From contig NZ_CAJQTX010000007.1 in NCBI RefSeq assembly GCF_907163085.1, forward strand, positions 62,001-126,000: DNA of 64,000 nucleotides, read 5' to 3'. Positions 1 through 64,000 of this stretch are shown here, one piece after another. The position numbers and the translations under genes were made by a program. A model generated the notes under the pieces. It worked only from the letters and a program-made list of their open reading frames with translations. It was not told the origin of the DNA and did no database searches. Position 1 is the first letter of the stretch, and each line of letters opens with the position of its first letter. This DNA is from Candidatus Accumulibacter sp. ACC003 (GTDB lineage Bacteria; Pseudomonadota; Gammaproteobacteria; Burkholderiales; Rhodocyclaceae).

Positions 1-1
1 T

Positions 2-1207
2 TGGTCCTGGGCCTTCGACACGCCCTTCGACTGGTTCAAGCAGAATGCGTCACGGTTCGGCGGCACCAACCAGAACATGGTGGTGTCGTGGCCGGCGCGC
101 ATCAAGGACAAGGGCGGTCTGCGTGATCAGTTCATGCATGTGATCGACCATGTGCCCACGATCCTGGAGGTCACCGGCATCAAGGCACCCGAAGTCGTGG
201 ACGGCATCAAGCAAAAGCCGATCGAGGGCACGAGCTACGCGTACACCTTCGACAAGGCAAATGCCAAGGCGCCTTCCAGGCATACCGTCCAGTACTTCGA
301 GATGATGGGCCAGTGGGCGATCTACAAAGACGGATGGTTGCTCAGCACCAAGGTTGACCGTGCGCCGTGGGATGCTTTCTCCGCAGCCAACCCGGACCCG
401 CTGAACAATCAGGTCTTCCAGCTCTACGACCTGAGCACCAGCTGGAACCAGTCCGAAGACATCGCCGCGCAGCACCCGGACAAGGTCAAGGAAATGCGAG
501 CCCTGTTCCTGGAGGAAGCGAAGAAGTATCAGGTCTTGCCACTGGATGCGTCGGTCGGCGCCCGTGTTGCAGCCGCACGTCCGAGCCTCACCGCCGGCCG
601 CAACGAGTACGTCTACACGCAACCCATGACCGGTCTGCCGCAGGGCGATGCGCCCTACCTGCTCGATACCTCCTACACGATCACGGCGGACATCACAGTT
701 CCCAAAGGCGGTGCCGAGGGAATGATCGTGACTTCCGGCGGGCGCTTTGCCGGCTTCGGCATGTACCTGCTCAAGGGCAAGCCGGTGTTCTTGTGGAACC
801 TGCTCGATCTGGAGCGCGTCAAGTGGGAGGGTCCGACAGCGCTCACGCCCGGTCAGCACACCATTGAGTTCGAATCCAAGTATGACGGGCTCGGTGTGGG
901 CACGATGGCGTACAACAACTTCTCGGGAATCGGCCGACCCGCGGATACCACCTTCAAGGTAGATGGCAAGGTGGTCGCGACCAAGAGGATGGAAAAGACG
1001 ATTCCCATCATTCTGCAATGGGACGAGAGCTTCGACATCGGCTCCGACACCATCACCGGCGTGAGCGACGCGGACTACAAGCCGCCGTTCCCGCTGACCG
1101 CCAAGCTCAACAAGCTGACGATCAAGGTGGACCGTCCGCAGTTGTCTCCCGAGGACATCAAGAAGTTCGAGGAAGCCCTGAAGAAAGTGGAATCCGCCCG
1201 CGAGTGA
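2..1207 (+). CDS. Arylsulfatase, C-terminal part (5' end outside window)
   Basis: The reading frame is open from base 2, so this is the C-terminal ~400 residues of a longer protein. The first part (FDWFKQNASRFGGTNQNMVV, then WPARIKD, DHVPTILEVTGI) matches the end of the catalytic alkaline-phosphatase-like fold of type I sulfatases. The rest is the beta-rich C-terminal domain of the long arylsulfatases. The catalytic formylglycine Cys/Ser motif would lie upstream and cannot be checked. Members of this family hydrolyse sulfate esters and are usually exported. The protein ends in a Lys/Glu-rich tail. The next gene, 273 bp downstream on the same strand, encodes a DUF1254 protein, a combination I have seen associated with large arylsulfatases. 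The family call is firm; the substrate is unknown. Confidence 0.85.
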   Translation, partial: WSWAFDTPFDWFKQNASRFGGTNQNMVVSWPARIKDKGGLRDQFMHVIDHVPTILEVTGIKAPEVVDGIKQKPIEGTSYAYTFDKANAKAPSRHTVQYFEMMGQWAIYKDGWLLSTKVDRAPWDAFSAANPDPLNNQVFQLYDLSTSWNQSEDIAAQHPDKVKEMRALFLEEAKKYQVLPLDASVGARVAAARPSLTAGRNEYVYTQPMTGLPQGDAPYLLDTSYTITADITVPKGGAEGMIVTSGGRFAGFGMYLLKGKPVFLWNLLDLERVKWEGPTALTPGQHTIEFESKYDGLGVGTMAYNNFSGIGRPADTTFKVDGKVVATKRMEKTIPIILQWDESFDIGSDTITGVSDADYKPPFPLTAKLNKLTIKVDRPQLSPEDIKKFEEALKKVESARE

Positions 1208-1480
1208 GCCGTCGCGATTGCCGGCGCCGTGCGGCGTCGGCGGTTGCCGCTACCAGCATTCGCGCTGACCGGCAAGCCGCCATGACGCGGCTGCCGGCCG
1301 GACCTCGGTAGACCCGCGTAGCAGAGGGAACGGCCGACTCGTTTCGCTGGTGCAAAACACGAGTGCCATTCCGCCAGGGGGGCACTCGGCAGTTCTTGAT
1401 GCCCCGACGGCCACCGTAGGGACAAGGAGCGCCATGCAACGCCAAGCGCTGCCCCGCGTTTATCCAATCTCTATTCAGCA
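1208..1480. other. Intergenic spacer with one inverted repeat
   Basis: No coding sequence is supported between the sulfatase and DUF1254 genes. An 8-bp inverted repeat (CGAGTGCC at 1360-1367, GGCACTCG at 1381-1388, 13-base loop) could fold in RNA, but no T-run follows it. It is at best a weak attenuator or terminator candidate. Confidence 0.3.
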
Positions 1481-3040
1481 ATGGAGTCACCCATGAACCA
1501 ACGCAGGTACCAAGCGCAGCGACTTGCCCTGATATTCGCAGCCGGCCTGGCGATAGTCGCACCGCAGGTGACGCTGGCGCAGGCGCTCACCGGTGCGCCG
1601 GCCGATCCGCAACTGAAGTTCTCGACGCCGATGCCGCCGGGCGTCGCCTCTCCCGACAAGGTGGAAACCCGCTTGGGCACCTTGAATTTCTTCGACGGCT
1701 TCCCCGACCAGGCGTCGGCCGAGAAGCTGTTCGACAACCTGGACTTCCAGCGCGCCGTACAGGCTTACCTGCTGGCGCTGCCGGCGGTCAACCAGGCGGC
1801 CAACCGCGCTGCCATCGTGTCGATGGGCCCGGTGAACAAGACCGTGCCGATCTGGGAGCAGTTGGTCGATCCGCGGACGGTCGAACTCACCGCCAACGAC
1901 AACACGCCCTACACCTGGTTCTGGCTCGACCTGAAGGGTGGCCCGCTGGTCGTCGAGGTGCCGCCCAAGGTGCTGGGTCTGGTCGACGACATGTGGTACC
2001 GCTGGGTGGTGGACCTGGGAATCACCGGCGCCGACAAGGGCGCTGGTGGCAAGTATCTGTTCGTGCCGCCCGGCTACCAGGGCAAGCTGCCTGCTGGCTA
2101 CCAGTTGGTGCGCCCGCGCACCTACAGCATCTGGCTGGCGTGGCGCAGCTTCCTGGTCGACGGTGATCCGAAGCCGGGCGTCGACCTGGTCAAGAAGCAC
2201 ACCCGGATCTATCCGCTGGCCGAGGCGGCCAAGCCCAAACCCGTGAACTTTGTCGACATGTCTGGCAAACCGTTCAACATGGTCAGCACGGCGGGCTTCG
2301 GCTACTGGCAACTGCTCAACCAGGTGGTGCAGGAAGAACCCAGCGAATCGCTCGATCCCGTGACCCTGGGCTTCTTTCAGTCGATCGGCATCGAGAAGGG
2401 CAAACCCTTCGCGCCCGACGAGCGCATGCACAAGATTCTCACCGAAGCCGCCGCGATGGGTGACGCGACGGCGCGTGCCAACGCCTTCCACAGTCGCGGC
2501 CGCGACGCCTACTACTACGCCGACAGCCATTGGCAGCTGCCCTTCATCGGTGGCTACCGCTTCCAGACCGAGCCGGGCGTTCTCAACCTCGACGGCGCCA
2601 ACTTCTTCTTCTTCATGGCCACTGGCGTCACCCCGGCGATGGAAATGAAGATGGTCGGCAAGGGCTCGCAATACGCCTGGACCGGACGCGACAAGGACGG
2701 CAAGGCTCTGGATGGCGGCCAGAACTACACGCTGCGCCTGCCGCCGAACATTCCGGTGAAGGACTTCTGGTCGGTGATCCTGTACAGCAACCAGACGCGC
2801 TCGATGATCCAGACCGATCAGCGTTTCCCGAGTGTCAGCAGCCAGAAGAAAGACCTGCAGGTCAATGCGGATGGTTCGGTAGACGTGTTCTTCGGGCCGA
2901 CGGCGCCGGCCGGCAAGGAGAGCAACTGGGTTCAGACCGTGCCGGGCAGGAGCTGGAACACCATCCTGCGGCTCTACGGCCCGCTCGAGCCGTGGTTCGC
3001 CAAGACCTGGCGGCCCGGCGAGATCGAGCGGCAGCCATGA
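1481..3040 (+). CDS. Exported DUF1254/DUF1214 domain protein
   Basis: A 519-residue protein. It starts with a basic stretch and a hydrophobic signal peptide (LALIFAAGLAIVAPQVTLAQA), so it is probably periplasmic. The body fits the DUF1254 domain (about residues 60-200; LVDPRTVELTANDNTPYTW, LDLKGGPLVVEVPPKVLG) followed by the DUF1214 domain (about residues 370-510; AYTWTGRDKDGKALDGGQNY, FWSVILYSNQTRSMIQTDQ). The biochemical role of this family is not established. It follows the arylsulfatase gene in the same direction, and the two may act on related exported substrates (inference). The start is the ATG at 1481; a second in-frame ATG at 1493 would also keep the signal peptide. Confidence 0.85.
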   Translation: MESPMNQRRYQAQRLALIFAAGLAIVAPQVTLAQALTGAPADPQLKFSTPMPPGVASPDKVETRLGTLNFFDGFPDQASAEKLFDNLDFQRAVQAYLLALPAVNQAANRAAIVSMGPVNKTVPIWEQLVDPRTVELTANDNTPYTWFWLDLKGGPLVVEVPPKVLGLVDDMWYRWVVDLGITGADKGAGGKYLFVPPGYQGKLPAGYQLVRPRTYSIWLAWRSFLVDGDPKPGVDLVKKHTRIYPLAEAAKPKPVNFVDMSGKPFNMVSTAGFGYWQLLNQVVQEEPSESLDPVTLGFFQSIGIEKGKPFAPDERMHKILTEAAAMGDATARANAFHSRGRDAYYYADSHWQLPFIGGYRFQTEPGVLNLDGANFFFFMATGVTPAMEMKMVGKGSQYAWTGRDKDGKALDGGQNYTLRLPPNIPVKDFWSVILYSNQTRSMIQTDQRFPSVSSQKKDLQVNADGSVDVFFGPTAPAGKESNWVQTVPGRSWNTILRLYGPLEPWFAKTWRPGEIERQP

Positions 3041-3078
3041 GCTGATCGCGCCGTCCGCCACCCGCCCAGCGTCGGCCG

Positions 3079-4341
3079 TTAGTCGCGCTGGCCCCGGCTG
3101 GTGGGCGCAGGCGCCTTGGCGGCGGCGTCGTTTTTCGATGGCTCTGCGCCAGTGCGTACGCGGCGGCTTCTGCCGCGCAGCAGGAAGCGGCCGGGGTCGA
3201 CGGCGCTCACCAGTTCGTCGACCAGCGGTAACGGTTCGCCGGCGATCTGGCACGCCAGAAGTTCGCCGGCGAGCGCCGACCAGACGATGCCGCGGGCGCC
3301 AAAGCCGTTGATCACGTACAGACCCGGCACTCGTGGCATTTCGGCAAGCGGCCGCGCTGGCGCGTCGGCGTCGATCGCCGACGCGTCGCCGACGGCGCCG
3401 ATCATCGGCAGGCGGTCGGGCGACAGCGGCCGGAAGCCGACGCGTCCGTCGAGCTTGCTGGCAGCAAGCGCGCTGCCGTAGCCCGGCAGGATGAAATCGA
3501 GCTTGGCCAGGTTTTCGGCGTGGTCGGTGTCGCGCAGCGCAGTTTCGTCGTCATCGATGCGGAAGGTGGCGCCGACGCAGCGCACGCCGTCGATCGCCGG
3601 CGTCACGTAGCCGAGGCGGCAGACGACGATCGCGGGCGCCGAAGCCGCCGCGGCGCCGAGATGCGAAACCTGGCCACGGGCAGCACGCAGGGGCAGGTGC
3701 GCGGTGACGGCAAAGCGTCTGGCGCCGCTGGCGTTGGCGACGACCAGGACCGGCGCCTCGGCAATCAGCGCGCCAGCGGCGTCGCAGGCGCGCCACAGAT
3801 CGCCCGGGCGGTCGATTTGCGCGACCTCGGTGGCGTAGTGCGTGCGGATCGCGGTGGCGTGCTGCGCCAGGTTGGCGCGGCACAGCGACGCCGGGTCGAC
3901 CCAGCCGCCGCCGGGGAACCACCAACCGCCGCTGGCGACCGGCCAGCCAGCCAGCCGGCTGGCTGGCTCGCGGTCCACGAAGCGCAGCGCGTCGGCCGCC
4001 GGTTGCTGGCGCTCGACGACCAGCTGCTGCGTCGCGGCGTGGCGGTCATCACGCGCCAGATGGAGGACGCCGGTCGGCGCCCAGCGCAGTGCTTGGCCGC
4101 TGGCGGTCAGCGCCGCGAAATGCCGGCAGGCGTGTTCGAAGCCGGCGCGCGTCAGTCGCGCCAGGCGGTTGTCGTCGAGCGACGGCAGCGGCCGCAGGAC
4201 GCCGGCCAGATTGCCGGAAGCGCCGCGGCCGGGGGAGTCGGCGGCGTCGATCAGATCGATCGTCCAGCCGCGCGCCGCCAGGCGTTCGGCAGCGCTGCTG
4301 CCGGCCAGGCCAGCGCCGATGACGATCGCGTGGCGGTTCAT
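3079..4341 (-). CDS. MnmC-like FAD-dependent oxidoreductase
   Basis: A 420-residue protein opening with a dinucleotide-binding motif (VIGAGLAGSSAAERLAARGW, then DLIDAADSPGRGASGN). The GASGN...G.L.PLPS.D signature matches the C-terminal oxidase domain of MnmC, which removes the carboxymethyl group during synthesis of mnm5s2U at the tRNA wobble position. The N-terminal methyltransferase domain of bifunctional MnmC is absent, so this is a stand-alone oxidase-type protein. I chose ATG 4341 because the open frame upstream runs inside lysS and the Rossmann motif begins at once. It lies 26 bp downstream of lysS and is probably the last gene of the prfB-lysS operon. A related glycine-oxidase-like (DAO family) enzyme is the alternative. 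Confidence 0.75.
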   Translation of the reverse strand: MNRHAIVIGAGLAGSSAAERLAARGWTIDLIDAADSPGRGASGNLAGVLRPLPSLDDNRLARLTRAGFEHACRHFAALTASGQALRWAPTGVLHLARDDRHAATQQLVVERQQPAADALRFVDREPASRLAGWPVASGGWWFPGGGWVDPASLCRANLAQHATAIRTHYATEVAQIDRPGDLWRACDAAGALIAEAPVLVVANASGARRFAVTAHLPLRAARGQVSHLGAAAASAPAIVVCRLGYVTPAIDGVRCVGATFRIDDDETALRDTDHAENLAKLDFILPGYGSALAASKLDGRVGFRPLSPDRLPMIGAVGDASAIDADAPARPLAEMPRVPGLYVINGFGARGIVWSALAGELLACQIAGEPLPLVDELVSAVDPGRFLLRGRSRRVRTGAEPSKNDAAAKAPAPTSRGQRD

Positions 4342-4367
4342 CGACCGGCAGGCGCGCGGCGGCCGGC

Positions 4368-5882
4368 CTACTCGGGCCGCATCTGCGGGAAAAGGATGAC
4401 GTCGCGGATGTTCGCCGAGTCGGTCAGCAGCATCACCAGGCGGTCGATACCGATGCCGCAGCCGGCGGTCGGCGGCAGGCCGTACTCGAGCGCGCGGACG
4501 TAATCGGCGTCGTAGTACATCGCCTCCTCGTCGCCGGCGTCCTTGGCCTTGGCCTGTTCGAGAAAGCGCGCCGCCTGGTCTTCCGGATCGTTCAGCTCGG
4601 AGAAGCCGTTGGCGATTTCGCGCCCGGCAATGAACAGCTCGAAGCGTTCGGCGATCTCCGGGTTGCTGTCGCTGCGCCGGGCCAGCGGGCTGACCTCGGC
4701 CGGGTAGTCGATGATGAAAGTCGGGTCCCACAGTCCGGCCTCGGCGGTCTCTTCGAAGAGCAGCAGTTGCAGCGTGCCGAGCCCCGCCGTGGCGCCAGTT
4801 TCGACCTTCATCGCGCTCAACTTGTCGCGCAGCCAGGCGGCGTCGCCGAGTTGCTCGACGCTGAACTCGGGATGGTCCCTACGGATCGCTTCGATGATCG
4901 TCAGCCGGGCAAAGGGCTTCGCGAAGTCGAGCGTGCGCCCCTGGTATTCGAAAACCTCGCTGCCCAGCGCCTGGCGCGCGCTGTGGCGCAGCAGTCCTTC
5001 GGTGAAGTTCATCAGGCGACGGTATTCGGAGTACGCCTCGTAGAACTCCATCATCGTGAATTCGGGGTTGTGGCGTGGGCTGATGCCTTCGTTGCGGAAG
5101 TTGCGGTTGATCTCGAAGACTTTTTCGAGGCCGCCGACGACCAGTCGCTTGAGGTACAGTTCGGGCGCGATACGCAGGAACAGCTCCATGTCGAGCGCGT
5201 TGTGGTGGGTCTTGAAAGGCTTTGCCGACGCGCCGCCGGGGATCGGGTGCATCATCGGCGTTTCGACTTCAAGGAAACCGTCGTCGACCATGTAGCCGCG
5301 GATCGACTGGACGATGCGGCTGCGCACGGCGAAAGTGAGGCGCGACTGCTCGTTGGTGATCAGGTCAACGTAGCGCATGCGGTACTTCTGTTCCTGGTCG
5401 GTCAGTCCGTGGAACTTTTCCGGCAAGGGCCGCAGCGACTTGGCGAGCAGCCGCACTTGCGAACACTCGACGGTCAGTTCGCCGGTGCGCGTGCGGAACA
5501 GCGTGCCGACGGCACCGACCATGTCGCCCATGTCCCAGCGCTTGAACGCCGCGTAGGCTTCCTCGCCGATCTGGTCGCGGCTGATGTAGGCCTGGATCCT
5601 TCCCGAAAGGTCTTGCAGGGTGATGAACGACGCCTTGCCCATCACCCGCTTGAGCATGATCCGGCCGGCCACGCGCACCTCGACCGGCAGTGCGGCGAGC
5701 TCTTCGCGGCTTTTCGGCTCGTACAGCTCGTTGAGTTGGCCGGCGGTGTTTTCGCGTGCAAAGTCGTTCGGGTAGGCGCTGCCGGTCTGCCGCCATTCGG
5801 CGAGCTTGCCACGACGTTCGGCGATGATGCGGTTCTCGTCGTGCTGTGGCGACGCGTCCTGGGGAGTATCGGTGTGGGGCAT
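4368..5882 (-). CDS. lysS: Lysyl-tRNA synthetase, class II
   Basis: A 504-residue protein of normal length for bacterial LysRS. It charges tRNA-Lys with lysine in the cytoplasm. The N-terminal anticodon-binding OB fold covers about residues 60-170 ([18 protein letters not shown]). The class II core follows with motif 2 ([14 protein letters not shown]) and motif 3 near the C-terminus ([16 protein letters not shown]). The start is ATG 5882; the upstream open frame is a shadow of the preceding gene. It sits 19 bp after the Ivy-like gene and 26 bp before the MnmC-like gene. prfB-lysS is a widely conserved pair; here an extra gene separates them. Confidence 0.97.
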
Positions 5883-5901
5883 GATGATTGCTATCTGGTG
5901 A

Positions 5902-6387
5902 TCAGGTTTTTGGCGGGTCTGCCGGGCTCGGCGTGTCGTTGGCCGCGCGCTCGAGCAGGAAGGTGGCGATTGCTTTGGCGGCCGCCTTGTCGGCTGGCAG
6001 TCCGTACCAGCGCGAAAACGCGGTACGCGCGTCGCCGGGGTCGTCGCTCGCGGGTGGCAGGTAGAAGAGGCCGCAGGCGAGATTGGTTTGCGGGTCGAAG
6101 AGAACATAGAGGCGTTCGTCTAGGCAAGCCCGGGAACTGCACGCCGACGTCAGGATGTAGCGCCTGGCGTCGATGACGACAATCTCGGCCAACTTGCCGG
6201 CCGCCAGCCGCTTGCTCCACGCCGGCAGCTCGACTCCCTTGGTGGCGCTGCGGTAGGCCTTGGCGAATTCGGGCTGCGACTTGAGTAGCGCCTCGGGTTG
6301 CCGGCCGACGTAGTGGTCCAGCGATGCGGCGAAGGCCGGCGCGCTCAGCGCGCTCGCCAGGGCGATACAGCAAAGCAGCTTTTTCAC
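5902..6387 (-). CDS. Ivy-like (c-type lysozyme inhibitor) exported protein
   Basis: A 161-residue protein with a signal peptide ([20 protein letters not shown]). The stretch [20 protein letters not shown] lines up with the CKPHDCGSQRLYALW region of Escherichia coli Ivy, keeping both cysteines and the following RLY.L segment. Ivy inhibits c-type lysozyme in the periplasm. The Pro-His of the inhibitory loop is replaced here (SSRA between the cysteines), so inhibition cannot be assumed. It starts at GTG 6387 with AAGGGG about 8 bases upstream, 3 bp after the prfB stop, and is embedded in the prfB-lysS operon. The family assignment rests on my alignment by eye. Confidence 0.6.
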
Positions 6388-6390
6388 GAC

Positions 6391-7495
6391 TTATACCCCT
6401 TGCTTCAAGCTGGCTTCGATGAACTGGTCGAGGTCGCCGTCGAGCACGCCCTGCGTATTGCCGACTTCGACGTTGGTGCGCAAGTCCTTGATCCGTGACT
6501 GGTCGAGGACGTAGGAGCGGATCTGGTGGCCCCAGCCGATGTCGGACTTGGCGTCTTCGAGTTTCTGTTGCTCGGCCTGGCGGTTGCGCATTTCGGCTTC
6601 GTAGATGCGCGACTTCAACATCGCCATCGCTTCGGCGCGGTTGCGGTGCTGCGAGCGGTCGTTCTGGCACTGGACGACGATGTTGGTCGGCAGGTGTGTG
6701 ATGCGTACCGCCGAGTCGGTCTTGTTGATGTGCTGGCCACCGGCGCCGGACGCCCGGTAGGTGTCGATGCGCAGATCAGACGGGTTGATGTCGACCTCGA
6801 ACGAGTCGTCGATTTCGGGGTAAGCGGTTACCGAACAGAAGCTGGTGTGGCGGCGGGCGTTCGAGTCGAAAGGTGACTTGCGGACCAGGCGATGAATTCC
6901 GGTTTCCGAGCGAAGCATGCCGTACGCGTAATCGCCGGCGAGCTTGATACTCGCCGTCTTGATGCCGGCGACTTCACCCTCGGACTCCTCGAGCACTTCG
7001 ACCGCGTAGCCCTTGCGCTCGCCGTAACGCACGTACATGCGCAGCAGCATTGCCGCCCAGTCCTGTGCTTCGGTGCCGCCGGCGCCGGCCTGGATGTCGA
7101 CAAAGCAGTTCAACGGGTCGGCGGGGTTGTTGAACATGCGGCGGAACTCAAGCGCCGAGACCTCTTTTTCCATCGCGTCGATATCGGCGGTGATGGCAGT
7201 CAGCGTCTCGTCGTCGTCTTCGTCGCGGGCCATGGCGAACAGCTCGCCGCCGTCGCGCAGGCCGTCGCCAACGCGGTCCAGCGTCAGCACGACGTTTTCC
7301 AGCGATCTCTTCTCGCGGCCAAGCGCTTGCGCCCGCTCGGCGTCGTCCCAGACCTTCGGATCTTCGAGTTCGAGCGAAACGGCCTTTAACTGATCAGATT
7401 TCTGATCGTAGTCAAAGATACCTCCGCAGTTCGGTGGCGCGTTGGCCGAGGTCGTCGAGGCGGTTTTCGATGATGTTGAGTTGTTCGGCTTCCAT
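6391..7495 (-). CDS. prfB: Peptide chain release factor 2, programmed +1 frameshift
   Basis: RF2 recognises UGA and UAA stop codons. The reading frame starts at ATG 7495 and reaches an in-frame UGA at codon 28 (7414-7412) in the context CGG AGG TAT CTT TGA C. This is the classical autoregulatory site: a Shine-Dalgarno-like GGAGG, slippery CTT, then UGA followed by C. A +1 shift continues as [20 protein letters not shown] to the stop at 6391, giving 27 + 340 = 367 residues. The product has the GGQ motif ([18 protein letters not shown]). The coding parts are 7495-7415 and 7413-6391. It is the first gene of the operon with the Ivy-like gene, lysS and the MnmC-like gene. Confidence 0.97.
7412..7426 (-). 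promoter_or_regulatory. prfB programmed +1 ribosomal frameshift site
   Basis: On the minus strand the order is GGAGG, TAT, CTT, TGA, C. The internal Shine-Dalgarno-like element sits at the spacing used by the E. coli prfB recoding site. Low RF2 lets the ribosome slip from CUU to UUU and continue in the +1 frame, so RF2 controls its own synthesis. Confidence 0.95.
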
Positions 7496-7526
7496 GGTTT
7501 TGTCTATCTTGAGGATCGAGCCGGCC

Positions 7527-7532
7527 ATTATA
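7527..7532 (-). promoter_or_regulatory. Candidate -10 element for prfB operon
   Basis: The minus strand carries TATAAT 32 bases upstream of the prfB ATG. No convincing -35 box is visible at the right distance, so this is only a candidate sigma-70 promoter. Confidence 0.4.
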
Positions 7533-7705
7533 TACGCTCGTCGCTGCCGGTCGCCTGACTATGCGATTGCGTACGATCGACACGGCTGCGTGGCAACTTG
7601 CGCCAGGCTTCATAGGCTTGCCGGCAACAGCGCGTTAACACTAAGCAAAACAATGGACTGACCGCGTCGCTGCGGGTACACTGCCGCGTTGGAAGGGGAC
7701 CAAAT

Positions 7706-9094
7706 ATGCAAATCAGCATCGAGAGCAAGCCCACCGCGGCAGCCGTGTACGATACCAGGAAGAAGCGCTTGGTCGAGACAATCGACCGACTCTACGTGCG
7801 CGACGCCCGCGCGTCGCTGCAGAAAATGCTTTCCAAGATCCATCCGGCGGATTTGGCCTCGGTTCTCGATGATTTACCCCCGTCGCATGTCGTCGACATC
7901 TTCACGGCGATTGCCGACAGCGAGTCGGCGGCCGAGGTTTTCAGCCAGTTGCCGCGCGACTTGCGGCGGCAGGTGTTGACCGAGTCGAAGGTTGAAAAGC
8001 TGGCCGGCGTGTTGGCGCACGTGCCGCCGGACGACCTCGCCGACCTCATCGGCGAACTGCCGGACGATCAGCGCGAGCAACTGATGGCCTTGCTCGGACG
8101 CGACAGCAAGGACGAGGTCGAGAGCCTGTTGCAGTACGCACCGGACAGTGCCGGTGGCATCATGACTAGCGATATTTTCTCGCTGCCGCACACGCTGACG
8201 GTAGAAGAAGCCATCGAGAATATCCGCAGCCACGACGACGTCGAGATGGTCTTCTACCTGTACCTGACCGAAGAGGGCGGACGGTTGGCAGGCGTCGTGT
8301 CGCTGCGGCAACTGCTGCTGAGCAGTCCCGAGACGTCGCTGAACAAGATCATGAACCGGCGCGTCATGAAGGTGACCACCGATGATGACCAGACGACCGT
8401 GGCGATGCTGGTCGACAAATATCGTCTGTTGGCCATTCCGGTGGTCGACGACGAGAACGTGCTGGTCGGCATGATCACTGTCGACGACGTCATCGACGTC
8501 ATCGAAGAAGAAACGACCCGCGACATCCTCAAGATGGCGGGTACCGACGAGTCGGAGACGCTCACCCAGTCGGCGTTCAAGATTGCCAAGATTCGCCTGC
8601 CCTGGCTGCTGGCCGCGTTCGTCGGCGGTCTCGCGGCGACCGCTGTGATCGGGCGCTACGAAGCGATACTCGCCGAGGTTCTGGTGCTCGGAGCCTTCCT
8701 GCCGGTGGTCATGGGAATGGCCGGCAACGTCGGCGTACAGTCGGCGACGGTCGCCGTGCGCGGCCTGGCGACCGGCGCGATCGACGTCCGCGACACCGTG
8801 CCGCTGGTGCTCAAGGAGTTGCGTGTGGGCTTGTTGCTGGGCAGCTTCTACGGGGTCATCCTGGCACTCTACGGTTACCTGATGCACGATAGCCTGGCGC
8901 TCGGCGAGGTCGTCGGCCTGACGATCCTGGTCAATATGACCGGTGCGGCCTTGCTGGCAGTTCTCCTGCCGATGATCTTTGAACGGCTGAAGGTCGACCC
9001 GGCCGTCGCCACCGGCCCCTTCGTGACCACCGCTATCGACATCTTTGGCGTCCTCAACTACTTCGTGATCGCCAGCTGGATCTACGAGCTGTGA
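7706..9094 (+). CDS. mgtE: Magnesium transporter MgtE
   Basis: A 462-residue Mg2+ channel/transporter of the inner membrane. The order is the usual one: an N-terminal superhelical MgtE_N domain (about residues 40-140, with HPADLASVLDDLPP repeats), two CBS domains (about 145-265; IMTSDIFSLPHTLTVEEA and VLVGMITVDDVIDVIEEE), a connecting helix, and five hydrophobic segments from about residue 285. The pore region shows the conserved PVVMGMAGNVGVQSATVAVRG-type sequence. In characterised members the cytosolic domain closes the pore when Mg2+ is plentiful. GGAAGGGG precedes the ATG by about 8 bases. It is divergent from prfB and convergent with recJ. Confidence 0.95.
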   Translation: MQISIESKPTAAAVYDTRKKRLVETIDRLYVRDARASLQKMLSKIHPADLASVLDDLPPSHVVDIFTAIADSESAAEVFSQLPRDLRRQVLTESKVEKLAGVLAHVPPDDLADLIGELPDDQREQLMALLGRDSKDEVESLLQYAPDSAGGIMTSDIFSLPHTLTVEEAIENIRSHDDVEMVFYLYLTEEGGRLAGVVSLRQLLLSSPETSLNKIMNRRVMKVTTDDDQTTVAMLVDKYRLLAIPVVDDENVLVGMITVDDVIDVIEEETTRDILKMAGTDESETLTQSAFKIAKIRLPWLLAAFVGGLAATAVIGRYEAILAEVLVLGAFLPVVMGMAGNVGVQSATVAVRGLATGAIDVRDTVPLVLKELRVGLLLGSFYGVILALYGYLMHDSLALGEVVGLTILVNMTGAALLAVLLPMIFERLKVDPAVATGPFVTTAIDIFGVLNYFVIASWIYEL

Positions 9095-9107
9095 GCGAGC
9101 GCGTGCG

Positions 9108-10877
9108 TCAGGCTCGGCCGCGGGCCGCCGCCGCCGGCTGGTTCTCGAGATGCTCGATCATCAACTGCGGCGTCTGGACGCCGTTGTAGTCGTTGATCGC
9201 CAGCCGGTAGGCGGCGCGGATGGTGTTGCCGGGCGCCTGGGTAAAGTTGAACTGGATCGCGTCCAGACTTAGCGCGCCCTTGCGCAAGCGCAGTTTGAGG
9301 TGCTTGCCCTTGAGGATGCGCTGGCTCTCGACGGCGAACTCGTCTTCGAACAAAGGTGCCGGAAAGCCCTGCCCCCAGACTTCGGCTTCGAGCAGGCGGG
9401 CGGTGGCGATCGAGTAATAACCCGATTCGAGGCTGCCGTCGGTTTCCAGCGTTCGCGTCCGGTCGGCGGTGGCCAGCAGTTCGTCTACGACCTGCGCGAA
9501 CAGTTCGCGGAAACGCGGCAGCTCGCATTCCATGATCGTCACCCCGGCGGCCATCGCGTGCCCACCGAAGCGCAGCAACAGCCCGGGCGCACGCTTGCCG
9601 ACCAGATCGAGCGCGTCGCGCAGGTGCAGACCCGGCACCGAGCGGCCCGAACCCTTGATTTCGCCGCCATCACCGCCGTCGGCATCGCTGCGGGCGAAGG
9701 CGAACACCGGCCGGTGCAGCCGTTCCTTGATGCGTGCGGCGACGATGCCGACGACGCCCTGGTGCCAGTCGGCGTCGAACAGCGAGACGCCGCTTGCCGC
9801 GTCTGGGGTAGCGGCGTCGCTGGTCGCCGCGGCGGCCGCCTTGTCGAGCAGCAGCAGCGCCTGCTCCTGCATGCCGGCCTCGATTTCGCGGCGCTGGCGA
9901 TTGAGCGCGTCGAGCTCCTGGGCGATGTTCATCGCCCGTCCGGCGTCGTCGGTAATCAGGCACTCGATTCCCAGCGACATGTCGGCGAGGCGGCCGGCGG
10001 CGTTGAGGCGCGGGCCGATCATGAAGCCGAGGTCGACGCTCGACGCTTGCGCCGGGTCGCGTCCGGCGGCGCGGAAGAGTGCGCGCAGGCCGGGCGTCAG
10101 CCGGCCCTGACGGATTCTTTGCAGGCCCTGGCTGACCAGCACGCGGTTGTTGTGGTCGAGTTTGACGACGTCGGCGACGGTGCCCAGTGCGACCAGGTCG
10201 AGCAGCTCTGCGAGCTTCGGTTCGGCGCGGCCGGTCGCTGCCGAAAACCACTCGCGCCGGCGTAACTCGGCGCGCAGCGCGAGCATCACGTAGAACATCA
10301 CGCCGACGCCGGCGAGGTGCTTGCTCGGAAAGTCGCAGGCGGCCTGATTGGGGTTGACGATGCACGCCGCGGCGGGCAACTCGTCGCCCGGCAGGTGGTG
10401 GTCGGTGATCAGCGTGGCGATGCCGAGTTCGTTGGCGCGGGCGACGCCGTCGACGCTGGCGATCCCGTTGTCGACCGTGACAAGCAGCTGCGGGCTGCTC
10501 TGTGCGGCCAGGTCGACGATGTCCGGCGACAGGCCGTAGCCGTAGGTGAAGCGGTTCGGTACCAGATAATCGACGCGCGCGCCGAAGGCGCGCAGCGCGC
10601 GCATGCCAACCGCGCAGGCGGTTGCGCCGTCGCAGTCGTAATCGGCGACGATGAGAATCTTCGCCTGCTCGGCGATGGCGTCGGCGAGCAGCACCGCGGC
10701 GTCGCCGGCGTTGGTCAGGCGGGTGGGCGGCAGCAGCGACTTGAAGTCGTAGTCGAGTTCGCTGCGCAGGACGATGCCGCGTGCGGCGTAGATGCGCGCC
10801 AGCAGCGGGTGCAGGCCCTGTTGTTCGAGTTGCCACTGGACGCGCTGGGCGACCGGGCGGCTGCAGATGCGCGTCAT
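9108..10877 (-). CDS. recJ: Single-stranded-DNA-specific exonuclease RecJ
   Basis: A 589-residue 5'-3' exonuclease acting on single-stranded DNA in recombination and mismatch repair. Catalytic DHH-family motifs are present: VADYDCDGATA, then TVDNGIAS, then TDHHLPG. The DHHA1 domain follows with a GGH motif (LLRFGGHAMAAGVTIME). The C-terminal OB-type region ends in a proline/arginine tail. I start at ATG 10877 because the open frame upstream is a shadow of the neighbouring gene, and this ATG overlaps that gene's stop (ATGA). The two are therefore likely cotranscribed and translationally coupled. Confidence 0.95.
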   Translation of the reverse strand: MTRICSRPVAQRVQWQLEQQGLHPLLARIYAARGIVLRSELDYDFKSLLPPTRLTNAGDAAVLLADAIAEQAKILIVADYDCDGATACAVGMRALRAFGARVDYLVPNRFTYGYGLSPDIVDLAAQSSPQLLVTVDNGIASVDGVARANELGIATLITDHHLPGDELPAAACIVNPNQAACDFPSKHLAGVGVMFYVMLALRAELRRREWFSAATGRAEPKLAELLDLVALGTVADVVKLDHNNRVLVSQGLQRIRQGRLTPGLRALFRAAGRDPAQASSVDLGFMIGPRLNAAGRLADMSLGIECLITDDAGRAMNIAQELDALNRQRREIEAGMQEQALLLLDKAAAAATSDAATPDAASGVSLFDADWHQGVVGIVAARIKERLHRPVFAFARSDADGGDGGEIKGSGRSVPGLHLRDALDLVGKRAPGLLLRFGGHAMAAGVTIMECELPRFRELFAQVVDELLATADRTRTLETDGSLESGYYSIATARLLEAEVWGQGFPAPLFEDEFAVESQRILKGKHLKLRLRKGALSLDAIQFNFTQAPGNTIRAAYRLAINDYNGVQTPQLMIEHLENQPAAAARGRA

Positions 10878-11947
10878 GGTTCTCCCCGGGCCAGCGCCTG
10901 CGCCGTCGCCGCCAGCGAGCGTGGCCGTCGCCACAGTTGCCACTGCTCGGCGCGGCCGCTGTCCCAGGCGAGCGTCGCGTAGGCGGTCGGCGCGTGCAGC
11001 TGCAAGCGCTTGATCTTGCCGCCGGCGAGGGCTTTTTGCAGCGGCGCAAACCAGTGTTCTTCGAGCCTCAGCAGGGCGGCGCGGTAGGCGTCGGCGTCTT
11101 CGTACTGCACCGTTCCCTGCAGCGCGTCGAGAAGCAGCAGTTGCTGGCCGCCGGCCGGCGCGCCGGCCCGCAGCGCCAGCCATTCGGCAGCGCTGGCCGG
11201 CGGCGCTTGCACCGGCACGGCAAAGGCGCGGCCGAGGCCGCGCGCCAGCGGCTGCTCGCTCCAGACGCTGCTGAAGTCGCTGGCGCGCGCCGCCGGCAGG
11301 ACGCCGGCACCCCACAGCCACAGGCTGTTGATCGTCGGCCGGCCGCTTTCTTCGCGTTGTTCGTTGGCCGCTTGCCCGTGCAGCACCATCTGCACCTCGT
11401 TGAGCAACTGGCGCAGCGCGCGAGCCTGCGGCGTTTCCGGCAATTGCCTGCCGACGCGGCGGCCGGTGACGAGCGACAGCGGCAGGACGTCGAAGTGGCT
11501 GAGGTCGCCGACGTCGAAATCAGCGGCAAGTTGCAGATACCAGCGATCGGCAGTGGCGACGTGGAAGGTGCCGACGTCGGCGAACTGGCGGTTGAGCTCG
11601 CCGGCGATCGCCTGCGCCTCGTCGAGCGCGATGGCCAGGCTGCCGCCGTCGGCGAGAATCAAGCGCTCCTGGTGAAGGCGCAGATGCACCGGGTCGGCGC
11701 ACAACCAGCGGGCGTCGGCCGGCGCCTGCGCGGCGCTTTCGCCGAGCAGGCGGAAAGGCGCGTAAGCGGCGCCTTCGCTCAGGCCGAAGGCGTCGCAGAG
11801 CGTCGCTTCGAGCGACTGCGGCGGCCGTCGGCTTAGCCGGCTGCGCGCGATCAGCGTGCTCAGACCGGCGCAGGGCAGGTCATTCAGCGTATAGGGGTCG
11901 TCGGGTTCCGGCCAGATCAGTTCGGGGACGACAAGGGTGAGCTGCAT
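10874..11947 (-). CDS. Conserved protein upstream of recJ (RpfE-type family?)
   Basis: A 357-residue, Ala/Leu-rich cytoplasmic protein without signal peptide or membrane helices. It begins MQLTLVVPELIWPEPDDPYT and has a conserved-looking centre (DVGTFHVATADRWYLQLAAD; SLWLWGAGVLPAA). It resembles the betaproteobacterial proteins annotated as RpfE-type regulators with similarity to cofactor-independent phosphoglycerate mutase, which are often found next to recJ. I recognise the context and the SLWLWGAG segment rather than an enzyme motif, so the function is unknown. Its stop overlaps the recJ start by 4 bases, implying coupled translation. Confidence 0.6.
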   Translation of the reverse strand: MQLTLVVPELIWPEPDDPYTLNDLPCAGLSTLIARSRLSRRPPQSLEATLCDAFGLSEGAAYAPFRLLGESAAQAPADARWLCADPVHLRLHQERLILADGGSLAIALDEAQAIAGELNRQFADVGTFHVATADRWYLQLAADFDVGDLSHFDVLPLSLVTGRRVGRQLPETPQARALRQLLNEVQMVLHGQAANEQREESGRPTINSLWLWGAGVLPAARASDFSSVWSEQPLARGLGRAFAVPVQAPPASAAEWLALRAGAPAGGQQLLLLDALQGTVQYEDADAYRAALLRLEEHWFAPLQKALAGGKIKRLQLHAPTAYATLAWDSGRAEQWQLWRRPRSLAATAQALARGEP

Positions 11948-12126
11948 GGCGGTTTGGCGAGTGGCTGGTTGAGTGAAGGTCGAATGGCGGATGCCTGAAG
12001 CGAGGGGCCGGCGCGCGTACTGGCGGCGGCAAGGCAGCGCTTGCCGGAAAAGTGTAGCATAGCGCCTTTGCCGGCCTTGACCATTGCGGCGCTTCGCACA
12101 CCCCCTGAGATGATCTCCCGCCGCTG

Positions 12127-13374
12127 ATGGCCCTTCCTTACGAGTTGCTGATTGGCCTGCGCTATACGCGCGCCAAGAAGCACAATCACTTCATCTCATT
12201 CATCTCGCTGATTTCGATGCTCGGCATTGCCCTCGGCGTTGCGGCGCTGATCGTCGTGCTGTCGGTGATGAACGGCTTCCAGACCGAACTGCGGTCGCGG
12301 ATTCTGGCCGTCGTCTCGCACGTCCAGATCACCGGCGGCAACGGCGAGATGGCCGGCTGGGAAGTCGTCGCCGAGCAGGCTGCCGGCCACGAGCACGTGC
12401 TCGCCGCCGCACCCTTCGTGCAGGCGCAGGCGATGCTGTCGTACGGGCAGCTGGTCCGCGGCGCGCTGGTCCGCGGCATCCTGCCCGATCAGGAAGACCG
12501 CGTTGCCGATTTTCGTCCGCACATGAAGAGCGGCACGCTCGACGACCTGCGCCCGGACAGCTTCAACATCATCCTTGGCAGCGAACTGGCGCGCGCGCTC
12601 GACGTTTTGGTCGGCGAGCGGGTGACACTGATCGCGCCGCAAGGCGTCGTCACTCCGGCCGGGGTGATTCCGCGCTTGAAGACGTTCAATGTTGTTGGCA
12701 TCTTCGAGGTCGGCATGTACGAATACGACAGCGGCCTGGCACTGATTCATCTGGCCGACGCGCAGCGCCTGTACCGCATGGACGACCGGGTTTCCGGCGT
12801 GCGCCTGAAACTCGACGACCTGTTCGTCGCACCGCGCGTGGCGCGATCGCTGGCCAGCACGCTGCGCACCGACGCCTACATCAGCGACTGGACGCGCAGC
12901 CATGCCAATTTCTTCCGCGCCGTGCAGATCGAGAAAAACATGATGTTCATTATCCTGTCGCTGATTGTCGCCGTCGCGGCGTTCAACATTGTCTCGACGC
13001 TGGTCATGGCGGTTACCGACAAGCAGGCCGACATCGCCATCCTGCGCACGCTTGGCGCCAGCCCGCTGAGCATCATGCTGGTCTTCATCGTCCAGGGCGC
13101 ACTGATCGGTTTCATCGGCCTCGGCCTCGGTGTCGCGGGCGGCGTCGCGCTGGCGCTCAACGTCGACGTCGTGGTGCCGTTCATCGAGCGAGTGCTCGGC
13201 ACGCAGTTCCTCGCCAAGGAGGTCTATTACATCTCCAACCTGCCTTCGGAACTGCAGTGGAGCGACGTGACGACGATCGTCGGCGTTGCCTTTGTGCTGG
13301 CGCTGGTGGCGACGATTTATCCGAGCTGGCGCGCGGCGCGCGTCAATCCGGCGGCGGCCTTGCGTTATGAGTAA
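12127..13374 (+). CDS. lolC: Lipoprotein-releasing ABC transporter permease LolC/E
   Basis: A 415-residue inner-membrane subunit of the LolCDE complex, which extracts outer-membrane lipoproteins and hands them to LolA. The sequence starts with the family signature ([20 protein letters not shown]), has TM1 at about 28-50, a large periplasmic MacB-type domain to about residue 265, then three more helices in the FtsX-like C-terminal half ([20 protein letters not shown]). Many betaproteobacteria use a single LolC/E permease, and only one is seen here. It overlaps lolD by 8 bp. Confidence 0.93.
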
Positions 13375-14053
13375 GCCCGTACTGGCCTGCCAGGGCCTGA
13401 GCAAGATCTATCGCCAGGGCGACAGCGACGTGCCGGTGCTGCTCGGCGTCGACCTCGAAGTTCAGGTCGGCGAGCGCCTGGCGATCGTCGGCGCGTCGGG
13501 TTCGGGCAAGAGCACCTTGCTGCACCTGCTCGGCGGCCTCGACGCGCCGAGCAGTGGCCAGGTGCAATTGATGGGCAACGATCTGAAGACCATCAGCGAC
13601 GCGCAACGCGGCCGTCTGCGCAATCGCCACCTCGGTTTCGTCTATCAATTCCATCATCTGCTGGCCGAGTTCACAGCGCTGGAGAACGTCGCCATGCCGC
13701 TGATCATCCGGCGCCTGCCGAAAGCCGAAGCGCAAGCACGCGCGGCGGCTGTGCTGCGCGAAGTCGGCCTCGGCCATCGCCTGCGGCACACGCCGTCGGA
13801 GCTGTCGGGTGGCGAGCGTCAGCGGGCGGCGATCGCCCGCGCGCTGGTCACCGAGCCGGCGTGCGTGCTGGCCGACGAACCAACCGGCAACCTCGATCGG
13901 CAGACCGCCGCCGGCGTCTTCGAGCTGATGCTCGAGCTCAACCGCTCGCGGCAGACGAGTTTCGTCGTCGTCACACACGACCCGGCGATCGCTGCCCGTG
14001 CCGAACGCATTCTGACGCTGACCGACGGACGCCTGCAGTCGTCCAGCGGCTGA
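13367..14053 (+). CDS. lolD: Lipoprotein-releasing ABC transporter ATPase LolD
   Basis: A 228-residue ATPase that powers lipoprotein release. Walker A is [11 protein letters not shown], the Q-loop region is [18 protein letters not shown], the signature is [15 protein letters not shown], Walker B is [13 protein letters not shown], and the switch His is in VVTHD. The QFHHLL...[11 protein letters not shown] stretch is typical of LolD rather than other MacB-type ATPases. I place the start at ATG 13367, inside the last codons of lolC, because the protein aligns from there. Confidence 0.96.
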
Positions 14054-14132
14054 GATTCTCTCACCGGCGCGCCTCAAGTTGCGAAGACGGGCGCCGTCTA
14101 CGGAAGTGCGGCACCATCTGGAGAGAGTCATC

Positions 14133-15683
14133 ATGCGACGCCTGTTTGTCCCGGCCATTGCGCTGCTGAACCGTCTTGGCTACACCACGAAGTTCGCGAT
14201 CATGGGCGTCCTGGCGCTGCTGGCGATCAGCGTCCTGGCGGTGAACCTCTACCAGAGTCTGAGCCGCGTGATCTACCGCTCGCAGCAGGAGCTGGTGGGA
14301 ATCGAAGCAATCAAGCCGATCGCCGGCCTGATCCATGAGCTGCAGGTCCATCGCGGACTGTCGTCGGGCGTGCTCAACGGCGACCAGCGTATGGAATACC
14401 GGCGTGCCGCCAGAGAGAAGCGAGTCACGGTAGCTTTCGCCGCCGTCGTCGCGACGCTGCCGCCGCCGCTGGCGGCGAGCGAGTCGTGGCCGAAGATCGT
14501 CGAACGCTGGGCGGCGATAGCGAAGGATGGCCTTGCTCTCGTCGTCAGCGAAAACTTCGCCAGCCATACGCTTCTGATCGGCGCGCTGCAGAACCTGCAG
14601 GAGACGATCGCCGATCAGTACGCCTTGACCAACGACCCGGACATCGACTCGACGTATCTGATCGCCACGCTCGTCGCCGAGCTGCCGTCGGCGCTCGATA
14701 GCATGGGGCAGTTGCGGGCCCTGGGGACTGGCGCGTTGAGCCGCAAAGCAGCCCTGACGCTGCCCCAACAAGTCGAGCTGACGGCGCTGCTGGCGAGACT
14801 GAACGTCGCGGTCGCCAGTCTGCGCCGCAGCCTCGAGAAAACCTCGCGCTACACGCCCGACCTGCAGGCGGCGCTTGCTGCGGCGGCCACGGATATGGGC
14901 GCCGCGGCCGAGAAGTTCACCACGCTGGTCAGCGAGGATATCGTCTCGGGACGCTACGATACGCTGCCGGCGGTGTACTTCGCGATGACCACGGCGACCA
15001 TCGAGAAGGGCTACAAGGAAATGTTCGAGAGTCTCTTTCCGGCGCTCGAAGGGCTGTTGCAGCGGCGCCTGGAGCCGGCGTAGCGTGAACTGCAGATCGA
15101 CTCGGCGCTGGTCGTTCTGATCCTGGTGATCTACGTTTATGTGTCGATCGGCTTTTACTACGCGACGATCGGCAGCATCAATCGCCTGGCCGGCAATGCG
15201 CGGACGATCGCCACCGGCGATCTGAGCGTGCTCGTCGATCTCGGCACCCGCGACGAGCTGAAGCTGGTCGGTGATAGCCTGAACGAAATGACCGGCGCGT
15301 TTCGCGCGCTGCTCGAGAACGTCCAGCGCAGCGCCGGCGAGGTGCTCGGCGCGACCAGGAAGCTGGCTGCGTCGGCGGTGGATATTACCCGCAGCAGCGA
15401 CCAGCAAAGCGACGCCGCGTCGACCATGGCCGCGGCCGTCGAAGAAATGACGGCGGCTATCGAAAACCTCTCGGCCAACGCCCGGGACGCCAACCGGATT
15501 GCCAATCGCGCCGGCGAGCTGTCGGCCGGCGGCAGCAGCGCCGTCGCCGACGTGGTGCAGGAGATCGAGCGGATTGCCGAGGTGGTGAACCAGTCGGCGT
15601 CGATCATCGGCGAGCTGGGCGGGCGCTCCGAACAAATCTCGGCGATCGTAAACGTCATCAAGGAAATCGCCGATCAAACCAAC
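14133..15683 (+). pseudogene. Methyl-accepting chemotaxis protein, 5' part (amber codon, split by transposon)
   Basis: A transmembrane chemoreceptor. The N-terminal part has TM1 (TKFAIMGVLALLAISVLAVN) and a helical sensor with ELQVHRGLSSG, like NIT (nitrate/nitrite) domains. Codon 317 is a TAG (15081-15083). The same frame then resumes with TM2 (IDSALVVLILVIYVYVSIGF), a HAMP domain and the start of the signalling domain, up to IKEIADQTN, where the transposon begins. The matching 3' part lies at 20801-21271. Removing 15684-20800 joins AAC to TTG in frame and gives 674 codons. GGAGAG precedes ATG 14133. Both lesions should abolish the full receptor; a polypeptide without TM2 might still be made. 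Confidence 0.9.
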
Positions 15684-15703
15684 TTCAGATTTCCTGATCT
15701 CGG
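15684..15703 (+). repeat. Left terminal inverted repeat of outer element
   Basis: Twenty bases that match the reverse complement of 20780-20799 at 19 positions. They directly follow the interrupted AAC codon of the chemoreceptor gene. Confidence 0.85.
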
Positions 15704-15722
15704 AGGAAACCGGGTTGGCACT

Positions 15723-16355
15723 TCAGACAAGAGTGAAGGTCATTCTTGCCCCGGTTTCCGGATGCGGAAAATCTTGCAGGGTGAGTTCCTCGAGGAGCGC
15801 GGCGATAGCGCGATCATGAGCTGGGCTGGCCATCCGGTGAATTTTGATGGTCAGGGTGTTGGCTAGCGCGTTCGGTTCGATGTCAGCGGAAGAAACGAAC
15901 AATTCGCGAATGAGCGCACGTGCGTCGTCCTCCTTCTTCAAGTGGCGGCGCAATAGCGCCACCATGGCGGTCTCGGCCCGGTAGGCGACCATTTTCACGG
16001 TATCGCAGAGCATCTTGTTCAGCGGCGGCAGTTGGGTCGGTCGCTCGGCCTCGGGCAGACTGTCGATCGTCACCTTTCGGGGGCTTGCCTTGCGCGCCGC
16101 GCAAAGTCGCTTGAGCTCCTCCTGAACGGCCTGCAGTGCTTCGACAGACTCGGCGTTTTTCTGGATTTCGCCGCCGTCGTTCAAGGCCGTCCTGGCGATT
16201 GCGGCCTGCAGTTTTCTTTCGCTCTGGCGGGTTTGCCTGACGGCCTTGTCGAGTTCCCGCCAGCGGGGGTTAACGACCTGGTGAGTGCCGGGAAGAGATT
16301 CGTCTCCGTACTCGATAAGCCCATCAATATCATAATGTTCCATCATGTACGCGAA
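15723..16355 (-). pseudogene. Transposase of outer element, 3' part
   Basis: This encodes the C-terminal 210 residues (FAYMMEHYDIDGLIEYGD... to the stop at 15723) of the transposase whose N-terminal 526 codons lie at 19092-20669. The split is exactly at the inner element's 8-bp target duplication, and both parts are in the same frame once it is removed. The region is helical and charged (ERKLQAAIARTALNDGGEIQ), with no obvious catalytic triad of its own. It has no start of its own with a ribosome binding site, so it is probably not translated as a separate protein. Confidence 0.85.
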
Positions 16356-16363
16356 GTAGTTTT
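16356..16363 (+). repeat. 8-bp target site duplication, left copy (GTAGTTTT)
   Basis: GTAGTTTT abuts the left end of the IS66-type element and is repeated at 19092-19099 next to the right end. Eight base pairs is the standard duplication made by IS66-family elements. Confidence 0.95.
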
Positions 16364-16386
16364 GTAAGTATTCGGTGAACCCGTAG
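16364..16386 (+). repeat. Left terminal inverted repeat of IS66-type element
   Basis: Starts GTAAGTATTCGGTGAACCCG and matches the reverse complement of 19069-19091 at 21 of 23 positions. Confidence 0.9.
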
Positions 16387-16475
16387 CCCCGGTTTTTTTG
16401 GTGGGCGAGCTTCCGTCAGCGATTGGCGGGCAGCCCGGAGATCTGAACTGGACACAGCAGCGGAAATCCGGCACC

Positions 16476-18188
16476 ATGCGGCGCATGGGCACGGCTACGG
16501 ACATTATCTGCGGAGGATCGGCGGCAAGTCACCGCCAAGTGGCGCCGTTCGCCGAGGTGTTGGTGACGTTGACCAAGGAGCAGGAAATCAAGCTCCGTTG
16601 GGAGGCCAACTTCTGGCGCAGCCAACATCGGCAAGCGCTGGTCCGTTTGGCGGAATCGGAGGCCGCTCATCGGGTGGAAATGGCGCGTGCGGCGGAGCAA
16701 GCGGCGGCGCGTGAGGCGGCCTTGCGTAGCGAGCTCGAGCAGGCCCAGGGCCGGATCCGCGATCTGCAAAAACGCCTGTTTGGTCGCAAGTCAGAACGCT
16801 CTTCGGGAGCCGAGAAGAACCCGGCAGCAGACCAGAAGTCGTCGCGGGGTCGAGGTCATCAACCGGGAGCAACGGGTCACGGGCGGAATCCGGAAAGCCA
16901 CTTGCCGACGCAGATCGAGGTCATCGACATCGACTGCCCGCATTGCCCGGACTGTGGTCTGAGCTACGTCGACTTTCCCGGCACAGAAGACAGTGAAGTT
17001 CTCGAGATCGAGGTCAAAGCCTACCGCCGGAAGATCTGCCGGCGGCGCTACCGGCGGACCTGTCAGTGCCCGGGCGCCCGCGGCATTCTGACCGCGCCAC
17101 CGCCGGCACGATTGATCCCGCGTGGAAAGTACGGCGTGTCGATTTGGGTGCACTTGCTGCTGTCGAAGTTCTTGTACGGTCAGCCGACGCATCGGCTTCT
17201 ACGAGACTGGTCCGACCACCAACTGAGGCTTTCGGCAGGAACGGTGGCCGGCGGACTTCGTGCCTTGGCGCCGCTGTTCGAGCCGCTTGAAGAAGCACTG
17301 CTTGGCCGACTGCGTCGCGAGAAACAGTGGCACGCGGACGAGACTCGCTGGCGGGTTTTTGCCGAGACCGAAGGGAAGGTCGGACATCGCTGGTATTTCT
17401 GGGTGTTCCACGGCCCATCGGTCATCCACTTCGTGCTCGACCCGAGCCGCTCGGCGGCGGTGCCGATCCGGGAGCTCTCCGGTAGCGCCGGAGGCGTCAT
17501 CATCTGTGATCGCTACGCGGGCTACAAGAAACTCGCGCGAGTCCTTGACCACTTCATTCTGGCTTTCTGCTGGGCACATCAGCGGCGTGATTTCCTGGAA
17601 CTGGCCAACGCCCATCCGGAGCTCGCGGACTGGGCACTGGCCTGGGTCGAGCAGATCGCTCAGCTCTACCACTTGAATGGACGGCGCCTGGAAGTCCGTA
17701 ACGACCCGGCACAGTGGGCCGAACGCGACCGCCTCTTGCGGCAGGCGATCGTGCAGATGGCCAGTCAGCGCGAACGCGAACTGGCAAACCCGGCGCTCAA
17801 AATGCCGGCGAGCAAGGTGCTGCGAAGCATGCACAAGCATTGGTCCGGCTTGACCGTGTTTGTCGACCGCCCCGAGGTGGCGATGGACAATAATGCCGCC
17901 GAACGCGCCCAGCGTACGCCGGTGGTCGCACGCAAGAACTTCTATGGGTCGGGTAGTCACTGGTCCGGCGCTCTCGCCGCGACGATGTTCAGCCTGCTGC
18001 TGACGCTGCGCTTGTGGAAAATCAACCCGCGCATCTGGCTGACGGCTTATCTGGAAGCCTGCGCCGCCAACGGCAACCAGCCACCAGCGGACTTGAGCGC
18101 CTTTCTGCCCTGGGCGATGGCGACCGATCGTCTGGCCCAGATGCGTGCCATCCCGGTCAATCAGACACCTTCCATCGATAGCTCGTGA
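16476..18188 (+). CDS. tnpC: IS66-family transposase TnpC
   Basis: A DDE transposase of about 570 residues. An N-terminal coiled-coil (about residues 35-90, RAAEQAAAREAALRSELEQA) leads into the KRLFGRKSERSS motif of IS66 transposases. A zinc-binding region follows (CPHCPDCG...CRRRYRRTCQCPG). The catalytic core has WHADETRWRV, VIICDRYAGY and DNNAAERAQR as the probable D-D-E residues. Start codons possible are GTG 16398, ATG 16476 and ATG 16485; none has a strong ribosome binding site, and I favour 16476. The stop overlaps the GTG of the DUF4338 gene. All expected motifs are present, so it is probably functional. Confidence 0.93.
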   Translation: MRRMGTATDIICGGSAASHRQVAPFAEVLVTLTKEQEIKLRWEANFWRSQHRQALVRLAESEAAHRVEMARAAEQAAAREAALRSELEQAQGRIRDLQKRLFGRKSERSSGAEKNPAADQKSSRGRGHQPGATGHGRNPESHLPTQIEVIDIDCPHCPDCGLSYVDFPGTEDSEVLEIEVKAYRRKICRRRYRRTCQCPGARGILTAPPPARLIPRGKYGVSIWVHLLLSKFLYGQPTHRLLRDWSDHQLRLSAGTVAGGLRALAPLFEPLEEALLGRLRREKQWHADETRWRVFAETEGKVGHRWYFWVFHGPSVIHFVLDPSRSAAVPIRELSGSAGGVIICDRYAGYKKLARVLDHFILAFCWAHQRRDFLELANAHPELADWALAWVEQIAQLYHLNGRRLEVRNDPAQWAERDRLLRQAIVQMASQRERELANPALKMPASKVLRSMHKHWSGLTVFVDRPEVAMDNNAAERAQRTPVVARKNFYGSGSHWSGALAATMFSLLLTLRLWKINPRIWLTAYLEACAANGNQPPADLSAFLPWAMATDRLAQMRAIPVNQTPSIDSS

Positions 18189-19042
18189 AGCCTTATTGCG
18201 GGCGCCACTTTACCGCCGACGAACTGCAGACGATCCGCGGCCTGATCGAGGCCCCTCCCGGCGCCAGCCGCGCACAACTCTCGCGTCAGGTGTGCGAGCT
18301 CTTCGACTGGCGCAAGCCCAATGGTGAGCTGAAGGATATGACCTGCCGGGTGGCCATGCTGCGCATGCAAGCCGACGGCCTGCTCACCCTGCCGGCTGCA
18401 CGACGGACCGCTCCTCGCCAACCCGAGTATCGGCCCACGCACGCCACCGATCCACAACCCTTGCTCACTCAGCCGGTGCATGAACTGCCGCCTCTCTCGG
18501 TGCGACAGGTCGTCGGTTCGGCGAACTCGCGTCTGTGGAACGAGTACATCGCTCGTTACCACTATCTCGGCCACACGCCCATGGCCGGCAGTCAGAGCCG
18601 CTACTTCGTCTTCGCCGGCGAGACACTCGTCGCCTTGCTCAGCTTCGCCGCCAGCGCCTGGAAACTCGCCGCGCGCGAGCAATTCATCGGTTGGCACGAT
18701 GAGCAGCGACAAAGGAACCTGCAACTGGTGGTGAACAATGCCCGCTTTCTGATCCTGCCCTGGATCCAGTGCAAGGGCCTGGCCTCCAAGATCCTCTCGC
18801 TCATGCAGCGGCAACTGCCCAAGGACTGGCTGGCGCGCTACGGTTACCGCCCCGTGCTGCTCGAAACCTTCGTCGAGACCCCCCGCCATCGCGGCACCTG
18901 CTACCAGGCCGCCAACTGGATCAAGGTCGGCCAAACCGCCGGCCGAGGCAAGAAGTGCCCCACCAGCAAGCCCATCCTCCCGATCAAGGATATCTGGCTC
19001 TATCCCCTTCACAGAGCCTTCCGATCAATCCTCTGCCGCTAA
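18185..19042 (+). CDS. DUF4338 (DruA-like) passenger protein of the IS66-type element
   Basis: A 285-residue protein starting at GTG 18185, overlapping the tnpC stop by 4 bases. Its core matches the DUF4338 family: LWNEYIARYHYLGHTPMAGS, then WKLAAREQFIGW, LVVNNARFLILPW, LARYGYRPVLLETFVETP and GTCYQAANWIKVGQTAGRGK. DruA is the defining DUF4338 component of the Druantia defence system, but most DUF4338 genes that I know of sit beside transposases and lack the large helicase partner DruE; none is present here. A DNA-binding or transposition-accessory role is as likely as defence. The N-terminal 60 residues look like a helix-turn-helix type fold. Confidence 0.85.
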   Translation: MKPYCGRHFTADELQTIRGLIEAPPGASRAQLSRQVCELFDWRKPNGELKDMTCRVAMLRMQADGLLTLPAARRTAPRQPEYRPTHATDPQPLLTQPVHELPPLSVRQVVGSANSRLWNEYIARYHYLGHTPMAGSQSRYFVFAGETLVALLSFAASAWKLAAREQFIGWHDEQRQRNLQLVVNNARFLILPWIQCKGLASKILSLMQRQLPKDWLARYGYRPVLLETFVETPRHRGTCYQAANWIKVGQTAGRGKKCPTSKPILPIKDIWLYPLHRAFRSILCR

Positions 19043-19068
19043 CCGGCCTCGCCAACGGCGCTGGCTCA

Positions 19069-19091
19069 CTACGGGTTGGCCGAATACTTAC
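19069..19091 (-). repeat. Right terminal inverted repeat of IS66-type element
   Basis: The reverse complement starts GTAAGTATTCGGCCAACCCG. It pairs with 16364-16386. Confidence 0.9.
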
Positions 19092-19099
19092 GTAGTTTT
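19092..19099 (+). repeat. 8-bp target site duplication, right copy (GTAGTTTT)
   Basis: Identical to 16356-16363. It belongs to the Gln-Glu-Asn-Tyr codons of the interrupted transposase. Confidence 0.95.
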
Positions 19100-20669
19100 C
19101 CTGGCACCAACGGGCGAACATCCGCCCAGCGATGGTGGTGTTTCCGAGTTGCCGGGCGGTCGTGATCACGGCTGTTTGATGTCCCGTCTGGGTCAGCCGA
19201 CGAACTTCGCTCACGGCCAGGCTGCCATCGCCTGTGCCGAGTCGGGTTTCGCGCATGGCGAGTTTCATCCCGGTGCTGCCGCCTGCCGGCAGATGGACTT
19301 CCTGTTCCTGAAACACCTCTTCGGACCAGAGGTCCTTGACGTTCTTGCGGTAGGTCAGTGCGCCGATGCGCTGTTTCCAGAGTCTGCCGAGGAGACTCTG
19401 GGTGGCCCCTTCCCGATCGAAGACCATGACAAACCGGTGCAGGGTCGGGTCGGCGTCCAGTTCGGCCGGCGTCGGCTGTCCCGGGACAATCTCCAGCAGT
19501 TGGGGGACGATGTCCTTGAGCAGGGTCTCGGCGAGTCCGTCATTGAGCGGCTGCGAAACCACAAAGAACGGGCGACCCAGGGCATCGTTAACCCAGTAGT
19601 CGGTGGTGCCCCGCAGGCACAGGCGTTCGCGCGAGACGTAGCGCTTCGACAGCCTGGCCTGCTCGCCGTGATACACCCGAACATGACCATCGACATACAG
19701 GTAACCCGCTTCTTCTGGCTCGCTTTCCATCCAGAGCTTCGCGAGATCCCGCATCCAGGCTGCCGGGTCACCCGTCTTGGCCAGCAGATGGACCTTTTCC
19801 CGCAGGGTGCGGACTTCCGGTACCCGGTCCAGGCCGATGACTTTGCCGAGTTCTCCGGGCGAGGTTTGTCGCAGATGTTCCGGCCGCTTGATTCGCCCCA
19901 GGGCCATGAAGCCGAGGACGAGAAGGATGTGCAAGGCGCTGTAGAATCCCCGGGGCAGCTTGAGATGGCGATCCAGGCCGGTCAGTAGCCCGTTCGCGCA
20001 CAAGGCCGGCAAGCCGGCCAACAGCCCCCCCATCGCCACATCGTGGCTCGCTTCGAAGCGCGTCGTCGCACCGGTCGCCAATCCCAGCGCCGTTTGGATC
20101 CGCTCGTCGGCGCGCGTGCAGGCGGTGCCCATCCCCGCGGCGGCTTCCGCATCCGCCCGGCTGCGCTCACTCTTGGTGCTCGCCGCTTCCAACTCCCCTG
20201 CCTCTTGCGGCAAGGCGGCCAACTGCGGCACGCCCTGGCGCCGGATCGCCTTGCGCAGCGTCGACTCTTGGACGCCCACCTGCCGTGCCACTTCGGCAGG
20301 ACGCTTTCCCTCGCTCAACAGCCGCGCGCATTCGGCACTCTTGTCCGGCGTCATGATCCGCGGCCGGCTCGCCGCCGCCGGTCGAAAGAAAGACGATGGC
20401 CCGGCTTTGCGGCTTTGTCCCACCCAGTTCATCAGCGTGCGGTGCGGGATGCACAGCGGTGGCCTTTCCAGTTCGACCGCCTTGACGTGCCCGTTCTCCA
20501 TCAGGCTGGTCAGAGCGAACCTGCGGCCAGCGTCGTCTCCTACGGGGTGCGAGAAGTAATTGTCTCCCCCAACAAAGTAGATCGCTTGGCCATCCTTCTC
20601 CAGAATCGCCAACCCTTCTCCCACTTTCTGCGCACCATCCGGAAACCCTGGAAGCCACGATTGCCTCAA
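19092..20669 (-). pseudogene. Transposase of outer element, 5' part
   Basis: The N-terminal 526 codons of a 736-residue transposase, starting at TTG 20669 with a good AGGAGG seven bases before it. Residues about 110-145 (CARLLSEGKRPAEVARQVGV) look like a helix-turn-helix. The centre has a probable RNase H-like core (EAGYLYVDGHVRVYHGEQ; LRGTTDYWVNDALGRPFFVV; HRFVMVFDREG). Translation now runs through the IS66 right end and stops at 18984, adding about 36 foreign residues. The correct continuation is at 16355-15723. I do not recognise the IS family; it resembles large transposases annotated only as putative transposase in related bacteria. Confidence 0.85.
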
Positions 20670-20779
20670 CGTCTGCTCCTCCTTGCACTCCTAGCGAAGC
20701 TTGGTTTATGCCATAAGAAAATCATGGCCGTCAAAATAAAGTGCCACGTGCAATTCCGGAATTCTACCTACATTCCCGG

Positions 20780-20799
20780 CCGGGATCAGGAAATCTGAA
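20780..20799 (-). repeat. Right terminal inverted repeat of outer element
   Basis: The reverse complement begins TTCAGATTTCCTGATCCCGG and pairs with 15684-15703. The chemoreceptor gene resumes at 20801 with TTGCTGGCC. Confidence 0.85.
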
Positions 20800-20800
20800 C

Positions 20801-21271
20801 TTGCTGGCCTTGAACGCGGCCATCGAGGCGGCGCGTGCCGGCCAGTCGGGGCGTGGCTTCGCGGTGGTCGCCGACGAAGTGCGCAAGCTGGCCGAGCGCA
20901 CGACGCGGTCGACGCAGGAAATATCGAGCATGATCGCGGCCATTCAGAGCGGTTCGCGCGACGCCGTGGCGAGCATGAAGGTCGGTGTCAGTCGCGTCGC
21001 GGCGGGTGTCGCGCTGGCCACGCAAGCCGGCGAATCGCTGGCCGAGATCGGCGACAACGCGCGCCAGGTGGTAGGCAGCGTCGCGCACATCTCGAATGCC
21101 CTGAGCGAACAGAGCGTCGCCAGCAGCGAGATCGCACGCAACGTCGAACGTGTGGCGCGGATGGCCGACGAGAACTGTACGGCGGTCGCCGGCACGGCCG
21201 AAACGGCGGCGCAACTCGAAGGCCTTTCGGAAAGCCTGGACGCCGAGGTGCGCCGCTTCAAGCTCGGCTGA
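20801..21271 (+). pseudogene. Methyl-accepting chemotaxis protein, 3' part
   Basis: This encodes the hairpin tip and C-terminal arm of the chemoreceptor signalling domain: [20 protein letters not shown], then [15 protein letters not shown], ending RRFKLG. It continues the IKEIADQTN that ends at 15683, giving the canonical [20 protein letters not shown] signature. An open frame can be traced from 20741 inside the transposon end, but it would lack the membrane and sensor parts. No C-terminal CheR/CheB tether pentapeptide is present. Confidence 0.9.
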
Positions 21272-21292
21272 AGCGGCTGCCGGCCTTGCCCG

Positions 21293-21790
21293 TCAGTTCT
21301 TCTCCGGCAGCGCCGACGAGTGGTGACTGCTGATCAACCATTGCGTCCCGTTCCACTTGTAGGTGTAGGTAAAGCGCGCTTTGACCTGCACGCCGGTGCT
21401 GCGGTAAGTGAAGGTGTACAGGCCGCTATCAAGCGCGCTGTTGCAGCCAATCTCGATGCGTCGCCAATCGATCTTGCCGGCCGGCTTGTTGGCCAGGAAG
21501 TGATTGAAGTAATCGGCTTTCTCGGCGGCACTGACTCGCGGCTTGTTCGACACGGTCGGAAGAAGCACCGAGTCCTCGGCATAGTTGGCGACCACCTGCT
21601 GCGTGTCGCCGCTTTGCAGCGAGCGATTCCAGCGCTCGAACAGCGCGGCAATTTCCGGCTCGCTGGTCGCTTTGCAGGCGGTCGTGCCAGTGCTGGCCGT
21701 GGTTGATGCGGGCGGGCTTGCGGCGCAACCGGCGAGCGCGATGGCGAGGGCCATGGATAGACGCGGGGGGAGGGCAGGATGACTTTTCAT
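21293..21790 (-). CDS. Lipoprotein with SnoaL/DUF4440-like fold
   Basis: A 165-residue protein with a lipoprotein signal (MALAIALAGC; lipobox LAGC). The mature part is a single NTF2/SnoaL-like domain of the SgcJ/EcaC or CaMKII-association type (EIAALFERWNRSLQSGDTQQ, VVANYAEDSVLLPTVS, YKWNGTQWLISSHHSSALP). Such proteins have varied and mostly unknown roles. I start at ATG 21790, preceded by AAGGAC, because it gives a clean signal peptide; an upstream in-frame start at 21835 would add an unlikely extension. It is convergent with the chemoreceptor 3' part and lies downstream of the REC-kinase gene. Confidence 0.75.
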   Translation of the reverse strand: MKSHPALPPRLSMALAIALAGCAASPPASTTASTGTTACKATSEPEIAALFERWNRSLQSGDTQQVVANYAEDSVLLPTVSNKPRVSAAEKADYFNHFLANKPAGKIDWRRIEIGCNSALDSGLYTFTYRSTGVQVKARFTYTYKWNGTQWLISSHHSSALPEKN

Positions 21791-21901
21791 TGAGGGTCCT
21801 TTGCTGGTCTTGCCGGACGGTGGAGGAAACCACATGGCAGCTGATCGGCGCCAGTTGCGCAGCCCGGAGAAGCGCCGGCCGACTGCTCGCTGCTGCGCAC
21901 T

Positions 21902-23370
21902 CTACAAGACCGCCGCGACGAGGTCCATCGCCGTTGCGCAAGCGGGCGCGGCCAGGGCTATGACGCGGGCGTCGGAACGGCTGCCCAGCGAGGTCTTGCT
22001 TGGCGCGTCATAAGTGCCCGCAGTGCCGGCGACAGCGGCATGCGCCTTCGGCCTTGCCGCTGAATCGAGACCGCGCCAGGTCGAACTCTTCGGCTCCACC
22101 AGCAGCGTCACGGTGAAGGTCGCGCCCTTGCCCGCTTCGCTGGTGGCCTCGATCGTGCCAGCATGCCGCTGGACGATACCCCAGCTCAACGACAGCCCCA
22201 GTCCGGTGCCCTTGCCGACCGGCTTGGTCGTGTAGAAGGGATTGAAGACCGACGCAAGCGCCGGTGCTTCTATGCCGACTCCCGTGTCGCTGATCTGGAT
22301 ATGCACCGCGCTATCGCCGACGCATTCGGTGGTGATCGTGATTTCGCCGCTCCCTTCGATGGCTGGCCCGGCGTTGACCAGTAGAGTCATGAACACCTGG
22401 TTGATCTGCGACGGCAGGCAGCGAATCTGCGGCAAGGAGCCGTAGTTCTTGCTTACCGTGCAGTGGTACTTGGGCTCATTCCAGACGATGTTGAGTGTCG
22501 AATCGAGGCACTCATGGATATCGCTCCACTGCCAATCGGGCTTGTCGATGCGCGAGAAGTTCTTGAGATCGACGACGATCTTGCGTACCCGCTCGAGACC
22601 GCCGCTGGTTTCACGAAGCAGGTCGGCGACGTCCTTCTTCAGGTAGTCGTAGTCGAGCTCGCGGCGGAGTCGTCGCGCCTCGTCGAATGCGTTGTCGCTA
22701 GCCGCCAGCGTCGCAGCGTTCTCGTAGGCCGCGATGATCGAGAAGAGGTTTTGCAGATAGCCGCCCAGCGAGCCGAGATTCGAGCCGACAAAGGCGATCG
22801 GGTTGTTGATCTCGTGCGCCACTCCGGCCGCCAGTTGGCCGATGGCCGCCATCTTGTTCGACTGTAGCAGCTGCAGATGCGCCTCTTCCAGCGCATGCAC
22901 GCCTTCCAGCACTTGGTGGACGAGTTGCAGGTTGGCTCTTTTCAGCAAGTCGCGCGCCGCTTTGGCCTCGATCTGGGTGCGGACGCGGGCCAGTACAATG
23001 GCCGGACTGATCGGCTTGGTGATGTAGTCGGCGGCGCCAAGTTCGAGCCCGCGCTGCTCGTCTTCTCGTGAATCCATAGCGGTGACAAAGATCACCGGGA
23101 CGTCGCGGAAGGCCGGCGATTCGCGCAGCTTGGCGAGAACGGTATAGCCATCCATGTCCGGCATCATCACGTCGAGCATATCAGGTGGGGGACAACTCCG
23201 GTCTTGATCGCCGCCAGTGCCTCGCTTCCCGAGCGCGCGGAGCGGACGCGAAAATGGCGTTGCAGGACTGCCGTCAGGACCATGAGATTGGTCGGTTCGT
23301 CGTCGACGACAAGTATCGTTGCCGCAGCATGGTCGGAGGTCTCGCGACCGGCATTCGGCGTTTCGTCCAT
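21902..23370 (-). pseudogene. Receiver-histidine kinase protein with a frameshift in the receiver domain
   Basis: The gene starts at ATG 23370 (GGGGA just upstream) with a receiver domain (ATILVVDDEPTNLMVLTAVL). After VPHLI (around 23179) the frame ends at TGA 23167, but the receiver continues one frame over as MLDVMMPDMDGYTVLAKLRE with the phosphoacceptor Asp and the YITKPIS Lys intact. One added base between ATA and TGC would restore PHLI-xLDVMMP at the family's normal spacing, so a single-base deletion is likely. The rest is a complete kinase: H-box AAGVAHEINNPIAF, N-box FMTLLVNAGPAIEG (Asn intact), G1 ISDTGVGIEA and G2 GKGTGLGLSLSWGIV. It may be a true mutation or a sequencing error. Confidence 0.8.
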
Positions 23371-23701
23371 TTCCCCATCTTCCAGGTTCGGCAGCACGTG
23401 CCAGATTTCAGGTCCTGCCGGCCTTGTGTCCGCCCAGCTGGTGCGAATTTCCAGAGAAGCGTTCTTTGGCGTTGTTCGCTGAGGCTTTCTCCGGAAATCG
23501 AAGGAGCTTGCGCAGGCGGGCAGGGTGGCATCGCCGGTGCGCCTGTTTATCGCACGTTCTTTCAGCAACAAGCGTGTGCTTTTCGGCTTTTCGTATGTGG
23601 CCGGCGCCAGCTGGGGTGTCGCCGGGGGCAAACTGCGCCAGGGCCGCTTCATCTCAATCGGCACGGCGAGGTCGCCTTGCGCAGGCCCGAGCGTCCATCC
23701 G
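23371..23701. other. 331-bp spacer between the two kinase genes
   Basis: No coding sequence is supported here. An open frame on the minus strand upstream of the REC-kinase start has no ribosome binding site before its first codons and no recognisable domain. No terminator or clear promoter was seen. Confidence 0.4.
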
Positions 23702-24895
23702 CTAGGCTTCAGGTAGCCAGCGGACGACGATTGCCAGCAGCGCCTCGGGGTCGACTGGGATGGTGATGAACTCGTTGATGCCCGCCTTCAGGCCGCGCTG
23801 GTGATCGTCATCGACGGCCATCTCCGTAAAAGCCAGGATCGGCGTACTGCGGTAGTCGGCCAGCACGCGCAGCGCTCGCGTCGCGTCGACTCCGCCCATC
23901 ACCGGCATCTGCATGCTCAGCAAGACCAGGTCGTAATGCCGGCCGGCTGCCAATGCTACGGCCTCGGCACCGTTGTCGGCGACGTCGACGGCGATGCCGG
24001 CGGCGGCAAGAATCGCCTGCGTCGCGGCGTGTTTGACGAGCCTGTCCTCAGCCAGGAGGATGCGGATCTCGTGGCTGGTAGTCGCCAGGAGCGTGCTCTT
24101 CGCACGGCTCGCGGCCTCGGCCGCATCGCGCGCGCGCAGCAGTTCCTCTTCATGCTCATCGATTCGGTCGAGTAGGCGGTTGAAACCGCTGACCATGACG
24201 CTGAGCTCGTCGTCGCCAACAGCTGCGAGGCGGCTGCGACGCTCGCCACCATGGCGTGTGCTGTCGATGAAGGCGATGAACGCCGAGATTGGCCTGATGA
24301 CATGGCGCGACAGGGCGAGGAAGAGGATGCCCATGCCGATGGCCATGGCCAGCACGCCGACGGCCATCGTCCAGCCGATGAGTTGTTGTTGTTCGGCGTC
24401 GATCAGTTTTTCGGGAAAACCAACGACGACGATGGCGACCCGGTTTCCGGTCGCATCCGGGACCATGGCCATGGCGGCGAGATTGCCGTCGCCCAGGGCG
24501 TCGGCGGTCAGTTTCCCGGACTCGAGTGCTGTCGCGAGGGCCGCCTGCGCGTGTTCTGCCTCGGGCATTTGAGCATCGCTCTGGAAAATTACGCGGCCTT
24601 TGGCGTCGGCAACTCGCGCGAAGGCGAGGCCATCGTTGCCCGCCACGGCCTGCGCGCACTGCTCCTCGAAGCCTTGCAGACCGTGCAGGTCGATTCCCAG
24701 CGAAAGGATGTGTTCGAGTTGCCACGCCAGACCGCGAGCGATGGCGGTCGCCCGCGATAATTGCACTTCGGTCAAGCGCGTCGCGAAGATGTGGCTGGAG
24801 GCCGATACAGTGGCGGCCATGGCCAGGACGACGATGGCCGAGGCGATCAGCAGGATCTTGCCGCGTAGGCCGAGTTGCACTACGGCTTGGCCCAC
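23702..24895 (-). CDS. Degenerate hybrid sensor protein: HAMP plus pseudo-receiver, kinase core missing
   Basis: A 397-residue protein. TM1 (ILLIASAIVVLAMAATVSAS), a periplasmic sensor of about 130 residues, TM2 (IGWTMAVGVLAMAIGMGILF), a HAMP domain and a coiled coil (ARDAAEAASRAKSTLLATTS) are in place. The H-box starts (SHEIR), but the next residues are already the beginning of a receiver (ILLAEDRLV). The rest of HisKA and the whole ATPase domain are missing. The receiver has lost the phosphoacceptor Asp (LVLLSMQMPV where LMDMQMPV is usual) and the conserved Lys (FITIPVD for YxxKPID). It cannot act as a kinase or normal phospho-receiver. A GTG at 24880, touching the stop of the upstream gene, is an alternative start. 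Confidence 0.8.
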   Translation of the reverse strand: MGQAVVQLGLRGKILLIASAIVVLAMAATVSASSHIFATRLTEVQLSRATAIARGLAWQLEHILSLGIDLHGLQGFEEQCAQAVAGNDGLAFARVADAKGRVIFQSDAQMPEAEHAQAALATALESGKLTADALGDGNLAAMAMVPDATGNRVAIVVVGFPEKLIDAEQQQLIGWTMAVGVLAMAIGMGILFLALSRHVIRPISAFIAFIDSTRHGGERRSRLAAVGDDELSVMVSGFNRLLDRIDEHEEELLRARDAAEAASRAKSTLLATTSHEIRILLAEDRLVKHAATQAILAAAGIAVDVADNGAEAVALAAGRHYDLVLLSMQMPVMGGVDATRALRVLADYRSTPILAFTEMAVDDDHQRGLKAGINEFITIPVDPEALLAIVVRWLPEA

Positions 24896-25944
24896 TCGTA
24901 GCCGGTCACCACCTCGGACGAAAGGAGCACTGTGGACGTGACGCTAATGCCGAGCTGTTTGGCGCGCGCCAGATTGATCGCCGGATGGCCCCTGACCGTC
25001 GGTTTGATGGGCAGCGACGCCGGCGACTGGCCGTCGAGGAGAATGGCGCGCGCCAGGCGGCCAGCGGCCAGCCCCTGTTCGCGCTCGGAGATGGTCATCG
25101 ACGCGAGAACGCCAAAATGGACGCGGTCGATCCAGAAACTGGTATCCGGCAGGGTGCCGTTCTCGCTCGCCCATTTCTGTACGTCCTGATAGCGAACGTT
25201 CTTGCCGTCGGTCCCGGCGAGATTGAAAATGCCCAGTTGTACGACGGCGTCGGCGACGGTCGAGTAGCTGGCGAGCTTCTCCTTGAACTGCTCGAAGGTC
25301 TTCACCTGATCGACGGCGACCAGTTCCACCCCGGGCAGGCGGTCCATTGACGCTCGCATGCGGGCGATGACCGGCGGCCATTGCGGCCCGGTGTCCGAGA
25401 TTACCGCCAGGCGCCTGATTTTCGGCGAGAGCACCTGCAGCAGCTTCACCGATTCGACGAAGTGCTCCTGTTCGAGGACGCCCGTGACGTTGCTGGCGCC
25501 TTCCATGCCGTGCTTGCGCGGCTCCTTGTTTACGCCGCTGAAGACGAAAGGCAGTTTCTGGTTCAGGTAGTGGCGAGTGACGAACTCCTGGGCGTCGTCA
25601 TCGGACGTGTAGACCAGGTCCGGCTTCCAGTTGTCGATCAGTGCCCTGGCCTCGCGGCCCTTCTGCTCTTTGGCGTCGCGGCTGCCGTTGCGCTTGACGT
25701 CCATCTGGAACACCTGGTACTCGGCGCGAACGTCGCTGCCCAGCCCTTCCTTGAAACCGGCGAATTGGCCATCGGTCCATCGCCACGGCGAGTCGAAGCT
25801 CATCACGTGCAGGATTCGAAAGGGCTCGCGTTGGGCAGCGGGCAGGGTTTCGCCCTGCGCGTGAACCGTCAGGGCTTGAGCAAGCCCAAGCCCAAGCAGA
25901 GCCAGCAGGCCCGTCGTAAACACGCTGCGCAATATGGATTTCAC
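24880..25944 (-). CDS. ABC transporter substrate-binding-like periplasmic protein
   Basis: A 354-residue protein starting at GTG 25944 with GGAG six bases before it. It has a signal peptide (ILRSVFTTGLLALLGLGLAQ, cleavage near HAQG). The body fits the ABC_sub_bind-type periplasmic binding fold (FRILHVMSFDSPWRWTDGQF; DLVYTSDDDAQEFVTRHYLN; LPFVFSGVNKEPRKHGMEGA; IRRLAVISDTGPQWPPVIAR). No transporter permease or ATPase lies nearby. It is followed directly by the sensor-like protein, so it probably served as the ligand-sensing partner of that two-component system (inference). The gene itself looks intact. Confidence 0.8.
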   Translation of the reverse strand: MKSILRSVFTTGLLALLGLGLAQALTVHAQGETLPAAQREPFRILHVMSFDSPWRWTDGQFAGFKEGLGSDVRAEYQVFQMDVKRNGSRDAKEQKGREARALIDNWKPDLVYTSDDDAQEFVTRHYLNQKLPFVFSGVNKEPRKHGMEGASNVTGVLEQEHFVESVKLLQVLSPKIRRLAVISDTGPQWPPVIARMRASMDRLPGVELVAVDQVKTFEQFKEKLASYSTVADAVVQLGIFNLAGTDGKNVRYQDVQKWASENGTLPDTSFWIDRVHFGVLASMTISEREQGLAAGRLARAILLDGQSPASLPIKPTVRGHPAINLARAKQLGISVTSTVLLSSEVVTGYEWAKP

Positions 25945-26314
25945 GGAGTTCTCCGCTTGCTGATGCGGTTCGCTTGTCACGTCGCCCGCGCTGGGCACGC
26001 CCAATCGTCCTTCCTTGCCTTGCGCAACAGTCAAGCCGAGAATCATTGAAAGTCGACAGCGCAGTCTAGGTGCCGACGTCGCCCACGGACAATCACTTCA
26101 CTTCACGGATTGTCGATTGCCATCCAGAAATCAGCGAAGGCGCGGCGCCCGCCGACGAGGTGAGGGTGGATGGCTATTTCGCCGCAGGTAAAGAGCTGGA
26201 GGCCGCTCGGCAATGCTCTGTCGCACGCCACCTCGATCGCTTTCGTGTCAATCGCGTTCCCCGCCAGGGCTTAGGAAAGCAGCGCGCGCCGGTGCTTTTC
26301 CGGTTTAATGCCGC
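25945..26314. other. 370-bp intergenic region
   Basis: It separates the divergent binding-protein and comEC genes. Open frames present on both strands have no ribosome binding site or family resemblance. It should hold both promoters, but I see no convincing box pair. Confidence 0.4.
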
Positions 26315-28642
26315 ATGCGCGTCAACATTCTTGCCTTCGCTATGGGTGTCGGTTTTCTGCAGACCCGGGAGAGTCTGCCGAACTGGCCGCTGCTGGTCCT
26401 GCTGATCGGCGCGCTGTGCGTATTGTTGTGGGTTGGCCGGTCAGCTCCGCAGCTGCCGCAGCGCGCGCGGTCGGCGTTAACTTGCGCGCTGTTGGGCGTC
26501 GCCTGGGCGGCGCTGCTCGCCGGCCAGCGCTTGCACGACGGCTTGCCGGAAGAATGGGAAGGCCGCGATGTGCAGCTGGTCGGGGTGGTCGCCGGCTTGC
26601 CGCATCGCTTCGAGAGTGGCGAGCGCTTCGCCTTCGTCGTCGAGTCAGCGGTGTCGGCCGACGGGGCGGCCGCCCTGGTGCCGCGGCGGATCATGCTCGC
26701 GTGGTACCAGGGTCGTCAGTACGACGAGTGGCGTGAAGCGCTGGCGCTGCGCCCGGCCGAGCGCTGGCGGCTTACGGTGCGTCTGAAAAGGCCGCATGGC
26801 AACGCCAACCCGCATGGTTTCGACTACGAGGCGTGGCTGCTCGAGCGCGATCTGCGGGCCACCGGCTACGTGCGCCCGGGCGCCGGCGCGCAGCGCCTGG
26901 ACGATTTCGTCTGGCGGCCGGCCTACGCCATCGAGCGCCTGCGCGAAGCGATTCGCGCTTCCTTTTTCGCGGTTCTGCCCGAGGCGCCAAATGTCGGCAT
27001 CCTGGCGGCGCTGGCGATCGGCGACCAGCAGGCCATTTCGGCCGCGCAGTGGCGTTTGTTCCGGCAGACCGGGGTCACACACCTGATGTCTATTTCAGGT
27101 TTGCACGTGACCATGGTCGCGGCGCTCCTGGCGGCCCTGGTCGGCTGGCTGTGGCGGCGCAGCGAGCGGCTGATGCTCTGGCTGCCGGCGCCGAAAGCGG
27201 CGATCGCCGCCGGCTGGCTGGCGGCGGTCGTCTATTCGCTGCTCGCCGGTTTTGCGGTGCCGACGCAACGGACGCTGTACATGCTCAGCGTCGTCGCGCT
27301 GGCACTGTGGTCGGGGCGCAACCTGGGCGCCAGCCGCAGCCTCTTGCTGGCGCTGCTGGTGGTCCTGCTGTTGGACCCCTGGGCGGTCCTGGCCCCGGGC
27401 TTCTGGCTATCCTTCGCGGCCGTCGGCCTACTCTTCTTCGTCGGTACGGCGCGGCTCGGTTTGCGCCGCGGCTGGCGCGCGGCGCTCGCCCGCTGGGGGG
27501 CGACGCAGTGGGCGGTGAGCGTCGGCACGCTGCCGCTGCTGCTGCTCCTGTTCCAGCAGTTCTCGCTGGTCGCACCGCTGGCCAATGCCGTGGCGATTCC
27601 TGTTGTCAGCTTCCTGATCACGCCGCTGGCGCTGCTCTTCGCGATCGTCCCCTGGCCGCCACTGCTGTACGTCGACCACTGGCTGCTGTTCGGCCTGATG
27701 GGCTTTCTCGAATGGCTGGCGCGCTGGCCGCTGTGGCAACAACCGGCACCGCCGCTGGCGGCGACGCTGCTGGCGCTGCTCGGCGTCGTCTGGTTGCTGT
27801 TGCCGCGTGGTTTTCCGGCGCGGTGGTTCGGACTGTGCCTGCTGTTGCCGGCGCTATTTTGGCCAGCGGCACGGCCGGCAGCGGGCGACGCCTGGGTCGA
27901 AGTGCTCGACGTTGGCCAGGGACTGGCGGTCGTCGTGCGCACCGCCGAACACACGCTGCTCTACGATACCGGCCCGCTGTACAGCGCCGAGTCCGACGCC
28001 GGACAGCGCATCGTCGTGCCGTATCTGCGCGCGACCGGCGTCGAGCGGCTCGACGCGCTGATCATTACGCATCGCGACAAGGATCATTCGGGTGGACTGG
28101 TCGCCGTCCAGGAAGCGCTGCCGATTGCCCGCACGCTGAGCTCGCTGCCCGAACTGCCGGGTGAGCGCTGTGTGGCGGGTCAGACCTGGGAGTGGGACGG
28201 CGTGCGCTTTACGATCCTGCACCCGGCCGCCGACGACTACCAGCGCAAGGCCGTCAAGACCAACAATATGAGCTGCGTGCTGCGCGTCGCGAACGCTTTT
28301 GGCAGCGTCTTGCTGACTTCCGACATCGAGGCCCGCGACGAACACGCGCTGATGGCGCGCGGGCCGTCGCTGCTGCACAGCGACGTGCTGTTGGTGCCGC
28401 ACCATGGCAGCGGCACGTCGTCGACCGCCGACTTCATTGCCGCGGTTGGCGCCCGCGAAGTGATCATTCCGGTGGGCTACCGAAACCGCTACCAGCATCC
28501 ACGGTCCGACGTCGTCGACCGTTACGCCGGCAGCCGGCTGTGGCGCAGCGATGCCGACGGTGCCGTTCTCGTCAAGTTGGCCGACGGCATCACTGTCTCG
28601 TCGTATCGAGCTGAATATCGCCGCTACTGGCAGGGAAAGTGA
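26315..28642 (+). CDS. comEC: DNA internalization competence protein ComEC/Rec2
   Basis: A 775-residue inner-membrane protein forming the channel for single-stranded DNA in natural transformation. The N-terminal DUF4131 region has several helices. The central competence domain carries the signature GVTHLMSISGLHVTMVAALL and many membrane segments (about residues 230-510). The C-terminal metallo-beta-lactamase domain starts near residue 520 (WVEVLDVGQGLAVVVRTAEH) and has its metal motif ITHRDKDHSGG and VPHHGS. All regions are present and in frame. Other competence genes are not in the window, so transformability cannot be judged. Confidence 0.95.
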   Translation: MRVNILAFAMGVGFLQTRESLPNWPLLVLLIGALCVLLWVGRSAPQLPQRARSALTCALLGVAWAALLAGQRLHDGLPEEWEGRDVQLVGVVAGLPHRFESGERFAFVVESAVSADGAAALVPRRIMLAWYQGRQYDEWREALALRPAERWRLTVRLKRPHGNANPHGFDYEAWLLERDLRATGYVRPGAGAQRLDDFVWRPAYAIERLREAIRASFFAVLPEAPNVGILAALAIGDQQAISAAQWRLFRQTGVTHLMSISGLHVTMVAALLAALVGWLWRRSERLMLWLPAPKAAIAAGWLAAVVYSLLAGFAVPTQRTLYMLSVVALALWSGRNLGASRSLLLALLVVLLLDPWAVLAPGFWLSFAAVGLLFFVGTARLGLRRGWRAALARWGATQWAVSVGTLPLLLLLFQQFSLVAPLANAVAIPVVSFLITPLALLFAIVPWPPLLYVDHWLLFGLMGFLEWLARWPLWQQPAPPLAATLLALLGVVWLLLPRGFPARWFGLCLLLPALFWPAARPAAGDAWVEVLDVGQGLAVVVRTAEHTLLYDTGPLYSAESDAGQRIVVPYLRATGVERLDALIITHRDKDHSGGLVAVQEALPIARTLSSLPELPGERCVAGQTWEWDGVRFTILHPAADDYQRKAVKTNNMSCVLRVANAFGSVLLTSDIEARDEHALMARGPSLLHSDVLLVPHHGSGTSSTADFIAAVGAREVIIPVGYRNRYQHPRSDVVDRYAGSRLWRSDADGAVLVKLADGITVSSYRAEYRRYWQGK

Positions 28643-28710
28643 CGGTGTAGGTGCGTGCCGCCTGTGTCGCGTGTCCGCACACCGGGAGCTGGCGCTGTTT
28701 GGCGCTGTCG

Positions 28711-28953
28711 TCAGCCCCAGAAAGCCGTTTGCGCGGGGTGTCTCGTTTGCCACTGCTGGCGATATTGCTGGGCATTGGCCTCGATCCATGCCAGCGCGCG
28801 GCCGTCACGCTCGTCGGAAGGAAAAGGTTCCAGATACGCTTCGAGCACGGCGAGTTGCTGTTGGAGAAAGTCTGTTTCGGAGAAACGCGGCTTCGCGACG
28901 TGCACGACAAGACGACGAAAGAACCGAATTGCGGAGTGATCTGGCAGGTTCAT
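28711..28953 (-). CDS. Small hypothetical protein
   Basis: An 80-residue protein starting at ATG 28953 with a strong AAGGAG seven bases upstream. It is mostly helical and charged (SETDFLQQQLAVLEAYLEPF; IEANAQQYRQQWQTRH), with no signal peptide or cysteine motif. The open frame extends further upstream, but the ribosome binding site decides for this start. I do not recognise the family. It is convergent with comEC. Confidence 0.55.
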   Translation of the reverse strand: MNLPDHSAIRFFRRLVVHVAKPRFSETDFLQQQLAVLEAYLEPFPSDERDGRALAWIEANAQQYRQQWQTRHPAQTAFWG

Positions 28954-29428
28954 ACGTTGCGCTCCTTGATGGCAGTGTCTGCGGCGGTGCTCATGCGGAT
29001 CGTCTGGCAATCGCCACCCTGCTGCGGTTCTTGCGGTGGCCTTGACGCTGAACTGCACGAAGTCGCCGACGATGACAGTGACAAGCAACTTTAACTAATT
29101 GAGCTAACGTGCTGTAAGCTCAAGCTATTGTTTTCCACGTCAGGGGGGGGTTGTCAATACCGATGAGGCCCTGGCGAGTTTTTTTCGTGAGCACCGATGT
29201 AAAACGGCCACACTCCTCGAGCGGTCGCTGATCGCCATGGAGCGCCAATCGAAGTTCGCGGCGGGTGGCCAGCGCTCGCTGCCGGCGCTGTGCGTTTCCT
29301 TCCGGGGCTTGCCTGCGAGCCGGCTCGGCGCCGCCTCGGCGCTCGGCGCTCGGGCTTGTGCTAGAGTTGCACGCTTTCCGTAGCGCCGAATGGCTGAAGA
29401 AAATGCACTTTGCAGGGAGAAATGGCCG
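28954..29428. other. 475-bp intergenic region, partly AT-rich
   Basis: About 29085-29160 is clearly richer in A and T than its surroundings and includes a run of eight G. No gene is supported; the 129-codon minus-strand frame over 29140-29529 is a shadow with no family features. The 3' part leads into the hydrolase gene and includes the alternative ATG at 29390. Confidence 0.4.
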
Positions 29429-30328
29429 ATGAGCGTCCGCGCCGAGGTCTCACGCTGGCTGATCGGCGAAGCGCCGGGATGCGTCGAACGCGACGTACGT
29501 TGTGCGTCGGCGTCGGGTTTGCACCGCATGGCCTATACGCAATGGGGCGAGCCCGACAATCCGAAAGTTCTGGTCTGCGTACACGGCTTGACGCGCAACG
29601 GTCGCGACTTCGACGACCTGGCCCGGTCGATGGCTGCCGACTATCGCGTGATCTGCCCGGATGTCGTCGGGCGTGGGCGCAGCGACTGGCTGCGCGATCC
29701 GTCGAGCTACGTCTTTCCGCAGTACGTGGCCGATCTGCTGGTGCTGCTGGCGCGCCTCGACGTCGACTCGGTGCACTGGCTGGGCACCTCGATGGGCGGC
29801 TTGATAGGCATGTGGATCGCCAGTCAGGACGACTCGCCGATTGCTCGCCTGGTGCTCAACGACGTTGGCCCGCTGATTCCCGTAGACTCCTTGCGGCTGA
29901 TTGGCGAGTACGTCGGTCGGGCACCGAAGTTCGAAACCTATGACGACGCCGAGAAGTACGTCCGCCTGGTCAGCGAGCCTTTTGGCCGCTTGACCGACGC
30001 GCAGTGGCGACACCTCACCGAAGTCAGCCTGCAGCACGCCGCCGACGGACGTCTCGAGATGCGTTACGACCCGGCTATCGGCGACCCGTTCCGGCACGAG
30101 CTGAGTTTGGGCGACGTCAATCTATGGCCGATCTACGACCGCATCCGCTGCCCGACACTGGTCGTTCGCGGCGCCGAGTCGACGGTGCTGACGTGCGCCA
30201 CGCTGCACGAGATGGCCTTGCGCGGGCCACGCCCGCAGACCGTGGAAATCCCGGGCGCCGGGCACGCACCGATGTTTCTCGACGCCACCCAGATCGACGT
30301 CGTACGCGAGTTCCTGCTGCTCGTCTGA
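29429..30328 (+). CDS. Alpha/beta hydrolase
   Basis: A 299-residue cytoplasmic hydrolase. The oxyanion-hole segment is VLVCVHGLTRNGRDFDDLA, the nucleophile elbow is LGTSMGGLIG (Ser), the acid is probably the Asp in RLVLNDVGP or the later Glu/Asp in TLVVRGAESTVLT, and the His is in IPGAGHAPM. The substrate is unknown; the closest type is the carboxylesterase/haloperoxidase-like group. I prefer ATG 29429 because GGGAGA lies at a good distance; ATG 29390 would add 13 residues without a ribosome binding site. Confidence 0.85.
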   Translation: MSVRAEVSRWLIGEAPGCVERDVRCASASGLHRMAYTQWGEPDNPKVLVCVHGLTRNGRDFDDLARSMAADYRVICPDVVGRGRSDWLRDPSSYVFPQYVADLLVLLARLDVDSVHWLGTSMGGLIGMWIASQDDSPIARLVLNDVGPLIPVDSLRLIGEYVGRAPKFETYDDAEKYVRLVSEPFGRLTDAQWRHLTEVSLQHAADGRLEMRYDPAIGDPFRHELSLGDVNLWPIYDRIRCPTLVVRGAESTVLTCATLHEMALRGPRPQTVEIPGAGHAPMFLDATQIDVVREFLLLV

Positions 30329-30336
30329 CGCAGCAA

Positions 30337-30361
30337 GGCCTTCGTCGATTCGACGAAGGCC
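30337..30361. terminator. Perfect inverted repeat between convergent genes
   Basis: GGCCTTCGTCGA and its exact complement are separated by one base, giving a strong hairpin between the stops of the hydrolase (+) and sodC (-). No T-run follows on either side, so it is a bidirectional terminator candidate only. Confidence 0.45.
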
Positions 30362-30381
30362 CTGGGGTGGGGTAGGACCGG

Positions 30382-30912
30382 CTAGCCGCCGATCAGCCCG
30401 CAGACGACGCGGGCGCCACCGCCGCCGAGCGCCGCCGGCTGATCAGAGTGATTGTCGCCGCCAGCGTGCAGCATCAGCGAACGATTCGCGACCTCCGACA
30501 GTTTCTTCATCCTTGGCGCCAGCACCGGGTTGCTGGCGCTGCCGTCGGCGGCAACGTACAGCGCCGGCAGGTCGCCGAGATGGCCGTCACCCCACGGCTC
30601 GCCGTGGTGCTTCGTTGCCTGTGGATCAAAATGCCCACCGGCGGCCAGTGCGGCAATCGCCGTGCCGTCTTTTTCTGCCGGCTCGCACGACGGATTCTGG
30701 TGCACATGAAATCCGTGCAGACCCGGCGGCAAGCCCTTGAGATTGGGGTAGAAAGCCAGACCGTACGGCGTTTCGACGATGCGCACCGTGCCGACGGTCG
30801 CGCCGACACCCTGGCCGTTAACCAGATTCAGGGTGACCGTAGTCTCGGTTTCGGCAGCACACGCCAGGGCGGGGAAGACCACACAGGCCACAACAGCAAT
30901 TGAACGTTTCAT
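30382..30912 (-). CDS. sodC: Superoxide dismutase [Cu-Zn], periplasmic
   Basis: A 176-residue protein with a signal peptide ([20 protein letters not shown]). It converts superoxide to peroxide and oxygen in the periplasm. Metal ligands are visible in [13 protein letters not shown], then [24 protein letters not shown] and [12 protein letters not shown]. The two disulfide cysteines (NPSC and RVVCGLIGG) and the catalytic Arg near the C-terminus ([10 protein letters not shown]) are present. GGACAAGGAG precedes the ATG. Confidence 0.96.
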
Positions 30913-31035
30913 GAATCACTCCTTGTCCGGAAGATGGATGGCTCGGCGTCACGGGGTGGACGCCGGCGTGTTGCGCCGACCGGGATGCGTCGTCGAGTTA
31001 TCATAACGACAAGCTCAAGGGCAGGGCAAGGTCGC

Positions 31036-31400
31036 GTGCCGGCGGCGCTCTTCTTGGCGCCGGTCGTGGTCGTCGGGCAGCTTCTGGAAATGGTCGTTCG
31101 GCCGCGCGCCGCCGACGTGTCGCGGTGGCAGTTGGCGCTGGTCTGCGGGGCCGTTTGGCTGCTCAGCCTGGTCGTCGTGCTGGTGCTGTTCACCGATTTG
31201 CAGCTGTTCCGGATTTACGAATACCACTTCAAAGCCTTCGTCTGGAACCTGCTGACGACTCCAGGTGGTCTGCCGGCGCTCGGCGTGACCGAGGAGACGA
31301 CCTACACCGTCGCCGCGCTGGTGATCCTGGCGGCAATCGTGCTGGCGGCGATGCTGTGGTTCATTCACCGCGGTGCTGCCCGAAGGCGCTCTGGGCCGCC
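31036..31400 (+). pseudogene. Fragment of a membrane-anchored sulfatase/phosphatase-superfamily protein
   Basis: The frame encodes hydrophobic segments and the stretch TDLQLFRIYEYHFKAFVWNL followed by LTTPGGLPALG, which resembles the N-terminal membrane part of large inner-membrane sulfatase-like proteins (YejM/LTA-synthase type). After about codon 120 the frame becomes low-quality Arg-rich sequence to a stop at 31617, and no catalytic alkaline-phosphatase-type domain follows. I read it as a 5' remnant. The start is uncertain; frames open back to 30934. Confidence 0.4.
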
Positions 31401-31705
31401 GTCGCTTTGTACAGCCAGGTGGCCAGCAGGCCGCGTTTGCCCGATGAGTCGGACTCGGCCATGCGCACCCGGCAACCGCCATATGGGAGCCCGATTTCAT
31501 CGAGCGTTAAGAGAGCAGCCGAGGCTCGCCGCAAAAATGAAAATCACGATCGTTTTCTCGGGGCACATCGGTAAATCGGCGGCCCGGGAATCAGCCGCGC
31601 GAAAAGACAGCGATTGACGATCGATAAGGGATCCGGAGATACTCACCCTTCTGCGAGAAGTCCCTTTGCCATTCCACCTCCTGGTGGCTCTGCCACCGTC
31701 GCCCA

Positions 31706-32227
31706 GTGCCTGCCATCCTGCCCCTTCCTGTCAATCCGTGGTATGTCTGCCTGAGCAAGCCGCGGCGCGAGGCGGTCGCGGTGCGCAAGCTTGAGGAACA
31801 GGGCTATGAGGTTTTCCTGCCGATGCTCACGCGCTGGGAAAAGGCCAGGGGTGGCTGGAAGAAGCAGCAAGAGGTGATGTTTCCCCGTTACTGTTTCGTC
31901 CGCTGCGGTCGCCCAGAGCAGAGTATCGCGCCGATTCGCAGTACCCCCGGCGTCACCGGACTGGTGAGTTTCGGTACGGTTCCCGCCACGCTGGACGATG
32001 CGACGCTGGCAGCGATTCGTTCGCTGACTGAGCGACAGGCTCGGGCAATGGACGAGGAAAAATTCCCTTTTCAGGCCGGCGACAGCGTCGACATCGCGGC
32101 TGGCCCGCTCAAGGGCATGTCCGGAATCGTTTCCACCGTCGCGACGGAACGGGTGACCGTCATGCTCACGCTGCTCGGTCGTGAAAAGCCTGTGGCCGTA
32201 CCGGCCGCGCACCTGCAGCTGGCGTGA
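31706..32227 (+). CDS. RfaH/NusG-like transcription antitermination protein
   Basis: A 173-residue NusG paralogue starting at GTG 31706. The NGN domain covers about residues 10-110 (NPWYVCLSKPRREAVAVRKL; YEVFLPMLTRWEKARGGWKK; MFPRYCFVRC). The KOW domain covers about 120-155 (FQAGDSVDIAAGPLKGMSGI). RfaH-type proteins help RNA polymerase through long polysaccharide operons. It precedes wecB, a precursor-sugar gene, which supports a role in polysaccharide expression. It lacks features of the essential NusG, such as position beside secE or ribosomal protein genes. Confidence 0.88.
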   Translation: MPAILPLPVNPWYVCLSKPRREAVAVRKLEEQGYEVFLPMLTRWEKARGGWKKQQEVMFPRYCFVRCGRPEQSIAPIRSTPGVTGLVSFGTVPATLDDATLAAIRSLTERQARAMDEEKFPFQAGDSVDIAAGPLKGMSGIVSTVATERVTVMLTLLGREKPVAVPAAHLQLA

Positions 32228-32515
32228 TGCAGCGAGCGTAATGCGACGCTGATCGCCCGATCAAGCGGGCTCCAACAATCAGCCACCACGGCGCGATCAA
32301 TGGCGTCCGTGCGCTGGTCGTCGGCCACGTCCGCATCGATCCTGTCGCTCACTTGGGTCGTCGTCATGGCGAACGCAGTGAAGCAATCCAGTGGGTTGTG
32401 GCGACCGGGCGGTGGGGTGGTCGGAGTGGACTACTGGTAGACTGCCGCATTGTTTTGCTGCTTGCAGTGACGTTTCGTTTTGTGTCTGCGCTTGCAGACG
32501 ATTTAAGGATCAGCC

Positions 32516-33610
32516 ATGAAAACCATCGACATCATCGCCGGCGCACGGCCCAACTTCATGAAGATCGCGCCGATCATCAGTGCGCTTAAGGCAGCTGCGG
32601 CCCAGGGGGGCTTGCTGCGCTATCGCCTGATCCACACCGGCCAGCATTACGATAAAGCGATGTCCGGCGGTTTTTTCGAGCAGCTCGGGATTCCTGAACC
32701 CGATATCAATCTGGAAGTAGGTTCGGGCACGCAGGCCGAGCAGACCGCGGCGATCATGGTGCGTTACGAGAAAGCCCTGATCGCGCAGCGCAGTGATCTG
32801 TGTCTGGTAGTTGGCGACGTCACGTCGACGATGGCGTGTTCGATCGTCGCCCGTAAGTTGGGCGTGCCGGTGGCGCATGTCGAAGGCGGCATCCGCTCCG
32901 GCGACTGGAGCATGCCGGAAGAGATCAACCGGGTGGTGACCGATTCGATCAGCAACTGGTTTTTTACGACCAGCGCGACGGCCAACGAGCACCTGCGCCG
33001 CGCCGGGATTGCCGATGAGCGGATTTTTTTCGTCGGCAACACGATGATCGACACGCTGCTCAAACAGCTGCCGCGTTTGCAGCCGCCGGCTTTCTGGGAG
33101 GCTCTGGGCTTGCAGCCGGGAGAGTATTTCGTCGTGACCCTGCACCGCCCGGCGAACGTCGATGGCGAGCAGCAATTGTTGCGCTTGTTGCAGGCGATTG
33201 CCGACGGTACGGGGGGGCTGCCGGTGGTCTTTCCGGTGCATCCGCGTACGGCGAAGAACATGCGCGAGCTGGCAGGCCAGATCCCGGGGTTGCACTATGT
33301 CGATCCGCAGGCCTACCTGGAATTCAACTATCTGGTGAAACACGCCAAAGGCGTTATCACCGATTCCGGCGGGATCACCGAGGAAACCACGGTGATGGGC
33401 GTGCCGTGCCTGACGCTGCGTGACAACACCGAGCGGCCAGAGACGGTGAGTGTGGGGACCAATGAATTGATCGGTACCGACCCGGCCAGGCTGGGGCCTG
33501 CGCTGGCGCGTCTGATGGCGGGGCAATGGAAGAAGGGCGCCGTGCCGGAAAAGTGGGATGGGCGAGCGGCCGAGCGGATCGTCGCCGAGTTGCAGCGTTT
33601 GTTGGCGTAA
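32516..33610 (+). CDS. wecB: UDP-N-acetylglucosamine 2-epimerase (non-hydrolysing)
   Basis: A 364-residue cytoplasmic enzyme interconverting UDP-GlcNAc and UDP-ManNAc for surface polysaccharide synthesis. Typical blocks are IAGARPNFMKIAPI, HTGQHYDKAMSGGFFEQLGI, VVGDVTSTMACSIVARKLGV, AHVEGGIRSGDWSMPEEINR, and VITDSGGITEETTVMGVPCL near the UDP-binding site. AAGGAT stands before the ATG. It follows the RfaH-like gene after a 288-bp spacer. No glycosyltransferases or polymerase genes follow; the next kilobase is gene-poor. Confidence 0.95.
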   Translation: MKTIDIIAGARPNFMKIAPIISALKAAAAQGGLLRYRLIHTGQHYDKAMSGGFFEQLGIPEPDINLEVGSGTQAEQTAAIMVRYEKALIAQRSDLCLVVGDVTSTMACSIVARKLGVPVAHVEGGIRSGDWSMPEEINRVVTDSISNWFFTTSATANEHLRRAGIADERIFFVGNTMIDTLLKQLPRLQPPAFWEALGLQPGEYFVVTLHRPANVDGEQQLLRLLQAIADGTGGLPVVFPVHPRTAKNMRELAGQIPGLHYVDPQAYLEFNYLVKHAKGVITDSGGITEETTVMGVPCLTLRDNTERPETVSVGTNELIGTDPARLGPALARLMAGQWKKGAVPEKWDGRAAERIVAELQRLLA

Positions 33611-33925
33611 GGATCATGGCCTGTCGAGATGCCCAAGCTCATGAAAGTCATGAGCACCCCTCTCTTACTTGCCGTGCGCATGCCGGCTTGCACGCCGGAA
33701 TCGTTCGCTGGGCAGGGAGCGGGCTCGCCGAGCACTGACTTCTTGCAGAGCCTGGCCGGTAGACCTTCCGCCAGGCGGTCGACCGCGGAAACAATGCTTT
33801 GCTCGCCGTTTTGATCCGGCGGCGTGGCCAGGATGCGCCTACCGTTCTCTTGCTGCCGCTTGTTGCCGAGGGTTGCGGGTTCTAGCCGTCGCTTCGGGCA
33901 GCGACGCAGACGTCTCGGCCGTGCC

Positions 33926-34351
33926 ATGGCGGCGGTCGCCGGCATCGGGCTGGCCGTCGGCACCCTTGCCGGCACTTTTTCGCTTGCGCACGCGCAGGAC
34001 CCCAAGCCGCGCTGGTACTCCAACGCACCCGGTGGTTTGGATTTCCGGGTTTTCGGCTACGGATTCAAGCGCGGTGGACGCTGGCGGGTAGGCAGTGTTC
34101 CGAACTGCAGCAGAGCTGGCTGTTCGGCGGCTCCCTAGGGGTTTCCAGTTGATTTCCACAAACCAATCAAGCTCCACGGCAGTAGCGGCGTGGTGGCGTG
34201 TACCGGCAACAATTCCGACCTGATCGGCATCGCCTGGCAGTATCGTTGGGGTGCCGGCCAAAGGCGGAGAAGCTGGCCGCTGCCGTACGGCAAAGTCGAC
34301 TGGATTGCGTGGCCAGCGCGATCGTCGGCGCGGCACCTGCGCGGTGGCTGA
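33926..34351 (+). pseudogene. Possible broken secreted-protein gene
   Basis: From ATG 33926 the frame reads a signal-peptide-like start (MAAVAGIGLAVGTLAGTFSL, AHA, then QDPKPRWYSNAPGGLDFRVF). It meets TAG at 34136-34138 and stays open in the same frame for another 70 codons (GFPVDFHKPIKLHGSSGVVA...) to TGA 34349. The composition on both sides of the TAG is protein-like. I do not recognise the family, and it may be chance. Confidence 0.3.
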
Positions 34352-34651
34352 TCCCGACAGCACGCATGGTGTGGAATTGTGCACGGTGTCCGGCACGCCC
34401 TACTGATAAGCTGGTGGCAGATCAAGGCTCAGCAGATGTTGCGGCGCAGTAGATTGTTTTAATGCTGCTTCAAGTTGTTCTACTGCAGGCCGTTAGCCAA
34501 GATAGCGGCTGTAAATTCGCGTCGCGTCACAGTTTGCACGCAAGCTGAATGAGGCTACGGAAGCGCAGCGTTTGATCCCACTGGAGCACTTCCCGATGGC
34601 CTGAGAGAAAAAAACTAGAAGAAAACCCCCAACTTTTGGTCGGGGATTGCT

Positions 34652-34657
34652 TATAAT
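34652..34657 (+). promoter_or_regulatory. Candidate -10 element (TATAAT)
   Basis: A perfect TATAAT 89 bases upstream of the ATG at 34746, at the end of an AT-rich stretch. No good -35 box is seen at 16-18 bp. Confidence 0.35.
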
Positions 34658-34745
34658 GATGCTGCGCTGCAACACGACTGGACTCATGAGGTTTCGGTCG
34701 GTAGGTCACAGCGCTCGGCATCGCCAAACTCTCAGGAGCAACATC

Positions 34746-35090
34746 ATGAAAGCACCAAAAATTCTACCGTGGGTCGCCCACAAAACCGGCATCAGCGAAG
34801 AATTGGCTCTCAAGCTATGGCGTCGTGCGGCCGGGGAAGCGGAAGGAATGACTGGCTGCCGTGACAGTTCGGACTACTACCGCTTGTCGGTAGAGCGTTT
34901 CATTGATCTCGCAGAAAGCGAAGGCGCTTGCTCGCTGGTACGTGACGCGCCGAGCGTGAGCTGTGTTTTCTGGCTATGGCGTCACCAGAGCCGGGTCTCG
35001 AGCTTGCACCTTATCGCCGCGCAGAACGTCGCCAAGCTATGGCAGTCGGGGGTGAACCGGATGTTGCGTATCGAAACGCGCGCCGTCTGA
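34746..35090 (+). CDS. Conserved hypothetical protein
   Basis: A 114-residue protein. The start ATG 34746 has AGGAG eight bases upstream. The N-terminal half (MKAPKILPWVAHKTGISEEL, then ALKLWRRAAGEAEGMTGC) looks like a short helical family I have seen in Rhodocyclales-type genomes, where the start MKxPKILPWxARKxG recurs. The C-terminal half is less typical. The function is unknown. No signal peptide or membrane helix is evident. Confidence 0.6.
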   Translation: MKAPKILPWVAHKTGISEELALKLWRRAAGEAEGMTGCRDSSDYYRLSVERFIDLAESEGACSLVRDAPSVSCVFWLWRHQSRVSSLHLIAAQNVAKLWQSGVNRMLRIETRAV

Positions 35091-35357
35091 TCATTGAAGA
35101 ATCTCGGGCAGCTTTCACCTGCCCCGCGGGGTTGGACCTTTTGCAGGCTTCCAGCCCCGCTTGGCGTGCACAACTCCCCGTAGGGGTCTGACTTCGCGGC
35201 CGTTTGCTGCCGCCAACTTGCTTTTGCCGGGGCGGTCGCTTGACGGCCGGACTGCCCGGCGGCGCGCCAGCGAAGGAATTTCGCCAGTCACTTAACCCCA
35301 TTTGCCTGGCGTCGGCGTTTACACGGTCACCACTTCTACTCGTTCAAGGAGACCGTC

Positions 35358-36194
35358 ATGAGAAAACTCGCCGCCCTGTTAACCGCCCTGCCGCTGGCCG
35401 GCTGCATGAGCCTCGCCGACGCCGGCGCACTGGTAGACGCCAGTGTCATCGATCGCCGTAGCGGCCAGCAACTGGAAGTCTACCGCCACCATGGTCAGCT
35501 TTACGTCGCCGGCACTCCCGGCACGCGTTACGCCGTGCTGCTGCACAACAAGAGCGCTGGCCGGGTGTTGACCGTGCTTTCGGTAGACGGCGTCAACGCC
35601 CTGAATGGCCAGACCGCCAGCCCGGCACAGTCGGGCTACGTCCTGGCAGCGTGGCAATCGGCCGAGATTGCCGGTTGGCGCAAGAGCATGGACGAGGTCG
35701 CTGCCTTTTACTTTACCAGCGTCGCCGACAGCTACGCCGGCCGCAGCGACCGTCCGCAGAACGTCGGCGTCATCGGCGTCGCCGTCTATCACGAAGCCGT
35801 GCCGACTCCGGAGCCGGCGGTGACGATGGCGCCGCGACAGCGCGGCGCGGCCAACGAGGCCGCTGCTCCTGTTGCGCCGGGCGAACGCGGCGCTGCCGGG
35901 CAGGCCGCGCCAAAGGCGGCCGCCAAGGCCGCCGCGCCGACTGCCGACGAGGCGCAGAGCGAGCTCGCCGACAGCCGCCTGGGCACCGGTCACGGCGAAC
36001 GCCTCAGCGCGCCGACCCGCTACACGGCGTTTCGTCGCGCCAGCGACGCGCCGTCCGAGGTGCTGACGATCCGTTACGACAGTCGCGCCAATCTGCTTGC
36101 GCAGGGGATCATTCCGCGCCCGGCACCGCGCTGGACCCCCGACCCCCGGCCGGACGCGTTCCCGGCTGCCTTTACCCCCGATCCACGCAGCTGA
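35358..36194 (+). CDS. Putative lipoprotein, Ala/Pro-rich C-terminal half
   Basis: A 278-residue protein with a lipoprotein signal (LAALLTALPLAGCMSLADAG). Residues about 30-150 form a beta-rich domain (YRHHGQLYVAGTPGTRYAVL; RVLTVLSVDGVNALNGQTAS; YFTSVADSYAGRSDRPQNVG). The rest is a low-complexity Ala/Pro/Gly linker followed by a short tail (RYTAFRRASDAPSEVLTIRY). I know of similar hypothetical proteins in betaproteobacteria but no function. CAAGGAGACC precedes the ATG. It is probably anchored to a membrane facing the periplasm. Confidence 0.75.
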   Translation: MRKLAALLTALPLAGCMSLADAGALVDASVIDRRSGQQLEVYRHHGQLYVAGTPGTRYAVLLHNKSAGRVLTVLSVDGVNALNGQTASPAQSGYVLAAWQSAEIAGWRKSMDEVAAFYFTSVADSYAGRSDRPQNVGVIGVAVYHEAVPTPEPAVTMAPRQRGAANEAAAPVAPGERGAAGQAAPKAAAKAAAPTADEAQSELADSRLGTGHGERLSAPTRYTAFRRASDAPSEVLTIRYDSRANLLAQGIIPRPAPRWTPDPRPDAFPAAFTPDPRS

Positions 36195-36260
36195 GCGGGC
36201 AATTGGCCGCGCCTGCCCGAGGCCGGCAAGCGCCGGCGAGCCAGCGGCGCGGGCGGTGCG

Positions 36261-38917
<2,657 letters not shown>

Positions 38918-38935
38918 CCTTCAAGGACTACTCCG

Positions 38936-39475
38936 ATGCGCGTCGCGCTGCCGCCCGCCCAGCCTTCCCTGCCTGCCCTTGCTCTAGCCATGTTGCTGGT
39001 GCTGCTGGCCGGCTGTGGCTTCCAGTTGCGGGGCTCGTACTCGTTGCCCTACGAGAGCATCTACCTGGCGATGCCGGACTATTCGGTGGTAGGCGCCGAC
39101 CTCAAGCGCGCCATTCGTTCGTCGGGAACGACGCGTCTGGCGCTCACCGCCAGCGACGCCCAGGTGACTCTGCTGCCCGGTGCCGAGTATCGCGACCGGA
39201 TCATTCTCTCGGTCTCGGGTACCGGCCGGGTCAGCGAGTTGCGCCTGCGTTATCTCTATACCTACCGGGTGATCGACGGCAAGGGACTTGATCTGGCGCC
39301 GCCGGGGACCATCGAGCTGATCCGCGATCTGACCTACGACGACTCCAACGTGCTCGCCAAGCAGCAGGAGGAAACGCTGCTCTGGCGAGATATGGAGAAT
39401 GACCTGGTGCACCAGTTGATGCGCCGGCTGGCTGCCGGTAAGCCGGTGCCGCCGCCAGCCGCCGCCGCCGGCTAA
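38936..39475 (+). CDS. lptE: LPS-assembly lipoprotein LptE
   Basis: A 179-residue outer-membrane lipoprotein that plugs LptD and inserts lipopolysaccharide. It has a lipoprotein signal ending LAGCGFQLRGSYSLPYESIY, the family hallmark C-G-F-x-L-R-G. The rest is the LptE alpha/beta fold, with a Pro/Ala-rich tail. It lies 18 bp after leuS and 11 bp before holA. AAGGA precedes the ATG. Confidence 0.93.
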   Translation: MRVALPPAQPSLPALALAMLLVLLAGCGFQLRGSYSLPYESIYLAMPDYSVVGADLKRAIRSSGTTRLALTASDAQVTLLPGAEYRDRIILSVSGTGRVSELRLRYLYTYRVIDGKGLDLAPPGTIELIRDLTYDDSNVLAKQQEETLLWRDMENDLVHQLMRRLAAGKPVPPPAAAAG

Positions 39476-39486
39476 GCGCGCCAACC

Positions 39487-40491
39487 ATGCAGCTCAAGGG
39501 CGAGCAGCTCGCGGCGCATCTCGAGCGCGAGCTCAAGCCGGTCTATCTGGTCCATGGCGACGAGCCGCTGCTGGTCATCGAAGCCGCCGACGCAATTCGT
39601 GCCGCGGCACGCCGGCGCGGCTTCGACGAGCGCGAAGTGCTGGCGGCGATCGCCGGTTTCAACTGGCACGAACTCTACCATGCGGCTGGCAGCATGTCCT
39701 TGTTTGGTGGCCGCAAGCTGATCGACCTGCGTTTGCCGACCGGCAAACCCGGGCGTGATGGTGGCGCCGCGCTGCAGGCCTACTGCGCGCGCCCGTCGCC
39801 CGATTCGCTGCTGCTGGTGACGATGATCGGCGCCGACTGGCGCGAGGAGAAGGCCGCCTGGGTCGCTTCGCTGGCGACGGCCGGGGTGGCCGTCAAGTTG
39901 CTTGCGCCGGATCTTGCCGCCTTGCCGGCGTGGATCGCTGGCCGCCTTGGCCGCCAGCAGCAAAGCGCCGACGCCGCCAGCCTGCGTTTCATCGCCGAGC
40001 GCGTCGAGGGCAATTTGCTGGCTGCTCATCAGGAGATTCTCAAGCTGGGCGTGCTGTACCCGCCGGGCGCGCTGCGCCTCGAGCAGATCCGCGAGGCGGT
40101 GCTCAACGTCGCGCGCTACGATCTCGATGGCCTGCGCGAAGCGCTGCTGGCCGGCGACGTGGCGCGCCTGACGCGCACCATCGACGGTCTGCAGCAGGAG
40201 GGCGAGGCGCCACCACTGGTGCTCTGGGCGATGACCGAGGAAGTGCGCGCGCTGGCGCAGGTCAACGCCGGTCTGGAGCGGCGCCAGCCGCTCGATATGC
40301 TGCTCAAGGAGGCGCGTGTCTGGGGTCCTCGGCAGGCGCAACTGCGACGCGCTTTGCAGCGCGTCGATGGCCGGCGGGCAAGGGCGGCGCTGGCGCAGGC
40401 GGCGCGCATCGACCGGATGATCAAGGGACTTGCGGCTGGCGACGTGTGGAACGAGTTTCGGCGGTTGGGTTTGAATATCGCCGTCGCCTGA
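39487..40491 (+). CDS. holA: DNA polymerase III subunit delta
   Basis: A 334-residue clamp-loader subunit that opens the beta clamp. The N-terminal part has PVYLVHGDEPLLVIEAADAI, typical of HolA, followed by FNWHELYHAAGSMSLFGGRK. The middle and C-terminal domains match the AAA-type clamp-loader fold (FIAERVEGNLLAAHQEILKL; GEAPPLVLWAMTEEVRAL). As usual for delta it lacks a functional Walker A. It is co-oriented with leuS and lptE. Confidence 0.95.
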   Translation: MQLKGEQLAAHLERELKPVYLVHGDEPLLVIEAADAIRAAARRRGFDEREVLAAIAGFNWHELYHAAGSMSLFGGRKLIDLRLPTGKPGRDGGAALQAYCARPSPDSLLLVTMIGADWREEKAAWVASLATAGVAVKLLAPDLAALPAWIAGRLGRQQQSADAASLRFIAERVEGNLLAAHQEILKLGVLYPPGALRLEQIREAVLNVARYDLDGLREALLAGDVARLTRTIDGLQQEGEAPPLVLWAMTEEVRALAQVNAGLERRQPLDMLLKEARVWGPRQAQLRRALQRVDGRRARAALAQAARIDRMIKGLAAGDVWNEFRRLGLNIAVA

Positions 40492-40519
40492 GGCGCGTGC
40501 AGCGCCTGCCGCCGTCGCC

Positions 40520-40780
40520 TCAGGCGCTCTTGCTGTCGTTGAGTCCGACGAGTTCGGCTGTCGGCTGGTCGGGCGCGAGATGCTCCCAGAGGCAATCCTC
40601 GGCTTCGCCGCGGACGTGCTTGAGGCCATGCGAGGTTTTGGTCTGGACCAGGCACTCGCCTTCGCAGCAGTCGGCGACCACCACCACCTGCAACTCGCTA
40701 TCGACCTTGCGCTCGCCGTCCCAGTAACTGCAGGTTGCGCAGACTCTCAATTCCGCTGGCAGAATCAGTTTTCGTTCCAT
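40520..40780 (-). CDS. Small cysteine-rich conserved protein
   Basis: An 86-residue protein with two possible metal-binding clusters: CATCSYWDGER near the N-terminus, and CCEGEC followed by a single Cys (AEDCLW). It has no signal peptide. The function is unknown; the layout suggests zinc or iron binding. I prefer ATG 40780 because the conserved-looking sequence begins there (MERKLILPAELRVC). ATG 40831, with AGGAAAAG just before it, would add 17 residues and cannot be excluded. It is convergent with holA and divergent from proA. Confidence 0.6.
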   Translation of the reverse strand: MERKLILPAELRVCATCSYWDGERKVDSELQVVVVADCCEGECLVQTKTSHGLKHVRGEAEDCLWEHLAPDQPTAELVGLNDSKSA

Positions 40781-40849
40781 GGTTGACCTGGGCGCCTGAG
40801 GTGACAAAGAGGAATAGCCTTGTGAGTCCATTTCTTTTCCTAGGTTCCG

Positions 40850-40880
40850 TTGACCCGTGCATTCGGTCGATCGCTATAAT
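40850..40880 (+). promoter_or_regulatory. Candidate sigma-70 promoter for proA
   Basis: TTGACC at 40850-40855 and TATAAT at 40875-40880 with a 19-bp spacer, slightly long. It would give a leader of about 170 bases before the proA ATG. Confidence 0.5.
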
Positions 40881-41057
40881 CAGCACAGCCCGCGTTCGAC
40901 GCACTGCAGCATAGCGCTTATTGTCGCGCGAATTACCCCGTCTACACCAGTGTTTTCGGGCCGGATCGAGCGTCGACGATGCCTGCCCGGTGCGCGCAGT
41001 AGCTGTGCCAGCGGCGCAGGGGGCGGGCGCAGGGGAAATGGAATCCAGGATATCGTC

Positions 41058-42314
41058 ATGACCATCGAGCAGTACATGCAGACCGTCGGCCAGCAGGCGC
41101 GCGCCGCGTCGCGGGCCATTGCCCGCGCCGACAGCAGCGCCAAAAATCACGCGCTGCGGGCGATTGCCGCAGCGATCCGACGCCACAGCGAGGCGCTGCT
41201 GGCGGCCAATCGCGACGACCTCGCGGCGGCGCTCGCTGCCGGCCTCGAGCCGGCCCTACTCGATCGCCTGACGCTCTCCGCGAAGGGCGTTGCGGCGATG
41301 GCCGAGGGCGTCGACCAGGTCGCCGCGCTGGCCGATCCGGTCGGCGAAATCAGCGACCTGAAGTTTCGCCCAAGCGGTATTCAGGTCGGCCGCATGCGCG
41401 TACCGCTGGGGGTCATCGGCATCATCTACGAGGCGCGCCCGAACGTCACCGCCGACGCCGCCGCGCTGTGCCTGAAGTCGGGCAACGCGGCGATCCTGCG
41501 GGGTGGCTCCGAGGCGATCCGCAGCAACCGGGCGATTGCCGCGCTGGTCCAGGAGGGGCTGGCCAGCGCTGGTTTGCCGCCGACCACCGTGCAGGTCATC
41601 GAGACCACCGACCGCGCCGCCGTCGGGCAGCTGATCACGATGCGCGAATACGTCGACGTGATCGTCCCGCGTGGCGGCAAGGGGCTGATCGCGCGCCTAC
41701 TGGCCGAGTCGCGCGTGCCGATGATCCAGCATCTCGACGGCAACTGCCACGTCTTCATCGACGCCGCCGCCGACCCGGAGAAAGCGCTGCAGATCGTCGA
41801 GAACGCCAAGACGCAGCGCTACGGCACCTGCAACACCGCCGAATCGTTGTTGCTGGCGCGTTCAGTCGCCGCGCAGCTGTTGCCACCGATCGCCGCGATG
41901 CTCGGCCAGCAGGGCGTCGAGATTCGTGGCTGCCCGGAAACCATGGATCTCGTCGCGGCGGCGCGAGCGGCGAGCGAAGAAGACTATGCGACCGAGTTCC
42001 TGGCGCCGATCATTTCGGTGAAGATCGTCGCCGACGTCGACGAAGCGATCGCGCACATCAATCACTATGGTTCGCACCACACCGACGCCATCGTCAGCGA
42101 GAATTACACGTCGGCGATGCGTTTCCTGCGCGAAGTCGATTCGGCGTCGGTGATGGTCAACGCCTCGACGCGCTTCGCCGATGGCTTCGAGTACGGTCTC
42201 GGCGCCGAAATCGGTATCTCGACCGACAAGATTCACGCGCGCGGCCCGGTCGGCCTCGAAGGTCTGACCAGCCTGAAGTGGATCGTCCTCGGCAACGGCG
42301 AGGTGCGCGCCTAG
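41058..42314 (+). CDS. proA: Gamma-glutamyl phosphate reductase
   Basis: A 418-residue NADPH-dependent enzyme that makes glutamate-5-semialdehyde, the second step of proline synthesis. It has the aldehyde-dehydrogenase-type fold with catalytic Cys258 in [12 protein letters not shown], and family blocks [45 protein letters not shown] and [14 protein letters not shown] start at ATG 41058, where the family begins ([20 protein letters not shown]). proB is not adjacent. Confidence 0.97.
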
Positions 42315-42438
42315 CCGGCTGGTCCCGGATGGTCGGTGTCGCCAGCCTGCTGTCGCTTGACGCGCGCTGCTTCCCGCCCTACGGGGGAGAAGTGCGATTT
42401 GTCAGTCGCCCGCGCGACTTTCACTGAAAGGAGAGCAG

Positions 42439-43011
42439 ATGAAGCACTTACTGATGGCGGTCCTTACCGCCGTGTCGTGCCAGCTGGCGAACGCTGTTGA
42501 AGTCGCTGGCGTCAAGTTCGACGAGCAGACCCGAGTGGGCAGCGCCGAGCTGGTGGTCAACGGCGCCGGCTTGCGCAAGAAAGCGTTCTTCAAGGTCTAC
42601 GCGATGGCCCTCTACCTGCCCAGAAAGCAGGGCGACGCCGAAGCCGTGCTGGCCACCAGGGGGGCCAAGCGGATCGCCATCAGCTTGCTGCGCGACCTCA
42701 CCGCCAAGCAGTTCGTCGACGCCTTCGAGGAAGGCATGGCCAATAACCATTCCGAAGCCGAAATGGCCGCGCTCAAGGATCGTCTGAAGCAACTCTCCGA
42801 GACCATGCTGGCGATCGGCGAAGCCAGGAGCGGCACGACGATCGTCATCGACTGGCTGCCCGACAGCGGTACTCGTCTGACGGTGAACGGCCAGGTGACC
42901 GGCAAGGACATCGCCGGCGAGGACTTCTACCAGGCGCTGCTCAAGATCTGGCTGGGCAACAAGCCGGCGCAGGATGACCTGAAGCAGGCGCTGCTCGGCA
43001 AGGCGTCTTGA
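42439..43011 (+). CDS. Exported chalcone isomerase-like protein
   Basis: A 190-residue protein with a signal peptide (MKHLLMAVLTAVSCQLANAV). The mature part fits the bacterial chalcone-isomerase-like family (VAGVKFDEQTRVGSAELVVN; FKVYAMALYLPRKQGDAEAV; LLRDLTAKQFVDAFEEGMAN; GTTIVIDWLPDSGTRLTVNG; DFYQALLKIWLGNKP). These proteins share the fold of plant chalcone isomerase, but their bacterial function is unclear. GAAAGGAGAG precedes the ATG. Its stop overlaps the TTG start of ogt. Confidence 0.88.
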   Translation: MKHLLMAVLTAVSCQLANAVEVAGVKFDEQTRVGSAELVVNGAGLRKKAFFKVYAMALYLPRKQGDAEAVLATRGAKRIAISLLRDLTAKQFVDAFEEGMANNHSEAEMAALKDRLKQLSETMLAIGEARSGTTIVIDWLPDSGTRLTVNGQVTGKDIAGEDFYQALLKIWLGNKPAQDDLKQALLGKAS

Positions 43012-43508
43012 ACGCGCTCCGGCAGCTGACAACCCCGAGCGCTGCGGCCGACTACCAGGCGGTGGTTGCGGCGCCGGGATTTTCGCTCGGCGTGCGTTGT
43101 GACGATGACGAGATCGAGCGCATCGTCTTTCTGCCGGCGGTCGCCGCGGTCGCCCCGAGCAACGCCCTGGCTGGCGAAAGCGTGCGCCAGCTGATGGCTT
43201 ACCTGGCCGACGCCGAATTTGTCTTCGGTCTGCCGCTGCGTCCCTCGGGAACGCCTTTTCAGCGCCGCGTCTGGCAGCAGATCGCGGCCATTCCGACGCA
43301 CCAGACGTGCGCCTACGGCGACATTGCCAAGGCGCTGCACAACGCGCCGCGGGCGGTCGGCCAAGCCTGCGGTGCCAACCCGTTTCCGGTCGTCGTTCCC
43401 TGCCATCGCGTCCTCGCCAGCGGTGGAGGGCTGGGCGGTTTCGCTCGCCAGAACGGTGGTTTCCTGCTCGACGTCAAGCGCTGGCTACTGGCGCATGAAG
43501 GCTGCTGA
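43008..43508 (+). CDS. ogt: Methylated-DNA--protein-cysteine methyltransferase
   Basis: A 166-residue suicide repair enzyme that removes alkyl groups from O6-guanine. The active-site motif is VVPCHRVL with acceptor Cys132. The DNA-binding helix-turn-helix region is FQRRVWQQIAAIPTHQTCAY, then GDIAKALHNAPRAVGQACGA. The start TTG 43008 overlaps the previous stop (TTGA), implying coupled translation; no other start gives a full N-terminal domain. It overlaps xerD by 14 bp. Confidence 0.92.
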   Translation: MNALRQLTTPSAAADYQAVVAAPGFSLGVRCDDDEIERIVFLPAVAAVAPSNALAGESVRQLMAYLADAEFVFGLPLRPSGTPFQRRVWQQIAAIPTHQTCAYGDIAKALHNAPRAVGQACGANPFPVVVPCHRVLASGGGLGGFARQNGGFLLDVKRWLLAHEGC

Positions 43509-44436
43509 GACGCTCTCGAACGAGGCGAGCGAGCTCATCGATCGCGGCGATCTGGCCGCCATCGACGTCTTTTGCGACACGCTGTGGCTGGAAGACGGGC
43601 TGGCCAAGGCGTCTCTGACCAGTTACCGCAGCGACTTGATGCAGCTCGCTGCCTGGCTCGCCGCGCAGCAGCTGGGCTCGCTGTGCGCGATCGACCAGGC
43701 GACGCTGATGCGCTTTGTCGCGGCGCTGTCGCAAACGTTGCGCGCCTCGTCACAGGCGCGCTACCTGTCGACGCTGCGCCGTTTCTATCGCTACCTGCTG
43801 GCGCGCGGCCAGCGCAGCGACGATCCGACGCTCAAGATCGCCATGCCGGTGAAACCGTCGCGCCTGCCGAAAGTGCTCTCCGAAGTGCAGGTCGATCGCT
43901 TGCTGGCGGCGCCCCCGGCGGCGACGACGCTCGGCCAGCGCGACCGGGCGATGCTCGAAACGCTCTACGCGACCGGCCTGCGGGTTTCCGAACTGGTCGG
44001 ACTGAAGGTCTTCGAGGTCAATCTCGACATGGCCGTGCTGCGTGTTTTCGGTAAGGGAGCCAAGGAGCGCATCGTGCCGCTGGGCGAAGTCGCCGGCGAC
44101 TGCTTGCGGCGCTACCTGGTTGAGGGCCGGCCGGCGCTGCTCGGCGGGCGCCAGAGCGACGACCTGTTCCCGACCGCGCGCGGCTCGGCGATGACCAGGC
44201 AGGCGTTTTGGCAACTGCTCAAACGCTACGCCGTGCACGCCGGCATGGACCCCGCGCGCCTGTCACCGCACGTGCTGCGCCACGCCTTTGCGACGCATCT
44301 GCTGAACCACGGTGCCGACCTGCGCGTGGTGCAGTTGCTGCTGGGCCATTCGGACATCTCGACGACACAAATTTACACGCACGTCGCCCGCGAACGGCTC
44401 AAGACGCTGCACGCGCAGCACCATCCGCGCGGCTGA
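43495..44436 (+). CDS. xerD: Tyrosine recombinase XerD
   Basis: A 313-residue site-specific recombinase that, with XerC, resolves chromosome dimers at dif. The N-terminal SAM-like domain covers about residues 15-105 (FCDTLWLEDGLAKASLTSYR). The catalytic domain has Arg163 (YATGLRVSEL), Lys in FGKGAKERIVPLG, HVLRHAFATHLL, LGHSDISTTQIYTHV, and Tyr294 as nucleophile. XerD rather than XerC is suggested by the WLEDGLAKASLTSYRSDL start. It overlaps the end of ogt. Adjacent ogt-xerD is common in betaproteobacteria. Confidence 0.92.
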   Translation: MKAAETLSNEASELIDRGDLAAIDVFCDTLWLEDGLAKASLTSYRSDLMQLAAWLAAQQLGSLCAIDQATLMRFVAALSQTLRASSQARYLSTLRRFYRYLLARGQRSDDPTLKIAMPVKPSRLPKVLSEVQVDRLLAAPPAATTLGQRDRAMLETLYATGLRVSELVGLKVFEVNLDMAVLRVFGKGAKERIVPLGEVAGDCLRRYLVEGRPALLGGRQSDDLFPTARGSAMTRQAFWQLLKRYAVHAGMDPARLSPHVLRHAFATHLLNHGADLRVVQLLLGHSDISTTQIYTHVARERLKTLHAQHHPRG

Positions 44437-44439
44437 TCG

Positions 44440-44465
44440 GCGGCCAGGCGCGCGCTGCTTTTTTT
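44440..44465 (+). terminator. Rho-independent terminator of xerD
   Basis: A GCGGC...GCTGC stem is followed by seven T (44459-44465), just after the xerD stop. The T-run overlaps the stop codon of the convergent cobC. Confidence 0.6.
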
Positions 44466-45042
44466 AGCGATTGTGGTAGTGCAGGATGGCGGCAGGAATT
44501 GGCGCGTCGGTCGCTGCTTGCTGGTTGCCAGCGCGAGCGATTTCAAGCAGCGTCAGGCTGCCGAAGTCGAGCGTCAGTCGGCTCCACTCGGCAAGCGGCA
44601 GCTGCAGCCAGTGACCGAGGGCGCAACGGATCACGCCGGCGTGCGTGACCAGCGCCACGCGTTCGCCGCGCAGGCTTGCCAGGCAATCGACGACGCGCGC
44701 TTGCAGCGCCGCCACCGACTCGCCGTCGGGCGGTACGAAGTGCAGCACGTCGGCCGCCCAGGCATCGAGCAAGCGGCGGTCGATCTGCTCCCAGCGCTGC
44801 CCCTCCCATTGACCGAAGTTGATTTCCATCAATCGGCTATCGAGCAGCGGCGGCCGCTGCAAGGCGTCGGCGAGGCCGCGCGCACGCCGCAAAGGGCTGG
44901 CGATTAGCGGCGTCTCGGCCGGCAGCAGCGGCCGCAGGCGCTCGGCCAGAGGCTGCGGATCCTCGGCCTCGACGTCGAGTTGGCCGTAGCAGATGCCGGC
45001 GTCGAGCAGCGGCCGCGGATGGCGGATCAGGAAAAGCTGCAC
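44464..45042 (-). CDS. cobC: Alpha-ribazole phosphatase / histidine phosphatase
   Basis: A 192-residue histidine-phosphatase-fold protein. The catalytic motif is LFLIRHPRPLL (RH; the usual RHG is RHP here). Further active-site elements are SPLRRARGLADAL, MEINFGQWEGQRWEQID and VTHAGVIRCAL. With cobS upstream it most likely removes the phosphate from alpha-ribazole 5'-phosphate or adenosylcobalamin phosphate at the end of B12 assembly. It starts at GTG 45042, overlapping the cobS stop by 16 bp. Confidence 0.85.
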   Translation of the reverse strand: MQLFLIRHPRPLLDAGICYGQLDVEAEDPQPLAERLRPLLPAETPLIASPLRRARGLADALQRPPLLDSRLMEINFGQWEGQRWEQIDRRLLDAWAADVLHFVPPDGESVAALQARVVDCLASLRGERVALVTHAGVIRCALGHWLQLPLAEWSRLTLDFGSLTLLEIARAGNQQAATDAPIPAAILHYHNR

Positions 45043-45779
45043 AGCAGACCCAGGTAGAAAGCGACTTCCGCGAGCTGCTGCACGGCGCCCAGGCAATCGC
45101 CGGTGTAGCCGCCGATCTGGCGGCGGAACAGGCGCGCCAGCCACAGCGTCGCCAGCGCCGCCAACAGGCAGCCGATTGCCGCCTGCGCGGGCGGCAGCAG
45201 GAGCAGCGGCAGCACGGCGGTGGACCCGGCGAAGGCCAGTTCGCGGTAGCCGATACGGGTGGCCAGCGGCTTCGCCTTGCCTTCGTCGCGGACGTAATCG
45301 AGCGTCCGCAACAGCGTCGTCGACGCGAAGCGCGACAGCGCATGGCCGGCGAGCAAGGCCGCCGGAATGAGCCGTGGATCGAGCTCGAACAGCGCGTAGA
45401 AACGCGTCAGCACGAGCATCAACAGCGCGACAGCACCGAAACTGCCGATGCGCGAGTCCTTCATGATCGTCAGAATCTGCGCCTTCTCCCAGCCGCCACC
45501 GAAACCGTCGACCATGTCGCTCCAGCCGTCTTCGTGAAAGGCGCCGGTGAGGTAGATCGAGCTGGCCATCGCCGCCAGCACCGCCAGTGACGTCGGCCAG
45601 AAGCGCTCGCAGACCATGAACACCAGCGCGGCAATCGCGCCGACCAGCACGCCGACCGCCGGAAAGTAGCGCGCCGCCCGGTCCAGCGCCTCGCTGCTGT
45701 GACCGACCCACGCCGGTACCGGCAAGCGCGTGAAAAAGCGTAGCGCGCCGAAGAAGTACTCGAGTTCGTGTCTGATCAT
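45027..45779 (-). CDS. cobS: Adenosylcobinamide-GDP ribazoletransferase (cobalamin synthase)
   Basis: A 250-residue inner-membrane enzyme joining adenosylcobinamide-GDP and alpha-ribazole. It starts with FFGALRFFTRLPVP, has the active-site segment TGAFHEDGWSDMVDGFGGGW (DGLAD-type, here DGWSD), then ILTIMKDSRIGSFGAVAL, and several membrane helices (FPAVGVLVGAIAALVFMVC; AVLPLLLLPPAQAAIGCLL). AGGCAGGC precedes ATG 45779. I looked for a cobalamin riboswitch upstream and found no convincing one. Confidence 0.95.
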   Translation of the reverse strand: MIRHELEYFFGALRFFTRLPVPAWVGHSSEALDRAARYFPAVGVLVGAIAALVFMVCERFWPTSLAVLAAMASSIYLTGAFHEDGWSDMVDGFGGGWEKAQILTIMKDSRIGSFGAVALLMLVLTRFYALFELDPRLIPAALLAGHALSRFASTTLLRTLDYVRDEGKAKPLATRIGYRELAFAGSTAVLPLLLLPPAQAAIGCLLAALATLWLARLFRRQIGGYTGDCLGAVQQLAEVAFYLGLLCSFS

Positions 45780-46015
45780 TGCCTGCCTTCTGTGAGATTT
45801 GTTGGACTGTGAAACCGTGTCGCTGCCGCTAGCGGCCGATGGTTGGCGGCAACGCGGCTGCCATGATGCCATTCCGCGCTGGCGCGAGGGCGCAGGTGAG
45901 CGATAATCATCCCCCCGTCGGGGCCGCGTTGGTCGCCTTCGGCCTGCTCGCCACCCTCGCCGCTCGACGACACCGAGCCGGGGCCTCGGGCCCGGCGCAA
46001 ACGAACTATTATTCA

Positions 46016-46954
46016 ATGGAGCCGTGCTTGAATATTATTGCTCGCTTGCTGCTACTCATTTTGCTCAATGGGTGTTCGACAGGTCGGTATTACAAAGCCG
46101 CAGAACAAGGCCCGCCCCCACAAATCGGGCAGAAGGATATTTCCCTGGTGCTTGCCCGTGCTGTGGTCAAAGCATGCGAAACGCCGCATGCAAACCTGGA
46201 TCCGTCCAATATAAATACCGTTTTCGTGCATCCGGGGATGCTGTGGTTCGACTCCGATTGCGGCAAAAGCATCACCGTCGACAGCGCCAGGATATTAATA
46301 AAGAATGGCTACGCAAATAATTTTTACGAGCTGTGCGACCGCAATCCGGAAAAAATTGGCGAGCTGATGCAGAAAGACCCGGGCACACGCTTCATTGGTC
46401 TGCACTACAGCTTGGGCGGTCAACCAGCACTCGTAGCCGCTACCTTGGCGAGCGTCGCGCAGACCAGGCGCGAGGGCGCAAAAGATTTTGTTTACTATCC
46501 TGTTCTCGTCGATCCTTTCGATATCGAGCAATTCAATACGCTGCTCGACCTGGATGTGGCTCATCTCGGCCAGGTGTTTATCGTTCTGTCCGCCGAGTAC
46601 TCGCTCCTGAGGCCGAATGTCAGCGGGCTTCGGGAAGAGATCCTCGGCAGCCCGAAAGTTCATCTGATTTATGCCGAAGATTTCGGCGAGACCTGGGGCC
46701 ACTTCGACGAATTGGCAAGTGTCGTTGAAGAAGACGCCGTTTCGAGATTTCGTGACATCTTTTTTCTTATTGCCGAGGCCGTTGTAAATGGCTACTCGGC
46801 GATCGAATTCGAGGGGCGTCTGGCGCTGCTCAAGATAAGGTATGCCGGCGAAGACTCGCGAAGAGTCAATGTTGACTGGCTACGATTGGCCGAGAAACTT
46901 CCCTGCGCGCAAGGTGCCGCGCCGATTGTCGCCGGCCAATCGCGAACGCCATGA
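46016..46954 (+). CDS. Lipoprotein with possible serine-hydrolase motif, AT-richer than neighbours
   Basis: A 312-residue protein with a lipoprotein signal (IARLLLLILLNGC). I chose ATG 46016 because it gives the lipobox; the frame is open to 45839. The middle contains FIGLHYSLGGQPALVAATLA, resembling a nucleophile elbow (HYSLGG), after a Cys-containing region with HPGMLWFDSDCGKS. A DPFDIEQFNTLLDLDVAHLG stretch and EDFGETWGHFDE could hold the Asp and His. I do not recognise the family. Codons here use more A and T than nearby genes, suggesting later acquisition. Confidence 0.65.
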   Translation: MEPCLNIIARLLLLILLNGCSTGRYYKAAEQGPPPQIGQKDISLVLARAVVKACETPHANLDPSNINTVFVHPGMLWFDSDCGKSITVDSARILIKNGYANNFYELCDRNPEKIGELMQKDPGTRFIGLHYSLGGQPALVAATLASVAQTRREGAKDFVYYPVLVDPFDIEQFNTLLDLDVAHLGQVFIVLSAEYSLLRPNVSGLREEILGSPKVHLIYAEDFGETWGHFDELASVVEEDAVSRFRDIFFLIAEAVVNGYSAIEFEGRLALLKIRYAGEDSRRVNVDWLRLAEKLPCAQGAAPIVAGQSRTP

Positions 46955-47008
46955 CTTGCTTGTTGCTGGTCAATGCTCGTCTCGGCACGGGTCGCCGCGG
47001 CTGACGGC

Positions 47009-48781
47009 CTACAGGCTCAAGCCCGACAACACGCCGAGAAAGTCGTCGGCGTTCATGAAGCCGACGACGCGTACGCCGGCGATCTCCTGGCCCTTGCCGT
47101 CGAAGAAAAGGATTCCCGGCGGGCCGTAGAGCTTGAAGCGCTGCAGCAGCGCCTTGTCGTCATCCGAGTTGGCGGTGACGTCGGCCTGCAGCAGCGTCCA
47201 GCCCGCCAGCTTGGCGCGAACGCGTGCGTCGGAGAAGGTGAAACGTTCCATCTCCTTGCACGACACGCACCAGTCGGCGTAGAAATCGAGCAGCACCGGC
47301 TGGCCGGCGCTCTTGATCCGGCCTTCGAGTTCGGCCAGCGTGCGGACGCGGGTGAAGGGCAAGTGCCTGGCTTCGGCGCTGGCCGCGCTGCTGCGCAGGA
47401 CCGACAGCGGTTGCAGCGGGTCGCGCGAGCCAGCCAGCGCGCCGAGCAACATCGCCGCACCGCCAATCAGCATGAAGATACCGATGCCCTTCCAGAAGCG
47501 TTGCCAGCCGCGGGCGTGTGCCGGCAAAGGGTCGAGCGCGTGCAGGTAGATCGCCGGTACGATCAGCAGCAAGGCCCAGGCGATCATCTGCGCGACCTCG
47601 GGGATGACCGGCGACAGCAGCCACACGGCGGTCGCCAGCAGGAGCACGCCGAAGGCCTTCTTGATCGCTTCCATCCACGGCCCCGAGCGCGGCAGCAGCG
47701 TGCCGGCCGAGACGCCGACGGCGAGCAGCGGCGCGCCCATGCCGATGCCCATCGCGAACAGTGCCGCGCCACCAAGGAGCGCGTCGCCGCTCTGGCCGAT
47801 ATACAGCAGCGCGCCGGCCAGCGGTGCGGCGACGCAGGGGCCGACGATGATCGCCGACAGCGCGCCCATCGCCGCGACGCCGGGCAGCGAGCCGCCGCGC
47901 AGGTGGCGTGCCTCGTCCGACACCTTGCTTTGCAGGAAAGTCGGCAGTTGCAGCTCGTAGAAGCCGAACATCGACAGCGACAGGAGCACGAAAACCAGCG
48001 CAAAGCCACCCAGAACCCAGGCATTCTGCAGCGCCGCCGAGAGCAGCGTGCCGGTCATCCCGGCGGCGACGCCGGCCGCCGCGTAGGTGATCGCCATGCC
48101 CACGACGTAGGCCAGCGAGAGCGAGAAGCCACGCGCGTGCGAAACGGCAGCGCCGTTGCGGCCCGAGCCGACGATGATGCTCGAGAGAATCGGGATCATC
48201 GGGAAGCAGCACGGCGTCAGCGCCAGCAGCAAGCCAAAACCGAAGAAACTGGCGACCAGCAGCCAGAAGCTGGCGTTCTTGAACAGTTGCGCGATTCGCC
48301 CCGATTCGTCGGCGCTGAAGCCCGGGCTCGGCGGCGCGGTGAGCGGCGTGCTGGTCGCGTCGGGTAGTTCGACGCCGAGTTTTTGCGTTTGCGGTGGATA
48401 GCAGATGCCGGCGTCGGCGCAGCCCTGCGACGTGACTTTCAGCGTCAGCGGCAGTGGCCCCGAGCTGTTGCGTTCGACCGGGATGCGGATCAGCGCTTGC
48501 CGGTAGTACACCTCGACCTTGCCAAAGGTCGGGTCCTCCTTTACTTTTCCCGGTGGCAAGACCGGCGTGCCGAGTTGGACGCTCGCCGGTTCGGCGGCGA
48601 AACGGAAGTTGTTGCGGTACAGGTAGTAGCCCTTGGCGATCTCGACGCGGACTTCGATGGTCTGTCCGTCGAGCGCGCGCGCACTGGCCTTGAAGGCCAC
48701 CGCCGGATCGAGGAACTCTTCGGCGTGCGCCGGCCAGGCGATCGCCATCAGCAACAACAGGCGAAACAGCCAGCGCGTCAT
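47009..48781 (-). CDS. dsbD: Thiol:disulfide interchange protein DsbD
   Basis: A 590-residue inner-membrane protein that carries electrons from thioredoxin to periplasmic substrates. It has a signal peptide, an N-terminal domain with Cys pair SQGCADAGICYPP, a central domain of about eight helices with the two transfer cysteines (LTPCCFPMIPILS and IVGPCVAAPLAGALLYIGQ), and a C-terminal thioredoxin-like domain with DFYADWCVSCKEME. The TM cysteine motif has an extra Cys (CC). I start at ATG 48781, which overlaps the cutA stop by 4 bases; the long open frame upstream is a shadow. Confidence 0.95.
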   Translation of the reverse strand: MTRWLFRLLLLMAIAWPAHAEEFLDPAVAFKASARALDGQTIEVRVEIAKGYYLYRNNFRFAAEPASVQLGTPVLPPGKVKEDPTFGKVEVYYRQALIRIPVERNSSGPLPLTLKVTSQGCADAGICYPPQTQKLGVELPDATSTPLTAPPSPGFSADESGRIAQLFKNASFWLLVASFFGFGLLLALTPCCFPMIPILSSIIVGSGRNGAAVSHARGFSLSLAYVVGMAITYAAAGVAAGMTGTLLSAALQNAWVLGGFALVFVLLSLSMFGFYELQLPTFLQSKVSDEARHLRGGSLPGVAAMGALSAIIVGPCVAAPLAGALLYIGQSGDALLGGAALFAMGIGMGAPLLAVGVSAGTLLPRSGPWMEAIKKAFGVLLLATAVWLLSPVIPEVAQMIAWALLLIVPAIYLHALDPLPAHARGWQRFWKGIGIFMLIGGAAMLLGALAGSRDPLQPLSVLRSSAASAEARHLPFTRVRTLAELEGRIKSAGQPVLLDFYADWCVSCKEMERFTFSDARVRAKLAGWTLLQADVTANSDDDKALLQRFKLYGPPGILFFDGKGQEIAGVRVVGFMNADDFLGVLSGLSL

Positions 48782-49131
48782 GAGTTCGTGTCCTGCCTCT
48801 CGTCTGGCGCGTGCGTCGCGTCGGCTACCCAGGCCAGGTAGTCGGGCAGCCCGTCGACCACCGGCAGGGCGATGATTTCCGGCAGCTCGTAAGGGTGCTG
48901 GCGGCGAATCGCCGCGGCCAGAGCGGCGTAGCGCTCGCTGCTGGTTTTGATCAACAGCGGCACCTCTTCGGCGGTCTCGATGGCCTCGTGCCAGCGGTAG
49001 ACCGAGCGGCACGGGGAGAGGATATTGACGCACGCCGCCAGCCGCGTTTCGACGAGTTCCCGAGCCAGCGCTTCGGCAGACGATCGATCCGGGAGAGTGG
49101 TGAGGACGAGCAGAATGGTCACAGCGCGCAT
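48778..49131 (-). CDS. cutA: Divalent cation tolerance protein CutA
   Basis: A 117-residue protein of the trimeric CutA1 fold. Typical blocks are VLTTLPDRSSAEALARELVE, RLAACVNILSPCRSVYRWHE, EEVPLLIKTSSERYAALAAA and HPYELPEIIALPVVDGLPDY. It is linked to copper tolerance in Escherichia coli, though the mechanism is debated. The arrangement with dsbD directly downstream is the classical cutA-dsbD pair. Confidence 0.95.
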   Translation of the reverse strand: MRAVTILLVLTTLPDRSSAEALARELVETRLAACVNILSPCRSVYRWHEAIETAEEVPLLIKTSSERYAALAAAIRRQHPYELPEIIALPVVDGLPDYLAWVADATHAPDERQDTNS

Positions 49132-49199
49132 TCTACTCCTTCAGCGCCAGCCGACGCCGCCGCCGGTGGGTGTCGTGGCGGTGGCTGCGGCAGCGGCGC

Positions 49200-49838
49200 T
49201 CAGTGCCGCCAGGAGCGAGTGATGATTTCGCGGATGACGTGCAGGCGACGGTGAAAGAAGTGGTCGGCACCGGGGACGACGATCACTGGCAGCTCCAGCG
49301 GCTTGGCCCATTCGATGACGTTGGCCAGCGGTACGGTGCTGTCTTCGGAGCCGTGGATGACGATGGTGTCGGCCGGCACGGCCTTGGTGTGGTAGCGGCG
49401 CGCGCCTTCGACGAAACCCGACGCGGTGCCGACCAGCACCAGTCGTTGCGCCGGATGGCCGGCGTCGTGCAGCGCTTCGGCGACGCGCGTCTGGACGTAG
49501 GCGCCGAAGGAAAATCCGGCCAGGGCGACCGGTAGATTGCCGAAGCGGCACTTGGCTTCGGCGAGCACGGCGAGCAGGTCTTCGGTCTCGCCGCGGCCGT
49601 CGTCGTGCGTTCCCTCGGTGTCGCCGATGCCGCGGAAATTCGGCCGCAGCGCGACGTAGTCGAGATGGTTGAAGGTGCGCGCCAGCGTCTGTACGACCTT
49701 GTTGGTATTGCCGCCGCCGAACAAGGGGTGCGGGTGGCCGATTAGGGCAATACCGCGTGGCGCGCCGGGATTTTCGATGAGCACGTCGATCTTGCCGACC
49801 GGTCCGTCGATCAGCAGCTGCTCTGCCTGAACTTTCAT
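49200..49838 (-). CDS. Alpha/beta hydrolase (dienelactone-hydrolase-like, YcjY type)
   Basis: A 212-residue cytoplasmic hydrolase. Conserved parts are IALIGHPHPLFGGGNTNKVV, YVALRPNFRGIGDTEG and VALAGFSFGAYVQTRVAEAL with the nucleophile Ser. The Asp is in HGSEDSTVPLANV and the His in VPGADHFFHRRL. Small HPHPL-type hydrolases of this group are common in betaproteobacteria; the substrate is unknown. The start is ATG 49838. It may be cotranscribed with the ferredoxin gene 109 bp upstream. Confidence 0.88.
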   Translation of the reverse strand: MKVQAEQLLIDGPVGKIDVLIENPGAPRGIALIGHPHPLFGGGNTNKVVQTLARTFNHLDYVALRPNFRGIGDTEGTHDDGRGETEDLLAVLAEAKCRFGNLPVALAGFSFGAYVQTRVAEALHDAGHPAQRLVLVGTASGFVEGARRYHTKAVPADTIVIHGSEDSTVPLANVIEWAKPLELPVIVVPGADHFFHRRLHVIREIITRSWRH

Positions 49839-49947
49839 CGTTTGGCCTTTCCTGGCGGGTAAGTCGCGTTGACGATTTCGCCAGCGGCAATTGCCGGCGC
49901 GGCGTGCTGGATCTTGAGGGCTGCGCGGTGTGCGGGGGAATTCACGT

Positions 49948-50256
49948 TCAGATGCGTAGCCGGTCGACGACGCGTCCGTGCACCAGGTGTTCCTGGATGA
50001 TTTCCTCGATGTCTTCGCAGTCGACGTAGGTGTACCAGACTTCCTCCGGATAGACGACCAGCACTGGCCCGCTGTCACAACGGTCCATGCAGCCGGCCTT
50101 GTTGATCCGTACCTTACCGACGCCCTTGAGCTTCAATTCGCCGATCCGCTCCTTGGCGTAGGTCTGCGCCGTCGTCGCGCCAAGGTTGTTGCAGCAGGTC
50201 TCACCTGGTGCGCGCTGGTTGCAGCAGAAGAAAACGTGATGCTTGAAATAGCTCAT
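49948..50256 (-). CDS. Thioredoxin-like [2Fe-2S] ferredoxin
   Basis: A 102-residue protein. Cysteines are arranged as FFCCNQRAPGETCCNN and AGCMDRCDSGPVLVVYPEEV, matching the thioredoxin-like 2Fe-2S ferredoxins. The ending (VWYTYVDCEDIEEIIQEHLV) is the usual C-terminal helix of this family. It likely transfers electrons in the cytoplasm; the partner is unknown. AGGAG precedes ATG 50256; the frame extends further upstream without a ribosome binding site. Confidence 0.9.
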   Translation of the reverse strand: MSYFKHHVFFCCNQRAPGETCCNNLGATTAQTYAKERIGELKLKGVGKVRINKAGCMDRCDSGPVLVVYPEEVWYTYVDCEDIEEIIQEHLVHGRVVDRLRI

Positions 50257-50392
50257 ACGAAGGGGCTCCTTCTCGGGTTTGCTGGCTACGGCGGACGATT
50301 TTAACGCCGATTCGGCCAGCCGGAGATGGCGCGGCAGGGCGGCGCGCCGCTGCTTTGCCGGCAAGACCTCGGGGCGGTGCTCGCCGATCGGG

Positions 50393-50398
50393 TAGAAT
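50393..50398 (+). promoter_or_regulatory. Candidate -10 element for the DnaJ-like gene
   Basis: TAGAAT lies 79 bases before the ATG at 50477. There is no clear -35 box. Confidence 0.3.
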
Positions 50399-50476
50399 GC
50401 TCGCTTTTGACACCGCTGTTGTCGGTTCTGCGGCGCCCTTTCCGGCGATTCACCAAGCGCCAGCACCGACCATTTC

Positions 50477-51547
50477 ATGCGCATCCGTGACGACCCTTAC
50501 GCCATTCTTGGCGTTGCCAGCGACGCCTCGCCGGCCGAAGTCAAGAAAGCCTACCGCCGGCTGGCGATGCGCTGGCATCCCGATCGCAACGCGTCGGCGA
50601 CTGCCGAAGCCGAGTTCAAGCGTATCCACGCCGCTTACGAGCTGTTTCTCGATCCGCAGCGCCTGGCCGAATGGCGGCAGGCGCACGCCGCCAGTGCGCC
50701 GACCGACGGCCGCCCGGCGGCAAGTTCCGGCAAGGCGAGCGCTGAGCGTCCCGGCGGACGTGCTGGCGACGACCTGACGCAGAGCCTGACGCTGACGCTC
50801 GAAGAGGCGGCGCTGGGATGCCGCAAGACGGTCGATCTCGGGCAGCGTGTCGGCTGCGCCAGCTGTGCTCGCAGTGGCCGGGTGCAGCACCGCAATTCGA
50901 TTCCCTGCCAAGGCTGCAGCGGCTGCGGTCGGGTCGGCCGCGGCGGCGCTGGCGGAACGAGCATTTGTCCCGGTTGCGGCGGCCGCGGCTATTTGCGCGA
51001 GAGCGCTTGTCCGGCCTGCGCCGGCAGTGGCTGGCTTGAGCGCTCACGCACCCTGGCCGTCACTGTACCGCCCGGCCTGCTCGATGGCGAGCGCCTGCGC
51101 CTGGCCGGTCAGGCGCCGCTGCCGCCAGGCGACGAAGAGCGAGCGGCGGGTGATCTGTACCTCGAAATCAGCTTCGCCAAGCATCCCTTGTTCGTCCTGC
51201 ATGGGCGCGATGTGCATTGCCAGGTGCCGGTGAGCATCTACCGCCTGCTGTGCGGTGGCGGCATCGAAGTGCCGAGCTTGCGCGGCACGAGCACGCTCGA
51301 ACTCTCGCCCTACCCGCAACATCCGCTCGAGTATCGGCTGCCTGGGCAGGGCTTTCCCGGTCAAGGTCGGCGTGCCGCCGGCGACCTGGTGTTGCAGCTG
51401 CAGCGCGTCTACCCGACCGGGGTCGGGGCCAGCGATGTCGAGTTGTTCGAGCAACTGGAAGGACGCCTGGCGGCTGATCTCGAGCAGCGGGCGCCGCCGC
51501 TGGCGGCGTGGCAAAAGCAGCTGCGCGCGCGCCGCCAGCCGGGCTGA
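50477..51547 (+). CDS. DnaJ-family co-chaperone paralogue without G/F region
   Basis: A 356-residue protein. The J domain covers residues 6-65 with HPD at 34-36 (MRWHPDRN), needed to stimulate a Hsp70 ATPase. A short Ala/Gly/Arg linker follows instead of a Gly/Phe-rich region. The zinc-finger domain (about residues 128-190) has four Cys pairs: CASCARSG, CQGCSGCG, CPGCGGRG and CPACAGSG, the first two departing from CxxCxGxG. The C-terminal substrate-binding domains follow (PPGLLDGERLRLAGQAPLPP). No dnaK or grpE is nearby, so this is probably a secondary DnaJ rather than the main one. Confidence 0.85.
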   Translation: MRIRDDPYAILGVASDASPAEVKKAYRRLAMRWHPDRNASATAEAEFKRIHAAYELFLDPQRLAEWRQAHAASAPTDGRPAASSGKASAERPGGRAGDDLTQSLTLTLEEAALGCRKTVDLGQRVGCASCARSGRVQHRNSIPCQGCSGCGRVGRGGAGGTSICPGCGGRGYLRESACPACAGSGWLERSRTLAVTVPPGLLDGERLRLAGQAPLPPGDEERAAGDLYLEISFAKHPLFVLHGRDVHCQVPVSIYRLLCGGGIEVPSLRGTSTLELSPYPQHPLEYRLPGQGFPGQGRRAAGDLVLQLQRVYPTGVGASDVELFEQLEGRLAADLEQRAPPLAAWQKQLRARRQPG

Positions 51548-51600
51548 CCTGCGAAAGCTGGCCGATGATCGGCGCGCACGGCGCAGCGCCGGCTTGCCGT

Positions 51601-52737
51601 CTAGAGGCGGCGACCGAGGGCGGTTAGATAGGGCAGGGCGATGAACGGCCAGAGACTGGCGACCCAGCGCGTCAAGCCATTGAAGTTGAGGAAGTGCCCT
51701 TGCTGCCAGGTCGCCAGCGCCGCTGCCGAGTAGGGGTTCGGTGGCGTCAGATTGACCAGCGCGGTGCCGGCCATCAGCGCCACGCCAGCCAGGGCGATGC
51801 GCAGCGCAGCCGGCAGCAGCAGGAGCAGCGACAGCAGCACGCCACCGATCAGCAGGCCGAGCCGCGCTCCCGGCGTCAACCAGGCCAGCGCGTCCTGCGG
51901 CGCCACCAGGACGGCGGCGGCGAGCGTTCTGATGGCCAGCGCCAGGACGAAAAGAAAGATCAGCAGCAGGTGCGGATACGTCCGGTCGGTCATCAGCGAG
52001 CGCGCAAAGAGGCCGATGACGATGGTGTTGCAGGCAATCACTCCGGTTTCGATCATGAAGAAGGCCGGCGCGGCGTAGGGCAAGGGCGGCGTCAGACCGA
52101 GGATCTGGCGCAGGTCGCCGACGCCGAACAGCAGCGTTTCCGGCGACAGTTGCGTCAGCAGCCACATGCCGATCAGGACCAGCCCGAGTTCGGCTTGGGC
52201 GATCGGCGCCAGCCAGTTTTGCTGGAGCTGCGCGAGGCGGCGAAAGATGGCCTTGCCAATCCAGACCGCGATCACCGCGCCGATCGCGCTGCCGGCGGCA
52301 TTGCACGCCAGATCGAGATTCGACGGCACGCGCGCCGGCAGCCAGTTCTGCAGGCATTCCATGCTGAGGCTCAGCACGCTGCCGAGCGCCAGCGCGGCCA
52401 ACGCCGCCGACCAGCGGCCGGGCAAGCTGTGCAGTGCCAGCGTCAGCAGGAAGCCCAGCGGCACGTAGGCGATGACGTTGACCGAGAGGTCGAAAGCCGT
52501 CCAGTAGCGTGGCCAGGCGGCACCGAGAAACTCCAGCGGCGAGATGCCGAGGTCGCGCCAGTTGATGAAAGGGTAGAGGCTGGCGTAGCCGATCAGCACG
52601 ACGTACGCCAGCGCCAGATAGAGCGGCAGCCGCGTCGCTTGCGCGCGCGCCGGTGGCGCGGAGTTGTCGTCCGGTTCGGCTTCCGCGTCCGGCTCGGCGT
52701 CCGGCATCGGCGGGGTGGGCGGGGGGGCATGTTCCAT
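51601..52737 (-). CDS. VanZ-family membrane protein
   Basis: A 378-residue protein. After an acidic Pro-rich N-terminus it has a VanZ-like region (YASLYPFINWRDLGISPLEF; DLSVNVIAYVPLGFLLTLAL; LSLSMECLQNWLPARVPSNL; DLACNAAGSAIGAVIAV). A second half with about six more helices runs to the C-terminus. The motif N-x-x-x-Y-x-P-x-G-F and the E..Q....R..S..D.. series are the VanZ hallmarks. The role outside teicoplanin resistance is unknown. It is convergent with the DnaJ-like gene. Confidence 0.88.
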   Translation of the reverse strand: MEHAPPPTPPMPDAEPDAEAEPDDNSAPPARAQATRLPLYLALAYVVLIGYASLYPFINWRDLGISPLEFLGAAWPRYWTAFDLSVNVIAYVPLGFLLTLALHSLPGRWSAALAALALGSVLSLSMECLQNWLPARVPSNLDLACNAAGSAIGAVIAVWIGKAIFRRLAQLQQNWLAPIAQAELGLVLIGMWLLTQLSPETLLFGVGDLRQILGLTPPLPYAAPAFFMIETGVIACNTIVIGLFARSLMTDRTYPHLLLIFLFVLALAIRTLAAAVLVAPQDALAWLTPGARLGLLIGGVLLSLLLLLPAALRIALAGVALMAGTALVNLTPPNPYSAAALATWQQGHFLNFNGLTRWVASLWPFIALPYLTALGRRL

Positions 52738-52952
52738 CGGGGTGTCGCCGGGCTTTGCGAAGCGGCCATTTTAGCGCCGGCAAGTGTTGCAGCGGCCGCC
52801 GCCGGGCGCTCGTCGGTGCCGTCGAGCGCGCCGTGGATGTTCGCCATATCGATATCCGGCGCCGCTGTTGCCCCAATTTGTGCGACACTCTGAGCTTTTT
52901 GACTCGCTCGGGCCGGCTACATGGCCGCTTGCGAGACCAGCAGGAGTACGCC

Positions 52953-53138
52953 TTGGCAAAACCAAATTACCAGTTCGAGAAGCGCCAGAGAGAACTCGAG
53001 AAAAAACGCAAGCAAGAAGAAAAACGACAGCTCGCGCTGGCCGCCAAGGCGGCGGCCGATAGCGACGCGGCGCCCGCCTCGACCGAGCCAGCGGCGCCCA
53101 GCGACGCCGCCGGCTCGGGGAACAACGCCGGCAACTGA
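52953..53138 (+). CDS. Small basic conserved protein
   Basis: A 61-residue protein starting at TTG 52953 with CAGGAG eight bases upstream. The sequence MAKPNYQFEKRQRELEKKRK followed by QEEKRQLALAAK is a short, highly charged helix that recurs as a conserved hypothetical in betaproteobacteria. The Ala/Pro/Asn tail is variable in composition. The function is unknown; the basic helix could bind nucleic acid. The next gene starts 36 bp downstream. Confidence 0.7.
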   Translation: MAKPNYQFEKRQRELEKKRKQEEKRQLALAAKAAADSDAAPASTEPAAPSDAAGSGNNAGN

Positions 53139-53173
53139 GCGACCGGCCGGACCCGACGAGTTCGGGCGGACTG

Positions 53174-54277
53174 GTGTCAGTGGTGGTGCCTATGGTCGTG
53201 CCTGATCTTCTGTTCGTTTGCGCGCCAGGTTTTCTGGTTGCCGCCGCTGGCTTGCTCGCCGGCTTGGTCTTTCTCGCCGGCCTGTGTCTGCCGCGTGTAC
53301 AGCGCGCCGGTGCGGTGACGCTGATTCTGCCGCTGACCGGCGAAGCCGCAGGTCTCGCTGCCTTGCTGCGGGCGCTCGCCGCGCAAAGCCTGGCGCCGCG
53401 GCGCCTGCTGATCTGCCTGGAGGGCACCGACGATCCGGCGTACGCCGCCGCGGCTCGGCTGGCTGCCGAGACGCGCCTGCCGGTCGAGCTGGTGATTGCC
53501 GGCCAGGCGACGCACTGCGCGCAGAAGTGCCGCAACCAGATCGCCGGCCTGCAGCGCGTCGACGCGGACGATGAGGTCGTGGTCCTGCTCGACGCCGACA
53601 TCGTGCCGCCGCGCTGGTGGTTGTCGGCGCTGGCTTCGCCGATACTCGACGGTAGCGCCGACGTGGTCAGTGGCTATCGCTGGCCGATCATAGAACAGCA
53701 CCAGCTAGCCGCGCACCTGGTGGCGGCGATCGATCGCGGCATCGCCCTGCTGCCGCGCCTGGCGGCTTTTCAGGTCACCTGGGGTGGCTCGCTGGCCTTG
53801 TCGCCGGCAGCCATCGAAAAGCTGGCAACCGAGCGAATCCTGGCCAACACGCTGTCCGACGACTGTACGATCGGCAAGCAGGCGGCAGCGCTGGGCTTGC
53901 GCGTTCTGACCCGACGCGCGCTGTTGGTGCCGACGCCGGCGACCGGTGAACTGGCCGCGTTGTGGCGTTTCGGGCGCCGACAATACCAGATCATCCGTGT
54001 CTATCGCCCCGGCCTGTGGTGGCTGGCGCTCCTGGCAGTGAGCGCGCGCCTGGCGACCTGGGGAGTCCTGCTGGCCAACCTGGAACACGGCTGGGCACGC
54101 CTGGCGATCGCTGTCCTGCTCGCGGCAGCGCTGCTGGCCGTACTGCAGCAGGCGCTGGTCGGGCGTCGCCTGGGTTTTTCCGAGCCCTTCGCCGTCAGCC
54201 TGACGCAGGGCGCACTGTGCCTCTTCAAGCCCTTGGTCGACGTTTTTTCACTGGAGTCTGGTGGTGGCCGCCGGTGA
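53174..54277 (+). CDS. Family 2 glycosyltransferase (ceramide glucosyltransferase/HpnI-like)
   Basis: A 367-residue membrane enzyme. TM1 (FLVAAAGLLAGLVFLAGLCL) is followed by a GT2 catalytic domain: DADIVPPRWWL with D140/D142 as the metal-binding DxD, HCAQKCRNQIAGL as in ceramide glucosyltransferase-type enzymes, WGGSLALSP, and a (Q/R)xxR-type element RRQYQIIRVYRP. Two or three C-terminal helices follow. It probably transfers a sugar from a nucleotide sugar to a lipid. GTG 53174 is the first start; GTG and ATG codons up to 53192 are alternatives. It precedes the P450-methyltransferase gene by 78 bp. Confidence 0.8.
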   Translation: MSVVVPMVVPDLLFVCAPGFLVAAAGLLAGLVFLAGLCLPRVQRAGAVTLILPLTGEAAGLAALLRALAAQSLAPRRLLICLEGTDDPAYAAAARLAAETRLPVELVIAGQATHCAQKCRNQIAGLQRVDADDEVVVLLDADIVPPRWWLSALASPILDGSADVVSGYRWPIIEQHQLAAHLVAAIDRGIALLPRLAAFQVTWGGSLALSPAAIEKLATERILANTLSDDCTIGKQAAALGLRVLTRRALLVPTPATGELAALWRFGRRQYQIIRVYRPGLWWLALLAVSARLATWGVLLANLEHGWARLAIAVLLAAALLAVLQQALVGRRLGFSEPFAVSLTQGALCLFKPLVDVFSLESGGGRR

Positions 54278-54355
54278 CGCGCGCTCGATTCGCTGGGGCC
54301 ACCTCACTTACCGCGTTTCCGGACCGGCGCAGATCGCCGTGACGACGCGCACGCC

Positions 54356-56809
54356 ATGGCGCTGATTCTGTCGCTGGCCGGCGGCCTGGCTGGTCGCTCG
54401 CGCTTCCTGACGCGCCTCGCCGGGCGCCTGGTGGCGCGCCAGTTGCGTCGGCTCAAGGGCAAGCCGGTCGAGCGGCAATTGCTGGTCTACGAGTTGCCGG
54501 CAACGCAACTGGCCCTGGCCAACGACCTGCGTGTAGTCGATACCATCCTCAGTGATCGCGCCGGTACTTTTCCGAAGGCGGCGGCGCTCGAGCGCCTGCT
54601 CAGACCCCTGGTCGGTAGCGGTGTTTTTGGCCAGCCCGGCGGCGACGCAGTCAAACAGGCGCGGCGGATCTATGTGCGGGCACTGACGCGGATCCCCGTG
54701 CAGCGCGTCGCGGCGGTGGCCGGCGAATTGACGCGCGCCTACCTCGCCGACTGGCAGCGCGCGGGCCACCCGGTGGCGATCCCCAGCGAAATGTCACGCC
54801 TGACGATCGACATCGTCAGCGTCGCCAGCCTCGGCGCCCGCTTCACCGTCGCCGAGGGGCAGCGCTTCGTCGAGTTGTTCTTCGAGTATCACCGGCGCGT
54901 AAACCCGGTCCTGCTGCTGCTCGCTAGCCAGGATGCGGCCGCGCAGGACGCGCTGGTCGAGCGGATGGGGCTGGTGGCGATCGGCGCCGAGATGCGCGAG
55001 CTGATCCGCCAACGCTTCGTCGCACCGCTGCTCGGCGCTGCCGCCGACGCGCCGCAGGCGCCGTTTGCGGCGGCCTTGCTGGAAGCCGCCGACGCGGGCG
55101 CGCTGCCTGGTCTGTCGTCGGCAGCCAATGCGGCGCGGGCGCGCAGCCGGGAAACGGCGATGCTCGACGAAATCGCGGTGATGCTGCTCGCCGGCCACGA
55201 GACGACGGCGTCGGTCCTCAGCTGGTTGTTGTGGGAGTTGGCTGACGCGCCGACCGAGCAGGATGAGGTGGCGGCGCTGATCGCCACGCCGCCCACCGCC
55301 AGCGGCGACGACGGCGTGGCGCCCGAGCAGACCGTGACCCGGCGTCTCGGCGCACTGATCCAGGAGGCGCTACGCCTCTACCCGCCGATCGCTTTCCTGC
55401 TGCGTGAAGCGACCGAAGCGGTGAGCTTTCGCCAACGACCGATTTGCGCGGGCGGCTTCGTCGTCGTCTCGCCATGGACGATACAGCGCCACCGGGCGCT
55501 ATGGCCGCAGCCCGATCACTTCGATCCGCAGCGCTGGCTGGCCGCCGAGCCGCCGGCAGCGATGGCCGACCGTCTGGCGATGATCCCCTTTGGCTACGGC
55601 CCACGAGTGTGCCCCGGCAAGCGCTTCGCCGAGGCCGAGATGCACGCCATTCTCGGCGAGTTGCTCGGCGCCTGCCGCTTTGCGCGTGGCCGCGGTCGCA
55701 CGCCGCAGCCGCTGGGCAGCCTCACGTCGCGACCCGATTACGACTTTCGCCTGCGCATCACGCCGCGGCGTGCGCCGGTGGCACTGCCGTCGTCGGCGAG
55801 CGCGGCGTGTCCACCGCTGCCCCCGTGTCCGATCACCGGCAGGCCGGCGCGCCGCCGCGTGCACGGCGTGTCGACCCCGGCGCTGCTGGCGATGTGGCGC
55901 GCCGCCGGCGCCGGCGACCTCGCCCACCTCTTTCCCGATGCGCCGCAGGTGGTGCTCTACGAGTCGGATACCGGGCTGTACTTTTTCTCGCCACGGCGTG
56001 CTGGCGACGCCGATTTCTACCAGCGCTTCTATGCGACGCACGCCGCGCACGCGACGCTCAGCGCAGGTTCCGAAGAGCGTCGCGAGTTCGTCGATGCCGC
56101 CCGCCACATTGCCGCCGGTTCGCTGGTGCTCGACGTCGGTTGTGGCAGTGGCGCCTTCCGCGAACACCTGCCGCAGAGCACCTATTGCGGGCTCGACCCC
56201 TTTGCCGTAGCCGGAACGTTTGCCGATGTGATCAAGCAGAGCCTGTCCGAGCACGTCGACGAAGCGCGCGGCCGCTATGACGTGGTGACCGCCTTTCAGG
56301 TCATCGAACACCTCGCCGACCCGCTCGCCTTCGCCAGGCAGTTGCTTGCCCTGCTGCGTCCGGGCGGGACGCTGATCGTCTGCGCGCCGCTGCATCCGTC
56401 ACCCCTGACCGCGATTCCAAATTTCCTGATCAACGCGCCACCACACCACCTCAGCTGGTGGACCGTCGGCGCTTTTCAGGCGCTGGCGCGGGCTATCGAC
56501 GTCGAGGCGGTGGACATCGTCGAGGTGCCGGCGTCGGCGCATGGCGCCGAGGTCACCGTCAACTGGATGAGTCGCTTCTCGTGGCTGCGTGCCGGTCGCG
56601 GCGCCGACGAACGCTATTTTGCCCATCGCTGGGCTTGGCACCTCAACCTGGCGATCAGCTATCTGCTCGCTCGCCTGGCGACGCGTTGGCTGCCGCCACC
56701 CCGCGGTGGCCAGCCGTGCAGCGTCATGCTGGTCGCGCGTTCGCGTCTCGACGGTTCGCTCGACGCGGCGCAGCGGGCGGCCTTTACGCCACCGGGTCAG
56801 CAGCCCTGA
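54356..56809 (+). CDS. Cytochrome P450 - SAM methyltransferase fusion protein
   Basis: A single 817-residue frame. Residues 1 to about 455 are a P450: I-helix motif AGHETTAS (279-286; oxygen-activating Thr), ExxR at 337-340 (EALR), and heme loop FGYGPRVCPG with Cys419 as iron ligand. A linker with CPPLPPCPITG follows, then a class I methyltransferase (about 490-817) with motif I VLDVGCGSG (591-599) and VVTAFQVIEHLADPLAFARQ. Each half looks complete. It lies between a lipid-type glycosyltransferase and ugd. The P450 would hydroxylate and the methyltransferase may then methylate a lipid or glycolipid (inference). No redox partner is adjacent. The junction has no frameshift or repeat suggesting misassembly. 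Confidence 0.88.
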   Translation: MALILSLAGGLAGRSRFLTRLAGRLVARQLRRLKGKPVERQLLVYELPATQLALANDLRVVDTILSDRAGTFPKAAALERLLRPLVGSGVFGQPGGDAVKQARRIYVRALTRIPVQRVAAVAGELTRAYLADWQRAGHPVAIPSEMSRLTIDIVSVASLGARFTVAEGQRFVELFFEYHRRVNPVLLLLASQDAAAQDALVERMGLVAIGAEMRELIRQRFVAPLLGAAADAPQAPFAAALLEAADAGALPGLSSAANAARARSRETAMLDEIAVMLLAGHETTASVLSWLLWELADAPTEQDEVAALIATPPTASGDDGVAPEQTVTRRLGALIQEALRLYPPIAFLLREATEAVSFRQRPICAGGFVVVSPWTIQRHRALWPQPDHFDPQRWLAAEPPAAMADRLAMIPFGYGPRVCPGKRFAEAEMHAILGELLGACRFARGRGRTPQPLGSLTSRPDYDFRLRITPRRAPVALPSSASAACPPLPPCPITGRPARRRVHGVSTPALLAMWRAAGAGDLAHLFPDAPQVVLYESDTGLYFFSPRRAGDADFYQRFYATHAAHATLSAGSEERREFVDAARHIAAGSLVLDVGCGSGAFREHLPQSTYCGLDPFAVAGTFADVIKQSLSEHVDEARGRYDVVTAFQVIEHLADPLAFARQLLALLRPGGTLIVCAPLHPSPLTAIPNFLINAPPHHLSWWTVGAFQALARAIDVEAVDIVEVPASAHGAEVTVNWMSRFSWLRAGRGADERYFAHRWAWHLNLAISYLLARLATRWLPPPRGGQPCSVMLVARSRLDGSLDAAQRAAFTPPGQQP

Positions 56810-56906
56810 GTCGCTGAACGAGCGGCGATTCGGCTGTCCGGATCCTTGCGAACCCGTGCTATTTGCGCACTTGCTTCATGATTCGTCGCACCAGGAGATT
56901 GTTTAA

Positions 56907-58229
56907 ATGAAAGTCACCGTTATCGGCACCGGTTACGTCGGTCTCGTTTCAGGAACGTGTCTGGCCGACGTTGGCAACGACGTCCTTTGTCTCGATGTGG
57001 ACGTCGAGAAGATTCGTATTCTGCAGGCCGGCGGCATCCCGATTTTCGAGCCTGGCCTCGAGGCGATGGTCAGGATAAACGTCGAAGCCGGCCGGCTGCG
57101 CTTCACCACCGACGTCGAAGACGCCGTCGCGCATGGCCTGCTGCAGTTCATCGCCGTCGGCACGCCGCCCGATGAAGATGGTTCGGCCGACCTGCAGTAC
57201 GTCCTGGCGGCGGCGCGCAAGGTCGGCCAGTTCATGAGCGAATACAAGGTGGTGGTCGACAAATCGACGGTGCCGGTGGGCACCGCCGACAAGGTGCGCG
57301 CGGCGATCGCCGAAGAACTTGCGGCGCGCGCGTCGGCGCTCGACTTTAGCGTCGTCTCCAACCCCGAGTTCCTCAAGGAGGGAGCGGCGTTGGAGGACTT
57401 CATGAAGCCCGACCGGATCGTCGTCGGTGCCGAAGACGCGCGGGCGATCGACGTGATGCGCGAACTCTACGCACCCTTCCAGCGCAACCACGATCGCTTG
57501 CTGGTGATGGACGTGCGCAGCGCCGAGCTGACCAAATACGCAGCCAACGCGATGTTGGCGACGCGTATCAGCTTCATGAACGAACTGGCAAACCTCAGCG
57601 AACGTCTGGGCGCCGATATCGAACTGGTGCGCCGAGGGATTGGCTCCGATCCGCGGATTGGCTTCGACTTTCTCTATCCCGGTGCCGGTTACGGCGGCTC
57701 GTGCTTTCCGAAAGACGTGCAGGCGCTGATTCGTACGGCGCGCGCGGCGGGCCAGGAGCTGAAGGTGCTGCAGGCCGTCGAAGACGCCAATCACGCCCAG
57801 AAAAGCGTCCTCACGCAGAAGATCGTCAAACGCCTCGGTGCCGACCTGTCGGGCAAGACCATTGCCCTGTGGGGCCTGGCGTTCAAGCCGAACACCGACG
57901 ACATGCGCGAAGCCGCGAGCCGGGTGCTGATCACCGACCTGCTGGCGCGCGGCGCGCGCGTGCGTGCTTACGACCCGGTGGCCAGCCACGAGGCACAGCG
58001 CATCTTTGCCGGTGAAACGCGAATCGCCTTCGTCAAAACACCGATGACGGCGCTGCAGGGCGCCGACGTGCTGGCCATCGTCACCGAGTGGAAGGAGTTT
58101 CGCGCGCCCGATTTCGCGGCGATCAAGGCGGCGCTCAAGACGCCGGCGATCTTCGATGGCCGCAATCTCTACGACCCGGCCGTGCCTCGCCGGGCCGGGC
58201 TCGAGTACTTTGCGATCGGCCGCTTGTAG
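56907..58229 (+). CDS. ugd: UDP-glucose 6-dehydrogenase
   Basis: A 440-residue enzyme oxidising UDP-glucose to UDP-glucuronate with two NAD+. It has the N-terminal Rossmann motif [51 protein letters not shown], and the catalytic Cys in [16 protein letters not shown]. The C-terminal domain has [23 protein letters not shown] precedes the ATG. It supplies UDP-glucuronate for surface polysaccharide or glycolipid, which fits the glycosyltransferase two genes upstream. Confidence 0.96.
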
Positions 58230-58305
58230 AGCGCGTCCGAACGGTGCAGGTCGCGTCCGCGAGTAATGGCGGCTGCCTGCTTCGACACGAACATGGGTGC
58301 TGGAA

Positions 58306-59154
58306 ATGGATTTATTGCTGACTGTCGTATTTGTCGCCGTGCTGACCTTTGTTGGCCTATCGATCATCGGTGCCGTGCGCTGGGCGGCGGCGACGCGCGG
58401 GCTGCGCGCCGGCCTGCAGGCCGCCAGGCAAACGGTCAAGCCGGACCGTTTTGAGGCGCGCGAGCTGCAGCGGCTGCCAGAACCCGTGCAACGCTACTTT
58501 CGCCTGGCGCTGACGGCCGGGCAGCCGATCGTTCGCGGGCTGCGCGTCGAGCATGCCGGGCGCCTCAACATCGGCAAGAGTAGCGACAACTGGAAGCCAT
58601 TTACCTCGGGCCAGCAGGTGTGCACGCGCCGGCCGGGCTTTCTCTGGGACGCACGGGTACGCGTCGCCCCGGGCGTTACGGTGCATGTCCATGATGCCTA
58701 CGTGGCGGGTGAGGGAACGCTTCATCCGGCGCTGCTCGGCTTGTTGCCGCTGGGCAAGCAGCACGGCAAGGGCGCCATCGCCGAGGCCGAGCTGCTGCGC
58801 TACCTGGCCGAAGCCGTCTGCTACCCGACGGCGCTGCTGCCCAGTCAGGGCGTCAGCTGGCAGGCCGTCGACGCGCACTCGGCGACCGCGACGCTGCGCG
58901 ATGGCGAACTCAGCGTGTCTTTGTTGTTCTGCTTCAACGACGCTGGACTGGTCGAGTCGGTGCGCGCCGACGCGCGTCCCTGTCTGCTTGCCGGCCGCTT
59001 TGTCTCGCTGCCGTGGGAAGGGCTGTGGTCGGACCATGAACAGCAGCACGGGATGTGCGTGCCGATGCGTGGCGAGGTTCGCTGGTTGCTGCCAGGGGGG
59101 CCAAAACCGTACTGGCAAGGACGCATCGGACGACTCGACTACGAGTTTTCGTAG
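58306..59154 (+). CDS. DUF6544-like membrane-anchored protein
   Basis: A 282-residue protein with one N-terminal membrane helix (LLLTVVFVAVLTFVGLSIIG) and a beta-rich domain. The blocks LPEPVQRYFRLALTAGQPIV, RGLRVEHAGRLN, FTSGQQVCTRRPGFLWDARV and PALLGLLPLGKQHGKGAIAE recall the DUF6544 (formerly DUF6920) family. The function is unknown. I prefer ATG 58306; GTG 58297 would add three residues. It lies 76 bp after ugd in the same orientation. Confidence 0.75.
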   Translation: MDLLLTVVFVAVLTFVGLSIIGAVRWAAATRGLRAGLQAARQTVKPDRFEARELQRLPEPVQRYFRLALTAGQPIVRGLRVEHAGRLNIGKSSDNWKPFTSGQQVCTRRPGFLWDARVRVAPGVTVHVHDAYVAGEGTLHPALLGLLPLGKQHGKGAIAEAELLRYLAEAVCYPTALLPSQGVSWQAVDAHSATATLRDGELSVSLLFCFNDAGLVESVRADARPCLLAGRFVSLPWEGLWSDHEQQHGMCVPMRGEVRWLLPGGPKPYWQGRIGRLDYEFS

Positions 59155-59181
59155 GCTCTGGCCGCGCGCCGACGAGCCGCG

Positions 59182-60381
59182 TCAGATGGTGCCGGCTTCG
59201 CGCAGGGCGGCGATCGCTGCGGCCGAGTAGCCGAGTCGCTGCAGCGTCTCGTCGGTATGTTCGCCGAGCTTGGGTCCCAGCCATTCGGTACTGCCCGGCG
59301 TTTCCGACAGTTTCGGAACGATGCCCGGGATCTTGAACGCCTTGCCGTCGGGCAGGGTCGCCGTTTCGATCATCTGCCTGGCCAAATACTGCGGGTCGGC
59401 GACCATGTCGGCCGCCGAGAAAACGCGCGACGCCGGGACGTCGGCGGCGGCCAGGGTGCGCAGCACTTCGTTTTCCGGACGCGCGCCAACCCAGCTGTCG
59501 ATGACCGCGTAGAGCTCGTCACGACGCCCGTCGCGGCCGGCGTTGTCGGCCAGTTGCGGGTCATCGGCGAGATCGGTGCGGCCGATGGTGAGCATCAATC
59601 GCTTGAAGATCGCGTCGCCATTGGCGCCGATCGTGACGTGCCTGCCATCCAGCGTCGAGTGCGTGTTCGACGGGGTGATTCCGGGCATGATGTTGCCCGT
59701 GCGTTCGCGAACGAAACCGAAAACGTCGAATTCGGGGAGTAGCGACTCCATCATCGCGAAAACCGCTTCGTACAGCGCGACGTCGACCACCTGCCCCTGG
59801 CCGCCGTTGTGCTCCTTGTGACGCAAGGCCATCAGTGTGCCGATGACACCCCACAGCGCGGCGATCGAGTCACCGATCGAAATGCCGGTCTTGACCGGCG
59901 GTCGGTCGGCGAAGCCGGTCACGTAACGCAGGCCACCCATCGATTCGCCGATCGCGCCAAAGCCGGGTTGTTGCGCCAGCGGCCCGCTCTGGCCAAAGCC
60001 CGACAGGCGCAGCATCACCAGGCCGGGGTTGATCGCCGACAGCTCCGGCCAGCCCAGGCCGAGTTTTTCGAGGACGCCGGGGCGAAAGTTCTCGACCACG
60101 ATGTCGGCTTCGGCAACCAGGCGGTGCACGATCTCGCGACCGGCCGGGTGCTTCAGATTGATCGTCAGCGATTTCTTGTTGCGCGACTGCACGTACCACC
60201 ACAGCGACGTGCCCTGGTAGAGCTTGCGCCACTTGCGCAAGGGGTCGCCGCCATCGGGCGATTCGATCTTGATCACCTCGGCGCCGAATTCGGCCATGAT
60301 GCGCGCCGCGAAGGGGCCGGCAATCAGGCTGCCGAGTTCGATGACCGTCAGGCCGGCCAGGGGTTTTGTCGATGTCGTCAT
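59182..60381 (-). CDS. CaiB/BaiF-family CoA-transferase
   Basis: A 399-residue class III CoA-transferase. Typical parts are LAGLTVIELGSLIAGPFAAR, IKIESPDGGDPLRKW, SRNKKSLTINLKHPAGREIV, ENFRPGVLEKLGLGWPELSA, and GISIGDSIAALWGVIG with the catalytic Asp. The C-terminal part has PASRVFSAADMVADPQYLAR. The acid substrate cannot be told; the family includes succinyl-CoA:mesaconate, formyl-CoA and L-carnitine enzymes. It is the last gene before a terminator downstream of icd, so it has its own promoter or depends on readthrough. Confidence 0.9.
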   Translation of the reverse strand: MTTSTKPLAGLTVIELGSLIAGPFAARIMAEFGAEVIKIESPDGGDPLRKWRKLYQGTSLWWYVQSRNKKSLTINLKHPAGREIVHRLVAEADIVVENFRPGVLEKLGLGWPELSAINPGLVMLRLSGFGQSGPLAQQPGFGAIGESMGGLRYVTGFADRPPVKTGISIGDSIAALWGVIGTLMALRHKEHNGGQGQVVDVALYEAVFAMMESLLPEFDVFGFVRERTGNIMPGITPSNTHSTLDGRHVTIGANGDAIFKRLMLTIGRTDLADDPQLADNAGRDGRRDELYAVIDSWVGARPENEVLRTLAAADVPASRVFSAADMVADPQYLARQMIETATLPDGKAFKIPGIVPKLSETPGSTEWLGPKLGEHTDETLQRLGYSAAAIAALREAGTI

Positions 60382-60433
60382 GGGCGTGAGCCGGAAGGGT
60401 TGGCGCCGGTGCAGAGCGTTCGGCCGGGCAACG

Positions 60434-60459
60434 ACAAAGCCCCCTTGCGGGGGCCTTGT
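60434..60459 (-). terminator. Rho-independent terminator of icd
   Basis: On the minus strand a GCCCCC/GGGGGC stem with a short loop is followed by CTTTGT, starting about 25 bases past the icd stop. Confidence 0.65.
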
Positions 60460-60485
60460 CAGTGTTGCAGGTCGAGCAGCAGCGC

Positions 60486-61715
60486 TTACATGCGCTCGAT
60501 CATCGCGTCGCCGAATGCCGAGCACGAGACTTCGGTGGCGCCTTCCATCAGCCGCGCGAAGTCGTAGGTCACGACCTTGTCGCCGATCGCCGCTTCCATC
60601 GACTTGATGATCAGGTCGGCGGCTTCGAGCCAGCCGAGATGGCGAAGCATCATTTCGGCGGAGAGGATCAACGAACCCGGGTTCACCTTGTCGAGGCCGG
60701 CGTACTTCGGTGCCGTGCCATGCGTCGCTTCGAAGCACGCGTAGAGGTCGGAGATGTTGGCGCCCGGCGCGATGCCGATACCGCCGACCTGTGCGGCCAG
60801 GGCATCGGAAATGTAATCGCCGTTGAGGTTGGTCGTGCAGATCACGTCGTATTCGGCCGGGCGCAGCAGGATCTGCTGCAGGAAGGCGTCGGCGATCGAG
60901 TCCTTGATGATGATCCCGTCGGGGAGCTTGAGCCACGGGCCACCGTCGAGCTCGACGCCACCGAATTCGTTCTTGGCCAGGTCGTACGCCCAGTCACGGA
61001 ACGAGCCTTCGGTGTACTTCATGATGTTGCCCTTGTGCACGATGGTCACCGACTTGCGCTTGTTGGCGATCGCGTACTTGATGGCGGCACGCACCAGCCG
61101 CTCGGTGCCCTCCCTGGAAATCGGCTTGATGCCGATACCCGAGGTTTCCGGGAAGCGGATTTTCTTGACGCCCATTTCGTCCTGCAGAAACTTGATGAGC
61201 TTCTTGGCGGCGTCGGATCCCGACAGAAATTCGATACCGGCGTAGATGTCCTCGGTGTTTTCGCGGAAGATCACCATCTCGGTCTTCGTCGGATCCTTGA
61301 GCGGCGAGGGAACGCCACGGAAGTAGTGGATCGGGCGAACGCACTGGTAGAGATCGAGTTCCTGGCGCAGGGCGACGTTCAGCGAACGAATGCCGCCACC
61401 GACCGGCGTGGTCATCGGGCCCTTGATCGAAACCGAGTATTCCTTGAGCGCGTCGAGCGTCTCGGCCGACAACCACACGTCGGAACCGTACATCTGGGTT
61501 GACTTCTCGCCAGCGTAAACTTCCATCCAGGCGATTTTCTTCTGGCCGCCATAGGCCTTGGCAACCGCCGCGTCGACGACCTTGATCATCACCGGCGTGA
61601 TGTCGATGCCAATGCCGTCGCCTTCGATGAACGGGATGATCGGGTTGTTCGGGATGGCTTCCCCGGGAATGATTTTCTGGCCGCCTTGTGGAACTTTGAT
61701 CAAACTTGCGCTCAT
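60486..61715 (-). CDS. icd: Isocitrate dehydrogenase, NADP-dependent
   Basis: A 409-residue TCA-cycle enzyme making 2-oxoglutarate. It has the Escherichia coli-type sequence: [40 protein letters not shown] with Ser111 in the position of the AceK phosphorylation site, [13 protein letters not shown], and [12 protein letters not shown]. The NADP-binding part has [18 protein letters not shown]. The start is ATG 61715, with TGGAG nine bases upstream. It is divergent from aceK, whose product controls it. Confidence 0.97.
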
Positions 61716-62015
61716 GCCAACTCCATATAGTGTGGTTTGGTGTAGCCGATGGGTCGGTCGGCACCGGCGCCGGGCAGCGCCTGCGGTGCTTCGGGACCTG
61801 CGCATCGGACGATGCTGGATACGTGGGCACGAAGGATTTGTCTGTAGCAAATTCTCCTGCGGCACCGCCCGCGATTATGCGGTAAAAGCAGGCGCTTGGC
61901 CAGCGCGAGCGCGGGTGTCGGGGCTCGGCCACGTCCGCGAGGGCGGCGTCGGCGCTTGCCTGGCGGCGTTTTTGCGAGGTCGCTTGCGCATGGTGCGGCG
62001 CAGCAGTGGCGATGC

Positions 62016-62021
62016 TACAAT
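62016..62021 (+). promoter_or_regulatory. Candidate -10 element for aceK
   Basis: TACAAT 18 bases upstream of ATG 62039. If used, the GTG at 62006 would lie upstream of the transcript, favouring the later start. Confidence 0.4.
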
Positions 62022-62038
62022 CGCTTCAGTCAGACCTG

Positions 62039-63802
62039 ATGAGCAGCCCAATGGACATCTCCACTGTTGAAAACGTACTCGCTCGACGTATCGCCGAAGC
62101 GATGATCGACGGCTTCAGTCGGCACTATCAACTGATCCGGCGCTACGGCCGGGAAGCCCAGGCGCTCTTCGAAGCCGCCGACTGGAAGGGCGTGCACGTC
62201 GCCGTCCGCGAGCGTATCCGCTCCTACGATGAGCGCGTTACCGAGACCGCCGAGTTGCTGGCTGCCGATTTCGGCGCCGCGTCGATCGACGATGCGACGT
62301 GGCAGCAGCTCAAGCTGCTGTACATCGGCCAGCTGATCAACCACAAACAGCCGGAACTCGCCGAGACCTTCTTCAACTCGGTGTGCTCGAAGATCCTGGC
62401 GCGGACGTATTTCAACAACGACTACATTTTTGCCCGCCCGGCGGTGTCGACCGAGTACCTGCAGGCGTCTCCACCGACCTACCGCAGCTACTATCCGGCG
62501 CAAGGCGGCCTGCGTGCGACGATCAAACAGGTGATCCTTGACTTCGACTGGCAGCGCCCCTTCGAGGACCTCGACCGCGACGTTGACTTCATCATGCGCA
62601 CCTGCCGAGAGCGTCTCGGCGAGTGGCCGGCGGCCGAGGCCAACGCGCAGATCCGCGTTCTGCACTCGGCTTTCTATCGCAACAAGGGCGCCTACGTCTT
62701 CGGCAAGGCGATCAACGGCCATCGCGAGTACCCGTTCGCCGTGCCGGTCCTGCATACGCCGGAAGGTAAGCTGGTGCTCGACACCATCCTGCTCGACAGC
62801 TGGCTGATCAGCGTCTTGTTCTCCTTGTCGCGCGCTTATTTCATGGTCGATATGGAGGTGCCGTCGGGATACGTGCATTTCCTGAGCAGCATCATGCCAG
62901 GCAAGCCGCCGTCGGAGCTGTACACCATGCTCGGCCTTGGTAAGCAGGGAAAGATCCTGTTTTTCCGCGACCTCAAGCAGCATCTTCGCCACTCGCAAGA
63001 CCAGTTCGTCATCGCCCCGGGTATTGCCGGTCTGGTGATGCTGGTGTTCACGCTGCCGTCGTATCCCTACGTTTTCAAGCTGATCAAGGACGTCTTCGGT
63101 GCGTCGAAGGAAATGGATCGCGCCACGGTCAAGCGCAAATACCTGCTGGTCAAGCAGGTGGACCGCGTTGGCCGGATGGCCGACACGCTCGAGTTCTCGC
63201 ATGTGGCCCTACCGAAGGCGCGTTTTTCGGACGAACTGCTCGAAGCCTTCCGCACGCTGGCGCCGTCGCTGATCGAGGAGGACGGCGACGACCTGGTGAT
63301 CAAGCACCTGTACATCGAACGGCGTTTGACGCCGCTGAACATCTACCTGGATTCGGCGACCCCCGAGCAGATCGACCACGCCGTGCATGAGTACGGCAGC
63401 GCCATCCGCGAACTGGCGTGCGCCAACATCTTCCCGGGCGACATGCTGTGGAAGAACTTCGGCGTCACGCGTTACGACCGCGTCGTGTTCTACGACTACG
63501 ACGAAATCGAATACATGACCGACACCAACTTCCGGGTCATTCCGGAAGCGCCGTACCCGGAAATGGAAATGTCCAGCGAGCCCTGGTACTCGGTCGGTCG
63601 GCACGACGTCTTCCCGGAGGAGTTCGCCAGCTTCCTGCTCGGCTCGCCGAAAGTGCGCTCGGCCTTCCTCAAGTACCACCGGGACTTGCTGAACGTGAAG
63701 TTCTGGCAGGGAGCGCAGGAAAAAATCCGCGCCGGCCATGTCGAGGATTTCTTTCCGTACCCCGAAGAGCTGCGGTTCTGCAAGGTCTTCGCCAGCAACT
63801 GA
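62039..63802 (+). CDS. aceK: Isocitrate dehydrogenase kinase/phosphatase
   Basis: A 587-residue bifunctional enzyme that phosphorylates and dephosphorylates Icd, steering isocitrate to the glyoxylate bypass. Family blocks are SYYPAQGGLRATIKQVILDF, PFAVPVLHTPEGKLVLDTIL, the ATP-binding region IAPGIAGLVMLVFTLPSYPY, YVFKLIKDVFGASKEMDR, and IFPGDMLWKNFGVTRYDRVV with YDYDEIEYMTD in the kinase core. Start options are GTG 62006, ATG 62039 and ATG 62051; I choose 62039 because a -10 box lies between the first two. It is next to icd. aceA and aceB are not in the window. Confidence 0.96.
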   Translation: MSSPMDISTVENVLARRIAEAMIDGFSRHYQLIRRYGREAQALFEAADWKGVHVAVRERIRSYDERVTETAELLAADFGAASIDDATWQQLKLLYIGQLINHKQPELAETFFNSVCSKILARTYFNNDYIFARPAVSTEYLQASPPTYRSYYPAQGGLRATIKQVILDFDWQRPFEDLDRDVDFIMRTCRERLGEWPAAEANAQIRVLHSAFYRNKGAYVFGKAINGHREYPFAVPVLHTPEGKLVLDTILLDSWLISVLFSLSRAYFMVDMEVPSGYVHFLSSIMPGKPPSELYTMLGLGKQGKILFFRDLKQHLRHSQDQFVIAPGIAGLVMLVFTLPSYPYVFKLIKDVFGASKEMDRATVKRKYLLVKQVDRVGRMADTLEFSHVALPKARFSDELLEAFRTLAPSLIEEDGDDLVIKHLYIERRLTPLNIYLDSATPEQIDHAVHEYGSAIRELACANIFPGDMLWKNFGVTRYDRVVFYDYDEIEYMTDTNFRVIPEAPYPEMEMSSEPWYSVGRHDVFPEEFASFLLGSPKVRSAFLKYHRDLLNVKFWQGAQEKIRAGHVEDFFPYPEELRFCKVFASN

Positions 63803-63898
63803 GGCCGGCCTTCGTCGCCGCGCCGCTGCGCTACGCGTCGCCAGCGCCAGCGCCTGGCCCGGTCAGGTGCCTGAGCAAGACCACCTTTGACCTTCAGC

Positions 63899-63904
63899 TA
63901 TAAT
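63899..63904 (+). promoter_or_regulatory. Candidate -10 element for the adenosyltransferase gene
   Basis: A perfect TATAAT 31 bases upstream of the ATG. No good -35 box is seen. Confidence 0.45.
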
Positions 63905-63934
63905 CGCGCTTTACCTTCTGTCAGGAACGCGATC

Positions 63935-64000
63935 ATGGGCAACCGACTTTCGAAAATCGTCACGCGTACCGGCGACGCCGGCACGACCGGCCTCGGCGAC
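63935..64000 (+). CDS. Cob(I)alamin adenosyltransferase, PduO type (5' end only)
   Basis: Only the first 22 residues are in the window (MGNRLSKIVTRTGDAGTTGL, GD). The KIxTRTGDxGTTGLxD start is the ATP-binding signature of PduO-type ATP:cob(I)alamin adenosyltransferases, which form adenosylcobalamin. It has AGGAA before the ATG. cobS and cobC are also in the window, about 18 kb away. Confidence 0.85.
   Translation, partial: MGNRLSKIVTRTGDAGTTGLGD

Follow-up and report, generated by a model that had tools for sequence, protein, structure and literature searches.

A glycosyltransferase, P450, and methyltransferase operon found so far in some members of the genus Candidatus Accumulibacter, and a probable recent fusion of two of its genes in one genome

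Introduction

Is a cytochrome P450 that runs without a stop into a methyltransferase a new type of bacterial tailoring enzyme, or have two neighboring genes of an operon been merged in a single genome? This question is raised by a stretch of 64,000 nucleotides (the window) that belongs to a contig of the 5.39-Mb, 13-contig genome of Candidatus Accumulibacter sp. ACC003. Members of this genus are known to remove phosphate in wastewater treatment plants. An initial annotation, made from the letters of the window, took the joined frame for a hydroxylate-then-methylate enzyme that acts on a membrane lipid or glycolipid and stands in a cluster with a lipid-type GT2 glycosyltransferase (GT) and a UDP-glucose dehydrogenase (ugd). 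Here, we compare the locus with those of its relatives.

Results

The frame itself is as described, a single open reading frame of 817 residues from ATG to stop (54356-56809, plus strand) with both Pfam domains and all of the motifs named (Table 1). The p450 domain spans residues 57 to 446 (E 6.4e-42) and Methyltransf_23 spans residues 585 to 716 (E 4.4e-19; 69.2 bits, with a cut-off of 27). When the window is aligned with four relatives, the P450 motifs AGHETTAS and EALR and the heme Cys419 (FGYGPRVCPG) are identical in all five sequences, and the SAM motif VLDVGCGSG is found in all five methyltransferases. Profile match, I-helix motif, ExxR, and heme-Cys motif place the first part among the cytochromes P450 (PF00067); profile match and glycine-rich SAM motif place the second among the class I SAM methyltransferases (Methyltransf_23). 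The P450 part is 77-79% identical to the separate P450 genes of the four relatives, and the methyltransferase part is 77-81% identical to their separate methyltransferase genes. Pairwise dN/dS of the window against the four relatives is 0.187-0.197 for the P450 (0.165-0.252 among the relatives) and 0.195-0.233 for the methyltransferase (0.148-0.241 among the relatives). As judged from these ratios, purifying selection acted on both parts over most of their divergence, pairwise dN/dS being silent on the time after the fusion. At its C-terminus, the methyltransferase of the window has about 18 residues more than those of the four relatives (the last ~60 bases before 56809).

TABLE 1 Position of the operon genes, the junction, and the neighboring genes in the window
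Feature	Position	Strand	Basis
VanZ-like gene, locus marker upstream of the operon	51601..52737	-	Pfam VanZ
GT21-like glycosyltransferase, gene 1	53174..54277	+	Pfam Glyco_transf_21
Cytochrome P450 part, residues 1-471	54356..55768	+	Pfam p450; gene 2 in relatives
Junction, window-particular sequence replacing the relatives' P450 stop and methyltransferase start	55769..55822	+	Comparison with relatives
Class I SAM methyltransferase part	55823..56809	+	Methyltransf_23; gene 3 in relatives
UDP-glucose-type dehydrogenase (ugd)	56907..58229	+	TIGR03026, 449.5 bits (cut-off, 189.8)

Neither part could be assigned to a characterized enzyme. The best solved relative of the P450 in the PDB comparison is LUTEIN DEFICIENT 5 (E 1.3e-25). 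Fold and motifs are like those of the bacterial ApyO and of the albaflavenone and pentalenene oxygenases, but with 74.6-108.1 bits the P450 stays below all cut-offs of the bacterial equivalogs (525-800). Likewise, the SAM-binding core of the methyltransferase matches the structures of UbiG-type class I O-methyltransferases (E 6.7e-12), but the protein has additional N- and C-terminal regions, and the UbiG score is 37.8 bits in the window and 43.5 and 44.5 bits in two relatives, compared to an equivalog cut-off of 102.95.

The picture changes at the junction. In all four relatives of the genus with a readable junction (G009, G014, G016, and G018), P450 and methyltransferase are separate genes; the P450 has 471-480 residues and is terminated by its own TGA. 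The methyltransferase ATG follows 4 nt after this stop in another frame in G014, G016, and G018, and 9 nt after it in the same frame in G009, where one TGA alone parts the two. Hence, one of the five genomes with a readable junction, the window's own, carries the fusion. Measured between two shared conserved points, the junction is 52 nt long in the window and 32, 32, 32, and 43 nt long in the relatives, a difference of 9-20 nt, and there is no ATG in the window at the position of the relatives' methyltransferase start. With a stop-free junction in place of stop and start, genes 2 and 3 are read as one protein of 817 residues. The Cys/Pro-rich linker seen by the initial annotation turned out to be mostly the methyltransferase's own N-terminus: LPPCPITGRPARRRVHGVST, the N-terminal start of the separate methyltransferase, is invariant in the window and the four relatives, and all four relatives' proteins start within a few residues of it, which leaves about 17 window-particular residues between ITPR and PPCPITG. 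Local duplication was tried and rejected as a source of the junction sequence, which has one 20-base match downstream (score 25), a weaker one upstream, and a best match elsewhere in the genome of E 0.002.

What is conserved is a unit of three genes, encoding a GT21-like glycosyltransferase, a P450, and a methyltransferase, that is present, completely or partially, in 7 of the 28 genus genomes (window included). All four relatives holding the three genes have them in the order GT-P450-methyltransferase. G011 has the order GT-P450 on a contig that stops inside the P450, and G022 has only the methyltransferase end, at a contig start. A close GT gene occurs in 6 of the 28 genomes (window included), always ahead of the P450, and in five of five relatives the GT stop and the P450 ATG overlap by 10 nt; this tight packing in the relatives makes translational coupling likely. 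Hydroxylation followed by methylation beside a lipid-type GT is thus borne out as a gene order, but not as a conserved fusion enzyme. In G009, a second copy of the methyltransferase C-terminal end (57% identity over 47 residues; L040:12841-12981), apparently a remnant, lies 1.3 kb downstream.

Homologues were searched in 150 genomes (the window's own, 27 genus-mates, and 122 from outside the genus), with at most six candidates per genome being scored. Among these candidates, both parts had close homologues in G009, G014, G016, and G018, and close homologues were confined to the genus; the best match in the 122 genomes outside it had an E value of 3.5e-41 at 31% identity. The P450 profile matched at E<=1e-35 in four of 369 genomes sampled from across the class, with 1.3e-285 for the window and 2.9e-44 to 6.0e-38 for the other three. 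A distant P450 match was present in 12 of 20 stretches examined (eleven of 17-19 kb and one of 7.4 kb), and none of these 12 stretches matched the GT or the methyltransferase at E<=1e-4; the GT search in whole genomes was limited to the genus. Judged from these searches, the operon has so far turned up only in some members of Candidatus Accumulibacter. Plasmid copies were also considered and rejected: 23 of 72,556 records match at E<=1e-20, and none of them covers 80% of the query.

The glycosyltransferase encoded by gene 1 belongs to Glyco_transf_21 (40.4 bits in the window and 49.4 bits in a relative; gathering cut-off, 21.7) and has orthologues of 69-78% identity. The lipid-type GT2 neighbor of the initial annotation therefore holds as a GT21/GT2-like enzyme by Pfam, but it is not intact in the window: near the 3' end, the gene leaves the frame of five of five relatives, and a short tail takes the place of about 38 C-terminal residues that all five possess and that the window encodes only in a different frame. 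The break sits at a single-base run that is longer than in any of the five relatives and would be either an assembly error or a real, recent lesion. Being in the same operon as the fusion, it suggests a nearby assembly error or decay of the operon in this genome. The enzyme is GT21-type and matches HpnI, the bacteriohopanetetrol glucosamine glycosyltransferase, over most of its length (residues 5-379 of 389 in the GT of a relative), but unlike in HpnI systems, the TIGR03472 scores are far below the equivalog cut-off of 310 (63.4 bits in the window and 74.4 bits in a relative), and a squalene-hopene cyclase match is missing (see below). No solved GT relative was found by profile at E<=0.1.

The gene downstream is, much as annotated, a nucleotide-sugar dehydrogenase of the UDP-glucose type, but it does not form a cluster with the operon, since ugd adjoins the operon only in the window and in none of the relatives examined; as an operon partner, it is ruled out. 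In the six relatives with operon parts, ugd is either on another contig (G011, G016, and G022, at E<=1e-100) or without a match at this threshold (G009, G014, and G018); the genomes of G018 and G011 are 83% and 88% complete. Downstream (3') of the methyltransferase, no ugd match was found in 7.4 kb of G009, 15.4 kb of G016, 15.0 kb of G014, and 11.5 kb of G022; the contig ends 0.8 kb after the methyltransferase in G018. With the fusion in the window only and ugd elsewhere or without a match, the order GT2-fusion-ugd is not conserved. The initial annotation had named two findings that would speak against it, homologues encoded as two genes with a stop missed here by error, or a cluster that is not conserved. 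Two genes were found in four of four relatives, and no cluster with ugd was found in the relatives examined; a stop missed by error appears unlikely (see below).

Discussion

In sum, our data point toward a three-gene tailoring operon of which genes 2 and 3 have probably become fused by a recent, lineage-specific loss of the stop in this genome. The longer, stop-free sequence would have taken the place of the P450 stop and of the start of the methyltransferase, giving rise to one protein. As all four relatives have two genes, the most parsimonious view is that the fusion arose on the branch of the window. The fusion would bring no new chemistry, but it would fix a 1:1 ratio of the two enzymes.

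The claim that no enzyme of this architecture had been described does not hold in general. LabdC of the fungus Talaromyces, encoded in a labdane diterpene cluster, is described as a dual-domain P450-methyltransferase and linked to a methylation that is proposed for labdane synthesis (PMC10744899). By that description, LabdC is like the protein of the window in having a P450 and a methyltransferase domain on one chain, a likeness of domains rather than of aligned sequences; it differs in being fungal and from a terpene cluster, and the fusion of the window is absent from the four relatives with a readable junction. With LabdC in print, the architecture is already known in fungi, and the fusion is less novel. 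No bacterial P450-methyltransferase fusion was found in the literature searched, which is not proof of absence, and no literature joining a P450 with HpnI and a glycosyltransferase was found either. P450 BM3 and other natural fusions of a P450 to its redox partner also combine a P450 with a second enzyme on one chain (PMC7261786), but the partner in the window is a methyltransferase and not an electron donor, and it is fused in one genome only. The claim of a new architecture therefore shrinks to a genus-restricted GT21/P450/methyltransferase operon and the merger of two of its genes in a single genome. A genuine fusion would have to be very young, and it could be compared directly with the unfused genes of the relatives.

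Could the species have two genes after all? Consensus errors or a local misassembly may have removed the stop and the start, and the frame break in the GT gene, 1.5 kb upstream, would then be a second error. Overlong single-base runs like the one at this break are a common error pattern of long reads, and 13 contigs for 5.39 Mb suggest a long-read assembly. Furthermore, where both genes lie in one frame, as in G009, a single wrong base call (a substitution) could erase the stop between them. We nevertheless consider such an artefact unlikely. In all three forward frames, the stops on either side of the junction come no closer than 55581 and 56208, and hence a single insertion or deletion restores no stop near the junction and is ruled out as the sole cause of a missed stop, substitutions lying outside this frame test; both the greater length of the junction and the missing ATG of the methyltransferase start also argue for a real difference. 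A second alternative accepts the fusion and sees in it a selected bifunctional enzyme that passes a hydroxylated intermediate from the P450 to the methyltransferase. The motifs kept in both parts, the dN/dS of about 0.2 against the relatives, the adjacency of the two genes before the fusion, and the fungal LabdC are consistent with it. Yet the fusion is restricted to one of five genomes, only about 17 residues are new, and the predicted structure (mean pLDDT of 42.1) is too poor to judge the packing of the two parts, so that selection for a bifunctional enzyme appears quite doubtful. In the most far-reaching version, selection would have fixed a working bacterial P450-methyltransferase in this species of Accumulibacter, and the enzyme would hydroxylate and immediately methylate a glycosylated membrane lipid whose type is as yet undescribed in polyphosphate-accumulating bacteria; we regard this version as very improbable.

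What, then, may the operon of three genes make? Both GT21-type enzymes and HpnI glycosylate lipid acceptors, and the product is therefore most likely a membrane-associated molecule that has been glycosylated, hydroxylated, and methylated. The GT would add a sugar to a membrane-associated acceptor, the P450 would hydroxylate the acceptor or its precursor, and the methyltransferase would cap the hydroxyl or another nucleophile. It is the GT21-type assignment and the weak similarity to HpnI, and these only, that suggest a lipid. A hopanoid is an unlikely acceptor: SQHop_cyclase_N (PF13249) was found in none of the 28 genus genomes, a weakly controlled negative, as just 1 of 14 control genomes gave a match, and SQHop_cyclase_C (PF13243) was not found in the window's own genome, the only one searched besides the controls (2 of 14 matched). 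Squalene/phytoene synthase genes are present in 27 of the 28 genus genomes, and it is imaginable that another isoprenoid is the acceptor. Alternatively, the operon might act on a cell-surface glycan or a secreted metabolite and not on a membrane lipid. This alternative would fit the N-terminal extension of the methyltransferase, which we take to resemble those of methyltransferases from surface-polysaccharide loci, and also the operon-free G001, in which two GT2 genes and a different methyltransferase occupy the position of the operon. It is at odds with the GT21-like nature of the glycosyltransferase and the long match to HpnI, whose score is itself far under the cut-off, and we regard a glycan or secreted metabolite as possible but the less probable target.

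The operon loci have the DnaJ/VanZ side in common, either directly or across an insert. VanZ is found with strong matches (E 1.5e-163 or lower) in 27 of the 28 genus genomes and with a weak one in G022, and it directly adjoins the operon in G014, G016, and G011. The same place was examined in 8 of the 21 operon-free genus genomes, G001 among them (14-16.5 kb each), and in none of the 8 was a GT, P450, or methyltransferase match passing the filters found. Downstream of the methyltransferase, a 4Fe-4S protein and an AMP-ligase/acyltransferase are encoded in G009, G014, and G022, preceded by a nitroreductase-family gene in G009 and G014; an N6 DNA methylase follows in G018, and G016 has a weak AAA match under the cut-off (Pfam for the proteins of G014, G018, and G016; similarity for the others).

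VanZ and the operon are separated by a TIR gene and a WD40-repeat gene in two genomes, G009 (by similarity) and G018 (by Pfam). In G018, the TIR protein stands beside an nSTAND1-WD40 protein next to VanZ (L041:8242-14490), and the TIR and a WD40 piece are also matched in L040 (G009), L068 (G012), and L074 (G004). By its domains, this variable island may carry a defence system. A further gene of changing position encodes a protein without a Pfam match at 46034-46954 of the window (within the open reading frame 45839-46954), a relative of which directly follows the methyltransferase on the opposite strand in G009 (L040:11700-12638) and in G018 is found upstream of DnaJ, at a distance of about 5 kb.
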